Source of the DNA: a virus
Reading direction: 5' to 3' (one strand)
DNA length: 64,000 bases
IMG/VR virus record: IMGVR_UViG_3300046692_000091
Coordinates: 1 to 64,000 of that record
In this document: positions 1 to 64,000 of the stretch, in pieces
How the letters are laid out: every line of letters begins with the position of its first letter
Numbering within the stretch: position 1 is the stretch's first letter
The notes under the pieces: generated by a model
What the model was told of the DNA's origin: nothing
Database searches by the model: none
The model's input: the letters and a program-made list of their open reading frames with translations, nothing else
Made by a program: the position numbers and the translations under genes

Positions 1-1
1 T

Positions 2-1513
2 GTGTATCTCCCAGGTAACTCTGATAAGGTACCGCTCGACAAAGGTAACTTTGGCGCTTGCTGCTCTACGGAAATTGTTTATGACCCTGAGGCACGTGTT
101 ACCATTCGTTATCAAGATATCGCTGATGATAACTTCGCTTTGCCAACAGCGGTAAACACTTATAAGAACTTACCGGTGTGGGAAGATCCTATTCGTGATA
201 TCCAGGTATCCCCTGTCCGCCGTATGTTAGACTTCCGTGTTGACATTGAATATCAGTCCGAAGGGATTGTAATGGCTAAGCGTTGGTTAGATGAACAACG
301 CGCACGTGTGTCTCGTGGTGGGGCTGAACTTACACTCAAGCTCGACTACTATTACATGTTGCCTCGTCCACTGCAAGCTTTGTTGCGAGCCATGTACGAT
401 ACGATTCAATGCAGTGATTGGCCCATCGAAGAAACTTTCCAGCAGTACCTGGATAAATACTTCTGGCAATCTAACACCCATGTCTGCACATTGATCATGA
501 CCCACGAGCAGCCTGCTATTCGCGAGCGGCAATTAGATGTAGTGGGATGGTTTGACTTTACCGGTACTCCTGATACTCCGGCAGCTAACTCTGATAAAGC
601 CGGTGCTTACACGGTATCGGTTACATTCACTGTGCGGTTCGAACAACCAACCCACGTCTATGTACGCTATCCACTGGTTTGTCATCAGAACCCAATCCCT
701 AATATGTTCTGGCCTAAGGTTCAACCTAAACGCTATCAACAAGTAGACCGTAAGCAGTCTTATCTGCGTGGTCCTTTAGATAAGCGATTCGTTGCCCCTC
801 GGCCACGACACGTCCCGTACATCCAATATCCTGCAGCCAATGACTGGACTACGACTCAAAAGCCTTACGATGCATTCACGTTCTATACTGGACTGGTGAG
901 TATCGAGAAGTCTGATCGCCGTAGTTTATTGGATCTGACAAACATTGGTGATTGGTTCTTTACTCCACACTTCATGGAATACTTTACTGATAAAGGTACT
1001 AATGCCATTCTTCGTCCAGGTGGGTTGTTTAACTTCCGTCTGTATAAGAACAACGAATGGATGGATCTACAGTTAGAACTCGAACCGGGTACTACAATGA
1101 TTCGTGCACCTTTTGATCTAGACCCTACTAAGTACTATCACATCGAGATTTCTATTGATCGGAACTGGTGGGCTGTTCATGATAAGGTGTGGGATTGTCT
1201 ACGTCGTTATCCAACCGTGTTCTGGACGGTGTGTAACCTGTTCAATGTAAGTGTTGGTCGTAAGCCTATGGACGAGATGAAACTACTAGGTGTTAAGCTA
1301 CCTGAACGTTTACCGAAAGTAGGTTGTCCCGGTGAAGGCTTATCAAAGTGGACTATTGATGTTCCAGTATTCAAGACAGGTGAAGTTAAGATCGAAGACG
1401 TAACACGTGCCCGTCAAGAAATGGAAATGCGCGGTGGCCCTTGGTTTAAAGGTAACCGTAACCAGATCATGACTGTGTTGTGTGGCGATATCGTTTCAAC
1501 GAGGAAAGAATAA
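2..1513 (+). CDS. Virion-type protein, probably 5'-partial
   Basis: Reads open from the first bases of the window for about 503 codons. A GTG lies at position 2, but no upstream sequence is available to judge a ribosome site, so the true start may be outside the window. The protein is rich in Tyr, Trp and Pro, soluble, with no transmembrane segment or enzyme motif that I recognise. It overlaps the next gene by one base (TAATG), so the two are translationally coupled in a four-gene operon. Size, composition and company suggest a tail or baseplate component of a jumbo myophage, by inference only. Confidence 0.75.
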   Translation: MYLPGNSDKVPLDKGNFGACCSTEIVYDPEARVTIRYQDIADDNFALPTAVNTYKNLPVWEDPIRDIQVSPVRRMLDFRVDIEYQSEGIVMAKRWLDEQRARVSRGGAELTLKLDYYYMLPRPLQALLRAMYDTIQCSDWPIEETFQQYLDKYFWQSNTHVCTLIMTHEQPAIRERQLDVVGWFDFTGTPDTPAANSDKAGAYTVSVTFTVRFEQPTHVYVRYPLVCHQNPIPNMFWPKVQPKRYQQVDRKQSYLRGPLDKRFVAPRPRHVPYIQYPAANDWTTTQKPYDAFTFYTGLVSIEKSDRRSLLDLTNIGDWFFTPHFMEYFTDKGTNAILRPGGLFNFRLYKNNEWMDLQLELEPGTTMIRAPFDLDPTKYYHIEISIDRNWWAVHDKVWDCLRRYPTVFWTVCNLFNVSVGRKPMDEMKLLGVKLPERLPKVGCPGEGLSKWTIDVPVFKTGEVKIEDVTRARQEMEMRGGPWFKGNRNQIMTVLCGDIVSTRKE

Positions 1514-2940
1514 TGCCAATCGTAGAACAAATTAAAGACCCCGGTGAACCGTGTTACGATCCGGGACAAGGCCCAGTGCCAGACGGTGCAGTGAAGATTG
1601 AATCCGAAGTCTTTCGTGGTATCACGATCGATAAAGAATATGCTCCTCCTTCTAACCTGATGCAGTGGACCAGTGGTTCGAACTGGATTGTAGATTACTG
1701 GTCACAGATTCTTAAAGCTGACCAAGAACCTACACCGCAGAACGTAGCCCGTGAACCACATGCACAACAGTATCGTTGGTTGAAAAGGATTCCATTGAAG
1801 GTTAACCAATCTTTGAATGGTGATTCTGATGATGTACTGAACGTCTGGACTCGAACAGGTGGTGGTCACACCTATGGCTTCATGACTCCTAACCAGGGTG
1901 ACATGTTTGCTGCCGGTATTGGTAATGGCCATACTGGTCTGTTTACCATCACTTCGGCTAAGCGTGTGACTATCCAGAAAGGATCGACGTATGCTATCGA
2001 GTGGAAGCAAGTCTCTGAGCTTACAGAAGAACGCTACAACGACTTGAAGCGTAAGTCTAACGAAGAGTACTGGTTCTCTGCTGCATCTGCTAACTCGGGC
2101 TGTGGTCCATTCATTTCGAATGAAGAACAAGCTCGTTCAACTATGTACGGTAAATTACTCCGCACATTGGTAGATCGTTACATCACGGATTTCTTCTCCA
2201 AAGAACATTCTACGTTCCTCGTACCAGATCAACTGTACAAGACTTATGACCATTGGGTAACCAAGGCATTCATCTCGATGGTTGATACTACGATGGATGG
2301 TCGGATGCGTAAGGTGAAAGCATTGAACGTAATGTCTGAACCAGTAATGTCTCAGCCTACTATCTGGGATGCTATTGTTCGACACGATATGGATAAGATC
2401 ACGGACTCTACTGAACGATGCCATTTGGTTAGCACCAAGATCTCTCGGTGGCGCCCTGAACTACAGGCTATCGGTTATTCAGGTATCCCTCGATTTGTGT
2501 TTCCTATGGAAGCTCCGACCGATGTGGATTCACAGTACGATGGTGAAGACCGTGCACGTCCATGGGGTATTCCATTCCATGAAGGTCAACCACGTCGCCC
2601 TCTGTCGGGTCCACATAAGACCCAGTTAGATCGTGATCTGGAATGGTTCCGTCGAGTTAAACCGGAAGAAGAAAAGAACTACTTCAATCAGATGTATCGT
2701 GTACCCGCTGATATCCACCCAGTGGTTCGTGACAACTATTATGTTTTCACGGAATCGTTCTATCGCTGTGATACTCACCTTCAATCTAAATTGGAGATGG
2801 TTACTACGACGATGATCAAAGGTGAAGAAATCGACAAAAATCAATTTGACGCATTGCTGGAGAACATCCGGTATTGGGACAACCTAGAACGGTTCTACTA
2901 CTACCCGGTGGTCATCGCATTGCTGAAGTATGCAATGTAG
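1513..2940 (+). CDS. Virion-type protein, 475 aa, function unknown
   Basis: ATG at 1513 overlaps the preceding stop (TAATG) and has GAGGAAAG just upstream, which is preferred over an in-frame ATG at 1480. The protein is soluble, with many Tyr and Trp and long charged stretches in the second half (around residues 370-450). No catalytic motif is visible. It sits in the same operon as the genes at 2, 2948 and 3528. Large adjacent uncharacterised proteins with one-base coupling are typical of phage structural modules, so a tail or baseplate role is inferred. Confidence 0.8.
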   Translation: MPIVEQIKDPGEPCYDPGQGPVPDGAVKIESEVFRGITIDKEYAPPSNLMQWTSGSNWIVDYWSQILKADQEPTPQNVAREPHAQQYRWLKRIPLKVNQSLNGDSDDVLNVWTRTGGGHTYGFMTPNQGDMFAAGIGNGHTGLFTITSAKRVTIQKGSTYAIEWKQVSELTEERYNDLKRKSNEEYWFSAASANSGCGPFISNEEQARSTMYGKLLRTLVDRYITDFFSKEHSTFLVPDQLYKTYDHWVTKAFISMVDTTMDGRMRKVKALNVMSEPVMSQPTIWDAIVRHDMDKITDSTERCHLVSTKISRWRPELQAIGYSGIPRFVFPMEAPTDVDSQYDGEDRARPWGIPFHEGQPRRPLSGPHKTQLDRDLEWFRRVKPEEEKNYFNQMYRVPADIHPVVRDNYYVFTESFYRCDTHLQSKLEMVTTTMIKGEEIDKNQFDALLENIRYWDNLERFYYYPVVIALLKYAM

Positions 2941-2947
2941 GTAAATC

Positions 2948-3523
2948 ATGGAAAAGGCACTGATCACTCGTAACACCGCTGCATGGCGGATTTGGAACTT
3001 ACGGTTCCATGTACAAATCCCAACTCTGGCCCAATACTCCGCTGAGTACCTACGCAAGAACTACATCAACATCTCTGGTGATCGAAGTCTCGATAAACTA
3101 CGGATGAACCAACTCGTAGACGTTAAACAAACGTGTGCTGGTTTGGCGATGATTATTGCAGAAGGCTATTCGTTCTCTATCCTGAATCGTTGGGACTGTG
3201 TGCAGATGTATAGCGACATCCAAGAACACTTCAGGAATTGGTTGGACATGACGTATGGTGGTTATCCACCAGATGCATTCCCTCCTATCTCGGATATGCG
3301 CTTGTTGGAAACGGTTGCCTTAGAGATGCACTCAGAAGCACAGCGATTAGCCCCAGCGGATCGTGAGCAAGCTTCCCGTATCTTCGATGGCATCAATCGC
3401 ATGAACCGTCGACGTAACTTAGCAGCTTCTGATAAGCAGGCTCGTGACCGTGTAATGCAGGGTGGTCAGTTGAAACCATACAACTCCATGATCGATCAAA
3501 TTGAAAAGTATATCTTGGGGTGA
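2948..3523 (+). CDS. Small virion-operon protein, 191 aa
   Basis: Starts 7 bases after the previous stop. The protein is predicted to be mostly helical, basic near the C-terminus (Arg-rich around residues 145-170, with NRMNRRRN), and has no membrane segment. Its place between two larger structural-type genes suggests an assembly or baseplate factor. I recognise no family. Confidence 0.75.
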   Translation: MEKALITRNTAAWRIWNLRFHVQIPTLAQYSAEYLRKNYINISGDRSLDKLRMNQLVDVKQTCAGLAMIIAEGYSFSILNRWDCVQMYSDIQEHFRNWLDMTYGGYPPDAFPPISDMRLLETVALEMHSEAQRLAPADREQASRIFDGINRMNRRRNLAASDKQARDRVMQGGQLKPYNSMIDQIEKYILG

Positions 3524-3527
3524 TTAA

Positions 3528-4925
3528 ATGGCTGTTGATAATACACTACTCATGCGAGAAGTTGATGACATCCGGGATAATGGCTTAGGCAATTCTGGAT
3601 GGCGGATTGATTGCCAAATCATTCTTAAAGAAACTCAATGGATCAAACCACGGAAAGTTGAATTCGAAGCACTAAACAGAGACTATGCTTCTAAGGAACA
3701 ATTCTCTGATCGGCGGATGATTCAATTCACGATGCAGCAGGGGGATTTCCAATATGACATTATTCCTAACCGGGATAACTTAATGGTGGAAGTTGTTTAC
3801 GTTCCTTTGCAATATAATTCGTCTGCTCCAGATACTACACGTAAGTCTGAAGTAAAACGTTATCGTGCTGTACTGATGTCTCAGTTCAACAATGCTCTAA
3901 CGAACAAGAATGCTCAGACCAGTTCACGAGAAGCATTGAACCAACTGGGCTTGATGCCTGTAGCAATGCAACTGATTGATGAAGCTGCATTCCGTATTAA
4001 CATGATGTCTTATGGCAATGGCTTACGTCAATGCACTACGATGATGGCTGTCCAAGAAGTATTAGCTTCTACGATGGGTGATGTTGGTACGCAGGATGCT
4101 AAACGAGTTAGCGGCATTAACTTCCAGGATGGTTTCAATACGGAGATCCGGACTGTTATGGATTTCCCTGATGGGATAATGTTGAAAGACGTACCCCATT
4201 ACATCCATGAAGAAGAAGGTGGTATTTATCCAACTGGGTTTGGTAGATACTTACAAGACCAGCATTGGTACATCTATCCACTGTACGACTCTACTCGGTA
4301 TAAGAAGAACACTAAGGTTCTGAAACTGATCAACGTTCCTAACGACCGTTATCAAGGTGCTGAACGTACGTACAAGATCGATGAGCAACATGTAACTGTG
4401 TTAGCTACAGGTGATGCGAGCTCTTTGGACAGTGGTTTAGCCGATAACCTGAAGCAAGGTAACGGTCTCCGCTTCGGGGACGTCACCAAGATGCTTGGGG
4501 AGTTCGGTACGGCGAAAGATAACAGAACCTTGATCGATCGTGCTTCTAACATCTTCGAGGTCTCTACGGGCCTCCTAGAGTCTGGTATGAACAACGTGCG
4601 CTGGGCGTATGATCGTGCTACCTCTAACCCATTCAAGCATTACTCCGAGATGGCTCGCCGTCGTGGTATGTTCTTGAAACTACAGTGGTACCATGGCGAT
4701 TCTGATTTACTGTACCCTGGAATGCCTGTTAAGTTTATGACTATCAATGACAACGATGTAGAAACATACAACGGTGTGTTATTAGGTGTAGACGAACAGC
4801 GAGGACAAGGTGACTCTAACGTGGAAGTAACATCTCACGTTGGTATTGTTACCCTCGGTGTATTCATTAACCGTAAAGAGGGTGACCCGGTGATCGTAGA
4901 TCCGGATGCTCCTCGCACAAACTAA
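3528..4925 (+). CDS. Virion-type protein, 465 aa, last gene of operon
   Basis: ATG follows GGGGTGATTAA and lies 4 bases after the preceding stop. The protein is soluble, with a mixed alpha/beta look, ending in a Pro/Asp tail (DPDAPRTN). No transmembrane segment or enzyme motif is seen. It closes the four-gene operon and is followed directly by a strong hairpin terminator (4936-4953). Function unknown; structural role inferred from size and neighbours. Confidence 0.8.
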   Translation: MAVDNTLLMREVDDIRDNGLGNSGWRIDCQIILKETQWIKPRKVEFEALNRDYASKEQFSDRRMIQFTMQQGDFQYDIIPNRDNLMVEVVYVPLQYNSSAPDTTRKSEVKRYRAVLMSQFNNALTNKNAQTSSREALNQLGLMPVAMQLIDEAAFRINMMSYGNGLRQCTTMMAVQEVLASTMGDVGTQDAKRVSGINFQDGFNTEIRTVMDFPDGIMLKDVPHYIHEEEGGIYPTGFGRYLQDQHWYIYPLYDSTRYKKNTKVLKLINVPNDRYQGAERTYKIDEQHVTVLATGDASSLDSGLADNLKQGNGLRFGDVTKMLGEFGTAKDNRTLIDRASNIFEVSTGLLESGMNNVRWAYDRATSNPFKHYSEMARRRGMFLKLQWYHGDSDLLYPGMPVKFMTINDNDVETYNGVLLGVDEQRGQGDSNVEVTSHVGIVTLGVFINRKEGDPVIVDPDAPRTN

Positions 4926-4928
4926 CGA

Positions 4929-4959
4929 CATAAGTGCCTCCCCAACGGGAGGCGTTATG
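4929..4959 (+). terminator. Hairpin terminator flanked by CATAA/TTATG
   Basis: Stem GCCTCCC (4936-4942), loop CAAC, stem GGGAGGC (4947-4953). The outer bases CATAA (4929) and TTATG (4955) can extend the pairing. The same boxed layout recurs at several module ends in this window. Confidence 0.8.
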
Positions 4960-4970
4960 CAGGTAATCAC

Positions 4971-5342
4971 ATGCTGGGTATTAATCACTTCATTCGCATA
5001 GAACAAGTCTGGTCTTACAACATGGTTGGTAGCCTTAAAGAAACGATGGCTATCGACATGCATGTTATCAATGATCTGTTTACCAAAGCAGCTTCTTATC
5101 TGATGGCAAAGCATAACTTTTACTTAGTGCAAGACAACCAGCAGTACAATGGCTACATGAACCAGCTCAGAGAGCATCTAGAGGGGCATTACACCGTTAC
5201 CCCTGACCATCTCATCTATTACTTCGAGAACATCTTCCGCATCATCTCACCGGCCTTGGCGCAGATCACTGATCGTATTGTTAATTGCACTACAATTACT
5301 ACAGATCAAGGAGATATTGAAGGATTCGTGTTCGGTACATAA
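4971..5342 (+). CDS. Hypothetical protein, 123 aa
   Basis: ATG at 4971 with GCAGGTAATCAC upstream, 12 bases past the terminator box. Soluble and mostly helical, with aromatic residues through the middle. I recognise no family. It lies between the structural operon and the first early-type promoter and could be a late gene read through the terminator. The Shine-Dalgarno match is only moderate. Confidence 0.65.
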   Translation: MLGINHFIRIEQVWSYNMVGSLKETMAIDMHVINDLFTKAASYLMAKHNFYLVQDNQQYNGYMNQLREHLEGHYTVTPDHLIYYFENIFRIISPALAQITDRIVNCTTITTDQGDIEGFVFGT

Positions 5343-5348
5343 AACGTG

Positions 5349-5377
5349 GATTTAAACCTTTTGAAAGGCTATATTAC
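5349..5377 (+). promoter_or_regulatory. Early-type phage promoter (GATTTAAA-N12-TATATTAC)
   Basis: GATTTAAAC at 5349-5357, a 12-base gap, then TATATTAC at 5370-5377, 43 bases before the ATG at 5413. TATATTAC resembles the early promoter core reported for phiKZ, which is read by the virion RNA polymerase. The same two boxes with the same gap recur at 5902, 7072 and 10716. Confidence 0.75.
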
Positions 5378-5412
5378 TAACCTGAATCTAAGCCCTCAAA
5401 AGGAACTGACTT

Positions 5413-5733
5413 ATGGATACAACGTCTAAAGTTGTGCTTGGTATTACAGGTAGTATTGCTTCAATATGCGTAGCTTCATTCGCACGTATTGCGCACCGCT
5501 CTAAAGAGGCCACCAAAGCTCTTGACCAAATGGGTGTAGAAATCAGGCTCATTCAGATTCAATTCAATGATGCCGATATTTCTCACATTCAAGCCGAGCG
5601 TGCTATCGATGTAGTTGTTGATAAATACAAGCACATCTACATGTGCTACACCTTGTCAGATAAAGCTTCAGCAAATGAGTTCTTTGAAATTCATCGCGCT
5701 GGTAGCAAGAAATTGTTGGGGTTCCCAGTATGA
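5413..5733 (+). CDS. Early membrane-anchored protein, 106 aa
   Basis: First gene behind the 5349 promoter, with AAAGGAA before the ATG. Residues about 7-27 form one hydrophobic segment (VVLGITGSIASICVASF), followed by a basic RIAHRSK. This suggests an N-terminal anchor with a soluble helical remainder of about 80 residues, possibly cytoplasmic. Its stop overlaps the next start (ATGA). Family unknown. Confidence 0.75.
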   Translation: MDTTSKVVLGITGSIASICVASFARIAHRSKEATKALDQMGVEIRLIQIQFNDADISHIQAERAIDVVVDKYKHIYMCYTLSDKASANEFFEIHRAGSKKLLGFPV

Positions 5734-5897
5734 GTAATGTGATTGATGATTCCGTTAACGAGCGTTACCGTAGAATGGCTGAGGGTAAGGAACCCAAGGT
5801 TACATCGCAAGACATCCTGTGGATCACACCAAAACGACTGGGCGCACTATTCACAGTGTGTCTGGTTATGACCGTTATGCTCAATGGTGTTCACTGA
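5730..5897 (+). CDS. Small tail-anchored protein, 55 aa
   Basis: ATG at 5730 overlaps the stop of the previous gene (ATGA), so the two are coupled. A charged N-terminal half of about 33 residues is followed by a hydrophobic stretch (LGALFTVCLVMTVML, about residues 38-51) near the C-terminus, a tail-anchor layout. Family unknown. The existence call rests on the coupling and the clear membrane segment. Confidence 0.65.
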   Translation: MSNVIDDSVNERYRRMAEGKEPKVTSQDILWITPKRLGALFTVCLVMTVMLNGVH

Positions 5898-5901
5898 GCT
5901 T

Positions 5902-5930
5902 GATTTAAAACGATTACAGGGCTATATTAC
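5902..5930 (+). promoter_or_regulatory. Early-type phage promoter
   Basis: GATTTAAAA at 5902-5910, 12-base gap, TATATTAC at 5923-5930, 46 bases before the ATG at 5969. Downstream bases (TACAGTGATAAT) are also shared with the element at 7093. Confidence 0.8.
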
Positions 5931-5968
5931 TACAGTGATAATAGCCCACTAATTTAAGGAAAAGCATC

Positions 5969-6088
5969 ATGAAAAATGCGCTGATGGCTTGGATGACAGT
6001 ATCTGTTGTAGGAGTATCGATGTTGATGCTTAATGAAATAGGTCGTCGTATGCAGACCATCGACGCACGTGCTGCTAAAGCCATTTAA
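5969..6088 (+). CDS. Tiny membrane protein, 39 aa
   Basis: ATG at 5969 with TTAAGGAAA upstream, the standard early-gene ribosome site here. One membrane segment covers about residues 4-22 (ALMAWMTVSVVGVSMLML), followed by a basic tail (GRRMQ...RAAKAI). It is the first gene of its transcription unit. Function unknown. Confidence 0.65.
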   Translation: MKNALMAWMTVSVVGVSMLMLNEIGRRMQTIDARAAKAI

Positions 6089-6113
6089 TTAAATCTCTCG
6101 ATGGAGCTCTACC

Positions 6114-6425
6114 ATGAATAAGCTCGCTCTTAGTTTGGTTACTGGTGTTCTCGTTACCTGTGGTCTGGCTGCTTGGAAAATCAATGACGTCAGCAAACAA
6201 CACACCGAAGCTTTGGAGTTGTTTACCAAAGAATTCGATGCACTGCACGCATTGGTAAAGTCCGGCATGCTGTCGGTAGAAGCAGGGTTGCAAGAGTACG
6301 AAATCCTGCACGCTCGTGGTGCAGAACGTTGCTTGGCCCATACCCTCGATCGTAGTGCTACTAAACAGTGGCTCGGCGATATCCACAAGGTCAATGTTGA
6401 ATTGATCAAGACCGCTAACGTTTAA
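6114..6425 (+). CDS. Early membrane-anchored protein, 103 aa
   Basis: GGAG lies 9 bases before the ATG. An N-terminal hydrophobic segment at residues 4-21 (LALSLVTGVLVTCGLAAW) is followed by about 80 helical, charged residues. Size and layout match the protein at 6483, which may be a diverged paralogue: anchor, helical middle, conserved-looking YE (in EYEIL and RYELL). Function unknown. Confidence 0.75.
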   Translation: MNKLALSLVTGVLVTCGLAAWKINDVSKQHTEALELFTKEFDALHALVKSGMLSVEAGLQEYEILHARGAERCLAHTLDRSATKQWLGDIHKVNVELIKTANV

Positions 6426-6433
6426 CCATTCCA

Positions 6434-6451
6434 TGGCGACTTCGGTCGCCA
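6434..6451 (+). terminator. UUCG hairpin between early genes
   Basis: Stem TGGCGAC (6434-6440), TTCG loop, GTCGCCA (6445-6451). No T-run follows, so it may be a partial terminator or an mRNA-stabilising structure. Confidence 0.6.
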
Positions 6452-6482
6452 GTTATGCCATCCCACATTAAGGAGTTTCATC

Positions 6483-6803
6483 ATGAGTAAATTTATCGTA
6501 GGCTTTACTGTGGGTGTCGTAGTTGGCGTCGCCGCATTCGGTGCATCGCTCTGGGTCCGTCATTATAAGACAGCTCAAGCTATCGATGATCTGGTTACCG
6601 GGTTTGAAGTAATCCGTAAAGACCACAAGGCTACAAATAACAATCTTACCTTGCGTGATGTTCTGATTCGTTATGAACTGTTACTCACCGAGATCAAGGC
6701 ACGTGTTCGTGTATCTGCAATTGATCCAGAAGAAATTGAAAAGCATCTGGACAATATTGCTGAATCCCATCGCTCTATCCTGAACACCATGTCCAAATAC
6801 TGA
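6483..6803 (+). CDS. Early membrane-anchored protein, 106 aa
   Basis: TAAGGAG lies 8 bases before the ATG. A long N-terminal membrane segment covers residues about 4-26 (FIVGFTVGVVVGVAAFGASL), then a helical charged domain with RYELLLTE near the middle. It resembles the 6114 protein in length and layout. Function unknown. Confidence 0.75.
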   Translation: MSKFIVGFTVGVVVGVAAFGASLWVRHYKTAQAIDDLVTGFEVIRKDHKATNNNLTLRDVLIRYELLLTEIKARVRVSAIDPEEIEKHLDNIAESHRSILNTMSKY

Positions 6804-6826
6804 TGCATCCATTAAAGGAGCCAATC

Positions 6827-7069
6827 GTGGCTAATGCACAAGTGCAGCAAAAACCAAAACCAGAATACGCTATCTACGGTTGTGAGATCGTTCCAGCTAC
6901 TAAGCTGTGGCCTGATCGTGAACAATGCGTAGGTAAGTTCATTGCAATGGGTCGGACTCAAGAAGAAGTTGACCCTGAGTTGCAAGGTATCCGTACCTCT
7001 CTGCTGGTCAAAGTTGACCTGGAAGCAGGTTACGTCGAAACCCTGAATTCGATCTACCGCATCAAATAG
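6827..7069 (+). CDS. Small soluble early protein, 80 aa, GTG start
   Basis: I chose GTG at 6827 because AAAGGAG (6814-6820) sits just upstream; an in-frame ATG at 6803 overlaps the previous stop but lacks a ribosome site. The product starts VANAQVQQKPKPEYAIYGCE and looks like a small beta-rich protein with no membrane segment. Its stop lies just before the next promoter. Family unknown. Confidence 0.65.
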   Translation: MANAQVQQKPKPEYAIYGCEIVPATKLWPDREQCVGKFIAMGRTQEEVDPELQGIRTSLLVKVDLEAGYVETLNSIYRIK

Positions 7070-7071
7070 TC

Positions 7072-7100
7072 GATTTAAAAGATTTAAACAGCTATATTAC
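7072..7100 (+). promoter_or_regulatory. Early-type phage promoter
   Basis: GATTTAAAA at 7072-7080 (with a second GATTTAAAC at 7081), 12-base gap, TATATTAC at 7093-7100, 46 bases before the ATG at 7139. The upstream box begins 3 bases after the stop codon of the preceding gene. Confidence 0.8.
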
Positions 7101-7138
7101 TACAGTGATAATCCCCCAGTAATCTTAGGAGTTGCATC

Positions 7139-7315
7139 ATGCTTAAGCTTATTCATATCGCTGGTTTGGCCGCTTTCACCGCAGCTAATACTGCCGTGAT
7201 CGTAGAAGAAGTTAAGAAGCCTGAGCCGTTGCGCAGCAATGCGAAACTGGCTGTTGGTCTCTCCTGTGTTGCTTTGGGCGTAACTTCGCTCATGCTCTCT
7301 TTCCGTAATACCTAA
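7139..7315 (+). CDS. Two-pass membrane protein, 58 aa
   Basis: TTAGGAG lies 8 bases before the ATG. Hydrophobic segments at about residues 3-22 and 37-55 are separated by a charged loop EEVKKPEPLRSN, a hairpin topology. It is a paralogue in layout of the next gene (7332), which also has a loop with a LKKP-like core. Function unknown; the size would suit a small regulator of a membrane complex. Confidence 0.7.
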   Translation: MLKLIHIAGLAAFTAANTAVIVEEVKKPEPLRSNAKLAVGLSCVALGVTSLMLSFRNT

Positions 7316-7331
7316 TCTAAGGAATACAATC

Positions 7332-7511
7332 ATGATCGGTTCCATCCTTCGCGTTACCCTGCTTGGCGTTGGTACTTATGTCTACGGTCGTAGTACTGTG
7401 GTTGAACTGAAAAAGCCGTCTGGCGACCGCAATAACCTTCAGCTTGTAGTAAGTGGCGCGATTGCTGGATTGTGTGCCTGTGCGATTGCTGAGATTGTAA
7501 CCTCGAAATAA
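7332..7511 (+). CDS. Two-pass membrane protein, 59 aa
   Basis: TAAGGA lies 10 bases before the ATG. Hydrophobic segments at residues about 3-18 and 38-57 flank a charged loop (VELKKPSGDRNN). It has the same two-segment plan and the same KKP loop as the 7139 gene, suggesting a tandem duplication. Function unknown. Confidence 0.7.
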   Translation: MIGSILRVTLLGVGTYVYGRSTVVELKKPSGDRNNLQLVVSGAIAGLCACAIAEIVTSK

Positions 7512-7532
7512 CCCCTGCCAGGTTTGCGGCAT

Positions 7533-7560
7533 GAGTTTATAGTCTTCGGATTATAAGCTC
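7533..7560 (+). terminator. Long UUCG hairpin in early region
   Basis: A 12-base stem (7533-7544 with 7549-7560) around a TTCG loop, with one G-T pair at the AT-rich outer part and one near the loop. No T-run follows at once; AT-rich sequence comes next. It separates the 7332 gene from the 7610 gene, which has no TATATTAC element of its own, so some readthrough is likely. Confidence 0.65.
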
Positions 7561-7609
7561 ACTCTAATTTAAGTTATATCAATTTTCTTTTTACCAGAGG
7601 ATACACATC

Positions 7610-7780
7610 ATGCAATTTAAAGGCATCTTCTCCAACGATCCAGCTAAAGCAATGTCGCAGAAAGACATTGATCTGCAGTCTTCCCGACTGAAATTTGTGA
7701 GTGCCGCCGGTGGTGTAATCATCATGGCTTTGGGTATTGCTTTGGGCACTGTAAAACTCGCCAATGAATTGAAAAAGTAA
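7610..7780 (+). CDS. Small tail-anchored membrane protein, 56 aa
   Basis: ATG at 7610 after CCAGAGGATACACATC. About 28 polar residues are followed by one membrane segment (residues 30-49, VSAAGGVIIMALGIALGTV) and a short basic end. Function unknown. Confidence 0.7.
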   Translation: MQFKGIFSNDPAKAMSQKDIDLQSSRLKFVSAAGGVIIMALGIALGTVKLANELKK

Positions 7781-7797
7781 TCAGCACAATCTAATGA

Positions 7798-7819
7798 GAG
7801 GGATCATGTCCGATCCCTC
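7798..7819 (+). terminator. Perfect 8-bp hairpin before macro-domain gene
   Basis: GAGGGATC (7798-7805), loop ATGTCC, GATCCCTC (7812-7819). No T-run follows. It could attenuate or protect the message of the 7849 gene. Confidence 0.45.
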
Positions 7820-7848
7820 CATTAACCAATTTCATGGGGGCCGGTTCA

Positions 7849-8325
7849 ATGGCTGAATTTATTATCGGTAAAGATATCTTCAAGGAACCTGGAGATCTTT
7901 ACATTGTCACAGTGAATACAATCGGTGTAATGGGTGCAGGTGTTGCCAAAGCATTCGCAGAACGTCATCACGATTTGTTTCTTAAATATAAACACGATTG
8001 CAAGATGAAGTCTATTACTATCGGACATCCTGCACTATACGAAGGTACGGATGGCAAGCGCTATCTAATGTTCCCCACCAAAGAGAACTGGCGGAACCCC
8101 TCAACCTACGATTACGTTGGATTAGGTCTACAGTGGATCATTGATAATATCGGTGAAGACGATGATCAGATCAATCCTAAATGGACAATGATTATACCAC
8201 CTCTCGGATGTGGCAATGGTGGCCTAGACTTCGATATCGTCTCTGAGATGATCGAAGAAGCATCACAGAAGATTCCAAACAAGATGGTTGTTGTGTATCC
8301 ACCTTGGATGAGCGGTAAACAGTGA
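7849..8325 (+). CDS. Macro-domain protein, DarG/TARG1-like ADP-ribose hydrolase
   Basis: The 158 residues form one macro domain. Seen: NTIGVMGAGVAKAF (about 23-36), the first ADP-ribose loop; MFPTKENWR (74-82), whose Lys78 matches the lysine reported as catalytic in DarG; and IIPPLGCGNGGLDF (115-128), the second loop. These fit the class that removes ADP-ribose from DNA or protein, such as the antitoxin half of DarTG. No toxin gene lies beside it, so it stands alone among early genes; an anti-DarT or general ADP-ribose eraser role is inferred. I chose ATG 7849 for the upstream GGGGG; ATG 7834 is an alternative. Ends just before a hairpin. Confidence 0.85.
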   Translation: MAEFIIGKDIFKEPGDLYIVTVNTIGVMGAGVAKAFAERHHDLFLKYKHDCKMKSITIGHPALYEGTDGKRYLMFPTKENWRNPSTYDYVGLGLQWIIDNIGEDDDQINPKWTMIIPPLGCGNGGLDFDIVSEMIEEASQKIPNKMVVVYPPWMSGKQ

Positions 8326-8330
8326 TACGC

Positions 8331-8362
8331 CATAAGCGCTACCCTACGGGGTAGCCTTTATG
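8331..8362 (+). terminator. Boxed hairpin terminator
   Basis: CATAA (8331), stem GCTACCC (8338-8344), TACG loop, GGGTAGC (8349-8355), then TTTATG. It ends the macro-domain unit, directly before the next early promoter. Confidence 0.75.
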
Positions 8363-8368
8363 CCGTGA

Positions 8369-8397
8369 CATTGAAACAGAATAAACACCTATATTAC
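8369..8397 (+). promoter_or_regulatory. Early-type phage promoter
   Basis: CATTGAAAC (8369-8377, a variant of the upstream box), 12-base gap, TATATTAC at 8390-8397, 46 bases before the ATG at 8436. Confidence 0.75.
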
Positions 8398-8435
8398 TAC
8401 CTTGATAATGCACCACTAATTTAAGGATAATGATC

Positions 8436-8720
8436 ATGACCGTTGTGAAGAATCTCCTTGGCATAATTGTAGTCTGTGCCACATTTGCAGCCACCACCTA
8501 CAACCAATCCCGCTTGGATCGTAATGATGCCATGCGTCGTATCCCAAAAGAAATCGAAAGTGCGCTCAAGCACTTCGTCTTCAAGCCGACCTTCGATGAA
8601 CTGAAAGGTCAGATGGAATTCTTTAGAATTTACACCGTAATGGGTATCTTCTTTCAGAAGCACAAAGATGAGTTCATTGCAGAACTCGACAAACAAATCA
8701 AAATGGCATCTAACGGTTAA
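8436..8720 (+). CDS. Early membrane-anchored protein, 94 aa
   Basis: The ATG at 8436 is preferred over 8430 because the AAGGA-to-ATG spacing then matches the neighbouring early genes. One membrane segment (residues 4-22, VKNLLGIIVVCATFAATT) precedes a helical charged domain of about 70 residues. It has the same plan as the 6114 and 6483 proteins. Function unknown. Confidence 0.7.
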   Translation: MTVVKNLLGIIVVCATFAATTYNQSRLDRNDAMRRIPKEIESALKHFVFKPTFDELKGQMEFFRIYTVMGIFFQKHKDEFIAELDKQIKMASNG

Positions 8721-8733
8721 TTAAGGAAGTTTC

Positions 8734-8913
8734 ATGAAGAATGCAGTTGGCGCAGTTGTAGCGATCGCAACCATTGGTGGCCTGGGTTATTTGGCATACT
8801 GTCGCTACATGACCAAAGTACTTGATGCTGGTACAGATCAAGTTGTCAAAGGAATGGCAAACGTTAATGTCAAAAACAATCAAGTGATTCACTTGGGCCA
8901 CACTAAGGAGTAA
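8734..8913 (+). CDS. Small membrane protein, 59 aa
   Basis: TTAAGGAAG lies 6 bases before the ATG. A membrane segment covers about residues 4-22 (AVGAVVAIATIGGLGYLAY), then a polar tail of about 35 residues. Lies 13 bases after its neighbour. Function unknown. Confidence 0.7.
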   Translation: MKNAVGAVVAIATIGGLGYLAYCRYMTKVLDAGTDQVVKGMANVNVKNNQVIHLGHTKE

Positions 8914-8917
8914 CACC

Positions 8918-9355
8918 ATGCAGAAAGATTCACTCGCTTTCCAAATCGCTTTCTACACTGGATTGACCAAACGCATCCAAGCTGCTGGTTTCGCTCTCGG
9001 GCAGGAAACGCCATTGGTTGGCAAAACGTACAAAGGCTATCTGATCAAACAGATCCGCTGTACGATGGAAGTGCACGAAGCGTCTTACGCCGCAACGTAC
9101 ACCGACAAAGAGGGCAAGGAAGGGCATTGTGTTGAAGTGCTTCGCTTCGAAAATGACCAGGTGAAGAAATTCATCGCCCAACGTTTCAACGTAATGCTCT
9201 TCACTCGTGAAGTTATCGATGTAGCCGTAATCGGTTATGACGGCATTGCAGTTGATGGTGATCCAATCAGCTTGGGTGCAACTTCTGGTGAAAGCCAGAT
9301 GAGCCCTGATGCTCGGTTGTTCTTCGATTCTCGACTGGTAGGGAACAAGGAATGA
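8918..9355 (+). CDS. Soluble early protein, 145 aa
   Basis: AAGGAGTAACACC precedes the ATG. The protein has no membrane segment and looks alpha/beta. I recognise no motif. Its stop overlaps the next start (ATGA), so both are probably made together. Placed in the early array by position only. Confidence 0.75.
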   Translation: MQKDSLAFQIAFYTGLTKRIQAAGFALGQETPLVGKTYKGYLIKQIRCTMEVHEASYAATYTDKEGKEGHCVEVLRFENDQVKKFIAQRFNVMLFTREVIDVAVIGYDGIAVDGDPISLGATSGESQMSPDARLFFDSRLVGNKE

Positions 9356-9561
9356 TGGAAGTTAACAAATGGCCTACTGCATTCTTGCGTAAGTCGGTAC
9401 AGAAGAAACTTCAGGTTAAGGAACACAACCTGTCGTACGAGGCTAGGAAAGCCACATTCGTTGGTCATCCACGGGATACTGACATCGGCCCACGTGGCCA
9501 AACTGAACTTGAAGCATCCACCGCTTTTGCTGAAACGATCCTTCAGTACAAAAGCAAATAA
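9352..9561 (+). CDS. Small basic early protein, 69 aa
   Basis: ATG at 9352 overlaps the previous stop (ATGATG; an ATG at 9355 is also possible). The N-terminal half is Lys/Arg-rich (RKSVQKKLQVKEH), which could suit nucleic-acid or membrane-surface contact. Followed at once by a UUCG hairpin. Function unknown. Confidence 0.7.
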   Translation: MMEVNKWPTAFLRKSVQKKLQVKEHNLSYEARKATFVGHPRDTDIGPRGQTELEASTAFAETILQYKSK

Positions 9562-9567
9562 ACTTGT

Positions 9568-9583
9568 GGGGACTTCGGTCCCC
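9568..9583 (+). terminator. GGGGAC-TTCG-GTCCCC hairpin
   Basis: A perfect 6-base stem with TTCG loop, followed by TATAGTTTCTC. It ends the unit that starts at 8390. No TATATTAC element follows before the next gene. Confidence 0.7.
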
Positions 9584-9652
9584 TATAGTTTCTCTATAAT
9601 GCATCGTATCGATTTATTATAAAGACACTATCCCACATTAAGAGTAAACATC

Positions 9653-9823
9653 ATGAAAAACCATATCTATTTCGTAATTGGTCTGACCATCGGTTCGATT
9701 GGTTTGGCTAACTTGTCTGCTCTGGCAGATGATCGTAAGGAAGTTGTAACTGTAGTTAAGAAGCAAACCATTCTCGGCCATCGCATTGGTCCTAATGGGC
9801 AAGAAATGCTGGTAGTTAAATAA
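9653..9823 (+). CDS. Small exported protein with signal peptide, 56 aa
   Basis: ATG at 9653 after CCCACATTAAGAGTAAACATC. MKN is followed by a hydrophobic core (IYFVIGLTIGSIGLANLS) and an ALA|DD site near residue 25, a classical Sec signal with an A-X-A end. The mature part would be about 31 residues, polar, and periplasmic. The product could instead stay anchored. Function unknown. Confidence 0.65.
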   Translation: MKNHIYFVIGLTIGSIGLANLSALADDRKEVVTVVKKQTILGHRIGPNGQEMLVVK

Positions 9824-9848
9824 CCCCACCTGCAAAGGAATACCGACT

Positions 9849-10052
9849 ATGAATCTGCTGACTCGCGTTGCTATCACTGCTACCGCTGGTATCGCTTCTG
9901 GCTTGGGTATCACCCTGCTGAAAGAAGGTATCAAACACGTCCACTCGGAAGACAAAGATGTACGCTTCGATGCCACCATCTTCGTGGGCGCTGGTGCGTT
10001 CTGCTTGGCTGCTGGTGTCACGGCTGTTCTCTCGACCGTCTTCGAGGAATGA
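9849..10052 (+). CDS. Two-pass membrane protein, 67 aa
   Basis: AAAGGAATACCGACT precedes the ATG. Gly/Ala-rich membrane segments at about residues 7-24 and 43-64 flank a charged loop (KEGIKHVHSEDKDVR). It shares plan and composition with the 10783 gene (TAGIASGLGITLL versus AGAATGVGVLFL), probably a paralogue. Overlaps the next gene (ATGA). Confidence 0.75.
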   Translation: MNLLTRVAITATAGIASGLGITLLKEGIKHVHSEDKDVRFDATIFVGAGAFCLAAGVTAVLSTVFEE

Positions 10053-10333
10053 CAGGCTGGCAAACTGTGATGACACTGCTGCCCTACGTGGGCAGCATTT
10101 TATTGTCGTTCGGTGAAGCTTCAGTAAAAGCTTTCCAATCCCGTAACATTGCACATGGTCATGAGAAGCCGGCGTTCTACACATCGGTCCTGGTATCATC
10201 GACTAACGTTGCAAACATTACTTTCGTAGTCATGGGTGGTTGGTGGGTATTGTTACCTATAGCCATCGGTGGTTCATTCGGCACCGTATTCGCAATGCGC
10301 TTACACAAACATTTATTTAAGGAAAAGTCATGA
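10049..10333 (+). CDS. Polytopic membrane protein, 94 aa
   Basis: ATG overlaps the previous stop (ATGA). Three hydrophobic segments appear at about residues 6-22, 44-62 and 65-83, and the C-terminus is basic (RLHKHLFKEKS). Its stop overlaps the next start. It could be a small channel or a membrane-complex inhibitor. Family unknown. Confidence 0.7.
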   Translation: MTGWQTVMTLLPYVGSILLSFGEASVKAFQSRNIAHGHEKPAFYTSVLVSSTNVANITFVVMGGWWVLLPIAIGGSFGTVFAMRLHKHLFKEKS

Positions 10334-10722
10334 AACTCATTCAAAAAGCACTCGGTGCCCTGGTCAAGATCAAATCCTTCATCGTTATCCGTGACGACAA
10401 GCAACAACGTCTCGTTGATACTGAAGTCGATGCGATCATGGGTCACATCCGTGCGCTCTATCCACAGTTCATGACCGCTGGTAGTGATTTCAATATCATC
10501 CGTACTACAGGTGCGATCGAGTTGGACTTCAAACAAATGTCCTTCTACAAACAATCTTTCCGTGATCTTGGTATCGCCTTGAGCAATGCCACGCCTGAAA
10601 TGCAAGAAGCTGGTTTCAACATGTATCTGCGTTTCGGTAACAACATGATCCCAGTCAAAGTCTACAAACAAGTAGATATTGGTCGTGGTCATCTTTGCCG
10701 CATGATGAAGCCTGCGATTTAA
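10330..10722 (+). CDS. Soluble early protein, 130 aa
   Basis: AAGGAAAAGTC precedes the ATG, which overlaps the previous stop (ATGA). Basic N-terminus (KLIQKALGALVKIKSF), then an alpha/beta-looking body with Phe and Met. No motif recognised. Its final codons run into the upstream box of the next promoter. Confidence 0.7.
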   Translation: MKLIQKALGALVKIKSFIVIRDDKQQRLVDTEVDAIMGHIRALYPQFMTAGSDFNIIRTTGAIELDFKQMSFYKQSFRDLGIALSNATPEMQEAGFNMYLRFGNNMIPVKVYKQVDIGRGHLCRMMKPAI

Positions 10723-10744
10723 AACATTTAAACGACTATATTAC
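10716..10744 (+). promoter_or_regulatory. Early-type phage promoter overlapping a stop codon
   Basis: GATTTAAAA at 10716-10724 contains the stop codon of the 10330 gene; 12-base gap, then TATATTAC at 10737-10744, 46 bases before the ATG at 10783. Confidence 0.8.
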
Positions 10745-10782
10745 TGTTGTGATAACAGTTATCAATTTAAGGAGTTTCACCT

Positions 10783-10974
10783 ATGTCCGTATTCGAAAAT
10801 CTTGTTGCTGGTGGTTCTGCTGGTGCTGCTACCGGAGTTGGTGTCCTCTTCCTGACCGAAGGTAACCGGTTCCGCAAGGAAGGCGATAAGAAGAGTGCGG
10901 CCATTCTTCTAACCGCCGGTGCCATTGTTGGTCTGACTGGTATCTGCCACTTCGTTAATCTGCTTCGTAAGTAA
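10783..10974 (+). CDS. Two-pass membrane protein, 63 aa
   Basis: AAGGAGTTTCACCT precedes the ATG. Gly/Ala-rich segment at about residues 8-26, loop EGNRFRKEGDKKS, second segment at about 39-58. Likely paralogue of the 9849 protein. First gene of its unit. Function unknown. Confidence 0.75.
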   Translation: MSVFENLVAGGSAGAATGVGVLFLTEGNRFRKEGDKKSAAILLTAGAIVGLTGICHFVNLLRK

Positions 10975-11003
10975 TTAACCAATCTAAGTTTAGGAGTATC
11001 CCC

Positions 11004-11120
11004 ATGGGTTCTTTCGTCAAGATCGTTATCGTTGCAGTAACCTGCGGCGTAGTTCAACAACTCGTTACTTCGGTTTCCGAGGCGTACCGTCCATCTCCGA
11101 AGGTTGAAGAACCTAAGTAA
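11004..11120 (+). CDS. Tiny membrane protein, 38 aa
   Basis: TTAGGAG lies 8 bases before the ATG. One membrane segment (residues 4-21, FVKIVIVAVTCGVVQQLV) with a short Pro/Lys/Glu tail (SPKVEEPK). It resembles the 11173 gene in size and tail. Function unknown. Confidence 0.6.
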   Translation: MGSFVKIVIVAVTCGVVQQLVTSVSEAYRPSPKVEEPK

Positions 11121-11172
11121 GTTCTTCTGTAAGTCTCCCACCGAATTTCAAATTAAGCTAGGGGCAATAACC

Positions 11173-11307
11173 ATGGGCAAAGCATTTATGGAAATGGGCG
11201 TGATTGGCAAGGTGATCGTGGTTCTGATCATTGCCAGTACCACCAAAGAATGTGTTCGGCACATTGCTGAAACCATTCGCATGAACAAAGAAGCATCCCC
11301 GAAGTAA
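11173..11307 (+). CDS. Tiny membrane protein, 44 aa
   Basis: I chose the ATG at 11173, which has TAGGGGC upstream; an earlier in-frame ATG at 11104 lies inside the previous gene. One membrane segment covers residues 9-22 (GVIGKVIVVLIIAS), with an amphipathic tail ending in KEASPK. Function unknown. Confidence 0.6.
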   Translation: MGKAFMEMGVIGKVIVVLIIASTTKECVRHIAETIRMNKEASPK

Positions 11308-11358
11308 TCGGCGATTCCGCCTGCTGTACGTTTACTACCCCACGTAAGGAGTAACACC

Positions 11359-11529
11359 ATGTTCAGTACTCTTCTGAAAGTTGCTGGTATCGCCGCTATC
11401 GGTTACATCGGTTTCCAAGTCGGTCGTCACTGGGATGAAATCTCTGCGGAGATGGAAACCCTGGACCCACCGACGCCAACTGAACCCACTGTGGTCGTTG
11501 ATTCACCAATGCCACCGGCTGGAGAATAA
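11359..11529 (+). CDS. Small membrane-anchored protein with Pro-rich tail, 56 aa
   Basis: TAAGGAGTAACACC precedes the ATG. Membrane segment at residues 4-20, then an acidic, Pro/Thr-rich tail (ETLDPPTPTEPTVVVDSP) likely disordered. Lies 3 bases before the next gene. Function unknown. Confidence 0.65.
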   Translation: MFSTLLKVAGIAAIGYIGFQVGRHWDEISAEMETLDPPTPTEPTVVVDSPMPPAGE

Positions 11530-11532
11530 GTC

Positions 11533-11817
11533 ATGTCATTACTCGGTTCACTGATCAAGATCGGCGCAGTCGCCACCCTCGTTGTATTAGGTCAACGACT
11601 CTGGGACCGCTATCAGGTTGAAGACCTGTATGTGGAACTGGATGCGATCGTTGATCGTGTCCGGGCTGACAAAGGTCGGCGAGGAACTGTGCGTGCACAT
11701 GTCCTGGTCGAAGCAAAAGAACTCATCGCGATGTATGAACGTAAAGTAAATTACGTTGATTCATTGAATGAGCTCCGCCGTAACGTTGAGATCTACATCG
11801 AGTCGATCCCTGACTGA
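11533..11817 (+). CDS. Early membrane-anchored protein, 94 aa
   Basis: GGAGAATAAGTC precedes the ATG. Membrane segment at residues 4-20 (LGSLIKIGAVATLVVLGQ), then a helical, highly charged domain of about 70 residues that may form a coiled coil. It matches the anchor-plus-helix plan of the 6114, 6483 and 8436 proteins. Last gene before a strong terminator. Confidence 0.7.
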   Translation: MSLLGSLIKIGAVATLVVLGQRLWDRYQVEDLYVELDAIVDRVRADKGRRGTVRAHVLVEAKELIAMYERKVNYVDSLNELRRNVEIYIESIPD

Positions 11818-11826
11818 TGTCCGGGG

Positions 11827-11846
11827 TGGGGGGCTTCGGTCCCCCA
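11827..11846 (+). terminator. G-rich UUCG terminator
   Basis: TGGGGGGC (11827-11834), TTCG, GTCCCCCA (11839-11846) with one G-T pair, followed by CTTTCTTTTTTATA. It closes the unit from 10737. Confidence 0.85.
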
Positions 11847-11895
11847 TCTCAACTTTCTTTTTTATACCGTATTAATTTTATTTAGGGGTTAACAC

Positions 11896-12231
11896 ATGTC
11901 CAACATCAAACTAGAAATCGCTGGGAAGATTGCATTCGCTGTAATAGCTACAGTAGCATTTGTTGCTATCGCGCAAGCTGCTGCACCAATGCGTGAGATC
12001 AATACAATCATCGAAGAAGTAAAGCTCGATTGGGTTGATGCTAAAATGCGTCAGTCCATTAATGACAAATACAATGCTGGTAAGTTAACTCGGCTTGCCT
12101 GGTTGGAAGCTATGCATAACGGTCCAGCTGCAACGTTATGGTTGCGCCTGTCTACAACTTATCCAAATCATACACACTACATCGCAAAACGTATCCGTCA
12201 AGAATATCCACATGCAACCAAATGGGTTTAA
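11896..12231 (+). CDS. Membrane-anchored or exported protein, 111 aa
   Basis: TTTAGGGGTTAACAC precedes the ATG. A hydrophobic stretch (residues 9-28, IAFAVIATVAFVAIAQAAAP) could be a signal peptide cut after AQA, or an anchor. The rest is helical with several Trp and Arg. No TATATTAC element is seen upstream. Function unknown. Confidence 0.7.
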   Translation: MSNIKLEIAGKIAFAVIATVAFVAIAQAAAPMREINTIIEEVKLDWVDAKMRQSINDKYNAGKLTRLAWLEAMHNGPAATLWLRLSTTYPNHTHYIAKRIRQEYPHATKWV

Positions 12232-12233
12232 TC

Positions 12234-12437
12234 ATGCGCAAGATAGCTCTATCCCTGGCAATGTGCTGCGCCTGTATCATTGGCGTGGCTCAAGCCATGT
12301 GGGAAATCGAACAACCGGTTGGTGGCGTTTCAGAACAGTTCTGTAAGCGCCCTGATCGTCCTTGCACAGCTTTTAGCTACGAGGTGACCTATGAGTCAGT
12401 CGCCGCAACTTCAATCCCTACAGAGATCGTCCAGTGA
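12234..12437 (+). CDS. Small exported Cys-containing protein, 67 aa
   Basis: ATG at 12234, 2 bases after the previous stop. MRK, a hydrophobic core (IALSLAMCCACIIGV) and AQA give a clear signal peptide of about 20 residues. The mature part has two Cys (FCKRPDRPC) that could pair in the periplasm. It overlaps the next gene by GTGA. Function unknown. Confidence 0.65.
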   Translation: MRKIALSLAMCCACIIGVAQAMWEIEQPVGGVSEQFCKRPDRPCTAFSYEVTYESVAATSIPTEIVQ

Positions 12438-12739
12438 TCGTTAAAACGTTTCCAACTCATTCCCAGATCTGGCCTGCTGTACCGAAAGGTAAAGTGGACA
12501 AGCTCCGTAACTTGATCGTCAAGAACATGATGTTCCCTGATAACCAACCGGCCTGGCAAGTTTCAGGTCCTAAAGGTGAACAGGGTTTCAATGTTCGTAT
12601 TCCTGGTATCTACTCTGCTGAAGAAGTAGAAGTGTATCGTCAGGAAATGTCATCGGCTGACTGGGAACTCCGGAAAGTCAAACACCATGCTGGGAACACA
12701 ATTATCGTTCTCGTCAAAACAGGAAATGACCATGCTTGA
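12434..12739 (+). CDS. YW/GW-domain family protein, 101 aa, GTG start
   Basis: GTG at 12434 overlaps the previous stop (GTGA). The second half (FNVRIPGIYSAEEVEVYRQE, then a Trp and VKHHAG) matches the pattern aromatic-beta, G, helix with RxE, DW/GW, V-x-HG found at the C-termini of the proteins at 15717, 18250, 18646 and 19988. It is the most diverged of that family. No catalytic motif. Overlaps the next gene start. Confidence 0.7.
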   Translation: MIVKTFPTHSQIWPAVPKGKVDKLRNLIVKNMMFPDNQPAWQVSGPKGEQGFNVRIPGIYSAEEVEVYRQEMSSADWELRKVKHHAGNTIIVLVKTGNDHA

Positions 12740-13247
12740 GTTGTCGCCACTTGTTACACAACTGTTCCGTACCATCCCAACGAATGACACAATTGAGAAC
12801 TGGCGTGAGCTGGCTCATTTATTCGTTACCGCGATGAATACGGAACAACCCGATTGGTTGGACGATTGCCCAGTGCTACTCGCTGGTGACCCCAACGAAT
12901 GGGATTGGATGGCGTGGTTGATCGTTCTCAAGTGTCTTGTTGAGAAGGGTTTTAAGCTTCAGGTTGGTAACTGCAAGTCCTACTGGTTCCTAAAGAGCCA
13001 AACTTCCAAGTGGGCTACGATCGAAGGTGAACATAAGCTGATCGAGCTTTGTTTCGTGTCTCTATTCGGGGATACCTTCTCTGGCCATGCCACTGAGTAT
13101 TACCCTTCATCTGATGCACTGCAGGCTATTCGTGCATTGCGTCGTCGTATCGTGGATGACCTGACTACGAAAGATTCTGGTTTCGGTTGGTCGGTTGAAG
13201 AAGCCATTCGTCTTAATGGGAAGAGTCATGTTGCGATTCCTGCGTAA
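12732..13247 (+). CDS. Soluble early protein, 171 aa
   Basis: I chose the ATG at 12732, preceded by AGGAAATGAC and overlapping the previous stop; an in-frame start at 12687 lies deep in that gene. Trp-rich, mostly helical, no membrane segment. Overlaps the next gene by about 20 bases. Function unknown. Confidence 0.7.
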   Translation: MLELSPLVTQLFRTIPTNDTIENWRELAHLFVTAMNTEQPDWLDDCPVLLAGDPNEWDWMAWLIVLKCLVEKGFKLQVGNCKSYWFLKSQTSKWATIEGEHKLIELCFVSLFGDTFSGHATEYYPSSDALQAIRALRRRIVDDLTTKDSGFGWSVEEAIRLNGKSHVAIPA

Positions 13248-13446
13248 ACTGTTGGGTCTGTGTAATCACGAATACCAGATGATCTCCCGTGAACGAGTTA
13301 AGTCTCGTCCGGGGGCTACATTTATTTCGATTGATCGTGCTGGTAAGTACGACACTCATGAATTGTTCGTGTTCCAATGTGCTCATTGCTGCACTGTTCG
13401 TACACGACGTGTTGATTTGGTTACGGGAAAAGTGAAATGCCGTTAG
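13228..13446 (+). CDS. Small zinc-ribbon-like protein, 72 aa
   Basis: ATG at 13228 with GGGAAGAGTC upstream. A basic N-terminus (MLRFLRKLLG) precedes Cys12-X-His14 and, after about 36 residues, Cys51-X2-Cys54. This C-x-H...C-x2-C set would bind one zinc ion and recurs in the 13640 protein. Possibly a nucleic-acid or protein adaptor. Overlaps the next gene. Confidence 0.65.
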   Translation: MLRFLRKLLGLCNHEYQMISRERVKSRPGATFISIDRAGKYDTHELFVFQCAHCCTVRTRRVDLVTGKVKCR

Positions 13447-13643
13447 GTATGGCCGGTGGAGTTATCTTCGCCATGACTGTTATGTTGATCATCTCTATTC
13501 TGGCAGCAATCGTTGTCATCAATAAAGATAGCCACGATCGCAATGGTCAGTTGATGTGGACCTTCGGGACAATGGGTGTAGAGGTACTGGTTATTTTCGT
13601 AACCATGACTAACTACATCAATCACGGGATAGGTGCTGCATGA
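13437..13643 (+). CDS. Two-pass membrane protein, 68 aa
   Basis: ATG at 13437 overlaps the 13228 gene by 10 bases. Segments at about residues 6-28 (GVIFAMTVMLIISILAAIVV) and 42-60 flank a short polar loop (NKDSHDRNGQ). Its stop overlaps the next start. Function unknown. Confidence 0.7.
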   Translation: MPLGMAGGVIFAMTVMLIISILAAIVVINKDSHDRNGQLMWTFGTMGVEVLVIFVTMTNYINHGIGAA

Positions 13644-13906
13644 TGATCCCATGGATAACACTAGCGGTAGCCTTGGCAGCTCTTGTAGTTGCCGTTATCG
13701 CTCTTTACAGAGCAACTCATACCGAGCGTAAGGTTATGGTGATACCACCGCCTTGCTCTCACAAGTGGAGTGTGCGTGATTTCTCTAACCAGACTGATCG
13801 AAACTACCGCTGCACGGGGTATGTGTACATCATGCAGTGTGCCAACTGTGGTGATCTTAAAGACATGCATGTTAACGTTAACGGACGCAATCGGACGGAA
13901 CATTAA
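13640..13906 (+). CDS. Membrane-anchored zinc-ribbon-like protein, 88 aa
   Basis: ATGATG at 13640 overlaps the previous stop. One membrane segment at residues 4-24, then Cys39-X-His41 and Cys67-X2-Cys70 with Gly71, the same metal-site spacing style as the 13228 protein but with an added anchor. Its stop overlaps the next start (TAATG). Function unknown. Confidence 0.7.
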   Translation: MMIPWITLAVALAALVVAVIALYRATHTERKVMVIPPPCSHKWSVRDFSNQTDRNYRCTGYVYIMQCANCGDLKDMHVNVNGRNRTEH

Positions 13907-14403
13907 TGAAAGACGAAACTCTGTACCAAGCATTCCAGGCTTTGTTCTTCACCTGCTGGCAATCGAAAGATGCTAAAAAGAACTACACCGAAAAGCTTCG
14001 TGCTCTGTGTGAACTCGGTGAAGGGGTATGGCCTGAGCGTTTCGAGATGGTTCGAGGCAACCATGCCTGGCCCAACTGGCAACAGCGTTACAATGACCCT
14101 GAGGCTATTCTGCCTCAGCAGATCTGTGACGATGCATTGCTGCAACGTATTACGATCGAGATGTTGATGGACTGCTCGTTTCATGCTCGGAATGATTGGT
14201 ACATCAATATCGAAGGTAATCGTCGTGTTGATGATGGCTTGGGTGCAATCAAGTTGACCTACTATAACCGTGTCTCGGAAGAGACTCTGTATATCGGTCA
14301 GTTCTTCGGTTGCGGTATTACCAGCAATGCCATTATTGAAGTGGGTCGACACATCCGCTTCATTGAAGGTGCTTCTAATCCAATGACGGCCGATACTGAA
14401 TGA
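13906..14403 (+). CDS. Soluble early protein, 165 aa
   Basis: ATG overlaps the previous stop (TAATG). A Trp-rich N-terminal half (FFTCWQSKD, HAWPNW) is followed by an alpha/beta-looking region. No motif recognised. Coupled by ATGA to the next membrane protein. Confidence 0.7.
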   Translation: MKDETLYQAFQALFFTCWQSKDAKKNYTEKLRALCELGEGVWPERFEMVRGNHAWPNWQQRYNDPEAILPQQICDDALLQRITIEMLMDCSFHARNDWYINIEGNRRVDDGLGAIKLTYYNRVSEETLYIGQFFGCGITSNAIIEVGRHIRFIEGASNPMTADTE

Positions 14404-14648
14404 TCCAGATAACTTCAATGGGTTTCTGGGCAGCATGTGCATTGATCAGTGTTGCCATTGCCTTCTTAGGTGGATGGCATCATTGGCACCTGGATGAACG
14501 CTTTCGTGAACTAAAGGTTCACAATGACAGTCAGGTTAAATACTTCAGTACAATCGTGCACTTGTTCGGTTGTATTGCATGGATAATCCTGGCTGCAATC
14601 TGTTGTGGAATGATGGTTTACATGGACATCAAAGCACGGGGATTGTAA
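14400..14648 (+). CDS. Two-pass membrane protein, 82 aa
   Basis: ATG overlaps the previous stop (ATGA). Segments at about residues 6-25 and 49-74, with a His/Trp/Arg-rich polar loop between. Last gene before a terminator. Function unknown. Confidence 0.7.
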   Translation: MIQITSMGFWAACALISVAIAFLGGWHHWHLDERFRELKVHNDSQVKYFSTIVHLFGCIAWIILAAICCGMMVYMDIKARGL

Positions 14649-14659
14649 AAGTACTGACA

Positions 14660-14706
14660 CCCCCTACCTAATGTGGAGACAGGCTACTAAGAGCATAGGA
14701 GGGGGC
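14660..14706 (+). terminator. Long-loop terminator
   Basis: CCCCCTACCTA (14660-14670) pairs with TAGGAGGGGG (14696-14705) with one bulged A; a loop of about 25 bases lies between, and CTTTTTATC follows. It closes the unit of coupled genes from 11896. Confidence 0.75.
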
Positions 14707-14793
14707 TTTTTATCGCTTTAATTGGGAGTAGAGTCTTTAGCTCTACTCTTCCTTTATTCTTTTTGCTCTACGATAACCCAACAGGGGATTACT

Positions 14794-15132
14794 ATGAAAC
14801 TGGTAACGGCTTCATCTTCTGCACGTATATTTCTTGATGCCAAGCTGGCTACAACAATTTATACGGATGAGAACTCTAACAAGCAGACTGTTTACTCATG
14901 GCGTGTGATAATCGATGGTGATTATGTTGCATACGTGGCAACACACTCTCGCCGGCTAAGGGATCTGGTTGATGCTAAATGGTTCCCCTCTAAAGTTACA
15001 TTGGGTGAGTACATTGCACTCATCTCTCTTTATGAGGATGGTGAACCTGAATCGGAAGATATGTTCACTGAGACAACGTCGGTATACTCGTTTGATGAGT
15101 ATATTGCTTATCTAGATGAAGATTCTGTCTAG
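14794..15132 (+). CDS. Soluble acidic early protein, 112 aa
   Basis: I chose ATG 14794 with AGGGGATT upstream; an in-frame start at 14722 has no ribosome site and would cover the terminator tail. Beta-rich N-terminal half, strongly acidic C-terminal half (EDGEPESEDMF, YLDEDS). Family unknown. The acidic tail could act as a nucleic-acid mimic, but this is speculative. Confidence 0.7.
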   Translation: MKLVTASSSARIFLDAKLATTIYTDENSNKQTVYSWRVIIDGDYVAYVATHSRRLRDLVDAKWFPSKVTLGEYIALISLYEDGEPESEDMFTETTSVYSFDEYIAYLDEDSV

Positions 15133-15174
15133 TAAGTCGGTACATTAACTTTAATACCACAATAGGGATTCACC

Positions 15175-15717
15175 ATGTTCAAGTCTGGCGATAGTTATAC
15201 CGTACCGGTTTTACAAATTGGCAATATCGATTTCCTGCGGGAAGGATGGTCAGAGGAGGCCGGAGTAGCAGGTGATCGTATTTGGTGTATTACCAATAAC
15301 CCTAAGTCTGGTATTATCCGTGTACAGGTTACGAAAGTAAAACGTTTCCCACTGCGTACTGTTCAAGAACTCCGTAAGATTTCTGAAATGGTTAACTGGG
15401 CTCTTACTGATGGGTACTACATGGACGTTCATCAAGTCCATGGTTACCTGCAGAACAAGTACATGTGCCTGATGTTGAAAGGCAGCCATTGTCATTCGTT
15501 CACCAGAACAGAAACAGATATGGGGGTTGATTACATCATGACTTATCTGAATGCATCCAGTAATGGCACATGCACATCAGTAGCCCAGCATGTGACTAAT
15601 CTAGCTGGCTGTGATCTTGACCCATGGCAAATGCGTGCATCTGCACGTACCTGGTATCAACGTCTGTTAGATGACATCGAATTCAAACTTAACCAACTAG
15701 AGAAGGAAGCAGCTTGA
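15175..15717 (+). CDS. Soluble early protein, 180 aa
   Basis: TAGGGATTCACC precedes the ATG. The N-terminal half looks beta-rich, the C-terminal half helical. Several His and Cys occur around residues 82-110 (VHQVHGYLQ, GSHCHSF), without a clear metal pattern. The stop overlaps the next start (TGATG). Function unknown. Confidence 0.75.
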   Translation: MFKSGDSYTVPVLQIGNIDFLREGWSEEAGVAGDRIWCITNNPKSGIIRVQVTKVKRFPLRTVQELRKISEMVNWALTDGYYMDVHQVHGYLQNKYMCLMLKGSHCHSFTRTETDMGVDYIMTYLNASSNGTCTSVAQHVTNLAGCDLDPWQMRASARTWYQRLLDDIEFKLNQLEKEAA

Positions 15718-16511
15718 TGTTGTCTAATATTGAACATGGCCTCCAACACTTCGGTTTCGGTAAAGCATACATCGCGTTAGCACCAGAAACAGTTCGTAGT
15801 GAATCTTACTACATTGCACTTAGTGATGGTAAGACTACCTGGTATCTTGGCCGGCATGAGAACTGGATAACCGTGTACAATGAATCCATGTTGCTAACCT
15901 GGAATCAAACAGAGCACTTCTGGCTCAACGAACAACGTCCTAGGTTACTGCAAGGCATAGCACTGCAGGTGGGTCACATTGCCAAGAAGTTCGATATGAA
16001 AACAGTTTGTCTTAATCTGGTTGAACTCGATACCAACGTTATTGTAGACTCGGTCTGGATCGAACAGTACATCACCAAACGTGCTCAGTTGGTACCTATC
16101 TCCATGGCGATGAACTTATCACCCGAACAAACCCGTGGTGTGTATGCCGTAGGACAACAGCAATGTCAGGTTTTCGATAACTACCACATAACAACTCCGG
16201 CTACGACAGAAGAAAGTGACTGGGCTATCCCGACAGTTGCAGAATTCCGTAAGCGTCAGAACATGGACACTGTTACTTATCAAGAAGTGATGAATGCTGT
16301 TGAAGCATTATTCGAAGATCCAAAGATGTGGGATCAGCGTTTGGTTAGCGATGATCGTTATTATTGGACCATCGGAGTCCATGGTCAGGTAAGCCAAGGA
16401 CTCATGAACAAAGTAAAACTGGAACTTACTACAAAAGGCTGGGATGTCCTCTGGGGTCACAATTCAAGACACTGGGATCTGTCTCTGTATGTAAATAAGG
16501 AAAACAAGTAA
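15717..16511 (+). CDS. YW/GW-domain protein, 264 aa, long form
   Basis: ATG at 15717 overlaps the previous stop (TGATG). An N-terminal region of about 180 residues, unknown and alpha/beta-looking, is joined to a C-terminal YW/GW domain (YYWTIGVHGQVS, a helix, then KGWDVL) of about 75 residues. Paralogues of that last domain are at 12434, 18250, 18646 and 19988. The N-terminal part may be a separate targeting or enzyme module. Its stop overlaps the next start. Confidence 0.75.
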   Translation: MLSNIEHGLQHFGFGKAYIALAPETVRSESYYIALSDGKTTWYLGRHENWITVYNESMLLTWNQTEHFWLNEQRPRLLQGIALQVGHIAKKFDMKTVCLNLVELDTNVIVDSVWIEQYITKRAQLVPISMAMNLSPEQTRGVYAVGQQQCQVFDNYHITTPATTEESDWAIPTVAEFRKRQNMDTVTYQEVMNAVEALFEDPKMWDQRLVSDDRYYWTIGVHGQVSQGLMNKVKLELTTKGWDVLWGHNSRHWDLSLYVNKENK

Positions 16512-16807
16512 TGCACGTAACTAAGTTTATGTCTCGACACGTACCAACCATTCCCGAGGATCTCAACATTGTTGAATATCCATCTGCTGGAATGTTCCTG
16601 GTAGATTTGAAACGTCGTGCCCGTGCTGTGGCAGGACTCCGTGGTGTCACCAATGCAGATACCATGTCTCTCGATCTGAATGCTTTGCAACATGCTGAGC
16701 GTAAGATCGTTGATGGTTACAAAGGAAAGTTCTCGGTTGATGAACACATCATCGCTGAGTACGCAATTCACGTCGCAAACGAATCCTGCTATTGGAACTT
16801 CAAATAA
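16511..16807 (+). CDS. Small soluble early protein, 98 aa
   Basis: ATG overlaps the previous stop (TAATG), after AAGGAAAACAAG. Basic middle (DLKRRARAVAGLRG), helical C-terminal half, no membrane segment. It lies directly upstream of the alarmone-hydrolase-like gene. Function unknown. Confidence 0.7.
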   Translation: MHVTKFMSRHVPTIPEDLNIVEYPSAGMFLVDLKRRARAVAGLRGVTNADTMSLDLNALQHAERKIVDGYKGKFSVDEHIIAEYAIHVANESCYWNFK

Positions 16808-16856
16808 AACTACTCTGGAGCAAACATTATGTTTGTCTTTTAGAGTGGTGGTGAAA

Positions 16857-17393
16857 ATGTCAGTAATAGTAGAACAAGCAAGAGCATTCTGTGTAGGTGC
16901 CCATACCGCGGTAGGACAAGTACGCAAATATACTTTTGAAGATTACCATTGGCATCCGTTCGGCGTTCTAGAGATCCTGGAACTCGCTGCGGATGTCGAT
17001 GATGAAATGCGTTGTGGTGCTTTACTGCATGACGTAGAAGAAGATACCGCTACTAAAAATGGTCACATTGCGTGGATATTCGGTACGGGTGTCGCTTCAC
17101 TGGTCTCTGACCTAACTGACGTATCGAAACCAGAAGATGGTAATCGGGAAGTTCGTAAGGCCATTGATCGGGAACATACAGCAAAAGCACAACCGCGAGC
17201 TAAAACCATTAAGCTTGCTGACTTGATCCACAACTCCAGAAACATCATGGAGTGCGATCTGAAGTTTGCTAAGGTGTACATGCCTGAGAAACGGGCACTG
17301 TTGGAAGTCCTTACTGAAGGAGACCCAACGCTGTATGCTATCGCTAAAGAAATCGTAGATAACTATTTCCTGGAGAACCCTGATGTTTCGTAA
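16857..17393 (+). CDS. MESH1-like HD-domain (p)ppGpp hydrolase
   Basis: The 178 residues match the stand-alone hydrolase half of RelA/SpoT proteins: His33-Pro34, GALLHDVEEDT (54-64, the HDxxED signature with His58-Asp59 and Glu62-Asp63), FGTGVASLVSDLTDV (75-89), and IKLADLIHN (118-126, Asp122 and Asn126). Length and spacing agree with MESH1, which is about 180 residues, binds manganese and removes the 3' pyrophosphate of ppGpp; MESH1 also acts on NADPH. No synthetase or regulatory domain follows. I chose ATG 16857 with GGTGGTG upstream; GTG at 16848 or 16851 and ATG 16680 are alternatives. Overlaps the next gene by 11 bases. The likely role is lowering host alarmone. Confidence 0.85.
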   Translation: MSVIVEQARAFCVGAHTAVGQVRKYTFEDYHWHPFGVLEILELAADVDDEMRCGALLHDVEEDTATKNGHIAWIFGTGVASLVSDLTDVSKPEDGNREVRKAIDREHTAKAQPRAKTIKLADLIHNSRNIMECDLKFAKVYMPEKRALLEVLTEGDPTLYAIAKEIVDNYFLENPDVS

Positions 17394-17814
17394 ACTGAAA
17401 GAAGCCCTCATTGGCGTTTGGTCTGATGATCGTGATCCAAACGCCCCACTGCGTCGTGAACGCGCTGACATGAATCGTCGCGTAGCGAATCTGGTGGAGC
17501 GGGCTATTGTAAGTGGCGCATACGCCGGCCCACGTTTAGCCGATGACGGTTTCATGTGTATCGTTCTGAGCAACACTGTCGATGATATTGAAGCGGCAAA
17601 GGTAGCAAGAGAACGGATCATGCACCGTATCTATCCGAAGGTATCTTTGGTGTCTTATCTGGTGGAACACGACGAGCTTGATCTTACAGACGACCAGTTT
17701 ACAATGCGTATCCATGCCTCGAATTGGTACTGGAAATTTGTTAATGAACAACGCGGTCATGCAGATCGCCTTGAACAAAATTGCTGCCCCTTCCAATTTA
17801 ATAAGGTTCTGTGA
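17383..17814 (+). CDS. Early protein, 143 aa, tandem paralogue A
   Basis: Starts inside the last codons of the HD hydrolase gene after TGGAGAACCCTG. Pairs with the next gene: both begin with a basic M(F)R-x-(F/L)(K/R) segment, carry FMCIVLS / FMCVAVS in the middle and a WYWKF / WYWQF motif near the end. No membrane segment or catalytic residue set seen. A tandem duplication is the simplest origin. Confidence 0.75.
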   Translation: MFRKLKEALIGVWSDDRDPNAPLRRERADMNRRVANLVERAIVSGAYAGPRLADDGFMCIVLSNTVDDIEAAKVARERIMHRIYPKVSLVSYLVEHDELDLTDDQFTMRIHASNWYWKFVNEQRGHADRLEQNCCPFQFNKVL

Positions 17815-18245
17815 TGCGTGAAGCTTTTCGTAATCTCTTTGTAAAGTATCTCCCTGGCTGTGACTATGCTCGTGGTATCGAATTCGAGCGTAAGCGGGAT
17901 CAAGAAGTACACGAACTCCGTACTGCCGCTGCAACAATCAAAAAGATGTTGTGTAAAGGCTATTATTTCCAGCCATATTCTGCGTTCATGTGTGTAGCTG
18001 TGTCGCAAGCAAATCATCGTAAAGAACTCACTGACGAAGAATGCATTATCACCAGAAAGGTGATTGCAACTGAGTTGGGTGATGACCAGGTCCTTGCGAT
18101 CCACATGCGTTATCGCGGTGAACGTCTCGAAGACGATTATGATGGCGATGAATTCGTTGCACGTATTGCCCGTTCCGTATGGTACTGGCAGTTCATCAAA
18201 CGTCTGCAGCTCCGTGCAGCCCAACGCTCAGCACAGTTCTGGTGA
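17814..18245 (+). CDS. Early protein, 143 aa, tandem paralogue B
   Basis: ATG at 17814 overlaps the previous stop (GTGATG; GTG at 17811 also possible). Same plan as the 17383 protein: basic start (MREAFRNLF), central FMCVAVS, acidic stretch (LEDDYDGDEF) and late SVWYWQF. Its stop is 4 bases before the next start. Function unknown. Confidence 0.75.
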   Translation: MREAFRNLFVKYLPGCDYARGIEFERKRDQEVHELRTAAATIKKMLCKGYYFQPYSAFMCVAVSQANHRKELTDEECIITRKVIATELGDDQVLAIHMRYRGERLEDDYDGDEFVARIARSVWYWQFIKRLQLRAAQRSAQFW

Positions 18246-18249
18246 TCCC

Positions 18250-18540
18250 ATGAAACTCCCAACTTCCCGAGACGTAGTCGGTATGTTAGTTAGAGAACAA
18301 ATCGAAGCCTTCGAAAAAGAAATGAACCAGCAGATGCACACAGCTGGATCAGCAGCATGTAATTCTCGTACTGAACCAGAAGGGAAGAATCGTCGTTACT
18401 GGAACATCGGTGTTAATGGCAAAATCAATGTCACGACCTTTCTACACATTCGGGACGAACTACGTAAAGTAGGTTGGCAAGTCCTGGAATTGGTCGATCA
18501 TGGCGCTGATCGCTACTCATTCAGAATCGCAGTATTGTGA
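18250..18540 (+). CDS. YW/GW-domain family protein, 96 aa
   Basis: ATG at 18250 follows the previous stop by 4 bases. Layout: an N-terminal helix (EQIEAFEKEMNQQM), then RYWNIGVNGKIN, a helix with IRDELRK, GWQVLELVDHG. The whole of this protein corresponds to the C-terminal domains of the 18646 and 15717 proteins and to the 19988 protein. No catalytic motif. Followed by a strong terminator. Confidence 0.75.
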   Translation: MKLPTSRDVVGMLVREQIEAFEKEMNQQMHTAGSAACNSRTEPEGKNRRYWNIGVNGKINVTTFLHIRDELRKVGWQVLELVDHGADRYSFRIAVL

Positions 18541-18546
18541 CATAAC

Positions 18547-18566
18547 GCCTCTCCTTCGGGAGAGGC
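18547..18566 (+). terminator. UUCG terminator
   Basis: GCCTCTCC (18547-18554), TTCG, GGAGAGGC (18559-18566), then TTTTATTT. It ends the long unit that begins near 14.8 kb. Confidence 0.9.
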
Positions 18567-18589
18567 TTTTATTTCGTGTTTTGGATTTG

Positions 18590-18618
18590 GATTCAACTTT
18601 GTTTTAGCACTATATTAC
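18590..18618 (+). promoter_or_regulatory. Early-type phage promoter
   Basis: GATTCAACT (18590-18598, a weaker upstream box), 12-base gap, TATATTAC at 18611-18618, 35 bases before the ATG at 18646. The following bases TAACTTGAAT resemble TAACCTGAAT after the 5370 element. Confidence 0.75.
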
Positions 18619-18645
18619 TAACTTGAATATACTAGGAGCAACACC

Positions 18646-19359
18646 ATGTCTAACCTTATCCGCGTTTATATTCGCAATACCCGTACCTCCACTGTTTACT
18701 ATCTCGTATTAGTAGGCGGGAAATGCGAATGGCGCGAGAAACACACCATGATCGATGCGGTCCGTGAAGCTATGTGGTTTGACCGCGGTAGCGAAACGTT
18801 CACCAATATGTACAAGGAAGTCGCAGATTTCATCAAAGCCTCGCCAGATCTGGCGAAGTACGTTGAAGTAATTGTCGAAGATAACAACCATGGTACTTTC
18901 TATCGCGGTGACCTCCAAGGGCTCATCAACCTCGAAACCACTTCCACTCACATCGCTGATGCAATGGCGAATATCCCTGCAGAACCTGCTGTTGAAAAAG
19001 TTCAGGTGGTAACACCCGAACCGGTCGAACCAGTGGAGATCCAACCCCCGAGACATATTGTCTCAACCGCTCAAGTTCTCGACGTTGCTAACGAAGAGAT
19101 CATCGATGAGTTCTGTGAAGAGTTCAACGATAAAATGTCCAAAGGTCAATGGGTCTTAGACCACGCGATTTATGGGTCAGGCGGTAAACAATATTGGAAG
19201 TTTACCTACCCAGGTACTTTCAATGCCCGTACCATTGAAGCAATCGAGAACATCCTGAAGGAAGGCGGATGGCACATTATGGACGTTACCCATGGGGAAA
19301 GCAAGGGTGCGTTTATTGATGGTCCATTTACCTGCCTGGATGTAGGACGAGCCGCTTAA
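18646..19359 (+). CDS. YW/GW-domain protein, 237 aa, long form
   Basis: TAGGAGCAACACC precedes the ATG. The N-terminal domain of about 115 residues is unknown; a Pro/Val/Glu linker (PEPVEPVEIQPP) follows at about 124-135; the C-terminal 90 residues are a YW/GW domain (EFCEEFNDKM, QYWKFTYPG, GGWHIMDV). The linker shows two separable modules. It is the first gene behind the 18611 promoter. Function unknown. Confidence 0.75.
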   Translation: MSNLIRVYIRNTRTSTVYYLVLVGGKCEWREKHTMIDAVREAMWFDRGSETFTNMYKEVADFIKASPDLAKYVEVIVEDNNHGTFYRGDLQGLINLETTSTHIADAMANIPAEPAVEKVQVVTPEPVEPVEIQPPRHIVSTAQVLDVANEEIIDEFCEEFNDKMSKGQWVLDHAIYGSGGKQYWKFTYPGTFNARTIEAIENILKEGGWHIMDVTHGESKGAFIDGPFTCLDVGRAA

Positions 19360-19373
19360 CAAGGAGGTGCAAT

Positions 19374-19595
19374 ATGTCTGAAGCTATTGAACTGATGAAA
19401 ACCGTAGGTGATCATCATTACATTGCAGCAGATAGCTCTATCGTAGCAGCTAGGGAGTATGGGTTGTCCACAACAGGCAATCCATTAAAAGGTGCTTGGG
19501 TGTTGCGTGAGTTGAACACCGGCAAGTACCTGGATCATGACTACAACCGACATGATCTATTCGAAAGAAATAAAATCAAAATACTGGAGCTTTAA
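19374..19595 (+). CDS. Small soluble early protein, 73 aa
   Basis: AAGGAGGTGCAAT gives one of the best ribosome sites in the window. The protein is soluble, alpha/beta-looking, without motif. It lies 2 bases before the 19598 gene, so they are co-translated. Function unknown. Confidence 0.7.
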   Translation: MSEAIELMKTVGDHHYIAADSSIVAAREYGLSTTGNPLKGAWVLRELNTGKYLDHDYNRHDLFERNKIKILEL

Positions 19596-19597
19596 GC

Positions 19598-19978
19598 ATG
19601 TGTCGTAGATTGGGGCGGAAACATCTGGAATATACAGATCGCAGGAAAAATCTGTATATTCCCAACAAGGACGTTGGACGTGTCTCAACGGATGGGACAT
19701 TGAATGTCGGTGCCAAGCTGGTAATGCAACGTGCCTACAATGGGCGTCGCATTGTTGAACTCTATGGGTTCAATGCGTTGAATGCTTTCACGGATCTTCG
19801 TGATAAGTTCAACGATGGCGAACAGTTCTCTTTGAACTTACGTCAAACACCAGCGAAGAGAGATCGATTGGTACATATCGCATACAGTCATGACCGTGTT
19901 GGTCCTGGCCATTATACGAATGTGCGCCGCGCTGATCACCTCAAACGCAATAACGTAAAAGCAACCGGTCGGGTATAA
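19598..19978 (+). CDS. MCR-LG family basic protein, 126 aa
   Basis: CTGGAGCTTTAAGC precedes the ATG. Begins MCRRLGRKHLEYTDRRKN and shares with the 22397 protein the MCR(R/K)LG start, NGRR(I/V)V, NALNAFTDLRDK / NVLNAYTDLRDK and a late basic RRA-HL-RNNV. Strongly basic, so nucleic-acid or ribosome contact is possible. No zinc site beyond the single Cys2. Confidence 0.75.
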   Translation: MCRRLGRKHLEYTDRRKNLYIPNKDVGRVSTDGTLNVGAKLVMQRAYNGRRIVELYGFNALNAFTDLRDKFNDGEQFSLNLRQTPAKRDRLVHIAYSHDRVGPGHYTNVRRADHLKRNNVKATGRV

Positions 19979-19987
19979 GGAAATATA

Positions 19988-20278
19988 ATGTCACGTGTAA
20001 TTTCTGCTGCACAGGCGCTCGGCCAACTCCGCGACGATCAAGTTGATGAATTTTTCACCGAATTCAATGACTGCATGAAAGATCCACAATGGGTCGATTC
20101 ATGGCGTTGCGGCCTGCCTGATGCAAACTACTGGCGGTTCTCTATGCATGGGGAACACAACGTCGCCACGGAATTAAAAATCCGTAGTGAACTGGAAATA
20201 GCCGGTTGGAAAGTAAACGAAGTGGCGCGCGGGGTAGACCGCAATGCTTATACCTGCTACTGCGTTGCAAAAGCGTAA
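19988..20278 (+). CDS. YW/GW-domain family protein, 96 aa
   Basis: AAGGAAATATA precedes the ATG. Nearly the same layout as 18250 and the C-terminal domain of 18646: EFFTEFNDCM, a WV pair, NYWRFSMHGEHN, IRSELE, AGWKVNEVARG. The EF(F/C)xEFND start links it most closely to the 18646 domain. Function unknown. Confidence 0.75.
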   Translation: MSRVISAAQALGQLRDDQVDEFFTEFNDCMKDPQWVDSWRCGLPDANYWRFSMHGEHNVATELKIRSELEIAGWKVNEVARGVDRNAYTCYCVAKA

Positions 20279-20305
20279 GAAACAAAACGACACTGTGTAA
20301 AAAGA

Positions 20306-20329
20306 GGAGCGGTAGAGGATTACCGCTCC
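20306..20329 (+). terminator. Hairpin between early genes
   Basis: GGAGCGGTA (20306-20314), loop GAGGAT, TACCGCTCC (20321-20329). No T-run follows. It lies between the 19988 and 20351 genes. Confidence 0.6.
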
Positions 20330-20350
20330 TTCCACTAATTAAGGAAAATC

Positions 20351-21142
20351 ATGCCGTACGAAAAGATTTATAAAGGTCAACGTGAAACTGGTGTTGTCAA
20401 TACATACGACTACGTTGATGAGAATGGCGAAACATGCTTCATGAACGTACCGGAAAAAGAAGCCCATCACGAAATTGAATGGCGCACACCTTGGCAGCCA
20501 GAGCATGCCCCGGTTGGTTCTGTAGTCCGCTACAGGTCAGCAGCGTCCTTTGATGAAGATGCACCATTAAAAGAAGTGACTGTAACTGGTCACTACTGGA
20601 ATGGCATTAAGTCCTGGGTTATCCTGACGAATGATGTCTGCCCTATCTTGGGCAAAGAAAACAAGTGTAGCTTCAATGGTGATCACTTGCGTGAAATTGT
20701 TTCTCGTGGTAAAGGTGGCATTCAGTTTACGAACAACCTAAACACCGTCGCCCATTACGTGAAGTCGTATAAAGATGAACTGGCCCAGTTGCCAGTATAT
20801 GTGAAGCGGCCACATGAATACGCGGCCTGGAACCATAGAAACATCATTGGTTATGTGTTGACCACACACCCGAAGTTTGCTGGGTTCTTTGATGGCGTGC
20901 ATGAGAACATCTCGGTCAGTGCTCTTACCTGGATGCTAGGTAATATTCCTGGTCTATTCACATTGACACGGTATACAGCTTATACCGGTTATGTGACAGT
21001 GAACAAGAAGAAGCTAATCAAAGCAATGTTGCGTTTGATTGCTCGTGGCCGCTCCAGTAAGATGCTTTCCTGGAAGGCGGAACAAAAGGCAGCACATGAA
21101 GATTACATGCGTGATATGAAATCTTTCTGCGACGACCTGTAA
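20351..21142 (+). CDS. Early protein, 263 aa
   Basis: TTAAGGAAAATC precedes the ATG. The largest protein of the 20-25 kb unit apart from the long YW/GW forms; beta-rich N-terminal half, then a more helical, basic C-terminal part (NKKKLIKAMLRLIARGR). No catalytic motif or membrane segment recognised. About 60 bases follow before the next gene. Function unknown. Confidence 0.75.
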   Translation: MPYEKIYKGQRETGVVNTYDYVDENGETCFMNVPEKEAHHEIEWRTPWQPEHAPVGSVVRYRSAASFDEDAPLKEVTVTGHYWNGIKSWVILTNDVCPILGKENKCSFNGDHLREIVSRGKGGIQFTNNLNTVAHYVKSYKDELAQLPVYVKRPHEYAAWNHRNIIGYVLTTHPKFAGFFDGVHENISVSALTWMLGNIPGLFTLTRYTAYTGYVTVNKKKLIKAMLRLIARGRSSKMLSWKAEQKAAHEDYMRDMKSFCDDL

Positions 21143-21201
21143 CCTCGGAACGATTGTTCCTGCTAACTTTTGATTGACTTGATTTGGGGTAACGTTACAA
21201 A

Positions 21202-21540
21202 ATGCGTATTACTAACATGTCCAAGAACTTTTCCCCTCCTGCGCTGGACCTGGTAAATCAACTCATTGATGCTAATGGGATGGTTCCGGTTTATCACAAA
21301 GCTGGTCTGTGTAATCGTTGGGTTGGTGATGGTGTTCGTGAAACACTCGATCCAACTTCTGTGTGCCATGACTTCATGGTACCTGCGGCGTCACTACAAG
21401 CCCGTTTGGGAACTGATGCTGGCGGTGAGTTCATGCATCTTACCTTTCCTGCAGCTTGTGGTAAATGGCACAACATCGTTCGTGCCGAAAATGGTCGCCT
21501 GGTAATGGGTGATCCAAAACTCCCAACCTGGATGTGCTAA
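21202..21540 (+). CDS. Small soluble early protein, 112 aa
   Basis: Start taken at ATG 21202; ATG 21220 is a possible alternative, and the nearest purine-rich site (GGGGTAAC) is far upstream of both. Contains two Cys-bearing segments (GLCNRWVGDG, PAACGKWHN). Family unknown. It ends 1 base before the next start. Confidence 0.65.
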   Translation: MRITNMSKNFSPPALDLVNQLIDANGMVPVYHKAGLCNRWVGDGVRETLDPTSVCHDFMVPAASLQARLGTDAGGEFMHLTFPAACGKWHNIVRAENGRLVMGDPKLPTWMC

Positions 21541-21541
21541 G

Positions 21542-21943
21542 ATGAATACTCAGTTCCACGAAGTTGATATAAAGGTCGTGAACAGTTACCACTCTCCGGA
21601 AGTGATTAACGCGTTCTATGCCTTAATCAAACATCCGACCGGTAAGGTTCGGATTGTCCATCAGTTCTACCCAGAAACGTGCACACGCCACGTAGAGATC
21701 ATGGTTGATGATAAGGTAGCATATACCTGCGTCTTCGACATGATGGGCAATGAGATGGTTCGTGGACTGATTAACTATCAGATCCGTGAAGATCCAGTTC
21801 ATTTGTCTCGCATGGCTCTACGGGATGTGTACAACTTCCTGCAACAAAATGCAATTCACCACTACGAAGCAATCGTAGAACGAGTATCTGCGGACTATCG
21901 TGATGTACACGATACCGACGGTCTCGTCAAAAACATTTCTTAA
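21542..21943 (+). CDS. Soluble early protein, 133 aa
   Basis: ATG at 21542, 1 base after the previous stop; an in-frame start at 21509 lies inside that gene. Alpha/beta-looking with a central beta region (HVEIMVDDKVAYTCVF) and a helical end. No motif recognised. TTAAGGAG after the stop serves the next gene. Confidence 0.7.
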   Translation: MNTQFHEVDIKVVNSYHSPEVINAFYALIKHPTGKVRIVHQFYPETCTRHVEIMVDDKVAYTCVFDMMGNEMVRGLINYQIREDPVHLSRMALRDVYNFLQQNAIHHYEAIVERVSADYRDVHDTDGLVKNIS

Positions 21944-21953
21944 GGAGCGGTAC

Positions 21954-22382
21954 ATGCATCCGGATCTCAGCAGGCTGAAACTGAAGTACTACATCAATCG
22001 ATACGGTGAAATCACCTACGATGAAGCAGTTCAGCTTGCGAAAGAAGCAGAACAAACCGCTACAGACTGTGGTCCAATGGACCCAGCCTTTATTTACTTT
22101 GCGCAACAAGTCCGCGATATGTGGAAGTTTGCCTCAGTTCGCAATGAAACCGAAAATCTGGAACGGAATGATCACCTGGATCGTAAGGTGTTCCTCTGTG
22201 CTTGGACGGATTCCCCATGGGGTAAACCAAAAGTCCAACGTACTGAAGAAATCATTTTTCAGGTACCTCGATACAATCGGGCGCTTTCGGAACAACGGTC
22301 ATACATGGCCCAGGATATTCGAACACGCTTCGATGTATTGGTTTGTACGGATGATATTGAATTCATGGCAGTTGAAGAATAA
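21954..22382 (+). CDS. Soluble early protein, 142 aa
   Basis: TTAAGGAGCGGTAC precedes ATG 21954, chosen over an in-frame start at 21900 inside the previous gene. Helical N-terminal half (ITYDEAVQLAKEAEQTA), Trp-containing middle, acidic end. Family unknown. Confidence 0.7.
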   Translation: MHPDLSRLKLKYYINRYGEITYDEAVQLAKEAEQTATDCGPMDPAFIYFAQQVRDMWKFASVRNETENLERNDHLDRKVFLCAWTDSPWGKPKVQRTEEIIFQVPRYNRALSEQRSYMAQDIRTRFDVLVCTDDIEFMAVEE

Positions 22383-22396
22383 GTAAGGAATAAAAC

Positions 22397-22756
22397 ATGT
22401 GCCGTAAATTAGGTAAAGGTCATCCAGACTACGTTTGTCGTAAAGACAATCAATATGCCATTGCTGAAGATGGTGTATCACGTATGCGCCGCATGCACAA
22501 TGGTCGACGCGTTGTTGACCATCACGGCGCAAACGTTTTGAATGCTTATACCGATCTGCGTGATAAGCATTGGTCTTGGCATCCAGAGCTTCCAGATTCT
22601 CATTTGCTAAAACAAAATGCAGCAAAAGCTAAGCAACTCGCCCGGTTGGAGCAGCATACTAACCATGGCATGAGTCGCAACTGGGCTGCCCGACGTGCTC
22701 ACCTGTTCCGTAACAACGTGTGCGTTGTATCATACATGCGTGACAACATCAGCTAA
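22397..22756 (+). CDS. MCR-LG family basic protein, 119 aa
   Basis: AAGGAATAAAAC precedes the ATG. Begins MCRKLGKGHPDYVCRKDNQ and shares with the 19598 protein the start, an HNGRRVV segment, NVLNAYTDLRDK and a basic RRAHLFRNNV end. The copies lie 2.4 kb apart with unrelated genes between, so this is dispersed, not tandem, duplication. Function unknown; basic charge suggests nucleic-acid contact. Confidence 0.75.
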   Translation: MCRKLGKGHPDYVCRKDNQYAIAEDGVSRMRRMHNGRRVVDHHGANVLNAYTDLRDKHWSWHPELPDSHLLKQNAAKAKQLARLEQHTNHGMSRNWAARRAHLFRNNVCVVSYMRDNIS

Positions 22757-22775
22757 TGCTACTCAAGGAAAGAAG

Positions 22776-23147
22776 TTGAAAAAGATCATCGCAGTGCATC
22801 GTAAACGACATGGGATTTCTTACATCCCAAAACACTACGTGAAAGACCTAGCTGATGGTGTTAATATCATCAGCATTATTTTGGAAGGTGATCGTCGACC
22901 AGCCTTTAAGCCAAATCAGAAAGTACTTGAACTGACTGATTTGGCTTTCGGTTTGAATGGCGAGGATCACATGAACGCGTTGGACTTTCTAGATGAATTG
23001 AATGGGGAAAACCTTTTCATTCATTGTGAGATGGGTATCAAGCGTTCCAAGAACCTGGCGCAGTGGCTACAGTATCAGCGACCACAGTACCGCATTGGTT
23101 GCCATACCACTGACTTTTGTACAGCTCTTCTGATTCGTAAGGATTAA
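22776..23147 (+). CDS. Cys-X5-Arg protein phosphatase-like, 123 aa, TTG start
   Basis: FIHCEMGIKRS (residues 81-91) is the HC-X5-R-S loop of tyrosine and dual-specificity phosphatases; Cys84 would be the nucleophile and Arg90 would hold the phosphate. The length is short for the family (usually 150 or more), as in minimal phage or archaeal forms. The start is TTG 22776 with AAGGAAAG 5-12 bases upstream; an earlier in-frame ATG (22695) would overlap the previous gene by 62 bases with no ribosome site. It may remove phosphate from host proteins or RNA ends. Substrate unknown. Confidence 0.7.
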   Translation: MKKIIAVHRKRHGISYIPKHYVKDLADGVNIISIILEGDRRPAFKPNQKVLELTDLAFGLNGEDHMNALDFLDELNGENLFIHCEMGIKRSKNLAQWLQYQRPQYRIGCHTTDFCTALLIRKD

Positions 23148-23149
23148 AA

Positions 23150-23614
23150 ATGCGATTTGATATACCTCAGCATGCTATTCCGTCTTTCTTGCGACTAGTT
23201 GAAAAAGATGAACTAGCGAAGCATGTGTGGATGTGGGGACAGTACATGGATTCATTCAGTACCCCATTGTACATTGAAACAGGTGTACCCCTCTACGAAA
23301 CCCAGAGTGCCATGATGCAAGCTGGGTTTACCTCTGACAGCGATGTGATGGAAGCCATGAAATGGAGAATGGCGTTGCTGACAGAAATGTTCGAGGATGG
23401 CATACATGTCCATACTGGCGTTGCTGATCGCCTCTCTGTACGCATGGCCTCCGATTGTTACGTACTCAGCTACGAATCCATTGGGCGTATACGCGACTGG
23501 TGCTGGATCAATCAGAATGCAGACGAACAGTTTCGACTCGATCGTCCATTCGATGTAATGGCTGCATTAGTACGCCGCTTCCCTAATCCGCATGATAATA
23601 CCACCACGGTTTAA
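23150..23614 (+). CDS. Soluble early protein, 154 aa
   Basis: ATG 2 bases after the phosphatase stop, with AAGGATTAAAA upstream, so co-translated with it. Mostly helical, Met- and Trp-rich, with no membrane segment. No motif recognised. Its pairing with the phosphatase could be functional. Confidence 0.7.
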   Translation: MRFDIPQHAIPSFLRLVEKDELAKHVWMWGQYMDSFSTPLYIETGVPLYETQSAMMQAGFTSDSDVMEAMKWRMALLTEMFEDGIHVHTGVADRLSVRMASDCYVLSYESIGRIRDWCWINQNADEQFRLDRPFDVMAALVRRFPNPHDNTTTV

Positions 23615-23620
23615 TTCCAC

Positions 23621-23902
23621 ATGACTTCCACGTATTCTGAACCAGTTAGCACCGCAGACGTACTGTACATCGAACACTACGGTAATCCGAATTCTTTCGG
23701 TATGTTGGCACAACGTATTACCGACCATTTTGGTCCAGACGTCAAACTCAGTCAGTTTGATATCGAACCAGAACGCCTGCAAGTTCGAGGGTGCATGTGC
23801 TGTAATGACTCCAGTGACTACGAAATCTATTTGGTGATTACCCGCCGCAACGATCTGTGTGAATCAACTGCAGATCAGCTGATGTCCAGCCTTACGATCT
23901 GA
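23621..23902 (+). CDS. Small soluble early protein, 93 aa
   Basis: ATG 6 bases after the previous stop. Alpha/beta-looking, with a CMCC cluster (residues about 58-61) that could bind metal or be redox-active, but no second pair is seen. Function unknown. Confidence 0.65.
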   Translation: MTSTYSEPVSTADVLYIEHYGNPNSFGMLAQRITDHFGPDVKLSQFDIEPERLQVRGCMCCNDSSDYEIYLVITRRNDLCESTADQLMSSLTI

Positions 23903-23925
23903 TTTTCTACCCCGAGGGATTACAC

Positions 23926-24498
23926 ATGACTACTCAAGTGACTGATACTGAACTACTGAAAGCTATCTGTGAAGTTGTTTCCGGTTCCCCAACGAATCGG
24001 CTTGCCAGCATCCAGAACATGGTTGACTGCATGAAACGTCACCCAGAAGCATCTGGGACACTCAGTGATGCCATGACGAGTCATTGTGTGGACAATCTCG
24101 AATGGGTGATTATTGGCAAGTGTTCAGATTCCGATCTGACCATGCATGCTGCCAACCTGATCCGTGCTTACTTCTTTGCACATCTGCGCCGTCACGAACT
24201 TGTGTACATTCACAAAGATCGATCGAAGGTTACGGTGAGTATTGCAATGGTGAAAACCAAGCATGAAAATAATATCGCTTTCTATCGGGTATCTTCAGTG
24301 AATCCAGAAGGTGTACCTGGCGAAGAAGAATACTACATGTTCCCTACCTGGAAATTCCAGGCAGGTGTCTCACGTCGTTGCCGGGAAGCCTCCCCAAACA
24401 AGCGTACAGCCTTCGGGTTAGCTTCTCCTCACGATGCAGTAGACGACAACATCCAACCAGTTGAGCCACGCGTAAGACGGGTTGTTGAAGAAGACTAA
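23926..24498 (+). CDS. Soluble early protein, 190 aa
   Basis: GAGGGATTACAC precedes the ATG. Helical N-terminal half with several Cys and His, beta-rich middle (LVYIHKDRSKVTVSIAMV), and a charged, probably disordered C-terminal tail (ending RVRRVVEED). No motif recognised. Last gene before a strong terminator. Confidence 0.75.
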   Translation: MTTQVTDTELLKAICEVVSGSPTNRLASIQNMVDCMKRHPEASGTLSDAMTSHCVDNLEWVIIGKCSDSDLTMHAANLIRAYFFAHLRRHELVYIHKDRSKVTVSIAMVKTKHENNIAFYRVSSVNPEGVPGEEEYYMFPTWKFQAGVSRRCREASPNKRTAFGLASPHDAVDDNIQPVEPRVRRVVEED

Positions 24499-24513
24499 CT
24501 GCAATGACGACAT

Positions 24514-24541
24514 AAAGGGCTACCCACTGAGGTAGCCCTTT
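24514..24541 (+). terminator. Strong 11-bp terminator
   Basis: AAAGGGCTACC (24514-24524), loop CACTGA, GGTAGCCCTTT (24531-24541), then CTTAAAAG. Preceded by GACATAA as at other module ends. Confidence 0.85.
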
Positions 24542-24570
24542 CTTAAAAGATTAACGTTTTGTAAGGATAC

Positions 24571-24804
24571 ATGATGGACGCTAAGTTGATACAACACATC
24601 CGGGAAAACATGCCCCGGTTCAGTCATCACGATACAATTGAAGATCCACCGAACCCACCACGTGGACCTACGGTAGTGGTACGTATCGATGGTCCAGCAC
24701 TGAATATCTACGGGGATGAGACACACCACAAACCATTCCCAGATATCAGTGAGAAGATTCGTGCCGATGGTGCGGTGTTTGCTCTACGGGATATAACGGC
24801 ATAA
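24571..24804 (+). CDS. Small protein whose N-terminus echoes the 32239 protein, 77 aa
   Basis: TAAGGATAC precedes ATG 24571 (ATG 24574 also possible). It begins (M)MDAKLIQHIRENMPRF, matching MDPKLIAGIKARMPRM at the start of the 542-residue protein at 32239. The rest differs: a Pro-rich linker (EDPPNPPRGP), then a short beta-rich part. Either a truncated paralogue or a protein that binds the same partner through a shared N-terminal helix. Function unknown. Confidence 0.65.
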   Translation: MMDAKLIQHIRENMPRFSHHDTIEDPPNPPRGPTVVVRIDGPALNIYGDETHHKPFPDISEKIRADGAVFALRDITA

Positions 24805-24842
24805 AGCTATCCATCAAGGTAGCTACTTATTTAAGGATGAAC

Positions 24843-25250
24843 ATGAGCAATTCTAAAGTTACTAGCTTGACTGATGCAATCAAAGGTAGCATGGACGCGA
24901 TGGCTAATACCCATCTGCTGGTAAGCAACTTGTTGAAAGAAACCGACCTGCGTGATGTGAACGAACAGTTCGCTGCAGAGATGGGTAAGTCTTTGCAAGC
25001 GTCGTTGTACGATCTGGAGAAAGTTCACGATAACCAACGGAAAGCAATTGCCCAACTGGCAGCTGTTCTTTACTACAAAGACATGGAACTCAACAAAGGT
25101 TCTAAAGGGGAATGGCGAGAGATCGCTACGGCGCAAAAGCATTACCGTGTGAGTCTGGATGCAATCCGCAGCCTGCGTGAAACCTACGGCATTAACCTGG
25201 TAGAAGCACGCCTGGTAGTAGAAGCGTACAATGCAGGCATGTTTGAATAA
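24843..25250 (+). CDS. Helical early protein with L7/L12-like end, 135 aa
   Basis: I chose ATG 24843 because TTAAGGA then has normal spacing; ATG 24837 overlaps that site. Mostly helical. The final 35 residues (AIRSLRETYGINLVEARLVV) resemble the helix-turn-helix pattern of the ribosomal protein L7/L12 C-terminal domain (IKxLRxxxGxxLxEAxxxV). The resemblance is short and may be convergent. Followed by a strong terminator at a convergent junction. Confidence 0.7.
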   Translation: MSNSKVTSLTDAIKGSMDAMANTHLLVSNLLKETDLRDVNEQFAAEMGKSLQASLYDLEKVHDNQRKAIAQLAAVLYYKDMELNKGSKGEWREIATAQKHYRVSLDAIRSLRETYGINLVEARLVVEAYNAGMFE

Positions 25251-25254
25251 GACA

Positions 25255-25300
25255 ACATAATGGCTACCCTTCGGGGTAGCCGCTATGCCTTATTTTTTTT
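25255..25300 (+). terminator. Terminator at convergent junction, copy A
   Basis: GGCTACCC (25262-25269), TTCG, GGGTAGCC (25274-25281), then GCTATGCCTTA and a run of ten T. About 45 bases from ACATAATGG onward are repeated at 38154, also between convergent genes. Confidence 0.9.
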
Positions 25301-25304
25301 TTGT

Positions 25305-25694
25305 TTAATTCGGTTCTCGACCGAGGTGCATCAAGACTTCATGACAAGTATCAAGATCATAGAAGACACGATCATATTCACCTGTGTGAATCTCTAAGTA
25401 ATTCCCTTCGGTATGAGGGAATGGTTTCTGGAAAGCATCAATAACAATACGCTTACTGTAGAACAAATCTTTCAGCAGGATGTCTCTACGCAAAACAATC
25501 TCGGATTCACCGATAGTTGAATGATCCCACTCGATACCTTTAAGGATACTGTGTGCGATCTCCCCTGCTGCGTTTAGAACAGGGATAAGGTTCTGACTAG
25601 CCGTGAACACTACCACACGTGCCGAAAGTCCCATACGAGCTTTATAGACAACATGGTTACGTAAGGCTTCGATCAGGTGATCAATTTGTTTCAT
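25305..25694 (-). CDS. Small soluble protein downstream of helicase, 129 aa
   Basis: On the - strand, I chose the ATG whose complement is CAT at 25692-25694, with CGGAGTACAAA just upstream; an in-frame upstream extension to 25766 lacks such a site. Alpha/beta-looking with no membrane segment. It follows the helicase gene after a hairpin (25727-25744). Function unknown; a replication accessory role is possible by position. Confidence 0.7.
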   Translation of the reverse strand: MKQIDHLIEALRNHVVYKARMGLSARVVVFTASQNLIPVLNAAGEIAHSILKGIEWDHSTIGESEIVLRRDILLKDLFYSKRIVIDAFQKPFPHTEGNYLEIHTGEYDRVFYDLDTCHEVLMHLGREPN

Positions 25695-25726
25695 TTTGTA
25701 CTCCGGGAATAGGGTAACGGAATAAA

Positions 25727-25744
25727 TTCTCCCCGAAGGGAGAA
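25727..25744 (-). terminator. Hairpin after helicase gene
   Basis: Read on the - strand: TTCTCCC, TTCG, GGGAGAA, then TTTATTCC. It lies between the helicase stop and the next start, so the downstream gene may get less transcript. Confidence 0.7.
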
Positions 25745-25772
25745 CCATTCCTGCAACCACCACCAAGGTTCG

Positions 25773-27305
25773 TTAGATAGACCAAGCATCGTCACCAGCT
25801 GCACCAGACATTCCTGGGAGCGCACGCATGCTGTAATCTGCTTCTTTGTCGATGTCCCATGGAATTGTTCCCACAGGTGCAAATGGAAGTACACAGTATT
25901 GGTCAGCTTCACCAGTTACAGTGTTCCGATGTTTACCACGCTGAATGGTGAAGTACGATTTGCCTGCTACCTTAACAATGTGGAAAATGAGTTCCAAGTC
26001 TGGTTCCTGACCAAGACGACGGCAACCATCATAGTAACCACGGTTAGCTACAATCTTCACGAAGTCTTCTGTGTTCTCACGCATGAGCTGCAACGCATCA
26101 GATGACAACTGGTGTGGACTGAAGAATGTAATGCCTCGTGGAGCCGTGTAGTTACGCATACGACGGAATAGAAGTCGAATGTCATCACCAGCTACCTTCG
26201 CATCCAAACCTGTCTTCGGCAACATGTTAAGATAGTCAACGCAAAGATATTGGATCTCGTAACCCTGAGCCTGCAAACCATCTAGCCAGTTAGTGAAACC
26301 AGCAATAGTAAAGTCAGTTGGGTCAAAACGAGTAATCAGAACTTTGAAACCAGATTCCTGCAAACGAGCAGAAATGTATTGGGTAGCCATGACCGGATCG
26401 ATCAGTGTTTCATCTACAGCTTCGCCAGTCTCGTTCTCCATCAGATACTTATAAAGGATCAACAAGTTGTCAGACAGTTCGTTCTCTAGTGTTACGAATA
26501 AGCAGAGAGGCTTCTTGTTCTTATCTCGCATGAATGGTTTGTTGAACAAACAAATGTGCGAGAATACAGTCAGAGCAAAACCAGTTTTAAAGTTGTGCTG
26601 CAGACCACCACCTAGAATGAACTCACCACGACGGATAGCGCCCAGTTTACCAAGCATGCGGTTAAGACCTTTCCAACCAGTCTTAAATGCACCTTCAATG
26701 GACATAGTCTCTTTAACAGCTTCGAAGTATCGAGCTACGCCTTCTGGATCATCGAAGTCAACAGTACCGATTTCAGCAGGGTGCTTAGCTTCAGCACGAG
26801 CTTGTACAAATGGATCAAGCTTGGATTGCATCTCACGGATCAGACTGATGCTATTAGTAGAACCAGTAGCATTAAATAGAAGCTTGTGAGAATACTCCTT
26901 CATGATCTGAGAGATCTTCGTATCATTCAAGTGAGCACGCAGAACGTTACGCTTCTCATTGATACGCTGCATGATGGACAAGCCATCAGGGAATACTTCG
27001 TTTACCGCAGCCGCAACTGCTTCAAATAGGTATGACTCTTCACGAGCACAAACTTGAACGTTCTGAAGAACTTCCATGAGGCTCGGGAACTCGGTAGGTG
27101 TCTTGCAGTTAAGATCAACTACTAACCTACGAAGCTCTAAAAATGTTTGACGTCCATGGTCGCTATCGATCGAAGTTTCTTTAACTTGGATCGTTTCGAT
27201 TACGTCAGAAATCAGCTCGGTCGAGGCCGATGCAGGGGAGTCGTCGCGATGCTCTAGGCAGAGCAAAGTGATGCAACTAACTAAAAGTTGTTTATGCGAA
27301 GACAT
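25773..27305 (-). CDS. DnaB/RecA-fold replicative helicase-like protein
   Basis: 510 residues: a helical N-terminal half and a RecA-type ATPase from about residue 205. Seen: GGGLQHNFKT (232-241) at the Walker A place, FVTLENE (270-276) at the catalytic-glutamate strand, IQYLCVDYLNMLP (351-363, Walker B with Asp357), SPHQLSSD (396-403) like the DnaB sensor loop, and RGKHRNTVTG near the C-terminus like the arginine-finger region. The order and spacing fit a DnaB-family 5'-3' helicase. The Walker A loop is atypical: Asn-Phe replaces the usual Gly before Lys-Thr. Transcribed away from the 27431 gene. A UvsX/RecA-like recombinase is a less likely alternative. Confidence 0.75.
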   Translation of the reverse strand: MSSHKQLLVSCITLLCLEHRDDSPASASTELISDVIETIQVKETSIDSDHGRQTFLELRRLVVDLNCKTPTEFPSLMEVLQNVQVCAREESYLFEAVAAAVNEVFPDGLSIMQRINEKRNVLRAHLNDTKISQIMKEYSHKLLFNATGSTNSISLIREMQSKLDPFVQARAEAKHPAEIGTVDFDDPEGVARYFEAVKETMSIEGAFKTGWKGLNRMLGKLGAIRRGEFILGGGLQHNFKTGFALTVFSHICLFNKPFMRDKNKKPLCLFVTLENELSDNLLILYKYLMENETGEAVDETLIDPVMATQYISARLQESGFKVLITRFDPTDFTIAGFTNWLDGLQAQGYEIQYLCVDYLNMLPKTGLDAKVAGDDIRLLFRRMRNYTAPRGITFFSPHQLSSDALQLMRENTEDFVKIVANRGYYDGCRRLGQEPDLELIFHIVKVAGKSYFTIQRGKHRNTVTGEADQYCVLPFAPVGTIPWDIDKEADYSMRALPGMSGAAGDDAWSI

Positions 27306-27430
27306 TTTAGCGGTATTCCTGAAAGTGAATGTTTCTAATTATGTGCCGTGTATTATTAACTTGGTAGGTAGTTTATTACATATCCCTATGTATCCAGCTA
27401 TAACGTCAACATTCAACGGGGTGTCCTCCA
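27306..27430. promoter_or_regulatory. Divergent intergenic region
   Basis: 125 bases between the divergent helicase and 27431 genes, AT-rich, so promoters for both directions should lie here. TTTATTAC at 27372-27379 is a weak match to the early core but lacks the upstream box and is 52 bases from the ATG. No clear hairpin. Confidence 0.4.
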
Positions 27431-27967
27431 ATGGTCAAACTGTTAGTCCTACCCGTCACCCTACTGGAACATTTCCGTAATGACGGCGTACAGCTTACTA
27501 AATTGCTTGACATCAACTATATGGCAAGCGTTGCGTCAGTCAGCGATCTCGCTGCGATCCATGACGCGATCAATAAATTCCCATTCAAGTTTTGTGAATC
27601 CACTAAAGTTGAATTAGCAGATAGTCCGGTATCCGGCCTTATGCAACTAGCCAGTGCTCCAGGTGTTACGAACCTTAAGATGCAAGATTTACACAATCGT
27701 GTAGAAGGACGTATTACTAACAACGCACTAACTAAAGCTCTGCATCCTAGCCTAGAATGCTATGAATACAGTCTTTATCCTGTAGATGAGAATCTTTGGG
27801 TTGCTGTGCAAAAGAGTTTGCACATGGGTAATGGCGATCCTGCTCGACTCTCCATCAAGGCCAATCGTGCATTATTTGATAGTATGATTGGCGAACTGAT
27901 GCGAACTCGAACATTCGAGAGTGTCGCTTCAACAAAACTGTTCACTTATTATTTAGAGGCATTGTAG
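27431..27967 (+). CDS. Soluble protein upstream of capsid gene, 178 aa
   Basis: ATG after ACGGGGTGTCCTCCA. No membrane segment. Mixed helical and beta, no motif recognised. It lies 66 bases before the major capsid gene and could be a capsid-assembly or late regulatory factor by position only. Confidence 0.7.
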   Translation: MVKLLVLPVTLLEHFRNDGVQLTKLLDINYMASVASVSDLAAIHDAINKFPFKFCESTKVELADSPVSGLMQLASAPGVTNLKMQDLHNRVEGRITNNALTKALHPSLECYEYSLYPVDENLWVAVQKSLHMGNGDPARLSIKANRALFDSMIGELMRTRTFESVASTKLFTYYLEAL

Positions 27968-28033
27968 GCCAAGCTCCTACATCCCTGAATTTTGTAACAC
28001 CACCAAAAACTCATCCCTTCGAAGGAATAGAAT

Positions 28034-30250
28034 ATGAATCTCGATTCACTGTTTAAACATAATGCCCAGAAGCAATACACCCGCTTCTCGATGGAAGACT
28101 TCCTCGGCGCACTGGAAGCAGAACAGAACTACGGCGACAGCGTTCTGGCTAAAGGTAAAGACCTGGTTGGTTTCATTAGCCAAGAAAACTTCGGTGACAT
28201 CTCGGAAGTCCAACGCGGCACCGCTGGTCAAATGTATACCGACATCGGTACTACCATGAAGAAGTTCGGTTTCGAACACTTCAAAGAAGGCCGTGGCTAC
28301 ATCACCGAGAACCAACAGCGCGCTGCTACAGTAGCTGCTATTGCATGTGCTGATCCAGAAGCTTACAAACGCGCTCTGCGTGCTGTAGCTAAAGAAGTCA
28401 TTTCCAACGAAGACAACGTTTACAACGTACGTCACGAATTCGGCGGTCCTGCTGGTGCTCTGCAAGTATTCCAAGACCACCTGGGTCTGGAAAACTACAA
28501 CGAAAAATCTCAACGTGACTTCCGCGTCGTAACTGTTGGTTACAACCTCGAAGCTTCCCGTCAGGATGAGTTCGCTGAACGTCTGTACCCTACTACCGTT
28601 ATCAACCCAGTTGAAGGTGGTGTTGTTCAGGTTCTTCCTTACATCGCTGTAATGAAAGACGTCTACCACGCTGTATCGGGTGCCAAACTGGCAAACGCAG
28701 AAGTAAACATGGTAGAAGCATACCGTGACCCTTCGATCCTGGATGACAACTGCACCGACCTGATCCCTGCTGTTGATCCAGATGGTACCAACCTGAAGTT
28801 CTTCACTGATCCTGCTCTGGTTCCACATCACGTTGTTACCAACGAACAGAACATGTCGGTTACCACTGGTCCTCTGCGTCCAAACGTTAAGATCGACCTG
28901 ATGGGTAACTCGAACGCCAACCTGCTGATCAACAAAGGCATGCTGGACATTTCTGATACCATCGATCCAAGTGGTCGTCTGAAAGCTCTGTACGTCAAGT
29001 TCGATGGCAAAGTAATCCGTTTCGTTGTTGACCGTCTGCCTACCGCTGTGTTCCAGCCTGGTCTGGTTGGTGATACTCGTCAAGCTAAACTGGACTTCGT
29101 AACTGACGACCTGGTTGTTGGTGCTGACACCAAAGCAATCGACGGTTCGATCTCTGCTAACATGCAGGAACTGGTTAACCGTAAGTGGACTGCACGTGTA
29201 AGCGTATCGTTCAGCGGTCATGTATCCACTTCCCGTGGTGATGCTCGTTACGGCGCTGCTGGTATCGAAATCGACCGTATCGTCGACGAAGACCGTAAGC
29301 TGATCTCGATCGAATCCGGTGACGGTGCTGATCTGGTTGCTGCTATCGGCGATCTGGAAGTTGTAGGTTACGACCTGGACGTTAAGTTCACCAACACTAA
29401 CCGCCGTCAGCGTGGTCACCTGTTGCAAACTCGCGCTATCCAGTTCCGTCACCCAATCCCGATGCACGCTCCGGTTACCCTGCCAATGTCCACCATGGAC
29501 GAGCAAGGCCCAGGCGACGTCGTTAAGGCGCTGACTGTTAACACCAACATCCGTAACAGCAACAACGCTGTTAAACGTCTGTTGAACTACCTGGCACAAC
29601 TGAAAGAAGTTGTTGGTAATGGTTACGACCGTCCTAAGTTCGGCGCTGTTGAAGGTGCTCTGAGCATCATGATGCGTCCAACCTACCGTGAAGGTTCGTT
29701 GCACCTGCCTGACCACATCGACACCCTGAAGTCTCAGGATCGCTGGCAGGACGTTTGCAGCACCATCTTGAACTTCGCTAAAGGTATCCTGTTCCCAGCA
29801 TACCGCGAGTCCAACATCGAAGCTGCTTTCCGTGTGATCTCGGGTAACCAAGACGAGAAGCCAATGTTCATCTTCGCTACCGACAAAGAAATCGGTAACT
29901 ACCTGATGACTCAAGGCGACGACCGTACCCTGGGCGCAATCCTCGAGTACGACCTGGTAACTACCAACAACGAACTGTTCGATGGTAAACTGGTAATCGT
30001 TCCTACTCGTAAGAACCCAACCGAAAACGACATCCTGTCCTTCGGCCAGTTCTTCTACGTATCGACCGTCATCGCTGACCTGCCTATCACCCGTGGTGGC
30101 AACCAAGTGACTCGTGAGATCGCAGCTGTTCCGTTCAACCTGCACGTGAACAACATCCCATTCGCAATCAACCTGACCATCACTGGTCTGGAAGAAGTGA
30201 TGGGCAAATCGCAGTGGAACAAACCACTGATCGATGCTATCTCTGCTTGA
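28034..30250 (+). CDS. Major capsid protein, phiKZ-like
   Basis: 738 residues, close to the length of the phiKZ major capsid protein. The codon choice is far more uniform than in neighbours (GGT, GCT, CTG, GAA, AAC, CGT), the mark of a very highly expressed gene; this bias also leaves a false 699-codon frame open on the other strand. AAGGAATAGAAT gives a good ribosome site. An N-terminal helical, Glu/Lys-rich part of about 150 residues could be a processed delta-like region, then a long alpha/beta body fits the HK97 fold. It is placed upstream of the portal gene as in related phages. In-frame coding-like sequence continues past the TGA (see 30251). Confidence 0.85.
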   Translation: MNLDSLFKHNAQKQYTRFSMEDFLGALEAEQNYGDSVLAKGKDLVGFISQENFGDISEVQRGTAGQMYTDIGTTMKKFGFEHFKEGRGYITENQQRAATVAAIACADPEAYKRALRAVAKEVISNEDNVYNVRHEFGGPAGALQVFQDHLGLENYNEKSQRDFRVVTVGYNLEASRQDEFAERLYPTTVINPVEGGVVQVLPYIAVMKDVYHAVSGAKLANAEVNMVEAYRDPSILDDNCTDLIPAVDPDGTNLKFFTDPALVPHHVVTNEQNMSVTTGPLRPNVKIDLMGNSNANLLINKGMLDISDTIDPSGRLKALYVKFDGKVIRFVVDRLPTAVFQPGLVGDTRQAKLDFVTDDLVVGADTKAIDGSISANMQELVNRKWTARVSVSFSGHVSTSRGDARYGAAGIEIDRIVDEDRKLISIESGDGADLVAAIGDLEVVGYDLDVKFTNTNRRQRGHLLQTRAIQFRHPIPMHAPVTLPMSTMDEQGPGDVVKALTVNTNIRNSNNAVKRLLNYLAQLKEVVGNGYDRPKFGAVEGALSIMMRPTYREGSLHLPDHIDTLKSQDRWQDVCSTILNFAKGILFPAYRESNIEAAFRVISGNQDEKPMFIFATDKEIGNYLMTQGDDRTLGAILEYDLVTTNNELFDGKLVIVPTRKNPTENDILSFGQFFYVSTVIADLPITRGGNQVTREIAAVPFNLHVNNIPFAINLTITGLEEVMGKSQWNKPLIDAISA

Positions 30251-30331
30251 AGGAATCCGGGTAACATCCGTCGACTAGAAGATGGATCAATCCGGTATCT
30301 GGAAGATGGTCCCGAGAGGTACCTAGAGTAG
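30251..30331 (+). other. In-frame LEDG-repeat continuation after the capsid stop
   Basis: Directly after the TGA (30248-30250) the same frame stays open for 26 codons to TAG at 30329-30331 and encodes two LEDG units and a final YLE (RRLEDGSIRYLEDG, then PERYLE). Such repeats are common at the ends of phage structural proteins, and a related one ends the 56837 protein here (ARYLEDGDARLMETGD). It is either a readthrough extension of the capsid protein or a recently lost tail. Confidence 0.6.
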
Positions 30332-30335
30332 CAAA

Positions 30336-30367
30336 CATAACTGCCTCCCCTAGCGGGAGGCTTTATG
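30336..30367 (+). terminator. Boxed terminator after the capsid gene
   Basis: CATAA (30336), GCCTCCC (30343-30349), a 5-base loop, GGGAGGC (30355-30361), TTTATG. It starts 5 bases after the TAG of the in-frame continuation. Confidence 0.85.
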
Positions 30368-30375
30368 CCGTGTTA

Positions 30376-30404
30376 GACTGCAATTAATTTCAGATCTATA
30401 TTAC
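30376..30404 (+). promoter_or_regulatory. Early-type promoter in the capsid region
   Basis: TATATTAC at 30397-30404 with a poor upstream box (GACTGCAAT) at the same distance, 47 bases before the ATG at 30451. It suggests that the following genes are expressed early even though capsid genes surround them. Confidence 0.65.
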
Positions 30405-30450
30405 TGTTATACTAGATTCCCAACCCTCTTTAGATCTTGAGATCCTAATC

Positions 30451-31047
30451 ATGAATTACTTTGAACGCTTTGAAAGAGTGCTCAACCAAAAGTTCAATGG
30501 AGACATGCAGGCTTGCCTGAGCTCCACTGGATTTGATAGCTACAAAGATCGACCCATACGTATCGTTGAGATTGATCGTCGTCCTAAAAAGGAACCTGTC
30601 TATGTGACAGTTCCAGTTGAAGTTGTAACCCCAGTTGTTGAACCAGAGGAAGTGAATGATATTGAGTTTGATGTAATCGATCTAGAAGCAGAAATGGAAA
30701 GAAGGAGAAAAAGTACTGAGACTAATAATCCTGTACAACCTGAACCAGCCATCGAAGATTCGAAAGCTGTTCCTCTTTCTTTGACCGTACGGGATTCGAC
30801 CAAGTCGTTATCCAGGGGGTCGGTTTTACAAAAGAAGAAGAGTCAAGCTACCAAGACCTCGTTCACCGCAACCGGTGGCAATAGAGCCCAACGTAGAGCC
30901 GCCCAAGCCCTCATGCGCAAAGGTGGTAAAACGTCAAGTTCGAGTACTCGGAAAGACGATGAACGAAACAGTGGTGGTTCACAAAAAGCCGACGCACCGA
31001 AACGTGTAAGTTTGAGTGAACTGGAATTCGGGTTTAGATTGGAATAG
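30451..31047 (+). CDS. Largely disordered basic-tailed protein, 198 aa
   Basis: First gene behind the 30397 element; the ribosome site is weak (GATCTTGAGATCC). Short ordered start, then a Val/Pro/Glu-rich stretch (VPVEVVTPVVEPEE, about 50-66), and a Ser/Lys/Arg-rich end containing GGNRAQRRAAQAL (about 142-154). Probably a linker or scaffold-type protein; nucleic-acid contact is possible through the basic part. Ends 4 bases before the next start. Confidence 0.7.
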   Translation: MNYFERFERVLNQKFNGDMQACLSSTGFDSYKDRPIRIVEIDRRPKKEPVYVTVPVEVVTPVVEPEEVNDIEFDVIDLEAEMERRRKSTETNNPVQPEPAIEDSKAVPLSLTVRDSTKSLSRGSVLQKKKSQATKTSFTATGGNRAQRRAAQALMRKGGKTSSSSTRKDDERNSGGSQKADAPKRVSLSELEFGFRLE

Positions 31048-31051
31048 CTTT

Positions 31052-32239
31052 ATGCCGCAACGTGGGAAAAGCCCCTTCACAGAAATCAAAGGCCTAGATT
31101 ACCAAGCCGGTTATATCAGCAAAGAATCAGCAATCGCAACTGCCCAGGGTAAATTGGGTTCTCAGATGTCTATCGGCGGTAGCTGGATTATCGAGAACTA
31201 TACCGATACTGAGATCATCAGTTATAATCGGCTGGGCATCACCCAACGAGCTAAGCAATGTAAACCAGTCCGTGGGTATGTACGAATTGAGATGTGTATG
31301 TGGGTTGGCACTCTGTCAGCATTCGAAGATCTGACGCTTCGCACCACCACCAAGCATCTGACTGAATCACAACGCAAAATGATTGCAGACTACATGGCGT
31401 CGCCAGTGGCGGATCGACTGCGTCCTCAATCTGGTTATCAAGAACTAAGACTGCATTGGGATATCCCAGCACAGTTGTTGCATGACAATCCACATGGTGT
31501 CTATCTGGATGTCCTAGGAATTGTAATCGCATTCGTAGATCCGAATGCTAGCTCTTTCGCTGCACCACATGTTGACTTCGAATATCTCGAAGACGATGAG
31601 TTCGAACATCAGGGTGTATATGCATCCTTCAATAAACATGATGAACTAGTCCAGTCTATCTGGATCAATTATAAGGGGACAAGTGCCACCAAGCTCTGTA
31701 ACAACCAGAACGATCCAAGCCAAGATGAAGGCCTGACTGTATGGATCGATGGCGAGAAGCATTTCTATAAGCTGTCTGAGATGGCTAGCAATGGCTACCA
31801 CATGACAAAAGCTGCAGCGTATGCTGAGCATTCCGAATCTAATGCTGCCGCCTCTGGTGCGCACAAACAACATCTACAGGAGATGGAAAGAGATTACGAT
31901 CGAAGGTTGAATGAAGAGAAGACGACTTATGAACGTCGAATGCGTGAAGAAGCAATTGCGCGAGAGCTAGAACAGAAAGAATCTGATCGGCAACTTAAAG
32001 AAGCTGACCGGGTTAATAAAGACCTCCAAATGAAGCTTTCTGCAGAGCGAGACTATCGCCTCTATCTGGACAATCGTGCAGATAAGAAATACGACCGGGA
32101 TCAACTTATGGTTGACAAGCGGCCAACACGGATTACCTCAAGGCTAACTGTAGTTGCCACTGCCACCACTGTAATGCTTGGCTGTATCAAGTTCTATCAA
32201 GAAGTGAAGAAGATGTACGGCACAGAAGGGAGTACGTAG
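31052..32239 (+). CDS. Coiled-coil protein with C-terminal membrane segment, 395 aa
   Basis: I chose ATG 31052, after the previous stop, over an in-frame start at 31016 inside the previous gene. Residues 1-230 look globular and beta-rich. About 245-350 is a long Glu/Lys/Arg coiled coil (DRRLNEEKTTYERRMREEA). A hydrophobic stretch (RLTVVATATTVMLGCIKF, about 368-385) near the end could anchor it in a membrane. Overlaps the next gene by one base. Function unknown. Confidence 0.75.
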   Translation: MPQRGKSPFTEIKGLDYQAGYISKESAIATAQGKLGSQMSIGGSWIIENYTDTEIISYNRLGITQRAKQCKPVRGYVRIEMCMWVGTLSAFEDLTLRTTTKHLTESQRKMIADYMASPVADRLRPQSGYQELRLHWDIPAQLLHDNPHGVYLDVLGIVIAFVDPNASSFAAPHVDFEYLEDDEFEHQGVYASFNKHDELVQSIWINYKGTSATKLCNNQNDPSQDEGLTVWIDGEKHFYKLSEMASNGYHMTKAAAYAEHSESNAAASGAHKQHLQEMERDYDRRLNEEKTTYERRMREEAIARELEQKESDRQLKEADRVNKDLQMKLSAERDYRLYLDNRADKKYDRDQLMVDKRPTRITSRLTVVATATTVMLGCIKFYQEVKKMYGTEGST

Positions 32240-33867
32240 TGGACCCGAAGTTAATTGCAGGAATCAAAGCACGTATGCCACGGATGAATCCTATCCTGGC
32301 GAATGGTATCGCAGTCGAGCAGATGATGACTATCGACGAAGATACTGGCATCAATTATACCCGACGTGAAATTGATCGCATCATGGGAATCAACGCCAAC
32401 ATCTGGCCAGCTGATTTCAAATATGTCGGCAACACACTGGTAACTCCTTGGAAACACTTCGATGAGATTACCCGTGAGTATGGTTCTAAACGTATCGCTA
32501 ACATTGCGAAGTCTACCACCTACATGGTGAACTTGAACTTCACGTATAAAGGCGAAGCGCTGTTCCCTCGTCCATTGCTCTTACCATCCGTTCAAGATGG
32601 TGGCATCGTAACACTCAACGGTGCAAACTACACCGTATCCCCAGTATCGAAAGACGTAGCGTTCTCTGTACTGAACGGTAGCATCTTTATCCCACTCCGT
32701 CGGACCAAGCTGACATTCAAACAGAAGTCGCACCACTACTTCTGTAATGGCAACCGAAAGATCATGTATGTGATTTGGTCTCAGATTCACAACGAGATGG
32801 GTAAACGTACTAAGAAGGATTATGATAAGCGTGAGCGAATCGAATCCAGTTTGGCGCAATACTTCTTCGCACAATTCGGCGTAACTGAGTCATTCAAACG
32901 CTGGGCAGGTGCAGATGTACAAGTAGGTTATCTGAAAGACTTCCCTGAATCGCAATACCCACGTGATCAATGGAACGTATACCAATCTGCCACGCTTACA
33001 GGTGCTCACCCAACAGGTGATCATGTCCTGGTCGTCCCAGCCCATCAAGAAAATGATCTGGTGAAACGATTGGTTGCAGGATACTGGTACGTAGTCGATA
33101 CATTCCCTAACCGGTTTGTGGAACCACACTACGCTGATTCTATCGATCTCTGGCGCATCATCCTGGGCCACATGGTTTTCGGTGACTTCGAACACCAAGG
33201 CAAAGTGGCAGAGAACATCAAGTCCCACATGTATTCCCTGGAAACAACTCTCGATGAGATGACCATGGAAGAATTACATTCGGTTGGCATCAAAGCCAAT
33301 AACATCTGGGAACTGTTCCATTCTATCATGACCGATATGGCCCACCACTTGTATGCTTCGGATATCGATGAAACGTCGATGTATAACAAGCGTCTCACAG
33401 TGCTGCCATATGTGATGGAAGACTTCAACTATGCTGTATCCATGTTCTCGTATATGTTCCAAGGTCGTCGGGATAAAACCGAATGGTCTCTACAAGAACT
33501 GAACGATGGCCTGAAGCGTTCGTTTAAACTGAACACAGCCATCCGTAAACTTACATCTGAACACGGTGAACTGGATACTCTATCCATGCCAGGTTCTAAC
33601 AAAGTTATTCGTTGTACCTCTATCCTGGTTCCTCAGGATCGTGCGAAGTCTGCACTGGCACACAACAAGTCGTTGCTGGCGGATAACTCTCGATTGCTGA
33701 ACGCATCTATTGCAGAAGTGTGTCAGTATCGAAACCAACCGAAGAACAACCCTGATGGCCGAGGTCGACTTAATCTGTTTGCCAAGTTCAGGCATGACGG
33801 ATTGATCGAACGGCGTGATGAAGTAAAAGATCGTATCGATGTAGCACAAAGCCGCTTCAGTCGATAA
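32239..33867 (+). CDS. Large soluble protein, 542 aa, GTG start; possible polymerase subunit or virion protein
   Basis: GTG at 32239 overlaps the previous stop, with GAAGGGAGTAC upstream. Starts MDPKLIAGIKARMPRM, a segment repeated in the 24571 protein. Otherwise it is globular with many aromatic residues and no catalytic motif. Its size, early-type upstream promoter and place between capsid and portal genes would allow it to be the fifth subunit (phiKZ gp68-like) of the non-virion RNA polymerase, but I cannot show this from sequence; a virion protein is equally possible. Confidence 0.7.
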   Translation: MDPKLIAGIKARMPRMNPILANGIAVEQMMTIDEDTGINYTRREIDRIMGINANIWPADFKYVGNTLVTPWKHFDEITREYGSKRIANIAKSTTYMVNLNFTYKGEALFPRPLLLPSVQDGGIVTLNGANYTVSPVSKDVAFSVLNGSIFIPLRRTKLTFKQKSHHYFCNGNRKIMYVIWSQIHNEMGKRTKKDYDKRERIESSLAQYFFAQFGVTESFKRWAGADVQVGYLKDFPESQYPRDQWNVYQSATLTGAHPTGDHVLVVPAHQENDLVKRLVAGYWYVVDTFPNRFVEPHYADSIDLWRIILGHMVFGDFEHQGKVAENIKSHMYSLETTLDEMTMEELHSVGIKANNIWELFHSIMTDMAHHLYASDIDETSMYNKRLTVLPYVMEDFNYAVSMFSYMFQGRRDKTEWSLQELNDGLKRSFKLNTAIRKLTSEHGELDTLSMPGSNKVIRCTSILVPQDRAKSALAHNKSLLADNSRLLNASIAEVCQYRNQPKNNPDGRGRLNLFAKFRHDGLIERRDEVKDRIDVAQSRFSR

Positions 33868-33878
33868 AATCTCAGATC

Positions 33879-33886
33879 TACATTAC
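33879..33886 (+). promoter_or_regulatory. Weak early-promoter variant
   Basis: TACATTAC, one base different from the TATATTAC core, 69 bases before the ATG at 33948. The upstream box is missing. CAGATCTA just before it matches CAGATCTA before the 30397 element. Confidence 0.4.
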
Positions 33887-33947
33887 TAGGGTAGAACTCA
33901 CACAGAAGGGGTAAGCCCTAATTGCAAATACTCAAAAGGAAACATGC

Positions 33948-36119
33948 ATGTACTCGCAACAAATGATGCAACAGCCACAACAGCAGCAGCAACACCAGCC
34001 GCAGTATCTGGCTAACATCTGCATCAACCAAGTGGATCACTCTACATTCAATCCAAACCTGCCAGCCGGGAATGATTTGCCGATCCAGGTTCCACAGTCC
34101 CAATGGCTGCAGAATCCACAAGCCGTACAATTGCTTGGTGCTGCGCTCGGTACATTCCGTCTGCGTCTGCAGGAACGTGCAGCTCGCTCGCCTCTGCATA
34201 CCTGGGCATATAACCAAATCTCCCAGAACCGTTTCCAGAATCCAATCTGGCAACAGTGGTCGGCACATGTTGCAGGCTTCCTGGAATTCATCATGGTAGC
34301 ACAGGGTCAGAACAACCCACCGCAAGTGGCAGTTCCGAAAGCAGCAGATACCATGTTCAAATGCTATCTGTCGAACTGTGTTGCAGCTCAGCCTTCCCTC
34401 GGTCAATTCGTAGCGCAAGATCAAGCAGCTATGATGGACCTGCAGAAGTATAGCCAGATGTTCGGTGTGATCATGCAGGACATCCAAGCATATCGCTCGG
34501 GTCGTGCAATGGCACCACAACAACAGGTTATGGTTCAACAGCCTCAGATGGGTATGATGAACAATGGTCAAATGGTTTCCATGCAGCAGCCAGGCATGGG
34601 TCAACTTCCAGCCATCGGTGTTAATCCACAATATGGTCAACCACAAATGATCCAGCGTGCACCAATGCATCTGTCTTCTATGGCAGTAGGTTCTCAACCA
34701 CTGGGCGTTCAAGCGATCGCACCACAACCATTGCAGGGTACCGGCAGTACTGGTATGGACTATGGCATCCCTGCCGCAGAGCCTGCTCCAGCCCCTGTAG
34801 TGATCGTACAGCAACAACAGCAGTCGACTGCACCGTTGATGCCAGTTGAGTCCTATGGTGAGTATGTAGCACCTGTGACTACCCCTGTGGTACATCAGCC
34901 AATGCTGAGCGTGGAAGAACTGGATCGTCCGATCCCGATGTCTACCAAAGATGTCATCCTCGATCCGCACTATCACAACCCAGCTGGATTCGAAGTTGAT
35001 ATGGAACGTCCATTCGACATCATCCATTCTCCAGGTGGCGTGATTACTCGTCCAGCTTATCAGGTTCCTGATTGGAACGTGACGCGTAACGATACATTCG
35101 TCTATACCCAAATGGTCGATCCTTCCCGTTATATCCGTTTCTATACGAAGTGGCCAGATGGGATGGTTCAAGAAAGCATTGTCGAGATTACTGACATGAT
35201 GAACTATCTGCAACATGAGATCGATGCTGATCTTCGTCAAGCTGCTACCAAGCATACCGGTGAAGTGCGTCGTACCGCCCTGAAAATTCACACAGAGATC
35301 ACAGACATGAAGCCCCTCGCTGAAGTCAAAGAACTGCAACTGGCAGATGAATGCCAACCAGTTAAGATGTCGGTAGACTTCCAAGGTACCACTGACATGG
35401 AGAACGAAGTAGAGTCCCGTAAGGTTCTCCGCCAAGAACTCAGCCTGTCGAAAGAAGCCAAGCTGCCATCCCATGAGTATAGCTCCACTCGTACTCACCT
35501 GATCGATATCGATCAAGATGGTTTCGATGCTCTGCTGGCTAGCCTGGATACTAACGATCTGCAACAAGTCGCCAAAGACTTCGCTCTGCATAATCGCCAA
35601 GGTCTGCTATCGGCTCGTGTCTACAACTTCATCAACCAGCGCCTGACCCTGGAAACGAATTCGTTCATGAAAGATGCCATGTCTCTGGATGTGGATATCG
35701 ATGACTTCATGCAGGACATCGGTCCTCTGATGGATCACCTGAACTCTGACTTCGATGCCAAGTATCTGACGCTGCTGAAAGAAGCGACTTCGCTGATCCT
35801 GTCCCGTGCAGTTCAGCTGTCCCGTACCGAAGATGATGAAGGTGAAATCACCTATTCGATCAATGACACATTCGTCAACCTGCAGACCGGTTGGTTGCTG
35901 GCTGATCTGACTGATGCCAAACTGAATACCGAAGCACAACTGGTATCCGGTTATACTCACCAGGCTCTGATCGATTCGATCAAAGGCATGTATGGTCGTG
36001 CATCTGCAGGCGAGCGCATTCTGCGTCGCTTCCGTGTCGTGACTCTGGATGGTGCTTACCTGGAAATCTTCAAAGGTGTCCTGGTTGACAAAGCGTTCAT
36101 GTTCAAGCGTGTAGCGTAA
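33948..36119 (+). CDS. Gln-rich large protein, 723 aa
   Basis: AAAGGAAACATGC precedes the ATG. The first 20 residues are a Gln/Met tract (YSQQMMQQPQQQQQHQPQ); residues about 35-185 are globular; about 186-300 are a low-complexity Gln/Met/Pro/Gly linker with further Gln runs; about 320-723 form a second globular part that looks helical. The two-domain, disordered-linker plan suggests a scaffolding, virion or condensate-forming protein. Codon choice is fairly uniform, hinting at good expression. Family unknown. Confidence 0.75.
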   Translation: MYSQQMMQQPQQQQQHQPQYLANICINQVDHSTFNPNLPAGNDLPIQVPQSQWLQNPQAVQLLGAALGTFRLRLQERAARSPLHTWAYNQISQNRFQNPIWQQWSAHVAGFLEFIMVAQGQNNPPQVAVPKAADTMFKCYLSNCVAAQPSLGQFVAQDQAAMMDLQKYSQMFGVIMQDIQAYRSGRAMAPQQQVMVQQPQMGMMNNGQMVSMQQPGMGQLPAIGVNPQYGQPQMIQRAPMHLSSMAVGSQPLGVQAIAPQPLQGTGSTGMDYGIPAAEPAPAPVVIVQQQQQSTAPLMPVESYGEYVAPVTTPVVHQPMLSVEELDRPIPMSTKDVILDPHYHNPAGFEVDMERPFDIIHSPGGVITRPAYQVPDWNVTRNDTFVYTQMVDPSRYIRFYTKWPDGMVQESIVEITDMMNYLQHEIDADLRQAATKHTGEVRRTALKIHTEITDMKPLAEVKELQLADECQPVKMSVDFQGTTDMENEVESRKVLRQELSLSKEAKLPSHEYSSTRTHLIDIDQDGFDALLASLDTNDLQQVAKDFALHNRQGLLSARVYNFINQRLTLETNSFMKDAMSLDVDIDDFMQDIGPLMDHLNSDFDAKYLTLLKEATSLILSRAVQLSRTEDDEGEITYSINDTFVNLQTGWLLADLTDAKLNTEAQLVSGYTHQALIDSIKGMYGRASAGERILRRFRVVTLDGAYLEIFKGVLVDKAFMFKRVA

Positions 36120-36125
36120 GATCGG

Positions 36126-36155
36126 CATAAGCCCTCCCTTCGGGGAGGGTTCTAT
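36126..36155 (+). terminator. UUCG terminator
   Basis: CATAA (36126), CCCTCCC (36132-36138), TTCG, GGGAGGG (36143-36149), then TTCTATTTTG. Confidence 0.85.
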
Positions 36156-36172
36156 TTTGTTTGGAGCTGTTA

Positions 36173-36520
36173 ATGATTAGCAAGTGTGTACGCAACATCA
36201 GTCGTGACAAAGGTCTGACCATTCCAGATTGGAAAAAGTTCTTCGAAGCTAACCCAACTCCATGGGTATACAAAACTCATGCGGATGCCAAGACTGAAGA
36301 AGTCATTAACACCGCGATGAATGCTAAAGCATACATCAGTAACATAGTGTTCCAAGACGATGGCTTCTCCTACGATCTGAACCTGCTGGATGGGTTTACC
36401 GAAGAAGACCAATACCATCACTTCATCGAACCAGTCTATGGAATCATCTTCCGTGGCGGTAAAGCAGTGCAAGCAGAAATCAAATTCCTGGAGTTCTCGC
36501 CTAGTGAAATCGCTCGGTAA
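36173..36520 (+). CDS. Small soluble protein, 115 aa
   Basis: GGAG (36163-36166) is 6 bases before ATG 36173, preferred over a TTG at 36161. Alpha/beta-looking, acidic middle, no motif. Overlaps the next gene by 17 bases. Function unknown. Confidence 0.7.
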   Translation: MISKCVRNISRDKGLTIPDWKKFFEANPTPWVYKTHADAKTEEVINTAMNAKAYISNIVFQDDGFSYDLNLLDGFTEEDQYHHFIEPVYGIIFRGGKAVQAEIKFLEFSPSEIAR

Positions 36521-36917
36521 TAATCTCTACCAAATCGAACTACCTTATTCAGATTATCCAGAAGGGTTCAAAGAACTAGTTAAGGATGAGAAGGAATGGC
36601 AGAAGTGGGTAAGTGATGGCCCTAACTATTGCGAACCCTACAACTACGTCGATGGCAACAATGTCATCGGTCTGATGAGCGACATGTCGTTCCAGGAAGA
36701 AACCTTCACTTTCATCTATCAGGACATGTTGTGCAATCCCGATATAATGGACCTACTGAAGTTCTATGCCCGTGGTGTAGTCACTGCCAAGACTCCTGAA
36801 GAAACACCAAAGATACATCAGTTGTTTTGTTTCGATTGCACCCCCTCTGAATGGCCTGACCCCATCCGTAATATTCATGATGGCTCTAAAGCACTTCACT
36901 ACAGAAATCCAGTCTAA
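36504..36917 (+). CDS. Small soluble protein, 137 aa, GTG start
   Basis: GTG 36504 with GGAG about 10 bases upstream is the most plausible start; earlier in-frame starts lie deep inside the 36173 gene. Acidic, Tyr- and Asp-rich (YSDYPEGF, DMSFQEETF). No motif. Function unknown. Confidence 0.6.
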   Translation: MKSLGNNLYQIELPYSDYPEGFKELVKDEKEWQKWVSDGPNYCEPYNYVDGNNVIGLMSDMSFQEETFTFIYQDMLCNPDIMDLLKFYARGVVTAKTPEETPKIHQLFCFDCTPSEWPDPIRNIHDGSKALHYRNPV

Positions 36918-36942
36918 CTCAAATTAAAAAAGGAACGTTAAG

Positions 36943-37767
36943 ATGAATGCCATTGTAATCTGTGACAAAGCTTTGAATGAAGTGATGGACCAAGAGTCTC
37001 GCCAAGTGCAGTATATCACTGGCAGTGGTCGGGTGGTTAAAACAAGACCACCTAGCCATGAAGAAATCCAGGCGATGCATAGCAAGCTTCAACTGGATCA
37101 CGATGCTCTTGAATTACATGGCGCTGCTAATCCGTTACCTTACACTCGCGAATGGCAACGTCAGCGTGAGAACCGTCATAACAAAGACTACATGGAGCTA
37201 GTTGTGGAACCAATGGTTGAAGCTGAGAAACGTAAACATGAAGATGGCACGTACCACTACGTAGCCATGGACGACCTACCTGAAATGGGTTTTCCTGATC
37301 ACATCTACAAAGTTACCAGCAGTGGCGATCTATTCAAGTTCGAAGATGGACAATATCTATCTTACAATCCATATGCGGATGAAGGCAAGCAATTGTCGGT
37401 ACCACGTATGTTGATCGAAGATGATACTGTACATATGCCCACTGCCGGTAAAGGACCTCTGTCGGTCATCTACAATGTTCACGCGCTGCGTCGTGATCTG
37501 TACATGAAAGGCGTGATGAACTGGACTTATGCAGACATGGCTCCAAAAGGTCTGATCTCTCCCTCCTTTCCACTTGATGCACAACGCTCCATGTACTTCC
37601 GTCACAGTCACCGGGCACTTGCAGAACAAATCCGTACCCAGGTTCGCCGAGATGGGGAACTTCAGAAAGAATACGTTGATGCACTGGATCGTATCGGTGT
37701 AGAGATCTGGTATGCGGATAAGCGCTTTGGTTTCAAAGATGGCGATTTCGTAGCGGTGTTTGCGTGA
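36943..37767 (+). CDS. Soluble protein, 274 aa
   Basis: AAAAAAGGAACGTTAAG precedes the ATG. Charged helical first 100 residues, then a region with several Tyr and Asp (TVHMPTAGKGPLSVIYNVH). No membrane segment, no known motif. Its stop overlaps the next start (GTGA). Confidence 0.7.
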   Translation: MNAIVICDKALNEVMDQESRQVQYITGSGRVVKTRPPSHEEIQAMHSKLQLDHDALELHGAANPLPYTREWQRQRENRHNKDYMELVVEPMVEAEKRKHEDGTYHYVAMDDLPEMGFPDHIYKVTSSGDLFKFEDGQYLSYNPYADEGKQLSVPRMLIEDDTVHMPTAGKGPLSVIYNVHALRRDLYMKGVMNWTYADMAPKGLISPSFPLDAQRSMYFRHSHRALAEQIRTQVRRDGELQKEYVDALDRIGVEIWYADKRFGFKDGDFVAVFA

Positions 37768-38147
37768 ACTGGACAGATGGGACAGACAACCGTAAACGCA
37801 ATGCACGTATTGCAAAGAAAGTAGCGAAGTGGCGTAGGACCAAAAAGAGCCTTACGATGCTATTGGGCACAGCTCTATATTGCCCAGGGCTAACTCCTAA
37901 TACAGTGCGTGCACTAAAGAAACATGCACGTGAATTACCAATGCGACATGCACGTAAGATCTTCGAACATCTTGCTGTGCATAAGCGTTTTGGTTATGAC
38001 ACAGTGAAACTACGCGTCCGTAAAGGAAAAGAAAACCCACCCAATAACTACACGACGGTTTATTCTAAGTTAGTATCCAGAAAGGATGTAGAATTCTGGA
38101 AAGGAATTTTAGACGTTTTCGATGTTGTCGATCCTCGGCATAAGTAA
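37764..38147 (+). CDS. Highly basic small protein, 127 aa, GTG start
   Basis: GTG at 37764 overlaps the previous stop. Very Lys/Arg-rich N-terminal half (RKRNARIAKKVAKWRRTKKS), helical, with more basic residues near the middle. Probably binds nucleic acid. Last gene before the repeated terminator at a convergent junction. Confidence 0.65.
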   Translation: MNWTDGTDNRKRNARIAKKVAKWRRTKKSLTMLLGTALYCPGLTPNTVRALKKHARELPMRHARKIFEHLAVHKRFGYDTVKLRVRKGKENPPNNYTTVYSKLVSRKDVEFWKGILDVFDVVDPRHK

Positions 38148-38153
38148 TAAACG

Positions 38154-38200
38154 ACATAATGGCTACCCTTCGGGGTAGCCGCTATGCCTTATTTTTTTTT
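38154..38200 (+). terminator. Terminator at convergent junction, copy B
   Basis: GGCTACCC (38161-38168), TTCG, GGGTAGCC (38173-38180), GCTATGCCTTA and a T run. Nearly identical to 25255-25300 for about 45 bases, and likewise placed between converging genes. Confidence 0.9.
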
Positions 38201-38211
38201 GTTTCGGCGAG

Positions 38212-38640
38212 CTAGAAACTCAGTGTAACTGGGTTTGGTGGTAACCAACCGAGAGCATTGATCCGTGGAGTCAAAGTTACCGAAGTAGCTGTAGGTAGAA
38301 TAGGATCAAAGAAGAAGTCTTCTTCATAAGCCACAATGCCGTAAACATCACCGAGCATCTTTAATACATCACTCGTGTTAGCGTAGTCGCCAGGTTTACC
38401 AATCAGCTTAACGTCCTTCAAGGCCTCATCGATACGGTAACGATTGTAATAGATCACCATCGAACCTCTGATGCGGTTAGAACTAGCCTTAGCTTGGATA
38501 GTCACCCTAGCATTACATTGGTTCTGTAGCCATACCCCAGCATTAACAAAGTCAACATCAGTAACTTGGATCGGAGGAACAATGTCATGCAATGCACTGA
38601 ACTCATTTAAGAGCTTTTCTTTTGTGTCGTGTAAATACAT
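38212..38640 (-). CDS. Virion-operon protein, 142 aa
   Basis: Third gene of a - strand operon; GAGGTTGAC precedes its ATG. Beta-rich middle with no membrane segment. Gap of 7 bases from the gene upstream. Likely a small structural or assembly protein, by company only. Confidence 0.7.
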   Translation of the reverse strand: MYLHDTKEKLLNEFSALHDIVPPIQVTDVDFVNAGVWLQNQCNARVTIQAKASSNRIRGSMVIYYNRYRIDEALKDVKLIGKPGDYANTSDVLKMLGDVYGIVAYEEDFFFDPILPTATSVTLTPRINALGWLPPNPVTLSF

Positions 38641-38647
38641 GTCAACC

Positions 38648-39523
38648 TCAATCGTAGTGCAGGCGTAAGAAACCCGTCATGTTGGAAGTTAGATTACCGA
38701 GTTCCAATACTAGTACCCGATAGAAGTCAGAACGAGATGTCCACTTCGGTATAGTCGCCCCATTATAGAGAACCTTACAATGCTTCTCGCCATCTACCAA
38801 TGAATGAACAATGTTGTTAGCTGAAACAACACTCTGGCATTGGAACTTAATACCCGAAGTCTGGAATAACGGATTCAGTAGTTGCTCAGGATTGTGGTAC
38901 AACCCAACTGGAATGTCTTTAAGACTATCCCGATACTTACTGAAATCATAACCACTCATGTAGTAGTCGCCATTGATCTTAGTCGCATCGGGCTTCACTA
39001 CTGCATTGGGAAACTCATTAACTGGGGTGGTGAGCGTGGAGATATCAATCTTAGCGGTGTTCGTTAGACGCACCTTTAAGAAACCCACGAACCGGAGAGA
39101 CCGATCGTCAGCCTGGATATTGAAATCGTTTTCACCAATTGCACTGAAGTGATCGAATGTCTGATGCACGAAGTCATCTACCTCGAACACAATCTCATTG
39201 CGTGTACCAAGCTTCTTCAGGATATCGAATGTAGTAATCGGAAGCGTTAAGCCACGGATATCTACAGCGAATGTATTACGGAAGAATTCGGTGCAGTTCA
39301 ACCGATCGTAAGTAAATACCGTTTCGGTAATCTTCGGCATCCTGTTGACTGGGTTAGCGGATCGATTAGGGATGATCTCAATCTGAGTCAGTTTAGGACC
39401 CAGTTTCGTCATCTCTTTCAACTTCGCAATACCGGGTTGGAGTTGGAAGTTATATTTGTCGTTGATCATGTCACAAATAGCTTGCCATGATCCTACCTTG
39501 AGGTAGTCGCGTGTGATATACAT
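38648..39523 (-). CDS. Virion-operon protein, 291 aa
   Basis: Second gene of the - strand operon; AAGGTGATC precedes the ATG. Soluble, beta-rich, with no motif I recognise. It lies 9 bases from the 39533 gene, so both are probably translated together. A tail or neck role is inferred from its place next to the portal-like gene. Confidence 0.75.
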   Translation of the reverse strand: MYITRDYLKVGSWQAICDMINDKYNFQLQPGIAKLKEMTKLGPKLTQIEIIPNRSANPVNRMPKITETVFTYDRLNCTEFFRNTFAVDIRGLTLPITTFDILKKLGTRNEIVFEVDDFVHQTFDHFSAIGENDFNIQADDRSLRFVGFLKVRLTNTAKIDISTLTTPVNEFPNAVVKPDATKINGDYYMSGYDFSKYRDSLKDIPVGLYHNPEQLLNPLFQTSGIKFQCQSVVSANNIVHSLVDGEKHCKVLYNGATIPKWTSRSDFYRVLVLELGNLTSNMTGFLRLHYD

Positions 39524-39532
39524 CTGATCACC

Positions 39533-41695
39533 TTACATGTCAGGGTAGAGAGGGTCGTCGGAGTTTTTGTACTGGCCGAGATAATTATCAACCGGTGGAG
39601 AATCGTCTGTAGTGAAGATTACTTTCTGCAGCGTTACACTCGGCATTCTCGTTTTGATCTTTATCGAAGACAAAGAAAGATCGTTAATGTAAACAGTCGG
39701 ATCAATCTTACGATAGATGGTTCCATCAGCAGACAGGTTGATGTCTGGCAGAATTACCTTATCAGTAATCTTCGTCTTCACGAAGCCTTGCGACTTGTAA
39801 GCATGCACATTAATCTCGTCAACCACCACTCGGAAGTAGGAGCCCATAGAGGCACGATAATCACCTACCCGTACCGATGGCATACCAATGACATGGAAGT
39901 TGGTGTAGGCGACGTTACGGAGGTACTGGAGAGGATAAGAGGATAGACGCTTCATCAACCGCAACAGTTCTCGTTGAATTTCACCCAGAGTGATCACTTT
40001 GAATAAGTTTGCACCGGTAGCAATGTTGATGCAGTCAGTTACAAGCTGCTCATATTCAGACTTACGATAGCCACGAATGTCGATACCCTGAGGCACTAAG
40101 TAATCGTCAAAAGAAGTTGGGGTCTTAACCAATCGACAAGTGCGATTCATGTAGTGTGCCTTAACAGCGTTCTCACACATAGCTCGACCATCTTTGTGCT
40201 CTTGCAACGAATACAGTTCCCACAAACGCAGATAAGACTTATGTGCACGAGTTGCATCTAAGTAGAACTGTTCAGTAGAGATGTAAGACGTCATTGGGAA
40301 TACACGGTCCTGAATAGCGGTCAGTACGTTGTCTCCAACAACCCGTGGAGATACGAACGTCTTAAGTTGAGCCAGTGTCGGGAGTGGACTACGCATCACC
40401 TCATACGCCACTACAGAAGGAATCATTGTGATATCTGATTCCAGTGTTTGTGCATAAGCGTAAAGCATTACGATGTAAGCGTCCTTAACCGACAGAGTCA
40501 TCAACTCACCAGTCCGTGGGTTAGGGATCTGTACATAAGCACGATACTTACCACGAGCCGCCAAGTCTAACCAATGGTTCAACAGAACGTTCATGTGTGA
40601 ACGAACAGAAGAAGTCGATCGATCAATTACTTCAGAATCCAGTATTTTAGTTGGCAGGATAGAGAACTGGTCAGATTCAATTTGTTCAGTGATCTCTTTC
40701 TCTGCATCGAAACGTACGAGTGGGTTATCACGAGCCAATCCATCTTCACGTTCTAGAATCTGCTCAACAGTGGCTTTGTCTTGTCCGTCATGAACGATAG
40801 GAAAGTTAACATCTAACTTGATCAGCTCAGCGGCAGGCTTTAGTTCGCCAGGCATTGCTGATGCATTCTGCTTGATGTTATACCAGATCAACGGAATACC
40901 ACGAGGGGTGAGAATATTATCCACCAATCGTTGCCATGTCGATTCTTTACCCACGTTCCGTTCGTACCAGTTAACATCACGGTACAGATGAAGTTGTTGG
41001 CCTTTATCGAGATAAGGCATGAACTCATCCAAACGAGAGTTCGAACCTAGCCATTCGCGAATGAAGAAACTATTAGCCCGTCGAGTCTTAGCATTACGCA
41101 AACGAATAAGCATAATAGCTAATGGCAATTGCGTATAGAGTGAACCTAAGAAGCCTGCAAAATACAGGTCATCTGAAATGTTAAACTGTGCGTTGTACCA
41201 ACGGTTGTAGAATGATGTGACCCAGTCTTGAAGTTCATGATCGAAGTTATCTTCGTTCTCTTCAACATACTTAGGATCATAGTACAAAATCTCACCATCA
41301 TGTGAATCAATCGCACGATCGATGTCAATCGGGTAGATAACCCCATTGATCAAACCTACCTGATCAGGAAACTGAAGCACTAGGTTATTGTAATAAATGC
41401 TGCCTGGAACATACTCTCGGGCAGTTGCACGGTGAATTGCTAGATTATCCTTTGTGAAGTCTATCATTTCCAACGTGTCCATGGACCGCACTACCATCTT
41501 GCTGTCTGTCGAGTGATACTCGCCAGCCATGTTCATGTAGTACTTCCACGATTTTGGATCAAGCTCATCCGAGATGATACCTTCTTCCGCCAGCCGTTCA
41601 TTTAGAATAGTGGCTGCTGCATCGAACTTAATTACCACTGTACGGGCTAGGCGCATTGTATCGTTTCGGTAAACTTCGAAATAAACGTTGCTCAT
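39533..41695 (-). CDS. Large virion-type protein, 720 aa
   Basis: First gene of the - strand operon, divergent from the portal-like gene with only 33 bases between starts. Soluble, Tyr-rich and mixed alpha/beta, with no enzyme motif. Its size and place suit a structural component made late. phiKZ-like phages carry large uncharacterised virion proteins here, but no specific homology is claimed. Confidence 0.75.
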   Translation of the reverse strand: MSNVYFEVYRNDTMRLARTVVIKFDAAATILNERLAEEGIISDELDPKSWKYYMNMAGEYHSTDSKMVVRSMDTLEMIDFTKDNLAIHRATAREYVPGSIYYNNLVLQFPDQVGLINGVIYPIDIDRAIDSHDGEILYYDPKYVEENEDNFDHELQDWVTSFYNRWYNAQFNISDDLYFAGFLGSLYTQLPLAIMLIRLRNAKTRRANSFFIREWLGSNSRLDEFMPYLDKGQQLHLYRDVNWYERNVGKESTWQRLVDNILTPRGIPLIWYNIKQNASAMPGELKPAAELIKLDVNFPIVHDGQDKATVEQILEREDGLARDNPLVRFDAEKEITEQIESDQFSILPTKILDSEVIDRSTSSVRSHMNVLLNHWLDLAARGKYRAYVQIPNPRTGELMTLSVKDAYIVMLYAYAQTLESDITMIPSVVAYEVMRSPLPTLAQLKTFVSPRVVGDNVLTAIQDRVFPMTSYISTEQFYLDATRAHKSYLRLWELYSLQEHKDGRAMCENAVKAHYMNRTCRLVKTPTSFDDYLVPQGIDIRGYRKSEYEQLVTDCINIATGANLFKVITLGEIQRELLRLMKRLSSYPLQYLRNVAYTNFHVIGMPSVRVGDYRASMGSYFRVVVDEINVHAYKSQGFVKTKITDKVILPDINLSADGTIYRKIDPTVYINDLSLSSIKIKTRMPSVTLQKVIFTTDDSPPVDNYLGQYKNSDDPLYPDM

Positions 41696-41728
41696 GCTTT
41701 TTACTCACTTGAATAATGGGAGCTTCTC

Positions 41729-44464
41729 ATGGCTCGAAAAACTGGGGGGAACGGTAAAACGTATCCCATGTTTGAACAAACCCAAGAAGGCATCAATCCA
41801 TTAACGCCGATTGGCGGTGTTATTAATTTACTGCGTAAATCAGTAAATGAAAAGGGACAAAGTGTCAACCAACCACGCGTTGGTATCAACAAACAAACAA
41901 TGGATCGCGTATCACGTCAGACGTCTCAGGACATTACTGACAACGACGCAATCATGCAGCTCAACCCCGATCTAGAACTTGTTGAGACCGTAATGGTCGG
42001 CAACATTCTTTCGCCTAAAGATCTGGGTGAAACGGAACTGGCATGGTCTGTTGACCCGGTTCTATTTGATAGCGAAATTGCACGACTACTGATAGAGCCA
42101 GTAGAAGAACATTTTAAACGAGACTATAAGATTAACGACCGTCTCGACCTGGTGCTTCGAGAGATCATGTTCCGTAAAGGTGCATCGATCCACATCGTTC
42201 TGCCAGAGACTGTACTCGACCATTTGGTTAACGGTACACGCAAAGTTTCTATGGAAGACTACGCTGGTTTCCGTAAGCGCATGGCCCAAGGTGAACCACT
42301 GGGTTTATTAGGTCATCCAACTAATGCTAACATCTCCTTAGAAAGTTGGAATGTTAGCAATGATGGTGCTAACAAGATTGCTGGTGATGGTAACTTGTTG
42401 GTAACTGACAACTTTAACATCCTGAAGTCCCCAGTTGTAGGTCGTCGTGTTCGTGAGATGCGAATTGCTGATCGACTCAATCGCCATCGTGTTTCTTTAG
42501 AAGTAGAGATGGAGAAAGAAACACAGAACTACAACTTTACTAATGCTGACATTGAAAGGCTGTATCAGCGGAATCGTAATGGCGTTACTGAACATGCACA
42601 GGTTGTAACATCACCTCAGTTCATGGATCGGAAGTCCGTAGGGCATCCCCTGGCATTGTTACCACCAATGGAAGCCGTTATCCCAGTATTCATGCAAGGT
42701 CGTCCACATGAGCACGTAGGCTATTTCCTGCTGGTTGACCAAAATGGTTATCCGGTATCGAAAGACTCTACTCGTGACTTTTACGGTGAACTACAAAGCT
42801 CCTGGAACTCTGGTGGTAATGGTAGTTCCGATGGTAACTCTGAGATCCTCCGTCTAACTCGTGAGGCAATGGGTGCTAATGCCAGCAAGCAGGATTATGA
42901 AGTAGATGAGATTCAAAAGACTTATAACTCGATTATTGTGAATGACCTACATAACCGTCTCCGTAACGGTGAGTACGATCAAGAACTTGAAATCGGTATG
43001 TCTGAAGAAATCCAACGGATCATGTTGTTCCGTAGCTGGGAACAGAAATGTACCCAACTCGTTTTCATTCCAGCTGAACTCTGCACTTACATGGCTTTCA
43101 ACTTCAACGCAAACGGTGTAGGCGAAAGCCTGCTATCCCGTTCGAAGATGATTGCAACCATGCGCTCTACTTTGCTGATGGCTGACACTGTAGGTGGTAT
43201 GCGTAACGCAGTAGGCCGTAAGAAGGTTAACATCACGTTAGACCCGGATGATCCCGATGCTGAACAAACCATCTCGAATATCCAGTCGTCTATCATGGAG
43301 CAAGCACATCGCTCGTTCCCACTGGCTGCTCCCGATCCTACTCAAGCAATGGATCACCTGATTCGTTCTGGCTTCGACTTTGCCATTAACGTTAACGGTG
43401 CAGACTATGCTGAAACGAAAGTAGAGTATGACGACTACAACACGAACCAACAGGCTGGTAACCCAGACCTACAGGATCGTCTACGTCGCATGCACATTTC
43501 CGGTATGGGTGTACACCCTGAGAAAGTTGACCCGATGTCTTCTCCAGACTTCGCTACTACTGCAACTCAGAACGACTTGGTATTCTCCCGTCGTGTACGT
43601 GCTTATCAGAAAGCTTTCACTGAGTACCTACAGAAGTTCATTCGTACTTACACCCACCACAGTTCGATCCTACGTCAGAAGATGGCTAAGGCAATTGTGA
43701 AGAACCGTAAGATGTTGAGCCCTGAGCAAACAGCACAACCAATCGATGAGATCATTGATGACTTTATCGCAGCATTGGAAGTATCGCTGCCAGCTCCTGA
43801 TAACACACAGCATGAACGTCAAGCTGAATCGTATCGTGCTTACTCGGATCTGTTGGATTCGACATTGGAAGCTTACATTACTCCTGATCTGTTCCCTGAT
43901 GAAGTACTAGGAATGTCTGGTGTAGCTGACAAGATTCTGAACCATGTTAAAGCTTACTTCAAACGTCAGTGGCTAACCAACAACAACGTCATGCCTGAAC
44001 TGGGTGTGTTGTTAGAGATGGATGGCGATAAGCCTGCATTCTCATTGCTGGATTACATGGCAACTGCACAGTCCACAATGGGCCGGGCATTCATGGAGTT
44101 CATGAAACACGAAGTCGATAACAAAGATGCATTCGCCAGAGAGTTCAAGAAAGTTATTGAAGAATCCGGTGGAAGCGATGGCGGTTTCGGTGGAGACGAT
44201 ACAGGCGGTAGCTTCGGTGATGATACCGGAGGCGGAGATGACACGGCAGGCGGCGGAGATGACTTCGGCGATCTGGGTGGTGGCACTGATGATGGTATGG
44301 GCGGTGACCTCGGTGGTACCGATGACATGGGGCTTGATGAACCTTCTACAGATGAGCCAGCAGCAGATGAGGATTCCGCAGGCGATACAGCCGGCTTGGA
44401 TGATCCACATGCAGCAGCAGCTAAAGATGAAGAAGAGGACGAAGAAGCTCTCAACAACCTATAA
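41729..44464 (+). CDS. Portal-like protein with acidic Gly/Asp tail
   Basis: 911 residues; GGGAG precedes the ATG. It fits a jumbo-phage portal in size (about 850-900 in phiKZ relatives), in a long helical region at about 600-780, and in its place after the capsid gene and before the fibre cluster. The first 80 residues are basic and Gln-rich. The last 95 residues are a low-complexity acidic tail of Gly/Asp repeats (DDTGGSFGDDTGGGDD) then Asp/Glu/Ala, ending EDEEALNNL, probably disordered. The portal call is from context and shape, not from a diagnostic motif. Confidence 0.65.
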   Translation: MARKTGGNGKTYPMFEQTQEGINPLTPIGGVINLLRKSVNEKGQSVNQPRVGINKQTMDRVSRQTSQDITDNDAIMQLNPDLELVETVMVGNILSPKDLGETELAWSVDPVLFDSEIARLLIEPVEEHFKRDYKINDRLDLVLREIMFRKGASIHIVLPETVLDHLVNGTRKVSMEDYAGFRKRMAQGEPLGLLGHPTNANISLESWNVSNDGANKIAGDGNLLVTDNFNILKSPVVGRRVREMRIADRLNRHRVSLEVEMEKETQNYNFTNADIERLYQRNRNGVTEHAQVVTSPQFMDRKSVGHPLALLPPMEAVIPVFMQGRPHEHVGYFLLVDQNGYPVSKDSTRDFYGELQSSWNSGGNGSSDGNSEILRLTREAMGANASKQDYEVDEIQKTYNSIIVNDLHNRLRNGEYDQELEIGMSEEIQRIMLFRSWEQKCTQLVFIPAELCTYMAFNFNANGVGESLLSRSKMIATMRSTLLMADTVGGMRNAVGRKKVNITLDPDDPDAEQTISNIQSSIMEQAHRSFPLAAPDPTQAMDHLIRSGFDFAINVNGADYAETKVEYDDYNTNQQAGNPDLQDRLRRMHISGMGVHPEKVDPMSSPDFATTATQNDLVFSRRVRAYQKAFTEYLQKFIRTYTHHSSILRQKMAKAIVKNRKMLSPEQTAQPIDEIIDDFIAALEVSLPAPDNTQHERQAESYRAYSDLLDSTLEAYITPDLFPDEVLGMSGVADKILNHVKAYFKRQWLTNNNVMPELGVLLEMDGDKPAFSLLDYMATAQSTMGRAFMEFMKHEVDNKDAFAREFKKVIEESGGSDGGFGGDDTGGSFGDDTGGGDDTAGGGDDFGDLGGGTDDGMGGDLGGTDDMGLDEPSTDEPAADEDSAGDTAGLDDPHAAAAKDEEEDEEALNNL

Positions 44465-44470
44465 CAACAT

Positions 44471-44500
44471 ATTAGCCTTCCCCAACGGGAAGGCTTTATG
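44471..44500 (+). terminator. Terminator at convergent junction
   Basis: AGCCTTCCC (44474-44482), CAAC, GGGAAGGCT (44487-44495), TTATG. Only 4 bases before the end of the converging - strand gene, so it may serve both directions. Confidence 0.8.
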
Positions 44501-44503
44501 CCG

Positions 44504-45751
44504 TCAATTAGAACCAAGCACTCGGAAGAAAGCTTCGTCATGGGTAAATGGATGTGATGGGTTCCGACCACCATCTACAATCGCACTTGATTGCCACCGT
44601 CTGTGGTTAGCATCGTAGTCATGTCGAATGTTGTCAGTACCAACGTAAACGAAAGTATCAACTTCATGAATCGTGTGATAATCAAGCATCCGACCATAAG
44701 CACCTACGAGCGGCAGGTTGTCTCCAGATGCATCAATAAACCGGCCTGGTAGACGTAACCATTCAATTGGTTCGTAGTCCTGGAAGAACGATGGTGTATC
44801 CACGATCACAAAGAAAGACTGTGTCATAGTGAGATACTTAAGCACGACGTCATCAGAACGCATTTGCTCTAGTGACATTAGTGTCGGGTTCTTCGGATCA
44901 ATGGTTAAACCCAAATGATCCAGATCTAGTTCTTTAACAGATTGGATATACCGATCCAAGAACATCGATGCACCTACTTCAATACGCCATGTCCGATCAC
45001 CTACTGGTTTATATACCTTACCCAATACTTGCAGGTAACCCCCAATAACCAACAGAACTGTTTTGTTCTCGATGTTAATGTTATTGGGCATGCTGATATA
45101 GGACGCATCATTTAGAGGAGCACCTGGTCGTTGAGGTTTAATCATTGACGCAGTAATAGGTACCTTCTGGATGGCCCCAATCGTTTCGAATGAATATACA
45201 CCGATCTGATTGTTGTTAGCTCGACGTACTGACTTGTTACCATCCAACACACGAATCCCATCGACTGTCCAATCCGTAATATGGAAGTATCCATTAACAG
45301 TAGTCAAGCAATATTTATCGTAGTCGGCGTACGAATGGGTTGGGTGGGTCAGAATCAAATCTTCTTTGACAAACTTAGATGCCGTAGAATTGATATGTAA
45401 GTCACGACCTTTAGGTTGAGCAATATAACCAGCGTGCCAAGCCTGAGCATAACGTACTAACCGTTCTGTTTCATCCGGCAGCTTAGCTTCGAAGGGTAGC
45501 GTTGTATTGCCGATAGAAGTCAGCCATTGGGTTACTGTGAATGTTGGATCAACACCATTCATCCAAGTAGTGACATTATCAAACTTGAGTGCTTTGAGTT
45601 GTTGCGTTCCTGTTCCGCCATAACTGACGTAAAGAATCACGTCACCATACGTTGTTGATAACGTGGTAACGATTGCATTACTGAGGTCAGCTTCTTGCCA
45701 ACGACCTTTACGTCTATCGGCCCGATAGCGTGCACGTACTAGAGTGTACAT
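44504..45751 (-). CDS. Virion-type protein, 415 aa
   Basis: A single - strand gene between the portal-like gene and the fibre cluster; ACGGAGGTTCATCA precedes its ATG. Beta-rich and Trp/Tyr-rich, with no membrane segment or enzyme motif. Such composition fits a tail or fibre-attachment component. It is divergent from the 45859 gene, with about 107 bases between the starts. Confidence 0.75.
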   Translation of the reverse strand: MYTLVRARYRADRRKGRWQEADLSNAIVTTLSTTYGDVILYVSYGGTGTQQLKALKFDNVTTWMNGVDPTFTVTQWLTSIGNTTLPFEAKLPDETERLVRYAQAWHAGYIAQPKGRDLHINSTASKFVKEDLILTHPTHSYADYDKYCLTTVNGYFHITDWTVDGIRVLDGNKSVRRANNNQIGVYSFETIGAIQKVPITASMIKPQRPGAPLNDASYISMPNNINIENKTVLLVIGGYLQVLGKVYKPVGDRTWRIEVGASMFLDRYIQSVKELDLDHLGLTIDPKNPTLMSLEQMRSDDVVLKYLTMTQSFFVIVDTPSFFQDYEPIEWLRLPGRFIDASGDNLPLVGAYGRMLDYHTIHEVDTFVYVGTDNIRHDYDANHRRWQSSAIVDGGRNPSHPFTHDEAFFRVLGSN

Positions 45752-45858
45752 TGATGAACCTCCGTGGGATTGAATAATCCTATGTGAATTTAAAAATACT
45801 GGTGTGCATACACATCATTAAGCTAACAACTGCGCACCAGCGCTACATAGGAGGATAT

Positions 45859-48084
45859 ATGTCCACCATGAGTACAACTGGTCTCTACGAAGAGGACCTG
45901 CACGGTACGAACCCTGCGAACCTCGTAACAGGTGAGATTCAGACGCTGCAAGTTCCTGGGCCTGATGATTACTACTTCATCATTCCAAAAGCTGCTCCGT
46001 ACTTCGCGGACTCTCTCAAAGTGTACAACCACCAAACTGGTGCATTGTACGTGGAAAACGTAGACTACCTAATTGGCCACTACTTCATTGAAGCGATGGA
46101 TTCCATCGGGCGACCAATCTGTGGTTCTATTCGTTTTATGAAACGTACCATCCAAGGTCAAGCTCGCTTAGAGTATCGGACTGTTGGTGGTCAATGGGGC
46201 TTTAGTGATTCGGCTATTCTGGCAGAACTGTCTAATCGACAGCTTAACCCACTTATCCGTACTTGGGCTCAGATCGATGTGCTCCCGGCATTGTTCCCTG
46301 TACTAGAACACAACCAACCAGTTAACTCGTTGATCGGTTCTGCACAGATCCTGGAAGCGCTGGAAGACCTGGCTGCTATTATCGAAGCTTCGGCTGAAGG
46401 GGCATCACAGTCCCACTTGCTTGACTTTCAGAACCCACACAAGGTGACGAAAGCACAGGTACTGTTAGGCTTAGTGCAGAACTACGGAATGGCTACAGAT
46501 CTTGAAGCCAAGGCCGGTGTACGTGATGACGTTTATATGTCTGCACGGGCCGTCTATCTGCAGGTAATGGATAAAGCACTGACTCCGCTCAATGCTCACA
46601 TCAATGCCATCGGTAACGTCCACGGCCTGACTGCTGCTGACATCAACCTGGGTCGTGTTCCTAACTTCTCTGCCGCTACCCCAACTGAAGCTATCGACAT
46701 CACAAACAACAACACGTTGCTGACGCCGTACACTGGCGCACTGTTGATCGAGAAGCTTTCGAACGTACCGCGTATTGATGCACTAGAGAACTTGATCCGT
46801 AATCACATTGCGGATATCAACAACCCACACCAACTGACGCCTGCTATTTTGGGTATGTACTCGAATGCACAGATCGATCAGAAGCTTGCCGATATTTCTG
46901 GCGGTGGTGGCGATGCAACTACCTTCGGTGGTAAGACTCCAGCCCAATGGGAAGATGGTTTTACTTCGGTAGATGATGTTGAAGGTGTGATCGATAAAGT
47001 TCGTATTCAATTTGAAGCGAACATTGCCTTGATTCAACCTGTTGCTCTAGAGTCCCCTTGGACTCCAAGTAATGAAACAGCTTATCAGAATTCATTGATT
47101 GTTTATGCGACCCCACGCTTCGGCATGTATGGCGTAGGGAACACACTCAATTCGGTTGATCTGATTCAAGCATCTGACGTCCCACAGATTCCTAATTTGG
47201 CTACTCTGCGGAATGCTGCTGAGGGTTGGTCAGCCACTAAAGATGCAGTCTATGTGATTGCTCCGAATGGTTCACTGCGGGCTTACGGTTCAGCATCTGT
47301 TGCTGCTCCAGTTGGTTGGAAGGACGATGTTTCCTTTGTCCCAGCTAACGCATTGGAATCAGTATGGGCTACGAAAGACCTAGTGTATATCCGTAAGCGT
47401 GGTTCGGGGAGCGTAGTTGGTGATACGTACGTGTATGGCACATCTACCGCATTGACATTGGTTTCGCCAACGTCAGAAGGTTTAGTGACCATCCTTACCA
47501 CTGCCCAACAAACCTACGTCGGTGAAACAACCGTATTGCAACTTGACGGTAAAGTTTTCAAAGGTCGTGGTTTGGCTGCATGGGTAACTGCGTTCAACGC
47601 CGTTGTCACGGCAGTGAATGCTGAGATCGCAGGGAAAGAAGCAGGCGATACTATTCGCGATGTGCGCGTTGGTGAGACTAACGTTATCATTACGAGCGCA
47701 TCACGTGGGGAAGTCTATGTGTATCAAATCAACCGTACGGGTAACAACGTTACTGGCTTAGTCCGTGTTGCAGATCCATTCATCTACGACACCCATGGCG
47801 TCAAAGTTCCAGTAGGTACCATTACTGGCATTAAAGCACTTTCTGGCGCATACAAGCACTTCTGTCTACTCACTGCCGATAATAAGGCATTGTTCTTCGG
47901 TGATAACTCACAGGGTCAATGTGAAGTAGATAACGAAGCGGGTCCGTTCTTGTCGATTGCAGCTGGTAATAACTACACCGTTACGGTTAACGACAAGCAT
48001 CAACCGATGTTCTGGGGAAATTCACCAGATAACTCAATGTTGTATAACAACCGTGGCACAGTGATCGAAGAGGTAACTCCATGA
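45859..48084 (+). CDS. Fibre paralogue with NPH repeats and RCC1-like end, 741 aa
   Basis: GGAGGATAT precedes ATG 45859, chosen over an in-frame start at 45784. Residues 1-110 match the N-terminal head shared with 48464, 49824 and 51194 (LHGTNPANL, a DSLKVY strand, RTVGG). About 180-350 holds repeats of the type LLDFQNPHKVTKAQV, HINAIGNVHGLTAADINLG and HIADINNPHQLTP. From about 400 onward a beta-rich part includes FFGDNSQGQC and FWGNSPDNS, which recall RCC1 propeller blades. Probably a tail or baseplate fibre like the phiKZ gp131-135 set. Coupled to the next gene by ATGA. Confidence 0.8.
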   Translation: MSTMSTTGLYEEDLHGTNPANLVTGEIQTLQVPGPDDYYFIIPKAAPYFADSLKVYNHQTGALYVENVDYLIGHYFIEAMDSIGRPICGSIRFMKRTIQGQARLEYRTVGGQWGFSDSAILAELSNRQLNPLIRTWAQIDVLPALFPVLEHNQPVNSLIGSAQILEALEDLAAIIEASAEGASQSHLLDFQNPHKVTKAQVLLGLVQNYGMATDLEAKAGVRDDVYMSARAVYLQVMDKALTPLNAHINAIGNVHGLTAADINLGRVPNFSAATPTEAIDITNNNTLLTPYTGALLIEKLSNVPRIDALENLIRNHIADINNPHQLTPAILGMYSNAQIDQKLADISGGGGDATTFGGKTPAQWEDGFTSVDDVEGVIDKVRIQFEANIALIQPVALESPWTPSNETAYQNSLIVYATPRFGMYGVGNTLNSVDLIQASDVPQIPNLATLRNAAEGWSATKDAVYVIAPNGSLRAYGSASVAAPVGWKDDVSFVPANALESVWATKDLVYIRKRGSGSVVGDTYVYGTSTALTLVSPTSEGLVTILTTAQQTYVGETTVLQLDGKVFKGRGLAAWVTAFNAVVTAVNAEIAGKEAGDTIRDVRVGETNVIITSASRGEVYVYQINRTGNNVTGLVRVADPFIYDTHGVKVPVGTITGIKALSGAYKHFCLLTADNKALFFGDNSQGQCEVDNEAGPFLSIAAGNNYTVTVNDKHQPMFWGNSPDNSMLYNNRGTVIEEVTP

Positions 48085-48398
48085 TCAGTACAGCAAAAGT
48101 AACGGCCATGCTTCAACGTATGGCCCTATGGGCAGGCGAAACAGTTAGTCGTCTCACACTGGTGAAGAATCGGTTAGACGCATTAGAGTCGCTTACTCGT
48201 GACTTGAACCAGATGGACGCCGATAAAGTCGGCTTAGGTCGAGTCGCCAACTATGCACCAGCCACATTAACGCAAGCAGTTAATGGAGTTAACAACACAT
48301 CAACCATGACCCCCCGTAGAACAGTGGATTTCGCTGAAGCTAATATCTACGGCCCCATTGGTGATGCTTTCGCTGCAGCTGCTGCACGCTTGCCATAA
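48081..48398 (+). CDS. Short fibre-type protein, 105 aa
   Basis: ATG overlaps the previous stop (ATGA). A helical first half is followed by KVGLGRVANYAPATLTQAV, the linker-type motif seen after NPH repeats in the fibres. It looks like an isolated fibre module, perhaps a small subunit or a remnant of a longer fibre. Followed by a terminator. Confidence 0.7.
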   Translation: MISTAKVTAMLQRMALWAGETVSRLTLVKNRLDALESLTRDLNQMDADKVGLGRVANYAPATLTQAVNGVNNTSTMTPRRTVDFAEANIYGPIGDAFAAAAARLP

Positions 48399-48409
48399 AC
48401 CCACAAGAC

Positions 48410-48431
48410 AGGACATGGGCAACCGTGTCCT
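48410..48431 (+). terminator. GCAA-loop terminator
   Basis: AGGACATGG (48410-48418), loop GCAA, CCGTGTCCT (48423-48431), then CTTTTG. It splits the fibre cluster after the first two genes. Confidence 0.8.
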
Positions 48432-48463
48432 CTTTTGTAAGCATTATCCAAACGGAGTAACCC

Positions 48464-49813
48464 ATGGATAGCCCAATCGTACAGCTACCACTAGATCTAA
48501 CGGGTACTAACCCTAATAACCATATTGGTAGCGAAGAACACCTACTGGTGGATCTTGATGGTTTCCCGTATAAAATCATCACCCTCTTCCATGGTGGTTT
48601 TTATACGAAGGGACTCAAGGTCTACGATGCAGACTACAACAAGCTTATGCCTGATGTAGATTACATCTGTACTTACAAACATCAACAAGTCAGTGATCGT
48701 ACTGGTCTAGAAGTTTGCAGTGCAATCGTTTTCATTAACCCTGCCATTGATGGCATCGTTTATACCTCTTCCCAAATGGTCGGTGGTGATCTCGCATTCA
48801 GCTTTACTGTTGTGCAGGATTACATCACTTTCTACAATACCAAAACATCTGGCTATGTGCCTAAATGGGTTGACTACAATGGTACCGAACCCAACTGGGG
48901 TCCAGGTGAACTAGTGCAACAACGTTGGGGGTTGGACACATACCAACCATTTAACAATGAACTAGAAGTCATCTCTCGTCGAATGATGATTGGCGCTGAC
49001 GCAGCTGAAGAAAATCTACGGGATTCTATTCGTGATCGACTGGATGTATTCTTAGCACGATTCAATAGTCGCCTACAGGATCACATCGATGACAAAGCTA
49101 ACCCACACCATTCAGATGCCGAGAAAGTAGGTTTAGGTTTACTGCGTAACTTGCCGGTAGCTACAACGCCACAAGCAATCGCCATTACCTCCGATGCACT
49201 ATACATGACACCAGCATTATCTTGGCAAGTCAGTGATCAATTAGCCGCTCTTCCGTTGAAAGCCCACACGGATCTGAAACCAGCTAACCCACATGACGTT
49301 AAGAGTGCTCAGTTGAACTCGCATGACAAAGCACAAGCTACCGCGATCATCAACTCGAAACATAACAAAGGGACAACCATCTCCAATACACGAACCATCA
49401 TGTATCAGGGCGAATGGCACACCTACGAGGCATATGTAGCTAAGCTACGGAAGAACTTGTCGACTACTTATTTCCCTAATGGTGTTTTGCAACCGTCTAG
49501 ATTAGGTGCAGGTCCATTAGAATGGAATGCAGTAATGCGTGGTGATCGTCGTTGGTCACGCGTGAGCGATATTCTTGCTGAGTACGTTACAGCTCCAGCT
49601 GCTTCGTTTAATGGTATCTCGGTTAACACGTATGATCCAAACGTAGCAATGAATATTGTGCGTTCTACTTGGCCATATGAACCAGTTGGTAGTACCGTAT
49701 TTGCACGCTGCTTAGTGCAAGTATCTCAGGGTTGGGGTAACGGTTCACAGCAATACGACGTCGCCCAAGACTATGCCTTCGTTATGACACCATCTGGCTG
49801 GATTAAGGCTTAA
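48464..49813 (+). CDS. Fibre paralogue, 449 aa
   Basis: GGAGTAACCC precedes the ATG. N-terminal head: LPLDLTGTNPNNHIGSEEHL, HGGFYTKGLKVYD, SSQMVGG, all matched in 49824 and 51194. The middle has HIDDKANPHHSDAEKVGLGL and a second NPH. The C-terminal 150 residues (WHTYEAYVAKL..., SRVSDILAEYV) form a beta-rich tip. One of three near-equal-length tandem paralogues (449, 456, 442), as in the phiKZ fibre set. Confidence 0.85.
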   Translation: MDSPIVQLPLDLTGTNPNNHIGSEEHLLVDLDGFPYKIITLFHGGFYTKGLKVYDADYNKLMPDVDYICTYKHQQVSDRTGLEVCSAIVFINPAIDGIVYTSSQMVGGDLAFSFTVVQDYITFYNTKTSGYVPKWVDYNGTEPNWGPGELVQQRWGLDTYQPFNNELEVISRRMMIGADAAEENLRDSIRDRLDVFLARFNSRLQDHIDDKANPHHSDAEKVGLGLLRNLPVATTPQAIAITSDALYMTPALSWQVSDQLAALPLKAHTDLKPANPHDVKSAQLNSHDKAQATAIINSKHNKGTTISNTRTIMYQGEWHTYEAYVAKLRKNLSTTYFPNGVLQPSRLGAGPLEWNAVMRGDRRWSRVSDILAEYVTAPAASFNGISVNTYDPNVAMNIVRSTWPYEPVGSTVFARCLVQVSQGWGNGSQQYDVAQDYAFVMTPSGWIKA

Positions 49814-49823
49814 GGTAAAAGAG

Positions 49824-51194
49824 ATGACTCCACTACTACACAAGTTTCCATTAGACTGGACAGGTACCGACCTGCGTAATCGGACACGAAGCGAGATGCA
49901 TGATATGTCTGCGCTCTATGACCTGGACTACCGCTGTGTAGTCTTGGATCATGGTTACTTCTATACCAACGATCTGTACATCATCGATGAAGCAGGCCGT
50001 GTATTAAAAGAAACCTTAGACTATCAACTAGTTGGTTTCAATACTGATGTAGTTGGTAAGACAGCCAGGACCGTTGTATCCGTAATAGTGATTACTAATA
50101 AAAAGGTAACCTCTAAGATTTACGTTGATGCACAAATGGTCGGCGGTGGTTATGAGAAGGTAGGCAAAGCAATCGATCAGATGGCTATGGGTCTACTCAA
50201 CAACACCCGCAAAGTGCACTGGAACAACATCAAAGGCAAACCTGACCATTTCCCTGCAGGTGGTCATATGCACGCGCTATGGGAACTGTACGGCTTCACA
50301 CCTACGGTTACTGTATTGAAACGGATGTCCGTTGCATTTGGTAAGAAAGTTCAACTGGTGTTGAATGGCATTTACAAAGACTTCGATGCACAAATGAAAA
50401 TCATCGAGGGTGAATTGGATGCTGTGGAAGCTCGTTTGACTGCACACATCGCAGATCAGAATAACCCACACAAAGACTGGAAAGGTAACATCGGTTTAGC
50501 AAATGTGTTCAATGCCCCTACGGCTACACTGACACAGGCTCGCTTAACAAACGGTAGTTTGATGTCGACCTATGCAACTCCATGGTCCATCGGTCAAGCA
50601 CTTGATGCTAACTTTACTCCGATCTTGCAAGAACACATTGCTAACAGAAACAACCCGCACCAGAATAATATTACTCAACTGAATATGTACTCCATTCCTC
50701 AGATGAATGATAAGGCCAGTCTGTATACCGATCTCAATGCAACGATGGACAAGTCTACTTTGGTTTATGGATTAACCTCTACTGCCCTGCAGCCACAAGT
50801 GCAATCGAACAACCATGTGGCCAACCTAACGATTGGTATGTACCCATTCCAAATCTGGGCACGTCCTTATATCGGTGGCCTCTCCCCAAATGCACAGGTA
50901 TTTAAACCTGATGGTTATTGGCAGAACATCGCTGACGTTATTCAACGCGAGGTTCGTCCAAGCACTTTGATTACAGTTATGCAAGGTGACTTCGATAGTT
51001 ATGCAGGATGTGTAAACACAGCAAACCAATGGTTGATCGGTTATCCAATAGGTTCATTGTGTTATTGCCACTACAACATCAACCGGCACTCCGGTAATGG
51101 TAACGGGTCTATTCAATATGCCCGGACACAAAACACCACGATTCTCGTTTACGCAGGTGGCCCCGGTTGGATTACTAGCGCAGGAGGTGTATAA
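49824..51194 (+). CDS. Fibre paralogue, 456 aa
   Basis: Starts 10 bases after its neighbour. Head: FPLDWTGTDLRNRTRSEMHD, DHGYFYTNDLYIID, AQMVGGG. Middle: HIADQNNPHKDWKGNIGLAN and HIANRNNPHQNN. The C-terminal tip diverges from its paralogues, as expected where fibres meet different receptors or partners. Stop overlaps the next start (TAATG). Confidence 0.85.
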   Translation: MTPLLHKFPLDWTGTDLRNRTRSEMHDMSALYDLDYRCVVLDHGYFYTNDLYIIDEAGRVLKETLDYQLVGFNTDVVGKTARTVVSVIVITNKKVTSKIYVDAQMVGGGYEKVGKAIDQMAMGLLNNTRKVHWNNIKGKPDHFPAGGHMHALWELYGFTPTVTVLKRMSVAFGKKVQLVLNGIYKDFDAQMKIIEGELDAVEARLTAHIADQNNPHKDWKGNIGLANVFNAPTATLTQARLTNGSLMSTYATPWSIGQALDANFTPILQEHIANRNNPHQNNITQLNMYSIPQMNDKASLYTDLNATMDKSTLVYGLTSTALQPQVQSNNHVANLTIGMYPFQIWARPYIGGLSPNAQVFKPDGYWQNIADVIQREVRPSTLITVMQGDFDSYAGCVNTANQWLIGYPIGSLCYCHYNINRHSGNGNGSIQYARTQNTTILVYAGGPGWITSAGGV

Positions 51195-52522
51195 TGGCTA
51201 GACTTACATTTCTGCCCCTGGATTTAACGGGGCAGTCACTCGTCAACAGACGTACGGGTGAGCAACATCCACTGATCAAGGTTGGCAATAAAGTTAACCG
51301 AGTGTGTGTCCTAGGTCATGGTGCTTTCTATACCCAAGGCTTAATAGTACGTGATAACACAGGGCGATTGCTCTCACCTGTCACTGACTTCAAGACAACC
51401 TACCACTACGAACAGTTAACTAAACTGACTGCAAAAGAAGTAATGGGTTTGATCGTTGTTACAAATCCTGCAGTAGTGTCGCCACTGACAGTCCAGTACC
51501 AAGCGGTGGGTGGTAACTTTGCAGTCTCTGTCCCAGAACTGAAAGCACTATTGGATTCCATCAAGGAAGATAACTTCGACCTTAAATGGGAAGACATCAT
51601 CGGTAAGCCAACTGCTTATGTTCCTGAAGATCATGAACATGAATACTGGCAGCTTTGGGGTATGGAAACCACAGTCACCGAAATCGATCGTATTGGTGCT
51701 GCATGGAAAGCCGGTTCCACCGCTATCGCCAAAGAGAGCAAAGACTACGGTGTTATATACGTTCAGAAAGGACGGGATGCTATCGATGCCTATGCTCTTA
51801 AAGTAAGTATCCACTTGACGGATATTAATAACCCACACTTGACGGATAAGACTAAAGCAGGTTTAGGTTATATCAACAACTGGACGATGGCTAGCCCTCT
51901 ACAAGTAGTTGACCGCAATGATGCAACCCATTACATGCCTATTGGTGGGATGTACCGGATTCTGAATACAGGTCCATTACCAGATCTTTCTGCACACGTG
52001 AGTAACTATCTCAATCCACATGGCACAACTGCTGCAATGGTAGGCAGTTGGACTAAAACCGAGATTGACTCAGCTTTTGCTGGGAAATATCTGTGGACAG
52101 ATGTCGCTAACAATGCAAGTTTGTATGGCGGGCGTGCCCAATCAACACTTCGTTACGATGTGACCACTAACCTGGACCCTCGGGATATTACGTTCGGTGG
52201 CTTCCCTCATACGCAGATTGGTTATGGTGGTGGCGGTATTGGTTCCGACACTTGGAACTGGGCATTGTGTGGTGATGGCGTTTGGAGACGTTGGTCTGAT
52301 TTGGTTGCACCATTCAACAATAGCCGCCGTCGTTATGTATCACTAGGCAACTACAGTACGCCAGCAGCGCTTCAGAATATCGCTAACGTAGTCTATGCTG
52401 GTTGGCCAGATAATACTATCGCAATCGGTACGTATTACAACTTCCCGACTGAAGATGTCGAGTTCACACTACTTAAAGCCTTTATTAAATCAAACGGCTC
52501 CTGGATTCCGGTCTGGGGTTAA
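51194..52522 (+). CDS. Fibre paralogue, 442 aa
   Basis: ATG overlaps the previous stop, after GGAGGTGTATA. Head: LPLDLTGQSLVNRRTGEQHP, GHGAFYTQGLIVRD, QAVGGN. Middle: HLTDINNPHLTDKTKAGLGY and HVSNYLNPHGTTA. Third of the tandem set, with a distinct C-terminal tip containing a Gly-rich IGYGGGGIGSD segment. Confidence 0.85.
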   Translation: MARLTFLPLDLTGQSLVNRRTGEQHPLIKVGNKVNRVCVLGHGAFYTQGLIVRDNTGRLLSPVTDFKTTYHYEQLTKLTAKEVMGLIVVTNPAVVSPLTVQYQAVGGNFAVSVPELKALLDSIKEDNFDLKWEDIIGKPTAYVPEDHEHEYWQLWGMETTVTEIDRIGAAWKAGSTAIAKESKDYGVIYVQKGRDAIDAYALKVSIHLTDINNPHLTDKTKAGLGYINNWTMASPLQVVDRNDATHYMPIGGMYRILNTGPLPDLSAHVSNYLNPHGTTAAMVGSWTKTEIDSAFAGKYLWTDVANNASLYGGRAQSTLRYDVTTNLDPRDITFGGFPHTQIGYGGGGIGSDTWNWALCGDGVWRRWSDLVAPFNNSRRRYVSLGNYSTPAALQNIANVVYAGWPDNTIAIGTYYNFPTEDVEFTLLKAFIKSNGSWIPVWG

Positions 52523-52537
52523 AAGAGGAAACAACCA

Positions 52538-53107
52538 ATGTATAACAGTACAGTTCTTTCAAATCTAACCAGCGGTGTTCGAACACGTGCATTACTGATG
52601 TTCAACAAAGCAAATGGAGAATTCATTTCCGCAATCAGTTGGAATGACCCTGAAACGTTAGGTGGGGGAGACTACATCCTTTTCGTTGAAGCACAATACG
52701 ACCTGTTGAATGATGTAGTTAAGGGTACTTATCCTGATTACGTAATCATGAATAGAGATGAAGGTCCTCAGCTTTATTACGAATCGCAAGCTGATACAGC
52801 CATGTCGACTAAGATCACTAAGAAATACCCAGTGGTCGAACAAGTAAACGTACTGGCTCGCGCCGTCGGTATCTTAGCAGAGAAACTCGGTATGACCGAA
52901 GATCTCACCGAACTGGCTGAGATGATTGAATACATCAAGCTCTGTAAAGAAGTGAACGCCACTACTAAGGAATTCCACCGTGAGTCTCCCGATTACATTT
53001 ACGTCAGCAATAAAGAACTTGCAGAACAAGAAAACGCAAGATACGAAGGTGGTCTACACGAAGCCATTGGGCCAAGACCGATCACAGGTGGACGTGTTTT
53101 CGGCTGA
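52538..53107 (+). CDS. Fibre-cluster protein, 189 aa
   Basis: AGAGGAAACAACC precedes the ATG. A beta-rich first half, then a helix-rich second half (VEQVNVLARAVGILAEKLG). It overlaps the next gene by 20 bases. It could be a fibre assembly or attachment protein. No family recognised. Confidence 0.7.
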   Translation: MYNSTVLSNLTSGVRTRALLMFNKANGEFISAISWNDPETLGGGDYILFVEAQYDLLNDVVKGTYPDYVIMNRDEGPQLYYESQADTAMSTKITKKYPVVEQVNVLARAVGILAEKLGMTEDLTELAEMIEYIKLCKEVNATTKEFHRESPDYIYVSNKELAEQENARYEGGLHEAIGPRPITGGRVFG

Positions 53108-53540
53108 TACGGCTGAAGCCATTGTGGGGGCCCTAGAGGCCCTCCCGGTAGGTTACTGGTATCAACGCTCAAAGATCAACTCCATTCCCACTAAAGGGGT
53201 GACTGAGTGCGACTACGGGTTCCTGGGGCACAACCAGATGCCTAGAGAACTCCGTGAAGCGCTTTGGGACCTAGCTCCGTCTATCCCTAAGGCCATGTTA
53301 GAAGAAATTTGCGTTAACCGTTACGAAATTGGTACTGGGATGCCCGAGCATATTGACCTGGCTGAGTATCAATACAACATGGTTGTCGCTCTTTCTAACA
53401 ATGGGGACGGTTGCACAATAATGGATGAGTTCTTTGTTGATGTGCCCGGTAAAGGAATGGTGTTCCCACGCAAATCGGAACCACACGCCGTACCACCGGT
53501 TAAACATAAACGTTTTGTAATCATTTTCCTGTATGCATAA
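53088..53540 (+). CDS. 2-oxoglutarate/Fe(II) oxygenase-like protein, 150 aa
   Basis: EHID (His88-X-Asp90), a later EPHAV (His133) and HKRFVIIF (Arg142) give the HxD...H...R set that binds iron and 2-oxoglutarate in the prolyl-hydroxylase-like fold. The start is uncertain: GTG 53088 or 53094, or GTG 52980 for a longer form that would overlap the previous gene by 128 bases; I chose 53088. Lying amid fibre genes, it may hydroxylate a virion protein, or help repair or modify DNA or RNA. The repeat-rich fibre at 59246 is a possible substrate, by inference. Confidence 0.75.
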   Translation: MDVFSADTAEAIVGALEALPVGYWYQRSKINSIPTKGVTECDYGFLGHNQMPRELREALWDLAPSIPKAMLEEICVNRYEIGTGMPEHIDLAEYQYNMVVALSNNGDGCTIMDEFFVDVPGKGMVFPRKSEPHAVPPVKHKRFVIIFLYA

Positions 53541-53549
53541 GGAGTAGAC

Positions 53550-54041
53550 ATGTACACACGTCTGCACACACTTTCAGAAACAGCAGTAGCCGAACTCCGT
53601 GGGCTTAAAGACGAAGTTGTTTTCTCGAATTCGTACGGTGCCCGTCGGAGACAAGGTAAGAACGATGCCAACGCTCTAAGTATCTACAACTACTCTAAGT
53701 GGTTTAACTGGACTCACAAACAACGTGAAGTTTTCCGTAAAACCCTTCCGGAGAGACAAACCCAGAAAACTAAACAAGTCTGGTTCTTGGATATCCCAGC
53801 ACGTACTGGTTTCCTAGATGAAATGACGTATTGGATCACCCATGCGAAAAGCTGTGGGAAGATCTGTGCTTATTCGTTGACTGATAAACAGACGATCTAT
53901 CTTAACGGTAATTCGGTTACTCTCGAAAAGGGAGAAGGCATTTACTTTTGTCTATCGAACATCCATTCGATCAAGCCTTCCAAAGATGGTCAATTGTGGG
54001 CATGTGTGATGACTACCTCACCTGTCACTGACCTACTGTAG
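53550..54041 (+). CDS. Possible cupin/oxygenase-like partner, 163 aa
   Basis: AAGGAGTAGAC precedes the ATG, 9 bases after the oxygenase. The end (LNGNSVTLEKGEGIYFCLSN followed by a His and a beta strand) has the shape of a double-stranded beta-helix, but I see no HxD iron pair. It could be an inactive oxygenase relative or an unrelated beta protein. Function unknown. Confidence 0.65.
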   Translation: MYTRLHTLSETAVAELRGLKDEVVFSNSYGARRRQGKNDANALSIYNYSKWFNWTHKQREVFRKTLPERQTQKTKQVWFLDIPARTGFLDEMTYWITHAKSCGKICAYSLTDKQTIYLNGNSVTLEKGEGIYFCLSNIHSIKPSKDGQLWACVMTTSPVTDLL

Positions 54042-54091
54042 AAATACGTTTCTACTTAATAATACAATGCCTCAATCACAAGGACATCGAA

Positions 54092-54988
54092 ATGTCGATC
54101 TTGGACCAACAAGTTGTTAACGTAACGCGTACCGCTATTGGTGCTCTGTTACAAACCGTTAAATATCTGGGGATGCCTACAAAGCTTGCCCTGCTGCTGA
54201 ATACCACTCTGAACCAGAAGTTTGCTGTGCAGAATGGCGTACTGCCTTCCGATGCACAATCACTGAACTTCCGTTACCTCGTTATTGGTAACATGGGTCA
54301 CTTCACTGTCAAAGCTGACGACGGTTCTGATGAGACTGATGTCCGTCCACACCGTACTAACCATAACGGGCTGTACAACCACATCCCGTTTGTACTCCGT
54401 GAAGTAACTGATGACCTGACCTCCCTAGAACGTGAGAAATACGCTCTCCGCACACCAGAGACACACAAAGGCAAACCTTACTTTGCTTACTACGCTCGTC
54501 GTATCAATATCTCTGCAACTGTACCACAGCTGTTAGAAGTAGAGATTATCAATGGCGTGGAAGTAACTCGTCCGTACGTACCAACTCTGGAAGACTTGAA
54601 CCCTACCCCTCCAGCTATTCCGAATACCGGTATTGTTGTCGGATCGAACAAGTTCATTTCTGCTTCTGCCATTGTTGAAGTTAAGTTCACCAAAGAAGAC
54701 ATTGCCGAGATCGTTAACGCTCACCGTGTTCGCACTAGTTCTACCCGTTCTCCGGTTATCTCTGAGATTGGTCTGGTTACTGGTGTTGATAAACTGGTTC
54801 CTGGTCAAGCAGGCGGCGGTGGCTCGTTGGATTACAACGAAGTTATCGGTGCCCAGATCTCTGTACACGTAGCAACCAACCACCCTATCGCGTACAACTC
54901 TAATGGTCTGACCATGGTTTACGATATCGGTGCTTCTGAACCAATGTTGGGCGATCAAGCTCTTAACGTTGCCGAGTTTGCGAGCTAA
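54092..54988 (+). CDS. Virion-type protein, 298 aa
   Basis: AAGGACATCGAA precedes the ATG. Soluble and beta-rich, with a Pro-rich linker (LEDLNPTPPAIPNTG, about 166-180) and a Gly run (AGGGGS). Codon use is fairly uniform, suggesting good expression. A fibre-tip, baseplate or neck protein is plausible. It lies 2 bases before the RuvC-like gene. Confidence 0.75.
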   Translation: MSILDQQVVNVTRTAIGALLQTVKYLGMPTKLALLLNTTLNQKFAVQNGVLPSDAQSLNFRYLVIGNMGHFTVKADDGSDETDVRPHRTNHNGLYNHIPFVLREVTDDLTSLEREKYALRTPETHKGKPYFAYYARRINISATVPQLLEVEIINGVEVTRPYVPTLEDLNPTPPAIPNTGIVVGSNKFISASAIVEVKFTKEDIAEIVNAHRVRTSSTRSPVISEIGLVTGVDKLVPGQAGGGGSLDYNEVIGAQISVHVATNHPIAYNSNGLTMVYDIGASEPMLGDQALNVAEFAS

Positions 54989-54990
54989 CT

Positions 54991-55632
54991 ATGCTTAAGA
55001 TGCCGGAGAACTCAGAACCGTTTAAGATTCTGTCTCTAGACCCTGGCTCTTCGCATCTTGGAGTTGCCATACTACTCGACTTGTTAGATGGTTCTGATGT
55101 AACAATTGATGACTCCTTCACTGTACACCTGAAAGACACCTGCCCAGAATATGCTGAGCTAGGTGATCTGCATGGTAACCGTGTAATACGCTTGATGCAA
55201 CTCGGGGATGCTGTACTAAACCTCGTGAGAACGCACAGGCCACACGCGGTGATTGTGGAGGCTAACTACTTAGGTCGTTTCGCTACCGCCTTCGCAGCGC
55301 TCGTAGAATGCGTTGCGATGGTTCGTAGTGCTGTGTATATGTACGACCCTTTTATGCCACTCTACCAAGTAGATCCTTCAACCGCGAAGATCAATGCTGG
55401 TATGGAACGTATTAAAGGAACTGACAAGGAAGATGTCCGTCGTGCAATGAGAAAGCGTAAAGGCATTGTGTGGAATGTTAATCTAGAAGAACTAGACGAA
55501 CACAGTGTCGATGCATGTGCTATTGGCATGTATTGCGCGGATCACATTACACCTAGGGTAATGCCCGCTGAACCTATCAAGAAGATCAAGGTGAAGAAGG
55601 ACCGTAAGCGGAGAAGAGGTAAGAGACGATGA
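54991..55632 (+). CDS. RuvC-like Holliday-junction resolvase
   Basis: 213 residues with an RNase H-fold nuclease plan: SLDPGSSHLGVA (Asp17), VIVEANYLGRFA (Glu90), and LDEHSVDACAIG (Asp169, His171, Asp174), with KEDVRRAMRKRKG before it. These match RuvC acid residues in order. The C-terminus is very basic (KKIKVKKDRKRRRGKRR), fitting DNA binding. Expected role: cutting branched replication or recombination intermediates before packaging. Overlaps the spanin gene by ATGA. Confidence 0.85.
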   Translation: MLKMPENSEPFKILSLDPGSSHLGVAILLDLLDGSDVTIDDSFTVHLKDTCPEYAELGDLHGNRVIRLMQLGDAVLNLVRTHRPHAVIVEANYLGRFATAFAALVECVAMVRSAVYMYDPFMPLYQVDPSTAKINAGMERIKGTDKEDVRRAMRKRKGIVWNVNLEELDEHSVDACAIGMYCADHITPRVMPAEPIKKIKVKKDRKRRRGKRR

Positions 55633-56138
55633 ATTTTTTCAAAGGTCTGCAATGGTTTGAATGGCTCCTGATTGGTATCGTAGTTACGATGCTCGGAGTC
55701 TCGTATTTACTCTGGAACAAATACGATGAACGTACTGAACAAATCGGCGGTATTAAAGTCGAGAACAGTGTGCTCACGGAGACGGTGAAATATAAAGATC
55801 AGTCCGCTACCATCTCGGACCAGGTTGTCGCTGAATTTGTTCAGGAGAAAGAAGATGTGAAGGCAGAGCTGGAACAGTCACGTGAAGGAGTGATTGATGA
55901 CTACATTAACATGGCAACAGCCCCAACGGTTGCGCCCGCCGCGACTGTCGTGGACGTCCCTAAAGCAAAGGTTACAACGAGGCCAAAAGCAACTCAAACT
56001 AGGCCCACCTCCGAAGTATCTGATGCTACTGGTGCTAGTGATCGCATTAGCCTCTTGGCTAACCGGATGCACGAGCACTACTGCGCAGCTGCCCCAGAGC
56101 GTGGTGTCGGCTGCAATGCCGTCCGTACTAACCAATGA
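55629..56138 (+). CDS. Inner-membrane spanin-like (Rz-type) protein
   Basis: 169 residues: one N-terminal membrane segment (about 11-29, FEWLLIGIVVTMLGVSYLL), then a Glu/Lys-rich coiled coil (about 30-90), then a Thr/Pro/Ala linker and a Cys-containing end (HYCAAAPERGVGC). This N-in, periplasmic coiled-coil plan is that of i-spanins. An overlapping +1-frame gene (55897) encodes a lipoprotein, as in Rz/Rz1 pairs. Acts at the last lysis step by joining the inner and outer membranes. Confidence 0.75.
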   Translation: MNFFKGLQWFEWLLIGIVVTMLGVSYLLWNKYDERTEQIGGIKVENSVLTETVKYKDQSATISDQVVAEFVQEKEDVKAELEQSREGVIDDYINMATAPTVAPAATVVDVPKAKVTTRPKATQTRPTSEVSDATGASDRISLLANRMHEHYCAAAPERGVGCNAVRTNQ

Positions 56139-56373
56139 GTGTTACGTTTCTCCGTCCCCTACTGTCGAAGATATTCTTAACGCTCCACAGCGTTATCGTG
56201 TAGCCGGTAAGATGTCGGACTGGGAAGCTCGTTTCCTGTTGATGTCTGATCAATGGCTCCTACAAACTGACGCACTTGGTGTATGTAATACACAGGTACG
56301 CAAATCACGTGAGTGGGTAAACAAACATCGTGGTTTGGAGAAGCCAAATGAAAATCTCGGAAATCCTGAATGA
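55897..56373 (+). CDS. Outer-membrane spanin-like (Rz1-type) lipoprotein, long N-terminus
   Basis: A frame overlapping the i-spanin gene. ATG 55897 has GAAGGAG upstream. After about 40 polar, basic residues comes a hydrophobic stretch and lipobox (LMLLVLVIALASWLTGC), so Cys would be lipidated. The mature part of about 100 residues is longer than usual Rz1. An internal ATG just before LLVLVIALAS (about 56022) would give a standard short lipoprotein signal, but it lacks a clear ribosome site. The pair is partly nested, extending 235 bases past the i-spanin stop. Confidence 0.7.
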   Translation: MTTLTWQQPQRLRPPRLSWTSLKQRLQRGQKQLKLGPPPKYLMLLVLVIALASWLTGCTSTTAQLPQSVVSAAMPSVLTNECYVSPSPTVEDILNAPQRYRVAGKMSDWEARFLLMSDQWLLQTDALGVCNTQVRKSREWVNKHRGLEKPNENLGNPE

Positions 56374-56749
56374 GATCGACCAGAGTCCGATTTCCTCTCA
56401 CTCAACTGCAGCATTAATGATCGGTTATCTGAACAGTGAATTAACACTGGTTGGAGAAACCGCATTGACTTCGAGCTCTACGGGTGCAGAAGCCATTGCT
56501 GCAATCTACAAAACCCCACGTGAAAAACAAGATGTTATTTTCCAGAAGGACTTCACGTCTATTCGGAAGAAAGACAGTTACAAGTTCACGGTATTATCTC
56601 TGGCCGTATTGGCAGTGGTAGCGGGAGCAGGCTTCGCAGGAAGTGTAGCTAAGTTAGAAGGTGAGGCAGCAGCAGGTGTAACAGACGTGTTTAAAGTTCT
56701 GATCACCGGCCTGTTTGAAATTGCGAAAATGATGATTTCAGGTCAATAA
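56348..56749 (+). CDS. Holin-like membrane protein, 133 aa
   Basis: GGAGAAGCCAA precedes ATG 56348. Polar first half, then a strong membrane segment (about 80-101, FTVLSLAVLAVVAGAGFAGS) and a second, weaker one (about 112-130). It lies between spanins and the transglycosylase gene and is followed by a terminator. Position and topology suit a holin or antiholin, but no family signature is seen. Confidence 0.6.
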   Translation: MKISEILNEIDQSPISSHSTAALMIGYLNSELTLVGETALTSSSTGAEAIAAIYKTPREKQDVIFQKDFTSIRKKDSYKFTVLSLAVLAVVAGAGFAGSVAKLEGEAAAGVTDVFKVLITGLFEIAKMMISGQ

Positions 56750-56758
56750 AAACATACT

Positions 56759-56781
56759 GTCCGTCCCATTAAGGGACGGAC
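56759..56781 (+). terminator. Terminator after the holin-like gene
   Basis: GTCCGTCCC (56759-56767), loop ATTAA, GGGACGGAC (56773-56781), then TTTATTATG. Confidence 0.85.
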
Positions 56782-56836
56782 TTTATTATGCTATGTGGAT
56801 TAATCAACTTTGTAACCACAGGACCGAGGTTTAAAC

Positions 56837-57376
56837 ATGATCACTACAGATCGTTTCCCGTATGACATGCCTTCCCGCGACGCGCTCGTGGAACAGGTGA
56901 ACCGTGACTTGCAACGGAACTACAAACCGAACCAAGTTAGTTTTGAAGACATGTTCTTTGCCCCTCTGCCTGCTATCCCTGGCCGTACGTTTATCGAGAT
57001 GACTAGTCGCCTTACAGGCCTAAAGGAATTCTTTGTATATCGTCGGTTAGATCTGGCGAATCCTAAGGCACTGGGTACAAGCACTCGCATTAAGGTATTG
57101 GGTCGTCCGACTCCAGCCAGTATTGCAAACGAAATCAATCGTAGCCGTAAGATGACATTCGGCCCAGATGACCTTTCGTTCTCAACAGTTGTTATTAACA
57201 ACTCTGAGGAAACATTCGTCTATCGCTTGAAAGCGATGACAGGCAGCTACGCATACTTCGGTGAAACAGATGTTATCGTTGAAGTGTTAGAAGCTAATCC
57301 GTATGCACGTTATCTCGAAGACGGTGATGCTCGGTTGATGGAAACCGGTGACATTCGTGAACTCGAACACGTCTGA
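56837..57376 (+). CDS. Protein with LEDG-type C-terminal repeat, 179 aa
   Basis: ATG 56837 after GACCGAGGTTTAAAC. The body is soluble and mixed alpha/beta. The end reads ARYLEDGDARLMETGDIREL, the R-x-L-E-D-G type repeat found at the ends of many phage structural proteins; a close match lies in frame after the capsid stop at 30251. Probably a virion or assembly protein. It overlaps no neighbour and stands 10 bases before the endolysin gene. Confidence 0.75.
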   Translation: MITTDRFPYDMPSRDALVEQVNRDLQRNYKPNQVSFEDMFFAPLPAIPGRTFIEMTSRLTGLKEFFVYRRLDLANPKALGTSTRIKVLGRPTPASIANEINRSRKMTFGPDDLSFSTVVINNSEETFVYRLKAMTGSYAYFGETDVIVEVLEANPYARYLEDGDARLMETGDIRELEHV

Positions 57377-57386
57377 GGTAAATGAC

Positions 57387-57971
57387 ATGGCTACTCAAAA
57401 CGCTATACTCGATTCTATTCCCTTACCAAAAGCGAATAAGTCTCGTGCAGCAGCTATGCCAACCCTAGAAGCTATTGGCAAGATTAGCGGTATGTCTCCG
57501 ACTATACTGGCTACCTTCGCTTCGATTGAGTCTGGGTTTGACTATACTGTCAAAGCATCGACATCAAGTGCAACTGGTTGGTTTCAACATCTGAATAAAA
57601 CTTGGGATGATATCCTGGCGTTAACTAATGCCAAGTACAGTCTTAAGGATGATGCTCAGCGTGGTCTCCGGTTAGATCCTCGGGCTAATGGCCTGATGGG
57701 TGCAGAACTGTTGAAAGACAACGCTCGCATTCTTCGGAGTGGTCTGGGTCGTGAGCCTAACGATACGGAATTGTACGCCGCACACTTCTTCGGAGTGGGT
57801 GCAGCTAAGAAGTTCTTGCTAGCTGATCGTAACGCTTTGGGTAAGGACCTGTTCCCTAAACAAGCTGAAGCTAACATTGGTATCTTCTACGCTCGCGATA
57901 AGAAGACAGCTCTGACAATCGCACAGATTATCGACTTGTTAGATTCTAAAGTCGCCAAGCACCGCGGTTGA
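57387..57971 (+). CDS. Lytic transglycosylase-type endolysin
   Basis: 194 residues. ASIESGFDYTV (Glu48 the likely catalytic acid), SATGWFQHLNKTW (61-73) and YAAHFFGVGAAKKFL (130-144) are the three signatures of soluble lytic transglycosylases. No signal peptide and no separate wall-binding domain; phiKZ gp144 and relatives have an extra N-terminal binding module, so this is the bare catalytic form. It would cut the glycan strands once the holin opens the membrane; a virion-borne role cannot be excluded. I chose ATG 57387 with CTGAGGTAA upstream. Confidence 0.8.
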   Translation: MATQNAILDSIPLPKANKSRAAAMPTLEAIGKISGMSPTILATFASIESGFDYTVKASTSSATGWFQHLNKTWDDILALTNAKYSLKDDAQRGLRLDPRANGLMGAELLKDNARILRSGLGREPNDTELYAAHFFGVGAAKKFLLADRNALGKDLFPKQAEANIGIFYARDKKTALTIAQIIDLLDSKVAKHRG

Positions 57972-58000
57972 TCAACTTTATGTAATAAAAGGATTTCGCT

Positions 58001-58615
58001 ATGAGCACACCAATTACTGATGTGGTACCAAACAAAAACATGCTTTCCGGTATGGAATCCCTGCTCACTTTGAGTGGCGATGAACTCGTGGAAGTGGTAC
58101 GGCTAATGCCGGATGGTTCATATAAGAACTATCGTACATTCGCTTCTAAACTACGTGTGGGTAAATCCGCATATGAGGGGGCTGTTCAAAATGGCTTCGT
58201 TGGTACAGAAGTAGAATGGCTTGCAACATTGGTAGGCGAATCAGCTTACAAGACTGCTGTACGTTTAGGCGAGTTCGTCGGTACAGAAACCGAATGGGTT
58301 CAGTCGGTGGCTCCGCTATATGCACACGATGTTGAAACTAGTGGCCAAGCTCTGGTTGCTGGTGTAGACGGTATCGGTGCATGGACGCAACTGACTGGTG
58401 CACACGTTGGCTTGGATCAAGCCGATAATACCCCGGACATGGAAAAGCCGGTGTCTGATCCGCAGAGGACTGAGTTTGCTCGGTACCTCTTGCGGTCTCG
58501 GACAACTACCGAAGTAATGAAGGTGCTATTGGCACTTCCAGGCATTCGTTATACTGACGACATGAAAGACATCATCTTTGATGAAGGTCGAGTAACGCCT
58601 GTTACAACACCATAA
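58001..58615 (+). CDS. Short fibre protein sharing modules with the 59246 fibre, 204 aa
   Basis: AAAGGATTTCGCT precedes the ATG. Head LSGMESLLTLSGDELVEVV is nearly the same as in the 59246 protein; then two copies of the SAYxxAVxxGFVGTExEWL repeat; then HVGLDQADNTPDMEKPVSD, a common phage fibre motif. Probably a short side or base fibre built from the same parts. Confidence 0.8.
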   Translation: MSTPITDVVPNKNMLSGMESLLTLSGDELVEVVRLMPDGSYKNYRTFASKLRVGKSAYEGAVQNGFVGTEVEWLATLVGESAYKTAVRLGEFVGTETEWVQSVAPLYAHDVETSGQALVAGVDGIGAWTQLTGAHVGLDQADNTPDMEKPVSDPQRTEFARYLLRSRTTTEVMKVLLALPGIRYTDDMKDIIFDEGRVTPVTTP

Positions 58616-58635
58616 CCCTAGAAGGAACGACGACT

Positions 58636-59118
58636 ATGATCGTACAAGTCAAACGTGGCACAACAGCAGAAGCGGCAGCAAGACTTGGTTTGGAGGGGAC
58701 ACTGTTTATTGACTATGTTGCCAAGAAACTATATCTGCATGATGGCGTTACTGTTGGTGGCACTCTGGTGAATGGTGTTAGTGCGGAAACAGTTAATCAA
58801 TTGATTGCTACTGCACTGGATGCTTTTGAAGTAACTATCGCTGACATCACCGGACTGGAGACAGCTCTGGCCGATACTCTGAAAACTGCAGATATCGGTG
58901 ACAAAGTAGCATCTTTGGTCGGTGGCAAAGTGCCTGCTGAACAACTCCCTGATCCTGTTGTAGTGCCTGTTAAAGCAACTGGTGCTGAACTGATCGATGG
59001 TACAGACGATGTTAAGTTTGCTACGGCAGCTTCATTGGTTGCACTATTAGCTGACATCGGTTTTACCAAAGACGGTAATGGCGATTGGAAGCTTGACCCA
59101 AGTGTTGTAGCTCCGTAA
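58636..59118 (+). CDS. Fibre head-type protein, 160 aa
   Basis: GAAGGAACGACGACT precedes the ATG. The start VQVKRGTTAEAAARL and FIDYVAKKLYLHDG fit the small N-terminal head module found in phage fibre and receptor-binding proteins (RGT...L..GE...D...KLYVGDG). A helical middle and a beta end follow. Likely joins a fibre to the baseplate or serves as a collar. Ends before a terminator. Confidence 0.75.
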   Translation: MIVQVKRGTTAEAAARLGLEGTLFIDYVAKKLYLHDGVTVGGTLVNGVSAETVNQLIATALDAFEVTIADITGLETALADTLKTADIGDKVASLVGGKVPAEQLPDPVVVPVKATGAELIDGTDDVKFATAASLVALLADIGFTKDGNGDWKLDPSVVAP

Positions 59119-59121
59119 AAA

Positions 59122-59148
59122 CATAGGGAGCCTTCGGGTTCCCTTATG
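59122..59148 (+). terminator. Boxed UUCG terminator
   Basis: CATA, GGGAGCC (59126-59132), TTCG, GGTTCCC (59137-59143), TTATG; one G-T pair in the stem. Confidence 0.8.
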
Positions 59149-59245
59149 CCGTCTCAGTATTTTATTCTATTGTATGAGTCTTATTTACGTTTTAGTAAGA
59201 CGACCGGTTGATTTTACTAAGACTCTCTTTAAAGGAAACATCGCG

Positions 59246-62200
59246 ATGGCTGAGTCAAATAAGAAGGGTATGATCTCTGGAATGGAGTCGCTGCTAACAA
59301 TCAGTGGTGAAGAATTCCTTGAGGTAATCCGTATGGAGACCGATGGCAGTTTTAAAAACTACCGTTTGCTGGTTTCCAAAATCCGTAACAACGCAGGTCT
59401 ATCCGCTTACGAGATCGCTGTTCAAAATGGTTTCGTTGGTACCGTCGATGCATGGCTTGAGTCGCTCGAAGGTAAGACCGCATATCAGATCGCAGTGGAC
59501 CTCGGGTTTGCTGGCGATGAAGCCGCTTTTATTGCCTCATTGAAAGGCACTGAAGGCGAGGTAGGTAAGTCAATCTACGAGATCGCAGTTGATACTGGGT
59601 TCGTAGGTACCGAAGCAGACTTCCTGAAAACTTTGGTTGGTAAGTCCGCTTATCAAACCTGGCTAGAGCAACCTGGCAACGCCGGCAAAACAGAAGCTGA
59701 ATTCATCGCTTCGATTAAAGGCGTCCAAGGGGATGATGGTATCCAGGGCATCCAAGGTGAAGATGGTAAATCTGCATTCGAAGTGTGGCAGGCCTTACCG
59801 GGTAACATTGGTAAAGATGAGGCGGAATATCTGGAAGCACTGAAAGGTGACACAGGTGCATCGGCTTATGAAATTGCAATCTCTGACGGCTTCGCAGGAA
59901 CAGAGGCTGAATGGTTAGCATCGATCGAAGGTCCTTCGGCTTACGAAGTGGCTAAAGCTGCTGATCCAGCTATCCCGAACGAAGCTGCATGGCTAGCGTC
60001 TTTGGAAGGTCCTTCTGCATTTGAAGTAGCTAAGGCTGGTGGTTTTCCTGGTACTCAAGCGGAGTGGCTCGCTACTCTGGTAGGTAAGTCCGCATACAAA
60101 TCTTGGCAGGATGCAGGTAACACTGGTTCGGAAGCACAGTTCCTGGAATCTCTCGAAGGTTCGGATGGCGTAGACGGTACTAACGGTGTTGATGGTAAAT
60201 CAGCTTACGAAACGTGGAAAGCTTTGCCTGGCAATGCCGGCAAAACAGAAGCTGAATTCATTGCCTCCCTCAAGGGTGTTAAAGGTGATGACGGCGTAGA
60301 CGGCTTGGATGGTGTCGACGGTAAGTCTGCCTACCAAACTTGGCTCCTGCTTCCAGGTAATGCTGGTAAGACAGAGGCAGAGTTTATTGCTTCCCTTAAA
60401 GGAGCTAAGGGTACAGATGGAACCAACGGTACGAATGGCACTAACGGTAAGTCCGCTTACCAAGTAGCTGTCGACGATGGTTTCGTAGGTTCTGTTGATC
60501 TGTGGCTGGAAAGCCTCGTTGGGCAAGACGGTCAGATTGGTGCTGGCGTAAATGTAATCGATACCATCACTCCAGAAGAGTATGCAGATATCGTTACTGC
60601 TGGTACTTCCGTAGCTGGTGATGCCTACATCGTAGAAACCTTCCTCTACATCTACAATGGTTCCGCTTGGGTTAAGTCTAACTCTATCCAAGGTCCAGAA
60701 GGCCAAGGCCTGAACTATCTGGGCGAATGGCCTACCGGTATTGCTCTGCCTCTCGATGTCAACTACGTATCTGGCGACACTTATGTGTGGCGTAGCTCGT
60801 TGTGGACTCTGGTAGAAGAACCTACTCGTAAATGGGTAGACATTGGTGTTCCTGGTCCCGAAGGTAAATCTGCTTATGAGACGTGGTTGCTGTTGCCAGG
60901 TAACGCAGGTAAGACTGAAGCTGAATTCATTGCGACTCTGAAAGGTCCTCGTGGTGATGATGGTACGGATGGCATTAAAGGTGATGACGGCAACTCCGCT
61001 TATGAAATCGCCGTGCTTGATGGTTTCGTAGGAACTGAAGTACAATGGCTTGCCTCGCTGAAAGGCGATACTGGTGAACAAGGTATTCCTGCACTGGCAT
61101 TCGAAATCAAAGGTACCCTGACTGACGTTTCTCAACTACCTCGTCCTGGTAACCCAGCTGAAGCATATTACGTTAACCGTGATCTGTACATCTGGATCGT
61201 TGATGATACTACCCCTGCGAACTCTGACTATCAAAACTTCGGTTCTCTGAACGGTGCTTCGGCATACGAGATTGCTGTTGATGAAGGTTTTGTTGGCACT
61301 GAAGCCCAATGGCTGTTATCGCTGAAAGGCACTAACGGTGTCGACGGTACAGACGGGACCGATGGTCGTAACCTGCAAGTCAAAGGTACTCAAGTTAACC
61401 TGGCTGCTATCCAAGCTCTTCCAACTCCTGTTGATCAGGATGCATGGGTAGCTCTGGACACTGGTCACCTGCATATTCGTGTAGGTGCTGCCTGGATTGA
61501 TGCTGGTCCTTTCCGTGGTCAAGATGGTACTAACGGTGTTGATGGTACTAACGGTACCAATGGTCGCAACGTAACTGTTAAAGGTTCTGTTGCTAACCAA
61601 GCTGCTCTACCTGGTGGTGCTGTTGAACAAGATGCGTATATCACTCTGGATACCGGCACTCTGTTCATGTGGATCTCTGGTACTTGGGTTAACCTCGGTG
61701 TATTCCGTGGTCCTAAGGGCGACACTGGTGCCGACGGTCTCGTTGGTAACGATGGTGCTCCAGGTATCGGTATCATCATCAAAGGTGAAGTTGATGTAGT
61801 AGGTGATCTACCAAATCCAGCAACATTGGAGCCAGGTGATGCGTACTACGTGGTTGCAGATAACAAACTGTACCAAGTAAACGATGTTAACGTGTACGGT
61901 CCTGGTATTACTATCGTTGGCCCACAAGGCGCAGACGGTGTACAAGGTATCCAAGGCCCTGCTGGTAACTCAATTGCTATCATGGGTTCCTATGCTACTG
62001 AAGCTGCCCTGAAGGCTGCCCATCCTACTGGTGTGAATGGTGAAGGTTATCTGGTCGGTAGCGATCTATACCTCTACGGCGTAAACCCGGTTGGTGGTGC
62101 TACTGAATGGTACAACGCTGGTCCTGTCCGTGGTCCGAAAGGTGATCAGGGTATCCAAGGTGTCACGGGTCTCCGTGGTATCCAAGGTCTGACTGGCGAA

Positions 62201-63580
62201 CGTGGTGCACTGTGGCTGACTCTGCCGAATGGCGTTGAAGAACCTACCTCCGGCTACGGTCGTGAAGGTGACTGGGCTGTTAGCGCTGACTTCAATACCT
62301 TCTACAAAGCTCCGGGTACTGGCTGGGTTCAGATCGGTCGTCTGGTAGCTGGTGACGTTAACTCGCCACTGGGTAGCTTGGGTAAAGTAGTTCGTCTGGG
62401 TACCTCGTGGGTTGCTCTGCCGGTTGATGAAGTTCCAAGTCTTGCCTCCGGTAAGATCTACGCTCGTCAATCTAAAGCTGGGTCTACCACTGAAGGTGAG
62501 TGGGTTGAAGTTGTCTTCCCGGATTCGTTCGATGAAGCTCCTGATGATGCTAAGCTCTACGTCCGTACTCGTTCCGTTGGTGTTGAAGATGGTAGCTGGT
62601 TCGAATTGCCGAAGACCATCGGTGATCTGGTTACTAAAGATACCAAACAATACGCTCGTACTTTCGAAGCAGCTGACTCTGCCCCTAAGTGGAAAGAGAT
62701 TGTTATCCCATCAGTTGTCGTTGGTGAAGCTCCTACCACCGCAGGCAAAGTTTACCTGCGTAGCGGTCAGAATGCCAACTGGGTCGAATATGTAGCTCCG
62801 GCTGCAGGCGTACCAGAAGCTCCTACCACTGCTGGTCTTGCATTTGCACGTCGTGGTGACAACACTAGTTGGGTCGAAGCTACACCAGAAGTAACTGGTG
62901 CTGCCGGTACTGTCTTCGGTCGTAAGGGCGATAAGACTTGGGTACCTGCTGCTCCAGAAGCTCCAACTACAGCTGGTAAGTTCTACATGCGTCGTGGTGA
63001 TACTGCCGCGTGGGTAGAATACGTTGCTCCATCGGGTGGTGTGGCTGAGGCACCAACTACTGCAGGTAAAACATTCCTGCGTAGTGGCCAGAATACTAAC
63101 TGGGTAGAGTTCACCGATACTCCAACTGATACCAAGTCGTATCTGCGGAAAGGTGATAAGACCTGGGTTGAGTATGTGGCTCCTGCTGCTGGTATTACTG
63201 AGGCTCCTAACGACGGTAAACAATACGTCCGTAAGAACCAAGCATGGGCTTCCTTCGATCGTTATGATACCCCTATCACTGCGATCGTAGCCACCGCTAC
63301 ACTTGATCCACTAGTCAACCAGTTCTTCACCGTAGCTAACGCCTCGGGTGCTAAGACTCTGACCATCAACGCAGGCCCTGCTTCGCGTGCGATGACTATC
63401 GTTCTGGTAGTAAGTGGTTCTGGTGGTACTCTGACCTTCACCCCTGGTTCTGGCGCAGGTACTGCTGTCAAGTGGAACACTGGTACAGCTCCAGTCTTCA
63501 CCGGTACTAAAACTGTTCTTACTCTCCTTTGGGATGGGACAGAATGGATCGGTGCACAAGGTGCAGTAACAACTAGCTAA
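59246..63580 (+). CDS. Giant collagen-like tail fibre, 1444 aa
   Basis: AAAGGAAACATCGCG precedes ATG 59246, chosen over an in-frame start at 59174. Order: head ISGMESLLTISGEEFLEV; fifteen copies of a 24-26 residue repeat (SAYEIAVDxGFVGTEAEWL type and a SAYxTWxxLPGNAGKTEAEF type) to about residue 695, mixed with short Gly-X-X collagen runs; beta modules (about 455-1000) of the NPAEAYYVNRDLYIW type; further Gly-X-X runs; then about eight copies of EAPTTAGKxYxRxGxxxxWVE (about 1060-1335); and a Gly/Thr-rich beta tip. Probably a trimeric, very long receptor-binding fibre. Copies differ enough to look old, but near-identical LPGNAGKTEAEF copies suggest ongoing exchange. Confidence 0.85.
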   Translation: MAESNKKGMISGMESLLTISGEEFLEVIRMETDGSFKNYRLLVSKIRNNAGLSAYEIAVQNGFVGTVDAWLESLEGKTAYQIAVDLGFAGDEAAFIASLKGTEGEVGKSIYEIAVDTGFVGTEADFLKTLVGKSAYQTWLEQPGNAGKTEAEFIASIKGVQGDDGIQGIQGEDGKSAFEVWQALPGNIGKDEAEYLEALKGDTGASAYEIAISDGFAGTEAEWLASIEGPSAYEVAKAADPAIPNEAAWLASLEGPSAFEVAKAGGFPGTQAEWLATLVGKSAYKSWQDAGNTGSEAQFLESLEGSDGVDGTNGVDGKSAYETWKALPGNAGKTEAEFIASLKGVKGDDGVDGLDGVDGKSAYQTWLLLPGNAGKTEAEFIASLKGAKGTDGTNGTNGTNGKSAYQVAVDDGFVGSVDLWLESLVGQDGQIGAGVNVIDTITPEEYADIVTAGTSVAGDAYIVETFLYIYNGSAWVKSNSIQGPEGQGLNYLGEWPTGIALPLDVNYVSGDTYVWRSSLWTLVEEPTRKWVDIGVPGPEGKSAYETWLLLPGNAGKTEAEFIATLKGPRGDDGTDGIKGDDGNSAYEIAVLDGFVGTEVQWLASLKGDTGEQGIPALAFEIKGTLTDVSQLPRPGNPAEAYYVNRDLYIWIVDDTTPANSDYQNFGSLNGASAYEIAVDEGFVGTEAQWLLSLKGTNGVDGTDGTDGRNLQVKGTQVNLAAIQALPTPVDQDAWVALDTGHLHIRVGAAWIDAGPFRGQDGTNGVDGTNGTNGRNVTVKGSVANQAALPGGAVEQDAYITLDTGTLFMWISGTWVNLGVFRGPKGDTGADGLVGNDGAPGIGIIIKGEVDVVGDLPNPATLEPGDAYYVVADNKLYQVNDVNVYGPGITIVGPQGADGVQGIQGPAGNSIAIMGSYATEAALKAAHPTGVNGEGYLVGSDLYLYGVNPVGGATEWYNAGPVRGPKGDQGIQGVTGLRGIQGLTGERGALWLTLPNGVEEPTSGYGREGDWAVSADFNTFYKAPGTGWVQIGRLVAGDVNSPLGSLGKVVRLGTSWVALPVDEVPSLASGKIYARQSKAGSTTEGEWVEVVFPDSFDEAPDDAKLYVRTRSVGVEDGSWFELPKTIGDLVTKDTKQYARTFEAADSAPKWKEIVIPSVVVGEAPTTAGKVYLRSGQNANWVEYVAPAAGVPEAPTTAGLAFARRGDNTSWVEATPEVTGAAGTVFGRKGDKTWVPAAPEAPTTAGKFYMRRGDTAAWVEYVAPSGGVAEAPTTAGKTFLRSGQNTNWVEFTDTPTDTKSYLRKGDKTWVEYVAPAAGITEAPNDGKQYVRKNQAWASFDRYDTPITAIVATATLDPLVNQFFTVANASGAKTLTINAGPASRAMTIVLVVSGSGGTLTFTPGSGAGTAVKWNTGTAPVFTGTKTVLTLLWDGTEWIGAQGAVTTS
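59397..61332 (+). repeat. Fifteen-copy coding repeat (SAYE...GFVGTE...WL)
   Basis: Tandem and spaced 72-78 base units inside the fibre gene, in two subtypes, separated by Gly-X-X stretches of 0-21 residues. Two more copies lie in the 58001 gene. Confidence 0.85.
62424..63258 (+). repeat. Coding repeat (EAPTTAGK...R...WVE), about eight copies
   Basis: Units of roughly 30 residues in the C-terminal third of the fibre. The sharpest copies contain EAPTTAGK and WVEYVAP. Unrelated to the first repeat family. Confidence 0.8.
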
Positions 63581-63583
63581 TGG

Positions 63584-63613
63584 CATAAAGCCTCCCTACG
63601 GGGAGGCTCTTAT
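63584..63613 (+). terminator. Boxed terminator after the giant fibre
   Basis: CATAA (63584), AGCCTCCC (63589-63596), TACG, GGGAGGCT (63601-63608), CTTATG, then TTATTTTATG. Confidence 0.9.
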
Positions 63614-63654
63614 GTTATTTTATGATCCAATAAACAAGTCCTTAAGGAATCAAC

Positions 63655-64000
63655 ATGACCACAGTTAATCGTACTACCCGTCTGATTGAATCGGACAGCG
63701 GTGACTATCCTCTTTACTTAGCCGATCTTGCTTCACGTGTAAACAATACTTCCTTCCCACAAGTTGTCGACTCCGAAATCCTTTTCGAGTTTGGCTACGA
63801 AGTTGTACTAGACACAACAATTCCAGTTAATGACGTTGTTACAGAAGGTGCACCAGAACTACGCGATGGTAGCTGGTACCGGGTATGGAATGCTCGTCCT
63901 TTCAATGAGAACGAACTGACTGCTAATTTGGCGGCAGCGAAAGCGGCTCTGAAAGCACAAGCTGAAGCCAAACGCGTTACTGACTTCGAAAAGGGTTTCC
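63655..64000 (+). CDS. Fibre-associated protein, 3'-partial
   Basis: TTAAGGAATCAAC precedes ATG 63655; the frame is open to the window end (115 codons). Starts MTTVNRTTRLIESDSGDYPL; around residues 45-85 a pattern of short beta strands with DGSWYRVWNARPFNENEL, then an Ala/Lys-rich helix. This resembles small tail-fibre or fibre-assembly proteins that follow fibre genes. Incomplete, so the family call is tentative. Confidence 0.65.
   Translation, partial: MTTVNRTTRLIESDSGDYPLYLADLASRVNNTSFPQVVDSEILFEFGYEVVLDTTIPVNDVVTEGAPELRDGSWYRVWNARPFNENELTANLAAAKAALKAQAEAKRVTDFEKGF

What the first reader, a model, noticed from the sequence alone, without database searches (positions are those of the whole stretch)
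16857..17393. Phage-borne MESH1-like alarmone hydrolase
HD, HDxxED and the LADxxHN motif keep the exact spacing of MESH1/SpoT hydrolases (Asp122, Asn126), and all metal ligands are present. Phage genes that destroy (p)ppGpp would keep ribosome and nucleotide synthesis running and could block stringent-response or toxin-linked defences. NADPH is another known substrate of this family.
Basis: partly seen in the sequence, partly recalled or inferred. Interest (0 to 1): 0.75.

Follow-up and report, generated by a model that had tools for sequence, protein, structure and literature searches.

The report
Jumbo-phage small alarmone hydrolase, PaSpo type
A large bacteria-infecting virus carries an intact gene for a small enzyme predicted to strip pyrophosphate from bacterial alarm nucleotides or from chemically blocked tRNAs, a kind of gene already known in many phages, so it is an ordinary but well-supported member of a known family.

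Summary
ORF 16857-17393 (+) encodes 178 aa with every metal ligand and catalytic residue of the RelA/SpoT-homologue hydrolase domain (R23, H33, H58-D59, E62-D63, K119, D122, N126). The AlphaFold2 model (pLDDT 96.5) matches MESH1 best among solved structures (TM 0.84-0.86). The gene lies in a 314.8-kb record related to Pseudomonas jumbo phages Psa21, D6 and RVTF4, keeps its neighbourhood in Psa21 and D6, and its family evolves under purifying selection. 'MESH1' is right for the fold and catalysis but not the lineage: the tree puts it, with SSU5 PaSpo and other phage enzymes, on the other side of a 100/99 branch from metazoan MESH1 and long Rel/SpoT, and an AU test disfavours a joint clade (p=0.012). 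The most similar enzyme with published activity that I found is PaSpo of Salmonella phage SSU5 (43% identical, same PHROG), reported to remove the pyrophosphate that toxSAS toxins put on tRNA. My preferred function is therefore counter-defence against toxSAS/CapRel-type systems, with general alarmone lowering as the main rival. At least 176 phage records carry relatives, and a 2021 jumbo-phage survey already proposed this role. New member of a known kind; substrate and role are untested.

The parts
16857..17393 (+). small alarmone hydrolase (SAH) gene, 178 aa, PaSpo type; metal ligands H33, H58, D59, D122; catalytic E62, D63; substrate side R23, K24, K119, N126
16511..16807 (+). upstream conserved small ORF (98 aa), syntenic in Psa21, D6 and L006, function unknown; neighbour, not shown to act with the SAH
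   Evidence: (46-60% identity), PHROG 26983
17383..17814 (+). downstream small ORF (143 aa) overlapping the SAH stop by 11 nt (possible translational coupling); paralogue of the next ORF; D6 has the same arrangement; neighbour, not shown to act with the SAH

Best explanation
The gene encodes an active, single-domain, probably Mn2+-dependent small alarmone hydrolase of the PaSpo type. It most likely removes the 3'-pyrophosphate that host RelA/SpoT-fold toxins (toxSAS, CapRel and kin) attach to tRNA CCA ends or to purine nucleotides when they sense infection, so that translation and nucleotide pools stay usable for the phage. Shown here: intact ORF, complete active site, predicted fold, purifying selection in the family, synteny, lineage. 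Inferred from relatives: Mn2+ dependence, tRNA or nucleotide depyrophosphorylation, counter-defence role.
For: All metal and catalytic residues are present and invariant among 15 divergent phage/plasmid homologues including a phiKZ-species phage and SSU5. Confident AF2 model, pLDDT 96.5, best PDB matches MESH1 then P. aeruginosa SAH. SSU5 PaSpo shares PHROG 990 and is 43% identical and lies on the same side of the 100/99 branch; it is reported to counteract FaRel2 by removing its tRNA modification (PMC11559606) and was co-expressed for CapRel-SJ46 purification (PMC9712102). No alarmone synthetase domain in this record, so it is not half of a phage toxin-antitoxin pair. dN/dS 0.06-0.17.
Against: No activity measured. 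Window and SSU5 proteins differ at 57% of aligned residues, and SSU5's exact position inside the phage clade is unresolved. SAHs differ in substrates: M. [quoted passage not shown] No tRNA-repair genes were found next to it; Thg1 lies near the SAH in 201phi2-1 and Viktualia but was not found in this record.
Confidence: 0.55

Rival explanations
1. It is a general (p)ppGpp (and perhaps (p)ppApp) hydrolase that lowers host alarmones to keep transcription, translation and nucleotide synthesis running in stressed cells.
For: The same active site as Rel/SpoT and MESH1; SAHs such as MESH1 and XccSAH act on (p)ppGpp (PMC9765508); pppGpp, ppGpp and tRNA-pp share the 3'-pyrophosphate leaving group, so both activities may coexist. 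A similar suggestion was made for phage Adele (PMC12846349).
Against: The closest enzyme with a published activity that I found is reported for tRNA; some phages grow worse in (p)ppGpp-null hosts (PMC12814882), so lowering ppGpp is not always an advantage.
Confidence: 0.3
2. The main substrate is another 2'- or 3'-phosphorylated nucleotide such as NADPH or PAPS, so the enzyme changes redox cofactors or sulphur metabolism.
For: MESH1 has an NADPH complex (5vxa) and a PAPS complex (9chy, the top fold match); XccSAH also cleaves NADPH (PMC9765508).
Against: XccSAH, which lacks the MESH1 nicotinamide-riboside motif, is about 40-fold less efficient on NADPH than MESH1 (PMC9765508); the window protein is outside the MESH1 clade.
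Confidence: 0.08
3. An ordinary HD-family nucleotidase or an inactive remnant.
For: HD-domain nucleotidases are common in phages (general knowledge).
Against: RSH-specific residues (R23, K24, HDxxED, LADxxHN) are all kept; the top 50 fold matches are RSH proteins; purifying selection.
Confidence: 0.05

Closest known systems
PaSpo small alarmone hydrolase of Salmonella phage SSU5 (SSU5_099, AFL47026.1)
   Same: phage-borne, single RSH hydrolase domain, PHROG 990, 43% identity over 152 aa, all catalytic residues, same side of the 100/99 branch
   Different: SSU5 has a 103-kb genome and similar SAHs lie on ~110-kb enterobacterial plasmids; PaSpo has about 35 extra residues; its activity is published, the window protein's is not
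phiKZ-like phage homologues: 201phi2-1 gp325, phiKZ gp246 (as cited in the 201phi2-1 record), Viktualia, RVTF4, Psa21, D6
   Same: phage orthologues or close homologues in phiKZ-like jumbo phages, 32-60% identical, annotated phosphohydrolase, polyphosphate hydrolase or (p)ppGpp hydrolase; neighbourhood shared with Psa21 and D6
   Different: the phiKZ-species copy (KTN4_298) is divergent and lacks K24; Thg1 neighbour in 201phi2-1 and Viktualia only
Metazoan MESH1 (3nqw, 3nr1, 5vxa, 9chy)
   Same: fold (TM 0.83-0.86) and all catalytic and metal residues
   Different: 26-28% identity; separate clade (100/99; AU p=0.012 against joining); different inter-motif loop lengths
HD-alarmone PDease of jumbo phages (Iyer et al. 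2021, PMC7824862)
   Same: the same kind of gene and proposed role
   Different: that paper's example protein (BBI90576.1) was not compared with the window protein here

Membership tests
Small alarmone hydrolase (RSH superfamily) | RSH-type HD hydrolase domain | tested here: met
   PF13328 45.5 bits over cut-off 27.2; PDB hits all RSH-type hydrolases
Small alarmone hydrolase (RSH superfamily) | metal ligands H, HD, D and catalytic ED, plus Asn in LADxxxN | tested here: met
   H33, H58, D59, D122, E62, D63, N126; invariant in alignment A2
Small alarmone hydrolase (RSH superfamily) | no synthetase, TGS or ACT domains | tested here: met
   178 aa single domain; no PF04607 match in the record
Small alarmone hydrolase (RSH superfamily) | hydrolysis of 3'-pyrophosphate substrates | not testable with these tools
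   needs enzymology
PaSpo-type phage SAH | groups with SSU5 PaSpo rather than with MESH1 or long RSH | tested here: met
   branch 100/99, AU test against MESH1 clade p=0.012; resolution inside the clade is poor and the other named SAH subgroups were not all sampled
PaSpo-type phage SAH | neutralises toxSAS toxins / depyrophosphorylates tRNA | not testable with these tools
   reported for SSU5 PaSpo only (PMC11559606)
MESH1 | MESH1 fold | tested here: met
   TM 0.83-0.86
MESH1 | member of MESH1 clade | tested here: not met
MESH1 | nicotinamide-riboside motif / NADPH phosphatase | not tested
   motif positions could not be read from a held paper

The most novel reading that the evidence does not exclude
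The SAHs of phiKZ-like jumbo phages act mainly as tRNA 3'-depyrophosphorylases that erase toxSAS/CapRel damage, a dedicated repair-type counter-defence in phages whose DNA is shielded but whose translation is exposed in the cytoplasm.
Probability: 0.35. Interest if true: 0.55.

Novelty: new member of a known kind. Interest (0 to 1): 0.3.

Why it matters
Nucleus-forming jumbo phages hide their DNA but still translate in the host cytoplasm, so defences that poison tRNA or nucleotides remain a threat to them. If this enzyme reverses toxSAS modification, it would help explain why the gene is kept in many jumbo phages and would give a testable counter to CapRel-type immunity. The gene class and the general idea are already in the literature, so the gain is in naming the right relative (PaSpo, not MESH1) and the right substrate to test first (pyrophosphorylated tRNA). 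Nucleus formation was not tested for this particular phage.

Tried and rejected
MESH1 membership: rejected by tree and AU test. Phage toxin-antitoxin pair: no RelA/SpoT synthetase in the record. tRNA-repair package: Thg1 and CCA-adding enzyme not found; RNA ligase search (PF09511) uninformative because no control genome rang. NUDIX partner enzyme: none. PADLOC: no match. PhuZ tubulin with Pfam Tubulin: none, not interpreted because PhuZ is divergent. phiKZ gp246 in held phiKZ proteomics and core-genome papers: no mention in their main text.

Full report
What is there. The ORF at 16857-17393 (+) encodes 178 aa. Pfam HD_4 (8.8e-12), NCBIfam spoT_relA (2.1e-15, below that full-length model's cut-off) and PHROG 990 'metal-dependent phosphohydrolase' (1.6e-28) agree. 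The PDB sequence search finds only RSH-type hydrolases, MESH1 first. The aligned residues are R23/K24 (RelSeq R44/K45; MESH1 R24/K25), H33, H58-D59, E62-D63, K119, D122 and N126; D122 and N126 carry the same numbers as in MESH1 (numbers counted from the alignments; roles of the residues from general knowledge of the family). All of these but K24 are invariant in 15 divergent phage/plasmid homologues. Spacing between motifs differs by 1 and 3 residues from MESH1, so 'exact spacing' is true only inside the motifs.

Structure. AlphaFold2 on an alignment of 23 sequences (the window protein and 22 from viral contigs) gives pLDDT 96.5 and pTM 0.92. Foldseek against the PDB ranks human and fly MESH1 first (TM 0.83-0.86), then the P. 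aeruginosa, Corynebacterium and Leptospira SAHs and Rel/SpoT domains. No other HD enzyme class appears in the top 50.

Lineage. In a 61-row maximum-likelihood tree a 100/99 branch separates metazoan MESH1, MESH1-like bacterial SAHs and long Rel/SpoT from all the phage SAHs, SSU5 PaSpo and seven bacterial SAHs. The window protein is in a 99/94 clade with L006, Psa21, D6, RVTF4, 201phi2-1, Viktualia and a P. aeruginosa plasmid copy. Holding the window clade together with MESH1 costs 34 log units (AU p=0.012); the groups for that test were named after seeing the tree, so it is supporting rather than independent evidence. The bootstrap had not fully settled and the relations inside the phage clade, SSU5's place among them, are weak; MESH1 and Lmo0812 were entered as fragments. 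So the fold is MESH1's but the lineage is not.

Nearest known activity. PaSpo from Salmonella phage SSU5 (43% identity, same PHROG) is reported to counteract the tRNA-pyrophosphorylating toxin FaRel2 by removing its modification (PMC11559606), and was co-expressed when CapRel-SJ46 was purified (PMC9712102). CapRel-SJ46 is an anti-phage system triggered by a capsid protein. This makes toxSAS-directed counter-defence the best-supported function for the window gene, by homology; (p)ppGpp and (p)ppApp remain plausible additional substrates.

Host genome. The window belongs to a 314,814-base virus record related to Pseudomonas phages D6, Psa21 and RVTF4 (structural genes about 75-80% identical in DNA; helicase 86-88%). 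The SAH is roughly 7-9 kb from the replicative helicase in all four, and the small ORFs around it are shared with Psa21, D6 and viral contig L006. No alarmone synthetase domain was found. The record has 11 tRNA genes at 201.6-208.1 kb.

Selection. dN/dS is 0.06-0.17 in 11 of 12 homologue pairs and not computable in the twelfth. Among pairs of close metagenomic relatives dS is about 0.5-1.0 and usable; pairs with the window itself have high or saturated dS, so their values are rough.

Prior knowledge. At least 176 phage and 265 plasmid records hold relatives, including phiKZ-species phages. SAHs were classed into seven groups including paSpo in 2011 (PMC3153485). Iyer et al. 2021 propose an HD-alarmone phosphodiesterase of jumbo phages as counter to alarmone-based immunity (PMC7824862); the phage Adele paper discusses a phage SAH (PMC12846349). 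I found no paper in the held library that tests a jumbo-phage SAH, but the library lacks most subscription journals.

Verdict. A real, intact, conserved gene, correctly spotted; ordinary as a class. What is added here is the lineage (PaSpo-type) and hence pyrophosphorylated tRNA as the first substrate to test.

Noticed in passing
17383-18245: Two adjacent small ORFs downstream of the SAH are paralogues of each other and are also duplicated in Psa21, D6 and L006.
   Followed up: partly
18064-18540, 18646-19359, 19988-20278: Three ORFs share a ~90-aa C-terminal domain; the middle one has a weak, sub-cut-off match to the phiKZ capsid decoration protein gp244 family, and the phiKZ numbering gp244-246 hints at a shared neighbourhood.
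   Followed up: partly
L005 1743-5612 and L045 3373-5618: In 201phi2-1 and Viktualia a tRNA-His guanylyltransferase (Thg1) gene sits a few genes upstream of the SAH; the window's record has no detectable Thg1.
   Followed up: partly
L047 4881-5507 (pPALA50): Large P. aeruginosa plasmids (222-283 kb; pPALA50 typed non-mobilizable) carry a SAH that groups inside the Pseudomonas jumbo-phage clade, suggesting gene exchange.
   Followed up: partly
L043 4872-5528 (KTN4_298): The phiKZ-species homologue is annotated 'putative virion-associated protein'; if packaged, the enzyme could act at the start of infection.
   Followed up: no
outside the window: G000 201596-208110: Cluster of 11 tRNA genes on the minus strand including two tRNA-Thr.
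   Followed up: no

Follow-up and report, generated by a model that had tools for sequence, protein, structure and literature searches.

In the RNA phage Q-beta, readthrough of the UGA codon that closes the coat gene yields A1, a minor and longer coat protein found in the virion. In-frame readthrough likewise serves the luteovirus coat protein and MuLV gag-pol, in the latter case with a downstream structure at short spacing. In tailed dsDNA phages, minor capsid proteins are produced by frameshifting, as in T7 (10B), T3, Lactobacillus phage A2, and Listeria phage PSA (PMC5009743, where MuLV gag-pol readthrough is also covered). The locus considered here, namely the end of the major capsid protein (MCP) gene of a phiKZ-like phage, resembles Q-beta A1 in that readthrough of a UGA closing a coat gene is proposed. 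Unlike Q-beta, a small RNA phage with a large folded extension, the phage here is a dsDNA jumbo phage whose predicted repeat tail has 27 residues. Like T7, T3, A2, and PSA, it is a tailed dsDNA phage, in which one gene would give two capsid forms by recoding near its 3' end; whereas the frame changes in those phages, here the frame would be kept and the stop itself decoded. As luteovirus and MuLV readthrough involves eukaryotic ribosomes and other stops or contexts, these systems offer a mechanistic parallel only.

The window, i.e., the whole 64,000-nucleotide stretch that was analyzed, was taken from a virus record of 314,814 bases and belongs to a Pseudomonas phiKZ-like jumbo phage. Its nearest annotated relatives are the phiKZ-like phages D6, Psa21, and RVTF4, with 81-85% DNA identity in the capsid region. 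Both the PHROG match (Table 1) and homology over residues 3-734 with phiKZ gp120 (PDB 8y6v) place the capsid gene product among the phiKZ-type MCPs, to which phiKp24 gp372 (PMC9700779) is also homologous. No relative of the MCP was found in the genome_contigs collection. Opposite the capsid gene, an antisense open frame of 699 aa runs on the minus strand (28046-30145), and is probably a by-product of codon bias.

Table 1. Positions of the features considered in the window, and tails of the second type found in other phages.
Feature	Position	Strand	Details
Major capsid protein (MCP) gene	28034..30250	+	738 aa, TGA end; PHROG 3231, E 9e-237
Leaky UGA stop, proposed readthrough site	30248..30250	+	context GCT TGA A
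Proposed readthrough tail, RNPGNIRRLEDGSIRYLEDGPERYLE	30251..30331	+	26 sense codons at 30251-30328; TAG at 30329-30331
5' arm of proposed stimulatory stem, GGG-N6-CCGUC	30259..30272	+	starts 8 nt past UGA
3' arm of proposed stem, GAUGG-N-CCC	30305..30313	+	from arm comparison
Hairpin, then TTTATG	30343..30361	+	directly past the stop of the tail
R-x-LEDG module, in frame, end of second virion structural protein	57308..57373	+	protein 56837-57376, PHROG 2935
Second-type tail, Moabite			TLGEAFENPLSGFDPA
Second-type tail, L057			TLAEAFEETLPGFDPA
Second-type tail, SNUABM_54			LKDELLVTTLIGFTPEQVR
Second-type tail, L051			LSDVIQNTKLTGFTPEQVN
Second-type tail, PCH45			LSEIFKDEVLDGFALPAP...
Second-type tail, L059			LQEIFADEVMNGFGLPAS...
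Second-type tail, L058			TPLSQAIVNPQLNGFTKP

An earlier note on this DNA had described a frame that stays open for 26 codons beyond the capsid TGA and encodes LEDG repeats; both sequence and coordinates proved exact. The related repeat reported at the end of the protein encoded from 56837 is real as well (RYLEDGDARLMETGDIRELEHV), being kept in seven of seven aligned sequences. When all six frames of the window were scanned for the motif, R-x-LEDG units proved to be clustered at these two places only. Searching Pfam gave no match for the window tail, and no Ig-like (Big_2) extension was seen there. With the TGA read as tryptophan, the extended MCP would yield the peptides SQWNKPLIDAISAWR and YLEDGPER. 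As to the claim that such a repeat exceeds what random sequence would give, in-frame conservation bears it out, whereas 26 open codons are not unusual in themselves. Indeed, Psa21 genes are followed by anything from 0 to 390 open in-frame codons, with many of these extensions being at least 20 codons long. Because post-stop open frames of this length are common, conservation is the deciding test.

In the first eight phages considered (Psa21, D6, RVTF4, PhiPA3, PA1C, Phabio, Viktualia, and SL2), the MCP gene ends in TGA and is followed by a tail of R-x-x-E-[D/N/S]-G repeats that closes with R-x-L-E or a close variant. The survey, drawing on IMG/VR contigs and named phages, added phiKZ, 201phi2-1, Noxifer, and several uncultured phages, such that 22 distinct phiKZ-like tails were obtained, all of them starting after TGA and all open. 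A search with the consensus tail peptide located the peptide 3' of the capsid gene in some 60 phage records (best E value, 5e-8). In nearly all of the annotated records, no feature is annotated under the match; Viktualia carries a 32-codon gene call at the tail in a different frame. The earlier note had held that homologous phages lacking the open frame or the LEDG motif would speak against a tail. Such relatives exist, yet within the Pseudomonas phiKZ-like clade, extending from phiKZ to Noxifer, only one was found, namely L050, a relative of Noxifer. Several less close IMG/VR relatives (50-58% MCP identity) end in TAA and lack the tail. As expected of programmed readthrough, the in-frame extension is, as far as comparison of these phages reveals, conserved as protein across species.

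Selection on the tail was addressed through dN/dS. In the capsid frame, the three subgroups gave values of 0.37 (n = 8), 0.32 (n = 6), and 0.48 (n = 3), with the two other frames yielding 0.63-3.2. Accordingly, the Ka/Ks comparison over the tail codons that had been suggested as a check came out at about 0.3-0.5 in frame 0 only. The tail was also evolved neutrally on the MCP tree, scaled to the observed divergence, in 1000 simulations involving 21 tails. Observed amino acid identity among the tails was 0.52, as compared with 0.29 +/- 0.03 under neutrality, and the excess of third-position changes was 1.40 as compared with 1.01; neither value was reached in any of the 1000 runs. The same was true of all 21 tails being free of stops, the simulated mean being 8.8 open tails out of 21. 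By these measures, the tail evolves as protein. As a control, 63 window genes and their orthologues in Psa21 were compared with regard to their post-stop extensions, D6 serving as the third phage where available. No other comparable extension outside a gene was kept in all three phages; the other high scorers run into or sit within the next gene, and the remaining extensions are short, low-scoring, or not common to the three phages.

In bacteria, UGA is leakier when the next base is other than U. In the 22 tails, the base following TGA is A in 15, G in six, C in one, and T in none, as compared with TGAT in 12 of 23 other TGA-ended genes of the Psa21 stretch. Moreover, 21 of the 22 have an Ala, Pro, or Gly codon just before the TGA. 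The same stop is thus kept, in a context regarded as leaky, as would be expected of programmed readthrough. When jumbo phages were considered more widely, each of the 31 distinct TGA-ended MCPs, including those with tails of other sequence types, was followed by an in-frame tail of at least 16 codons. By contrast, the extension was 10 codons or shorter in 20 of 21 TAA-ended MCPs. This coupling of TGA and tail gave a Fisher p value of 7e-13 in a smaller hand count (n = 28) that is uncorrected for kinship. Nevertheless, the switch is visible between close pairs. The MCP of L050 is 84% identical to that of its Noxifer relative, yet the gene ends in TAA and has no tail; likewise, the MCPs of L054-L056, which are 68-70% identical to that of their Moabite relative, are TAA-ended and tail-less. 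On these counts, the choice of stop codon is an integral feature of the arrangement.

Downstream of the UGA, complementary RNA arms are seen. In all 19 alignable tails, GGG, GGA, or GGU lies exactly 8 nt past the TGA and is followed by CCGUY or a near variant. Further 3', the phiKZ-like tails present GACGG, GAUGG, or AGCGG, followed by CCC or something close to it. Changes in the arms are partly compensatory, with CCGUC/GACGG in some tails corresponding to CCGCU/AGCGG in others, and GGA/UCC appearing in L023. Native arm pairs were more stable than swapped pairs (-13.6 vs. -11.8 kcal/mol; permutation p 0.003, and p 0.013 within subgroups). In the subgroup of the window, native arms did not clearly exceed swapped ones, and the repeats there allow a competing local hairpin. 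Total folding energy was ordinary relative to synonymous versions generated from the codon usage of the MCP gene (mean z, -0.2). RNAalifold, when given the codon alignment, did not recover the outer arms, as codon gaps displace them. Covariation thus lends moderate support to a predicted RNA stem, the presence of which is likely in the groups of phiKZ, PhiPA3, and 201phi2-1 and possible in the phage of the window.

Together, these comparisons argue for programmed UGA readthrough that would yield a minor, C-terminally extended MCP, a reading that we hold with a probability of roughly 0.8. The minor readthrough form offered as one of two options in the earlier note thus gains strong comparative support from the kept TGA, purifying selection in frame 0, the coupling of TGA and tail, the consistent lack of T after the stop, and RNA arms lying at a constant distance from it. 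Because an in-frame repeat tail is conserved after the stop, it is very probable that a minority of shell proteins is longer. In the proposed course of events, most ribosomes would terminate at the UGA to release the 738-aa MCP, with a minority decoding the codon, most likely as tryptophan through near-cognate tRNA-Trp. The leaky context, in which an Ala, Pro, or Gly codon precedes the stop and a non-U base follows, would assist, as would, probably, the RNA stem beginning 8 nt downstream. The ribosome would then continue to the second stop, adding 1 + 26 residues, and the extended MCP would co-assemble into the shell at low copy number.

The phage of the window has 12 tRNA matches, including tRNA-Trp(CCA), at G000:C1:201599-208110, outside the window. 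No UCA anticodon was present among those of its tRNA loci that were read. The genomes of L012, L023, and L024 also contain tRNA-Trp. Since 201phi2-1 and Goslar have TGA tails with zero tRNA matches, a phage-encoded suppressor tRNA does not seem to be needed, and was set aside as a requirement. A +1 or -1 frameshift into the tail was also rejected, as the tail lies in frame 0 and, in several phages, the other frames soon run into a stop. The +1 frame does so in both the window and D6, such that nothing like the T7 10B frameshift was found.

Other accounts of the open frame were weighed. Given that an open in-frame stretch past a stop is what a truncated gene would be expected to look like early on, the tail could be the untranslated relic of a longer MCP cut off by a nonsense mutation. 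This is close to the second option of the earlier note, a recent TGA that removed a tail retained by relatives. The comparison refutes it: across the surveyed phiKZ-like phages, whose MCPs range from 96% down to 48% identity to that of the window, the TGA is shared and no sense codon is found in its place. Moreover, purifying selection acts on the tail, and none of the 22 tails contains a stop. On the grounds of conservation and selection, the relic was rejected and is scarcely credible. The tail might instead be a separate small peptide made by re-initiation or from an internal start. A purine-rich GGAAAGGG-like sequence past the TGA in the phiKZ group and an ATG or TTG at codon 9 in some tails lend themselves to this; however, the frame of the tail is always that of the MCP, and in 18 of the 22 tails, among them that of the window, none of the first 12 codons is ATG, GTG, or TTG. 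As a conserved start codon is absent, re-initiation was rejected as very unlikely. An RNA or DNA element, such as a 3' end structure, rather than a peptide may underlie the conservation, considering that complementary arms and a hairpin occur in and past the tail. This, too, is improbable, given the codon-position pattern, the dN/dS value below 1 in frame 0 only, and the absence of stops; coding and structure can, moreover, coexist, as in the readthrough model. The hairpin directly past the tail probably marks where the MCP transcript ends. A comparable hairpin lies 3' of the tail in the eight relatives first examined, and a hairpin-plus-T scan scored that of the window on the minus strand only.

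With readthrough as the preferred reading, the question becomes what the extended MCP would do. The solved phiKZ capsid chain (PDB 8y6v) comprises the 747 aa of the stop-terminated form, such that, unlike in the proposal, the extended form is absent from it. No chain in the PDB matches the tail, and AlphaFold models of the MCP with its tail and of the 56837 protein were of low confidence, with no confident tail structure. In the phiKp24 capsid, six MCP C-terminal loops meet at the center of the hexamer (PMC9700779), and the tail would for this reason be expected to emerge near that point. As the same module is conserved at the end of a second structural protein, structural use of the peptide is favored, and the R-x-LEDG tail is probably a flexible decoration or docking peptide. 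The main rival, which is appreciably less likely, accepts the same readthrough but assigns the extended MCP to assembly, with a few copies marking a special site (e.g., the portal vertex or a contact with the inner body) or with the prohead protease trimming the tail. A unique vertex would be consistent with a form present in few copies, and glutamate, after which the prohead protease processes the head proteins of giant phages (PMC5694885), is abundant in the tail. Against this, the R-x-LEDG module persists at the end of another structural protein and also ends an Ig-like extension in L030, neither of which settles the location.

Phages too distant for their tails to be aligned with that of the window have a second, unrelated conserved peptide after the TGA, L...L-x-GF-x-P (Table 1). 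It lies directly past the MCP TGA in L039, L043, L051, L057, L058, L059, and L069. In comparable pairs, frame 0 of these second-type tails showed pS of 0.66-0.77 and pN of 0.20-0.32. In L026, L031, and L035, a similar SLPGFQTEQV is found in frame ahead of a TAA. The Goslar MCP ends in TGA with a 28-codon extension. In L027, TGA is followed by a Big_2 Ig-like domain (4e-9), although an ATG at the third codon makes an alternative start possible for this extension; the closest relatives of L027 (93%) end in TAA and lack an Ig domain. In L030, TAA is followed by Big_2 (5e-7) and then by RLTEDGEMRTTEDGTPRYSEL, with TEDG repeats at its end. Both L027 and L030 are single metagenomic contigs and were thus given little weight. 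We lean toward viewing the end of the capsid gene in phiKZ-type jumbo phages, which form a nucleus, as a modular readthrough port, at which UGA would attach unrelated modules to a minority of subunits, with TAA being used where no module is present. The modules would be R-x-LEDG in Pseudomonas phages, L-x-GF-x-P in phages such as Moabite, PCH45, and SNUABM_54, and the Ig-like domain in one contig.

Among the open-access papers searched, no report of readthrough in phiKZ-type phages was found, and the words readthrough, frameshift, and stop codon are absent from a 2026 jumbo-phage review. As such, capsid forms generated by recoding are known, and readthrough in phiKZ-type phages is apparently undescribed. 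Although phiKZ is among the best-studied phages and its capsid has been solved, a conserved second form of the MCP was apparently missed because annotation ends at the UGA. If the proposal is correct, the virion would contain a low-copy display peptide open to removal or labeling, and UGA readthrough would stand beside frameshifting as a route to minor capsid proteins in tailed dsDNA phages. The coupling of UGA and tail would then amount to a natural series of gains and losses.

A small Psa21 gene (L045:5870-6253) and its D6 orthologue end in TGA and share a similar extension of 22-25 codons (score, 63) that is absent from the window, possibly representing a second, weaker case of readthrough. 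Finally, the motif TATATTAC occurs at 30397-30404, between the hairpin of the MCP gene and the gene at 30451, with the same motif or TATATTA being seen at this place in most relatives; we take it to resemble the early promoter of phiKZ.
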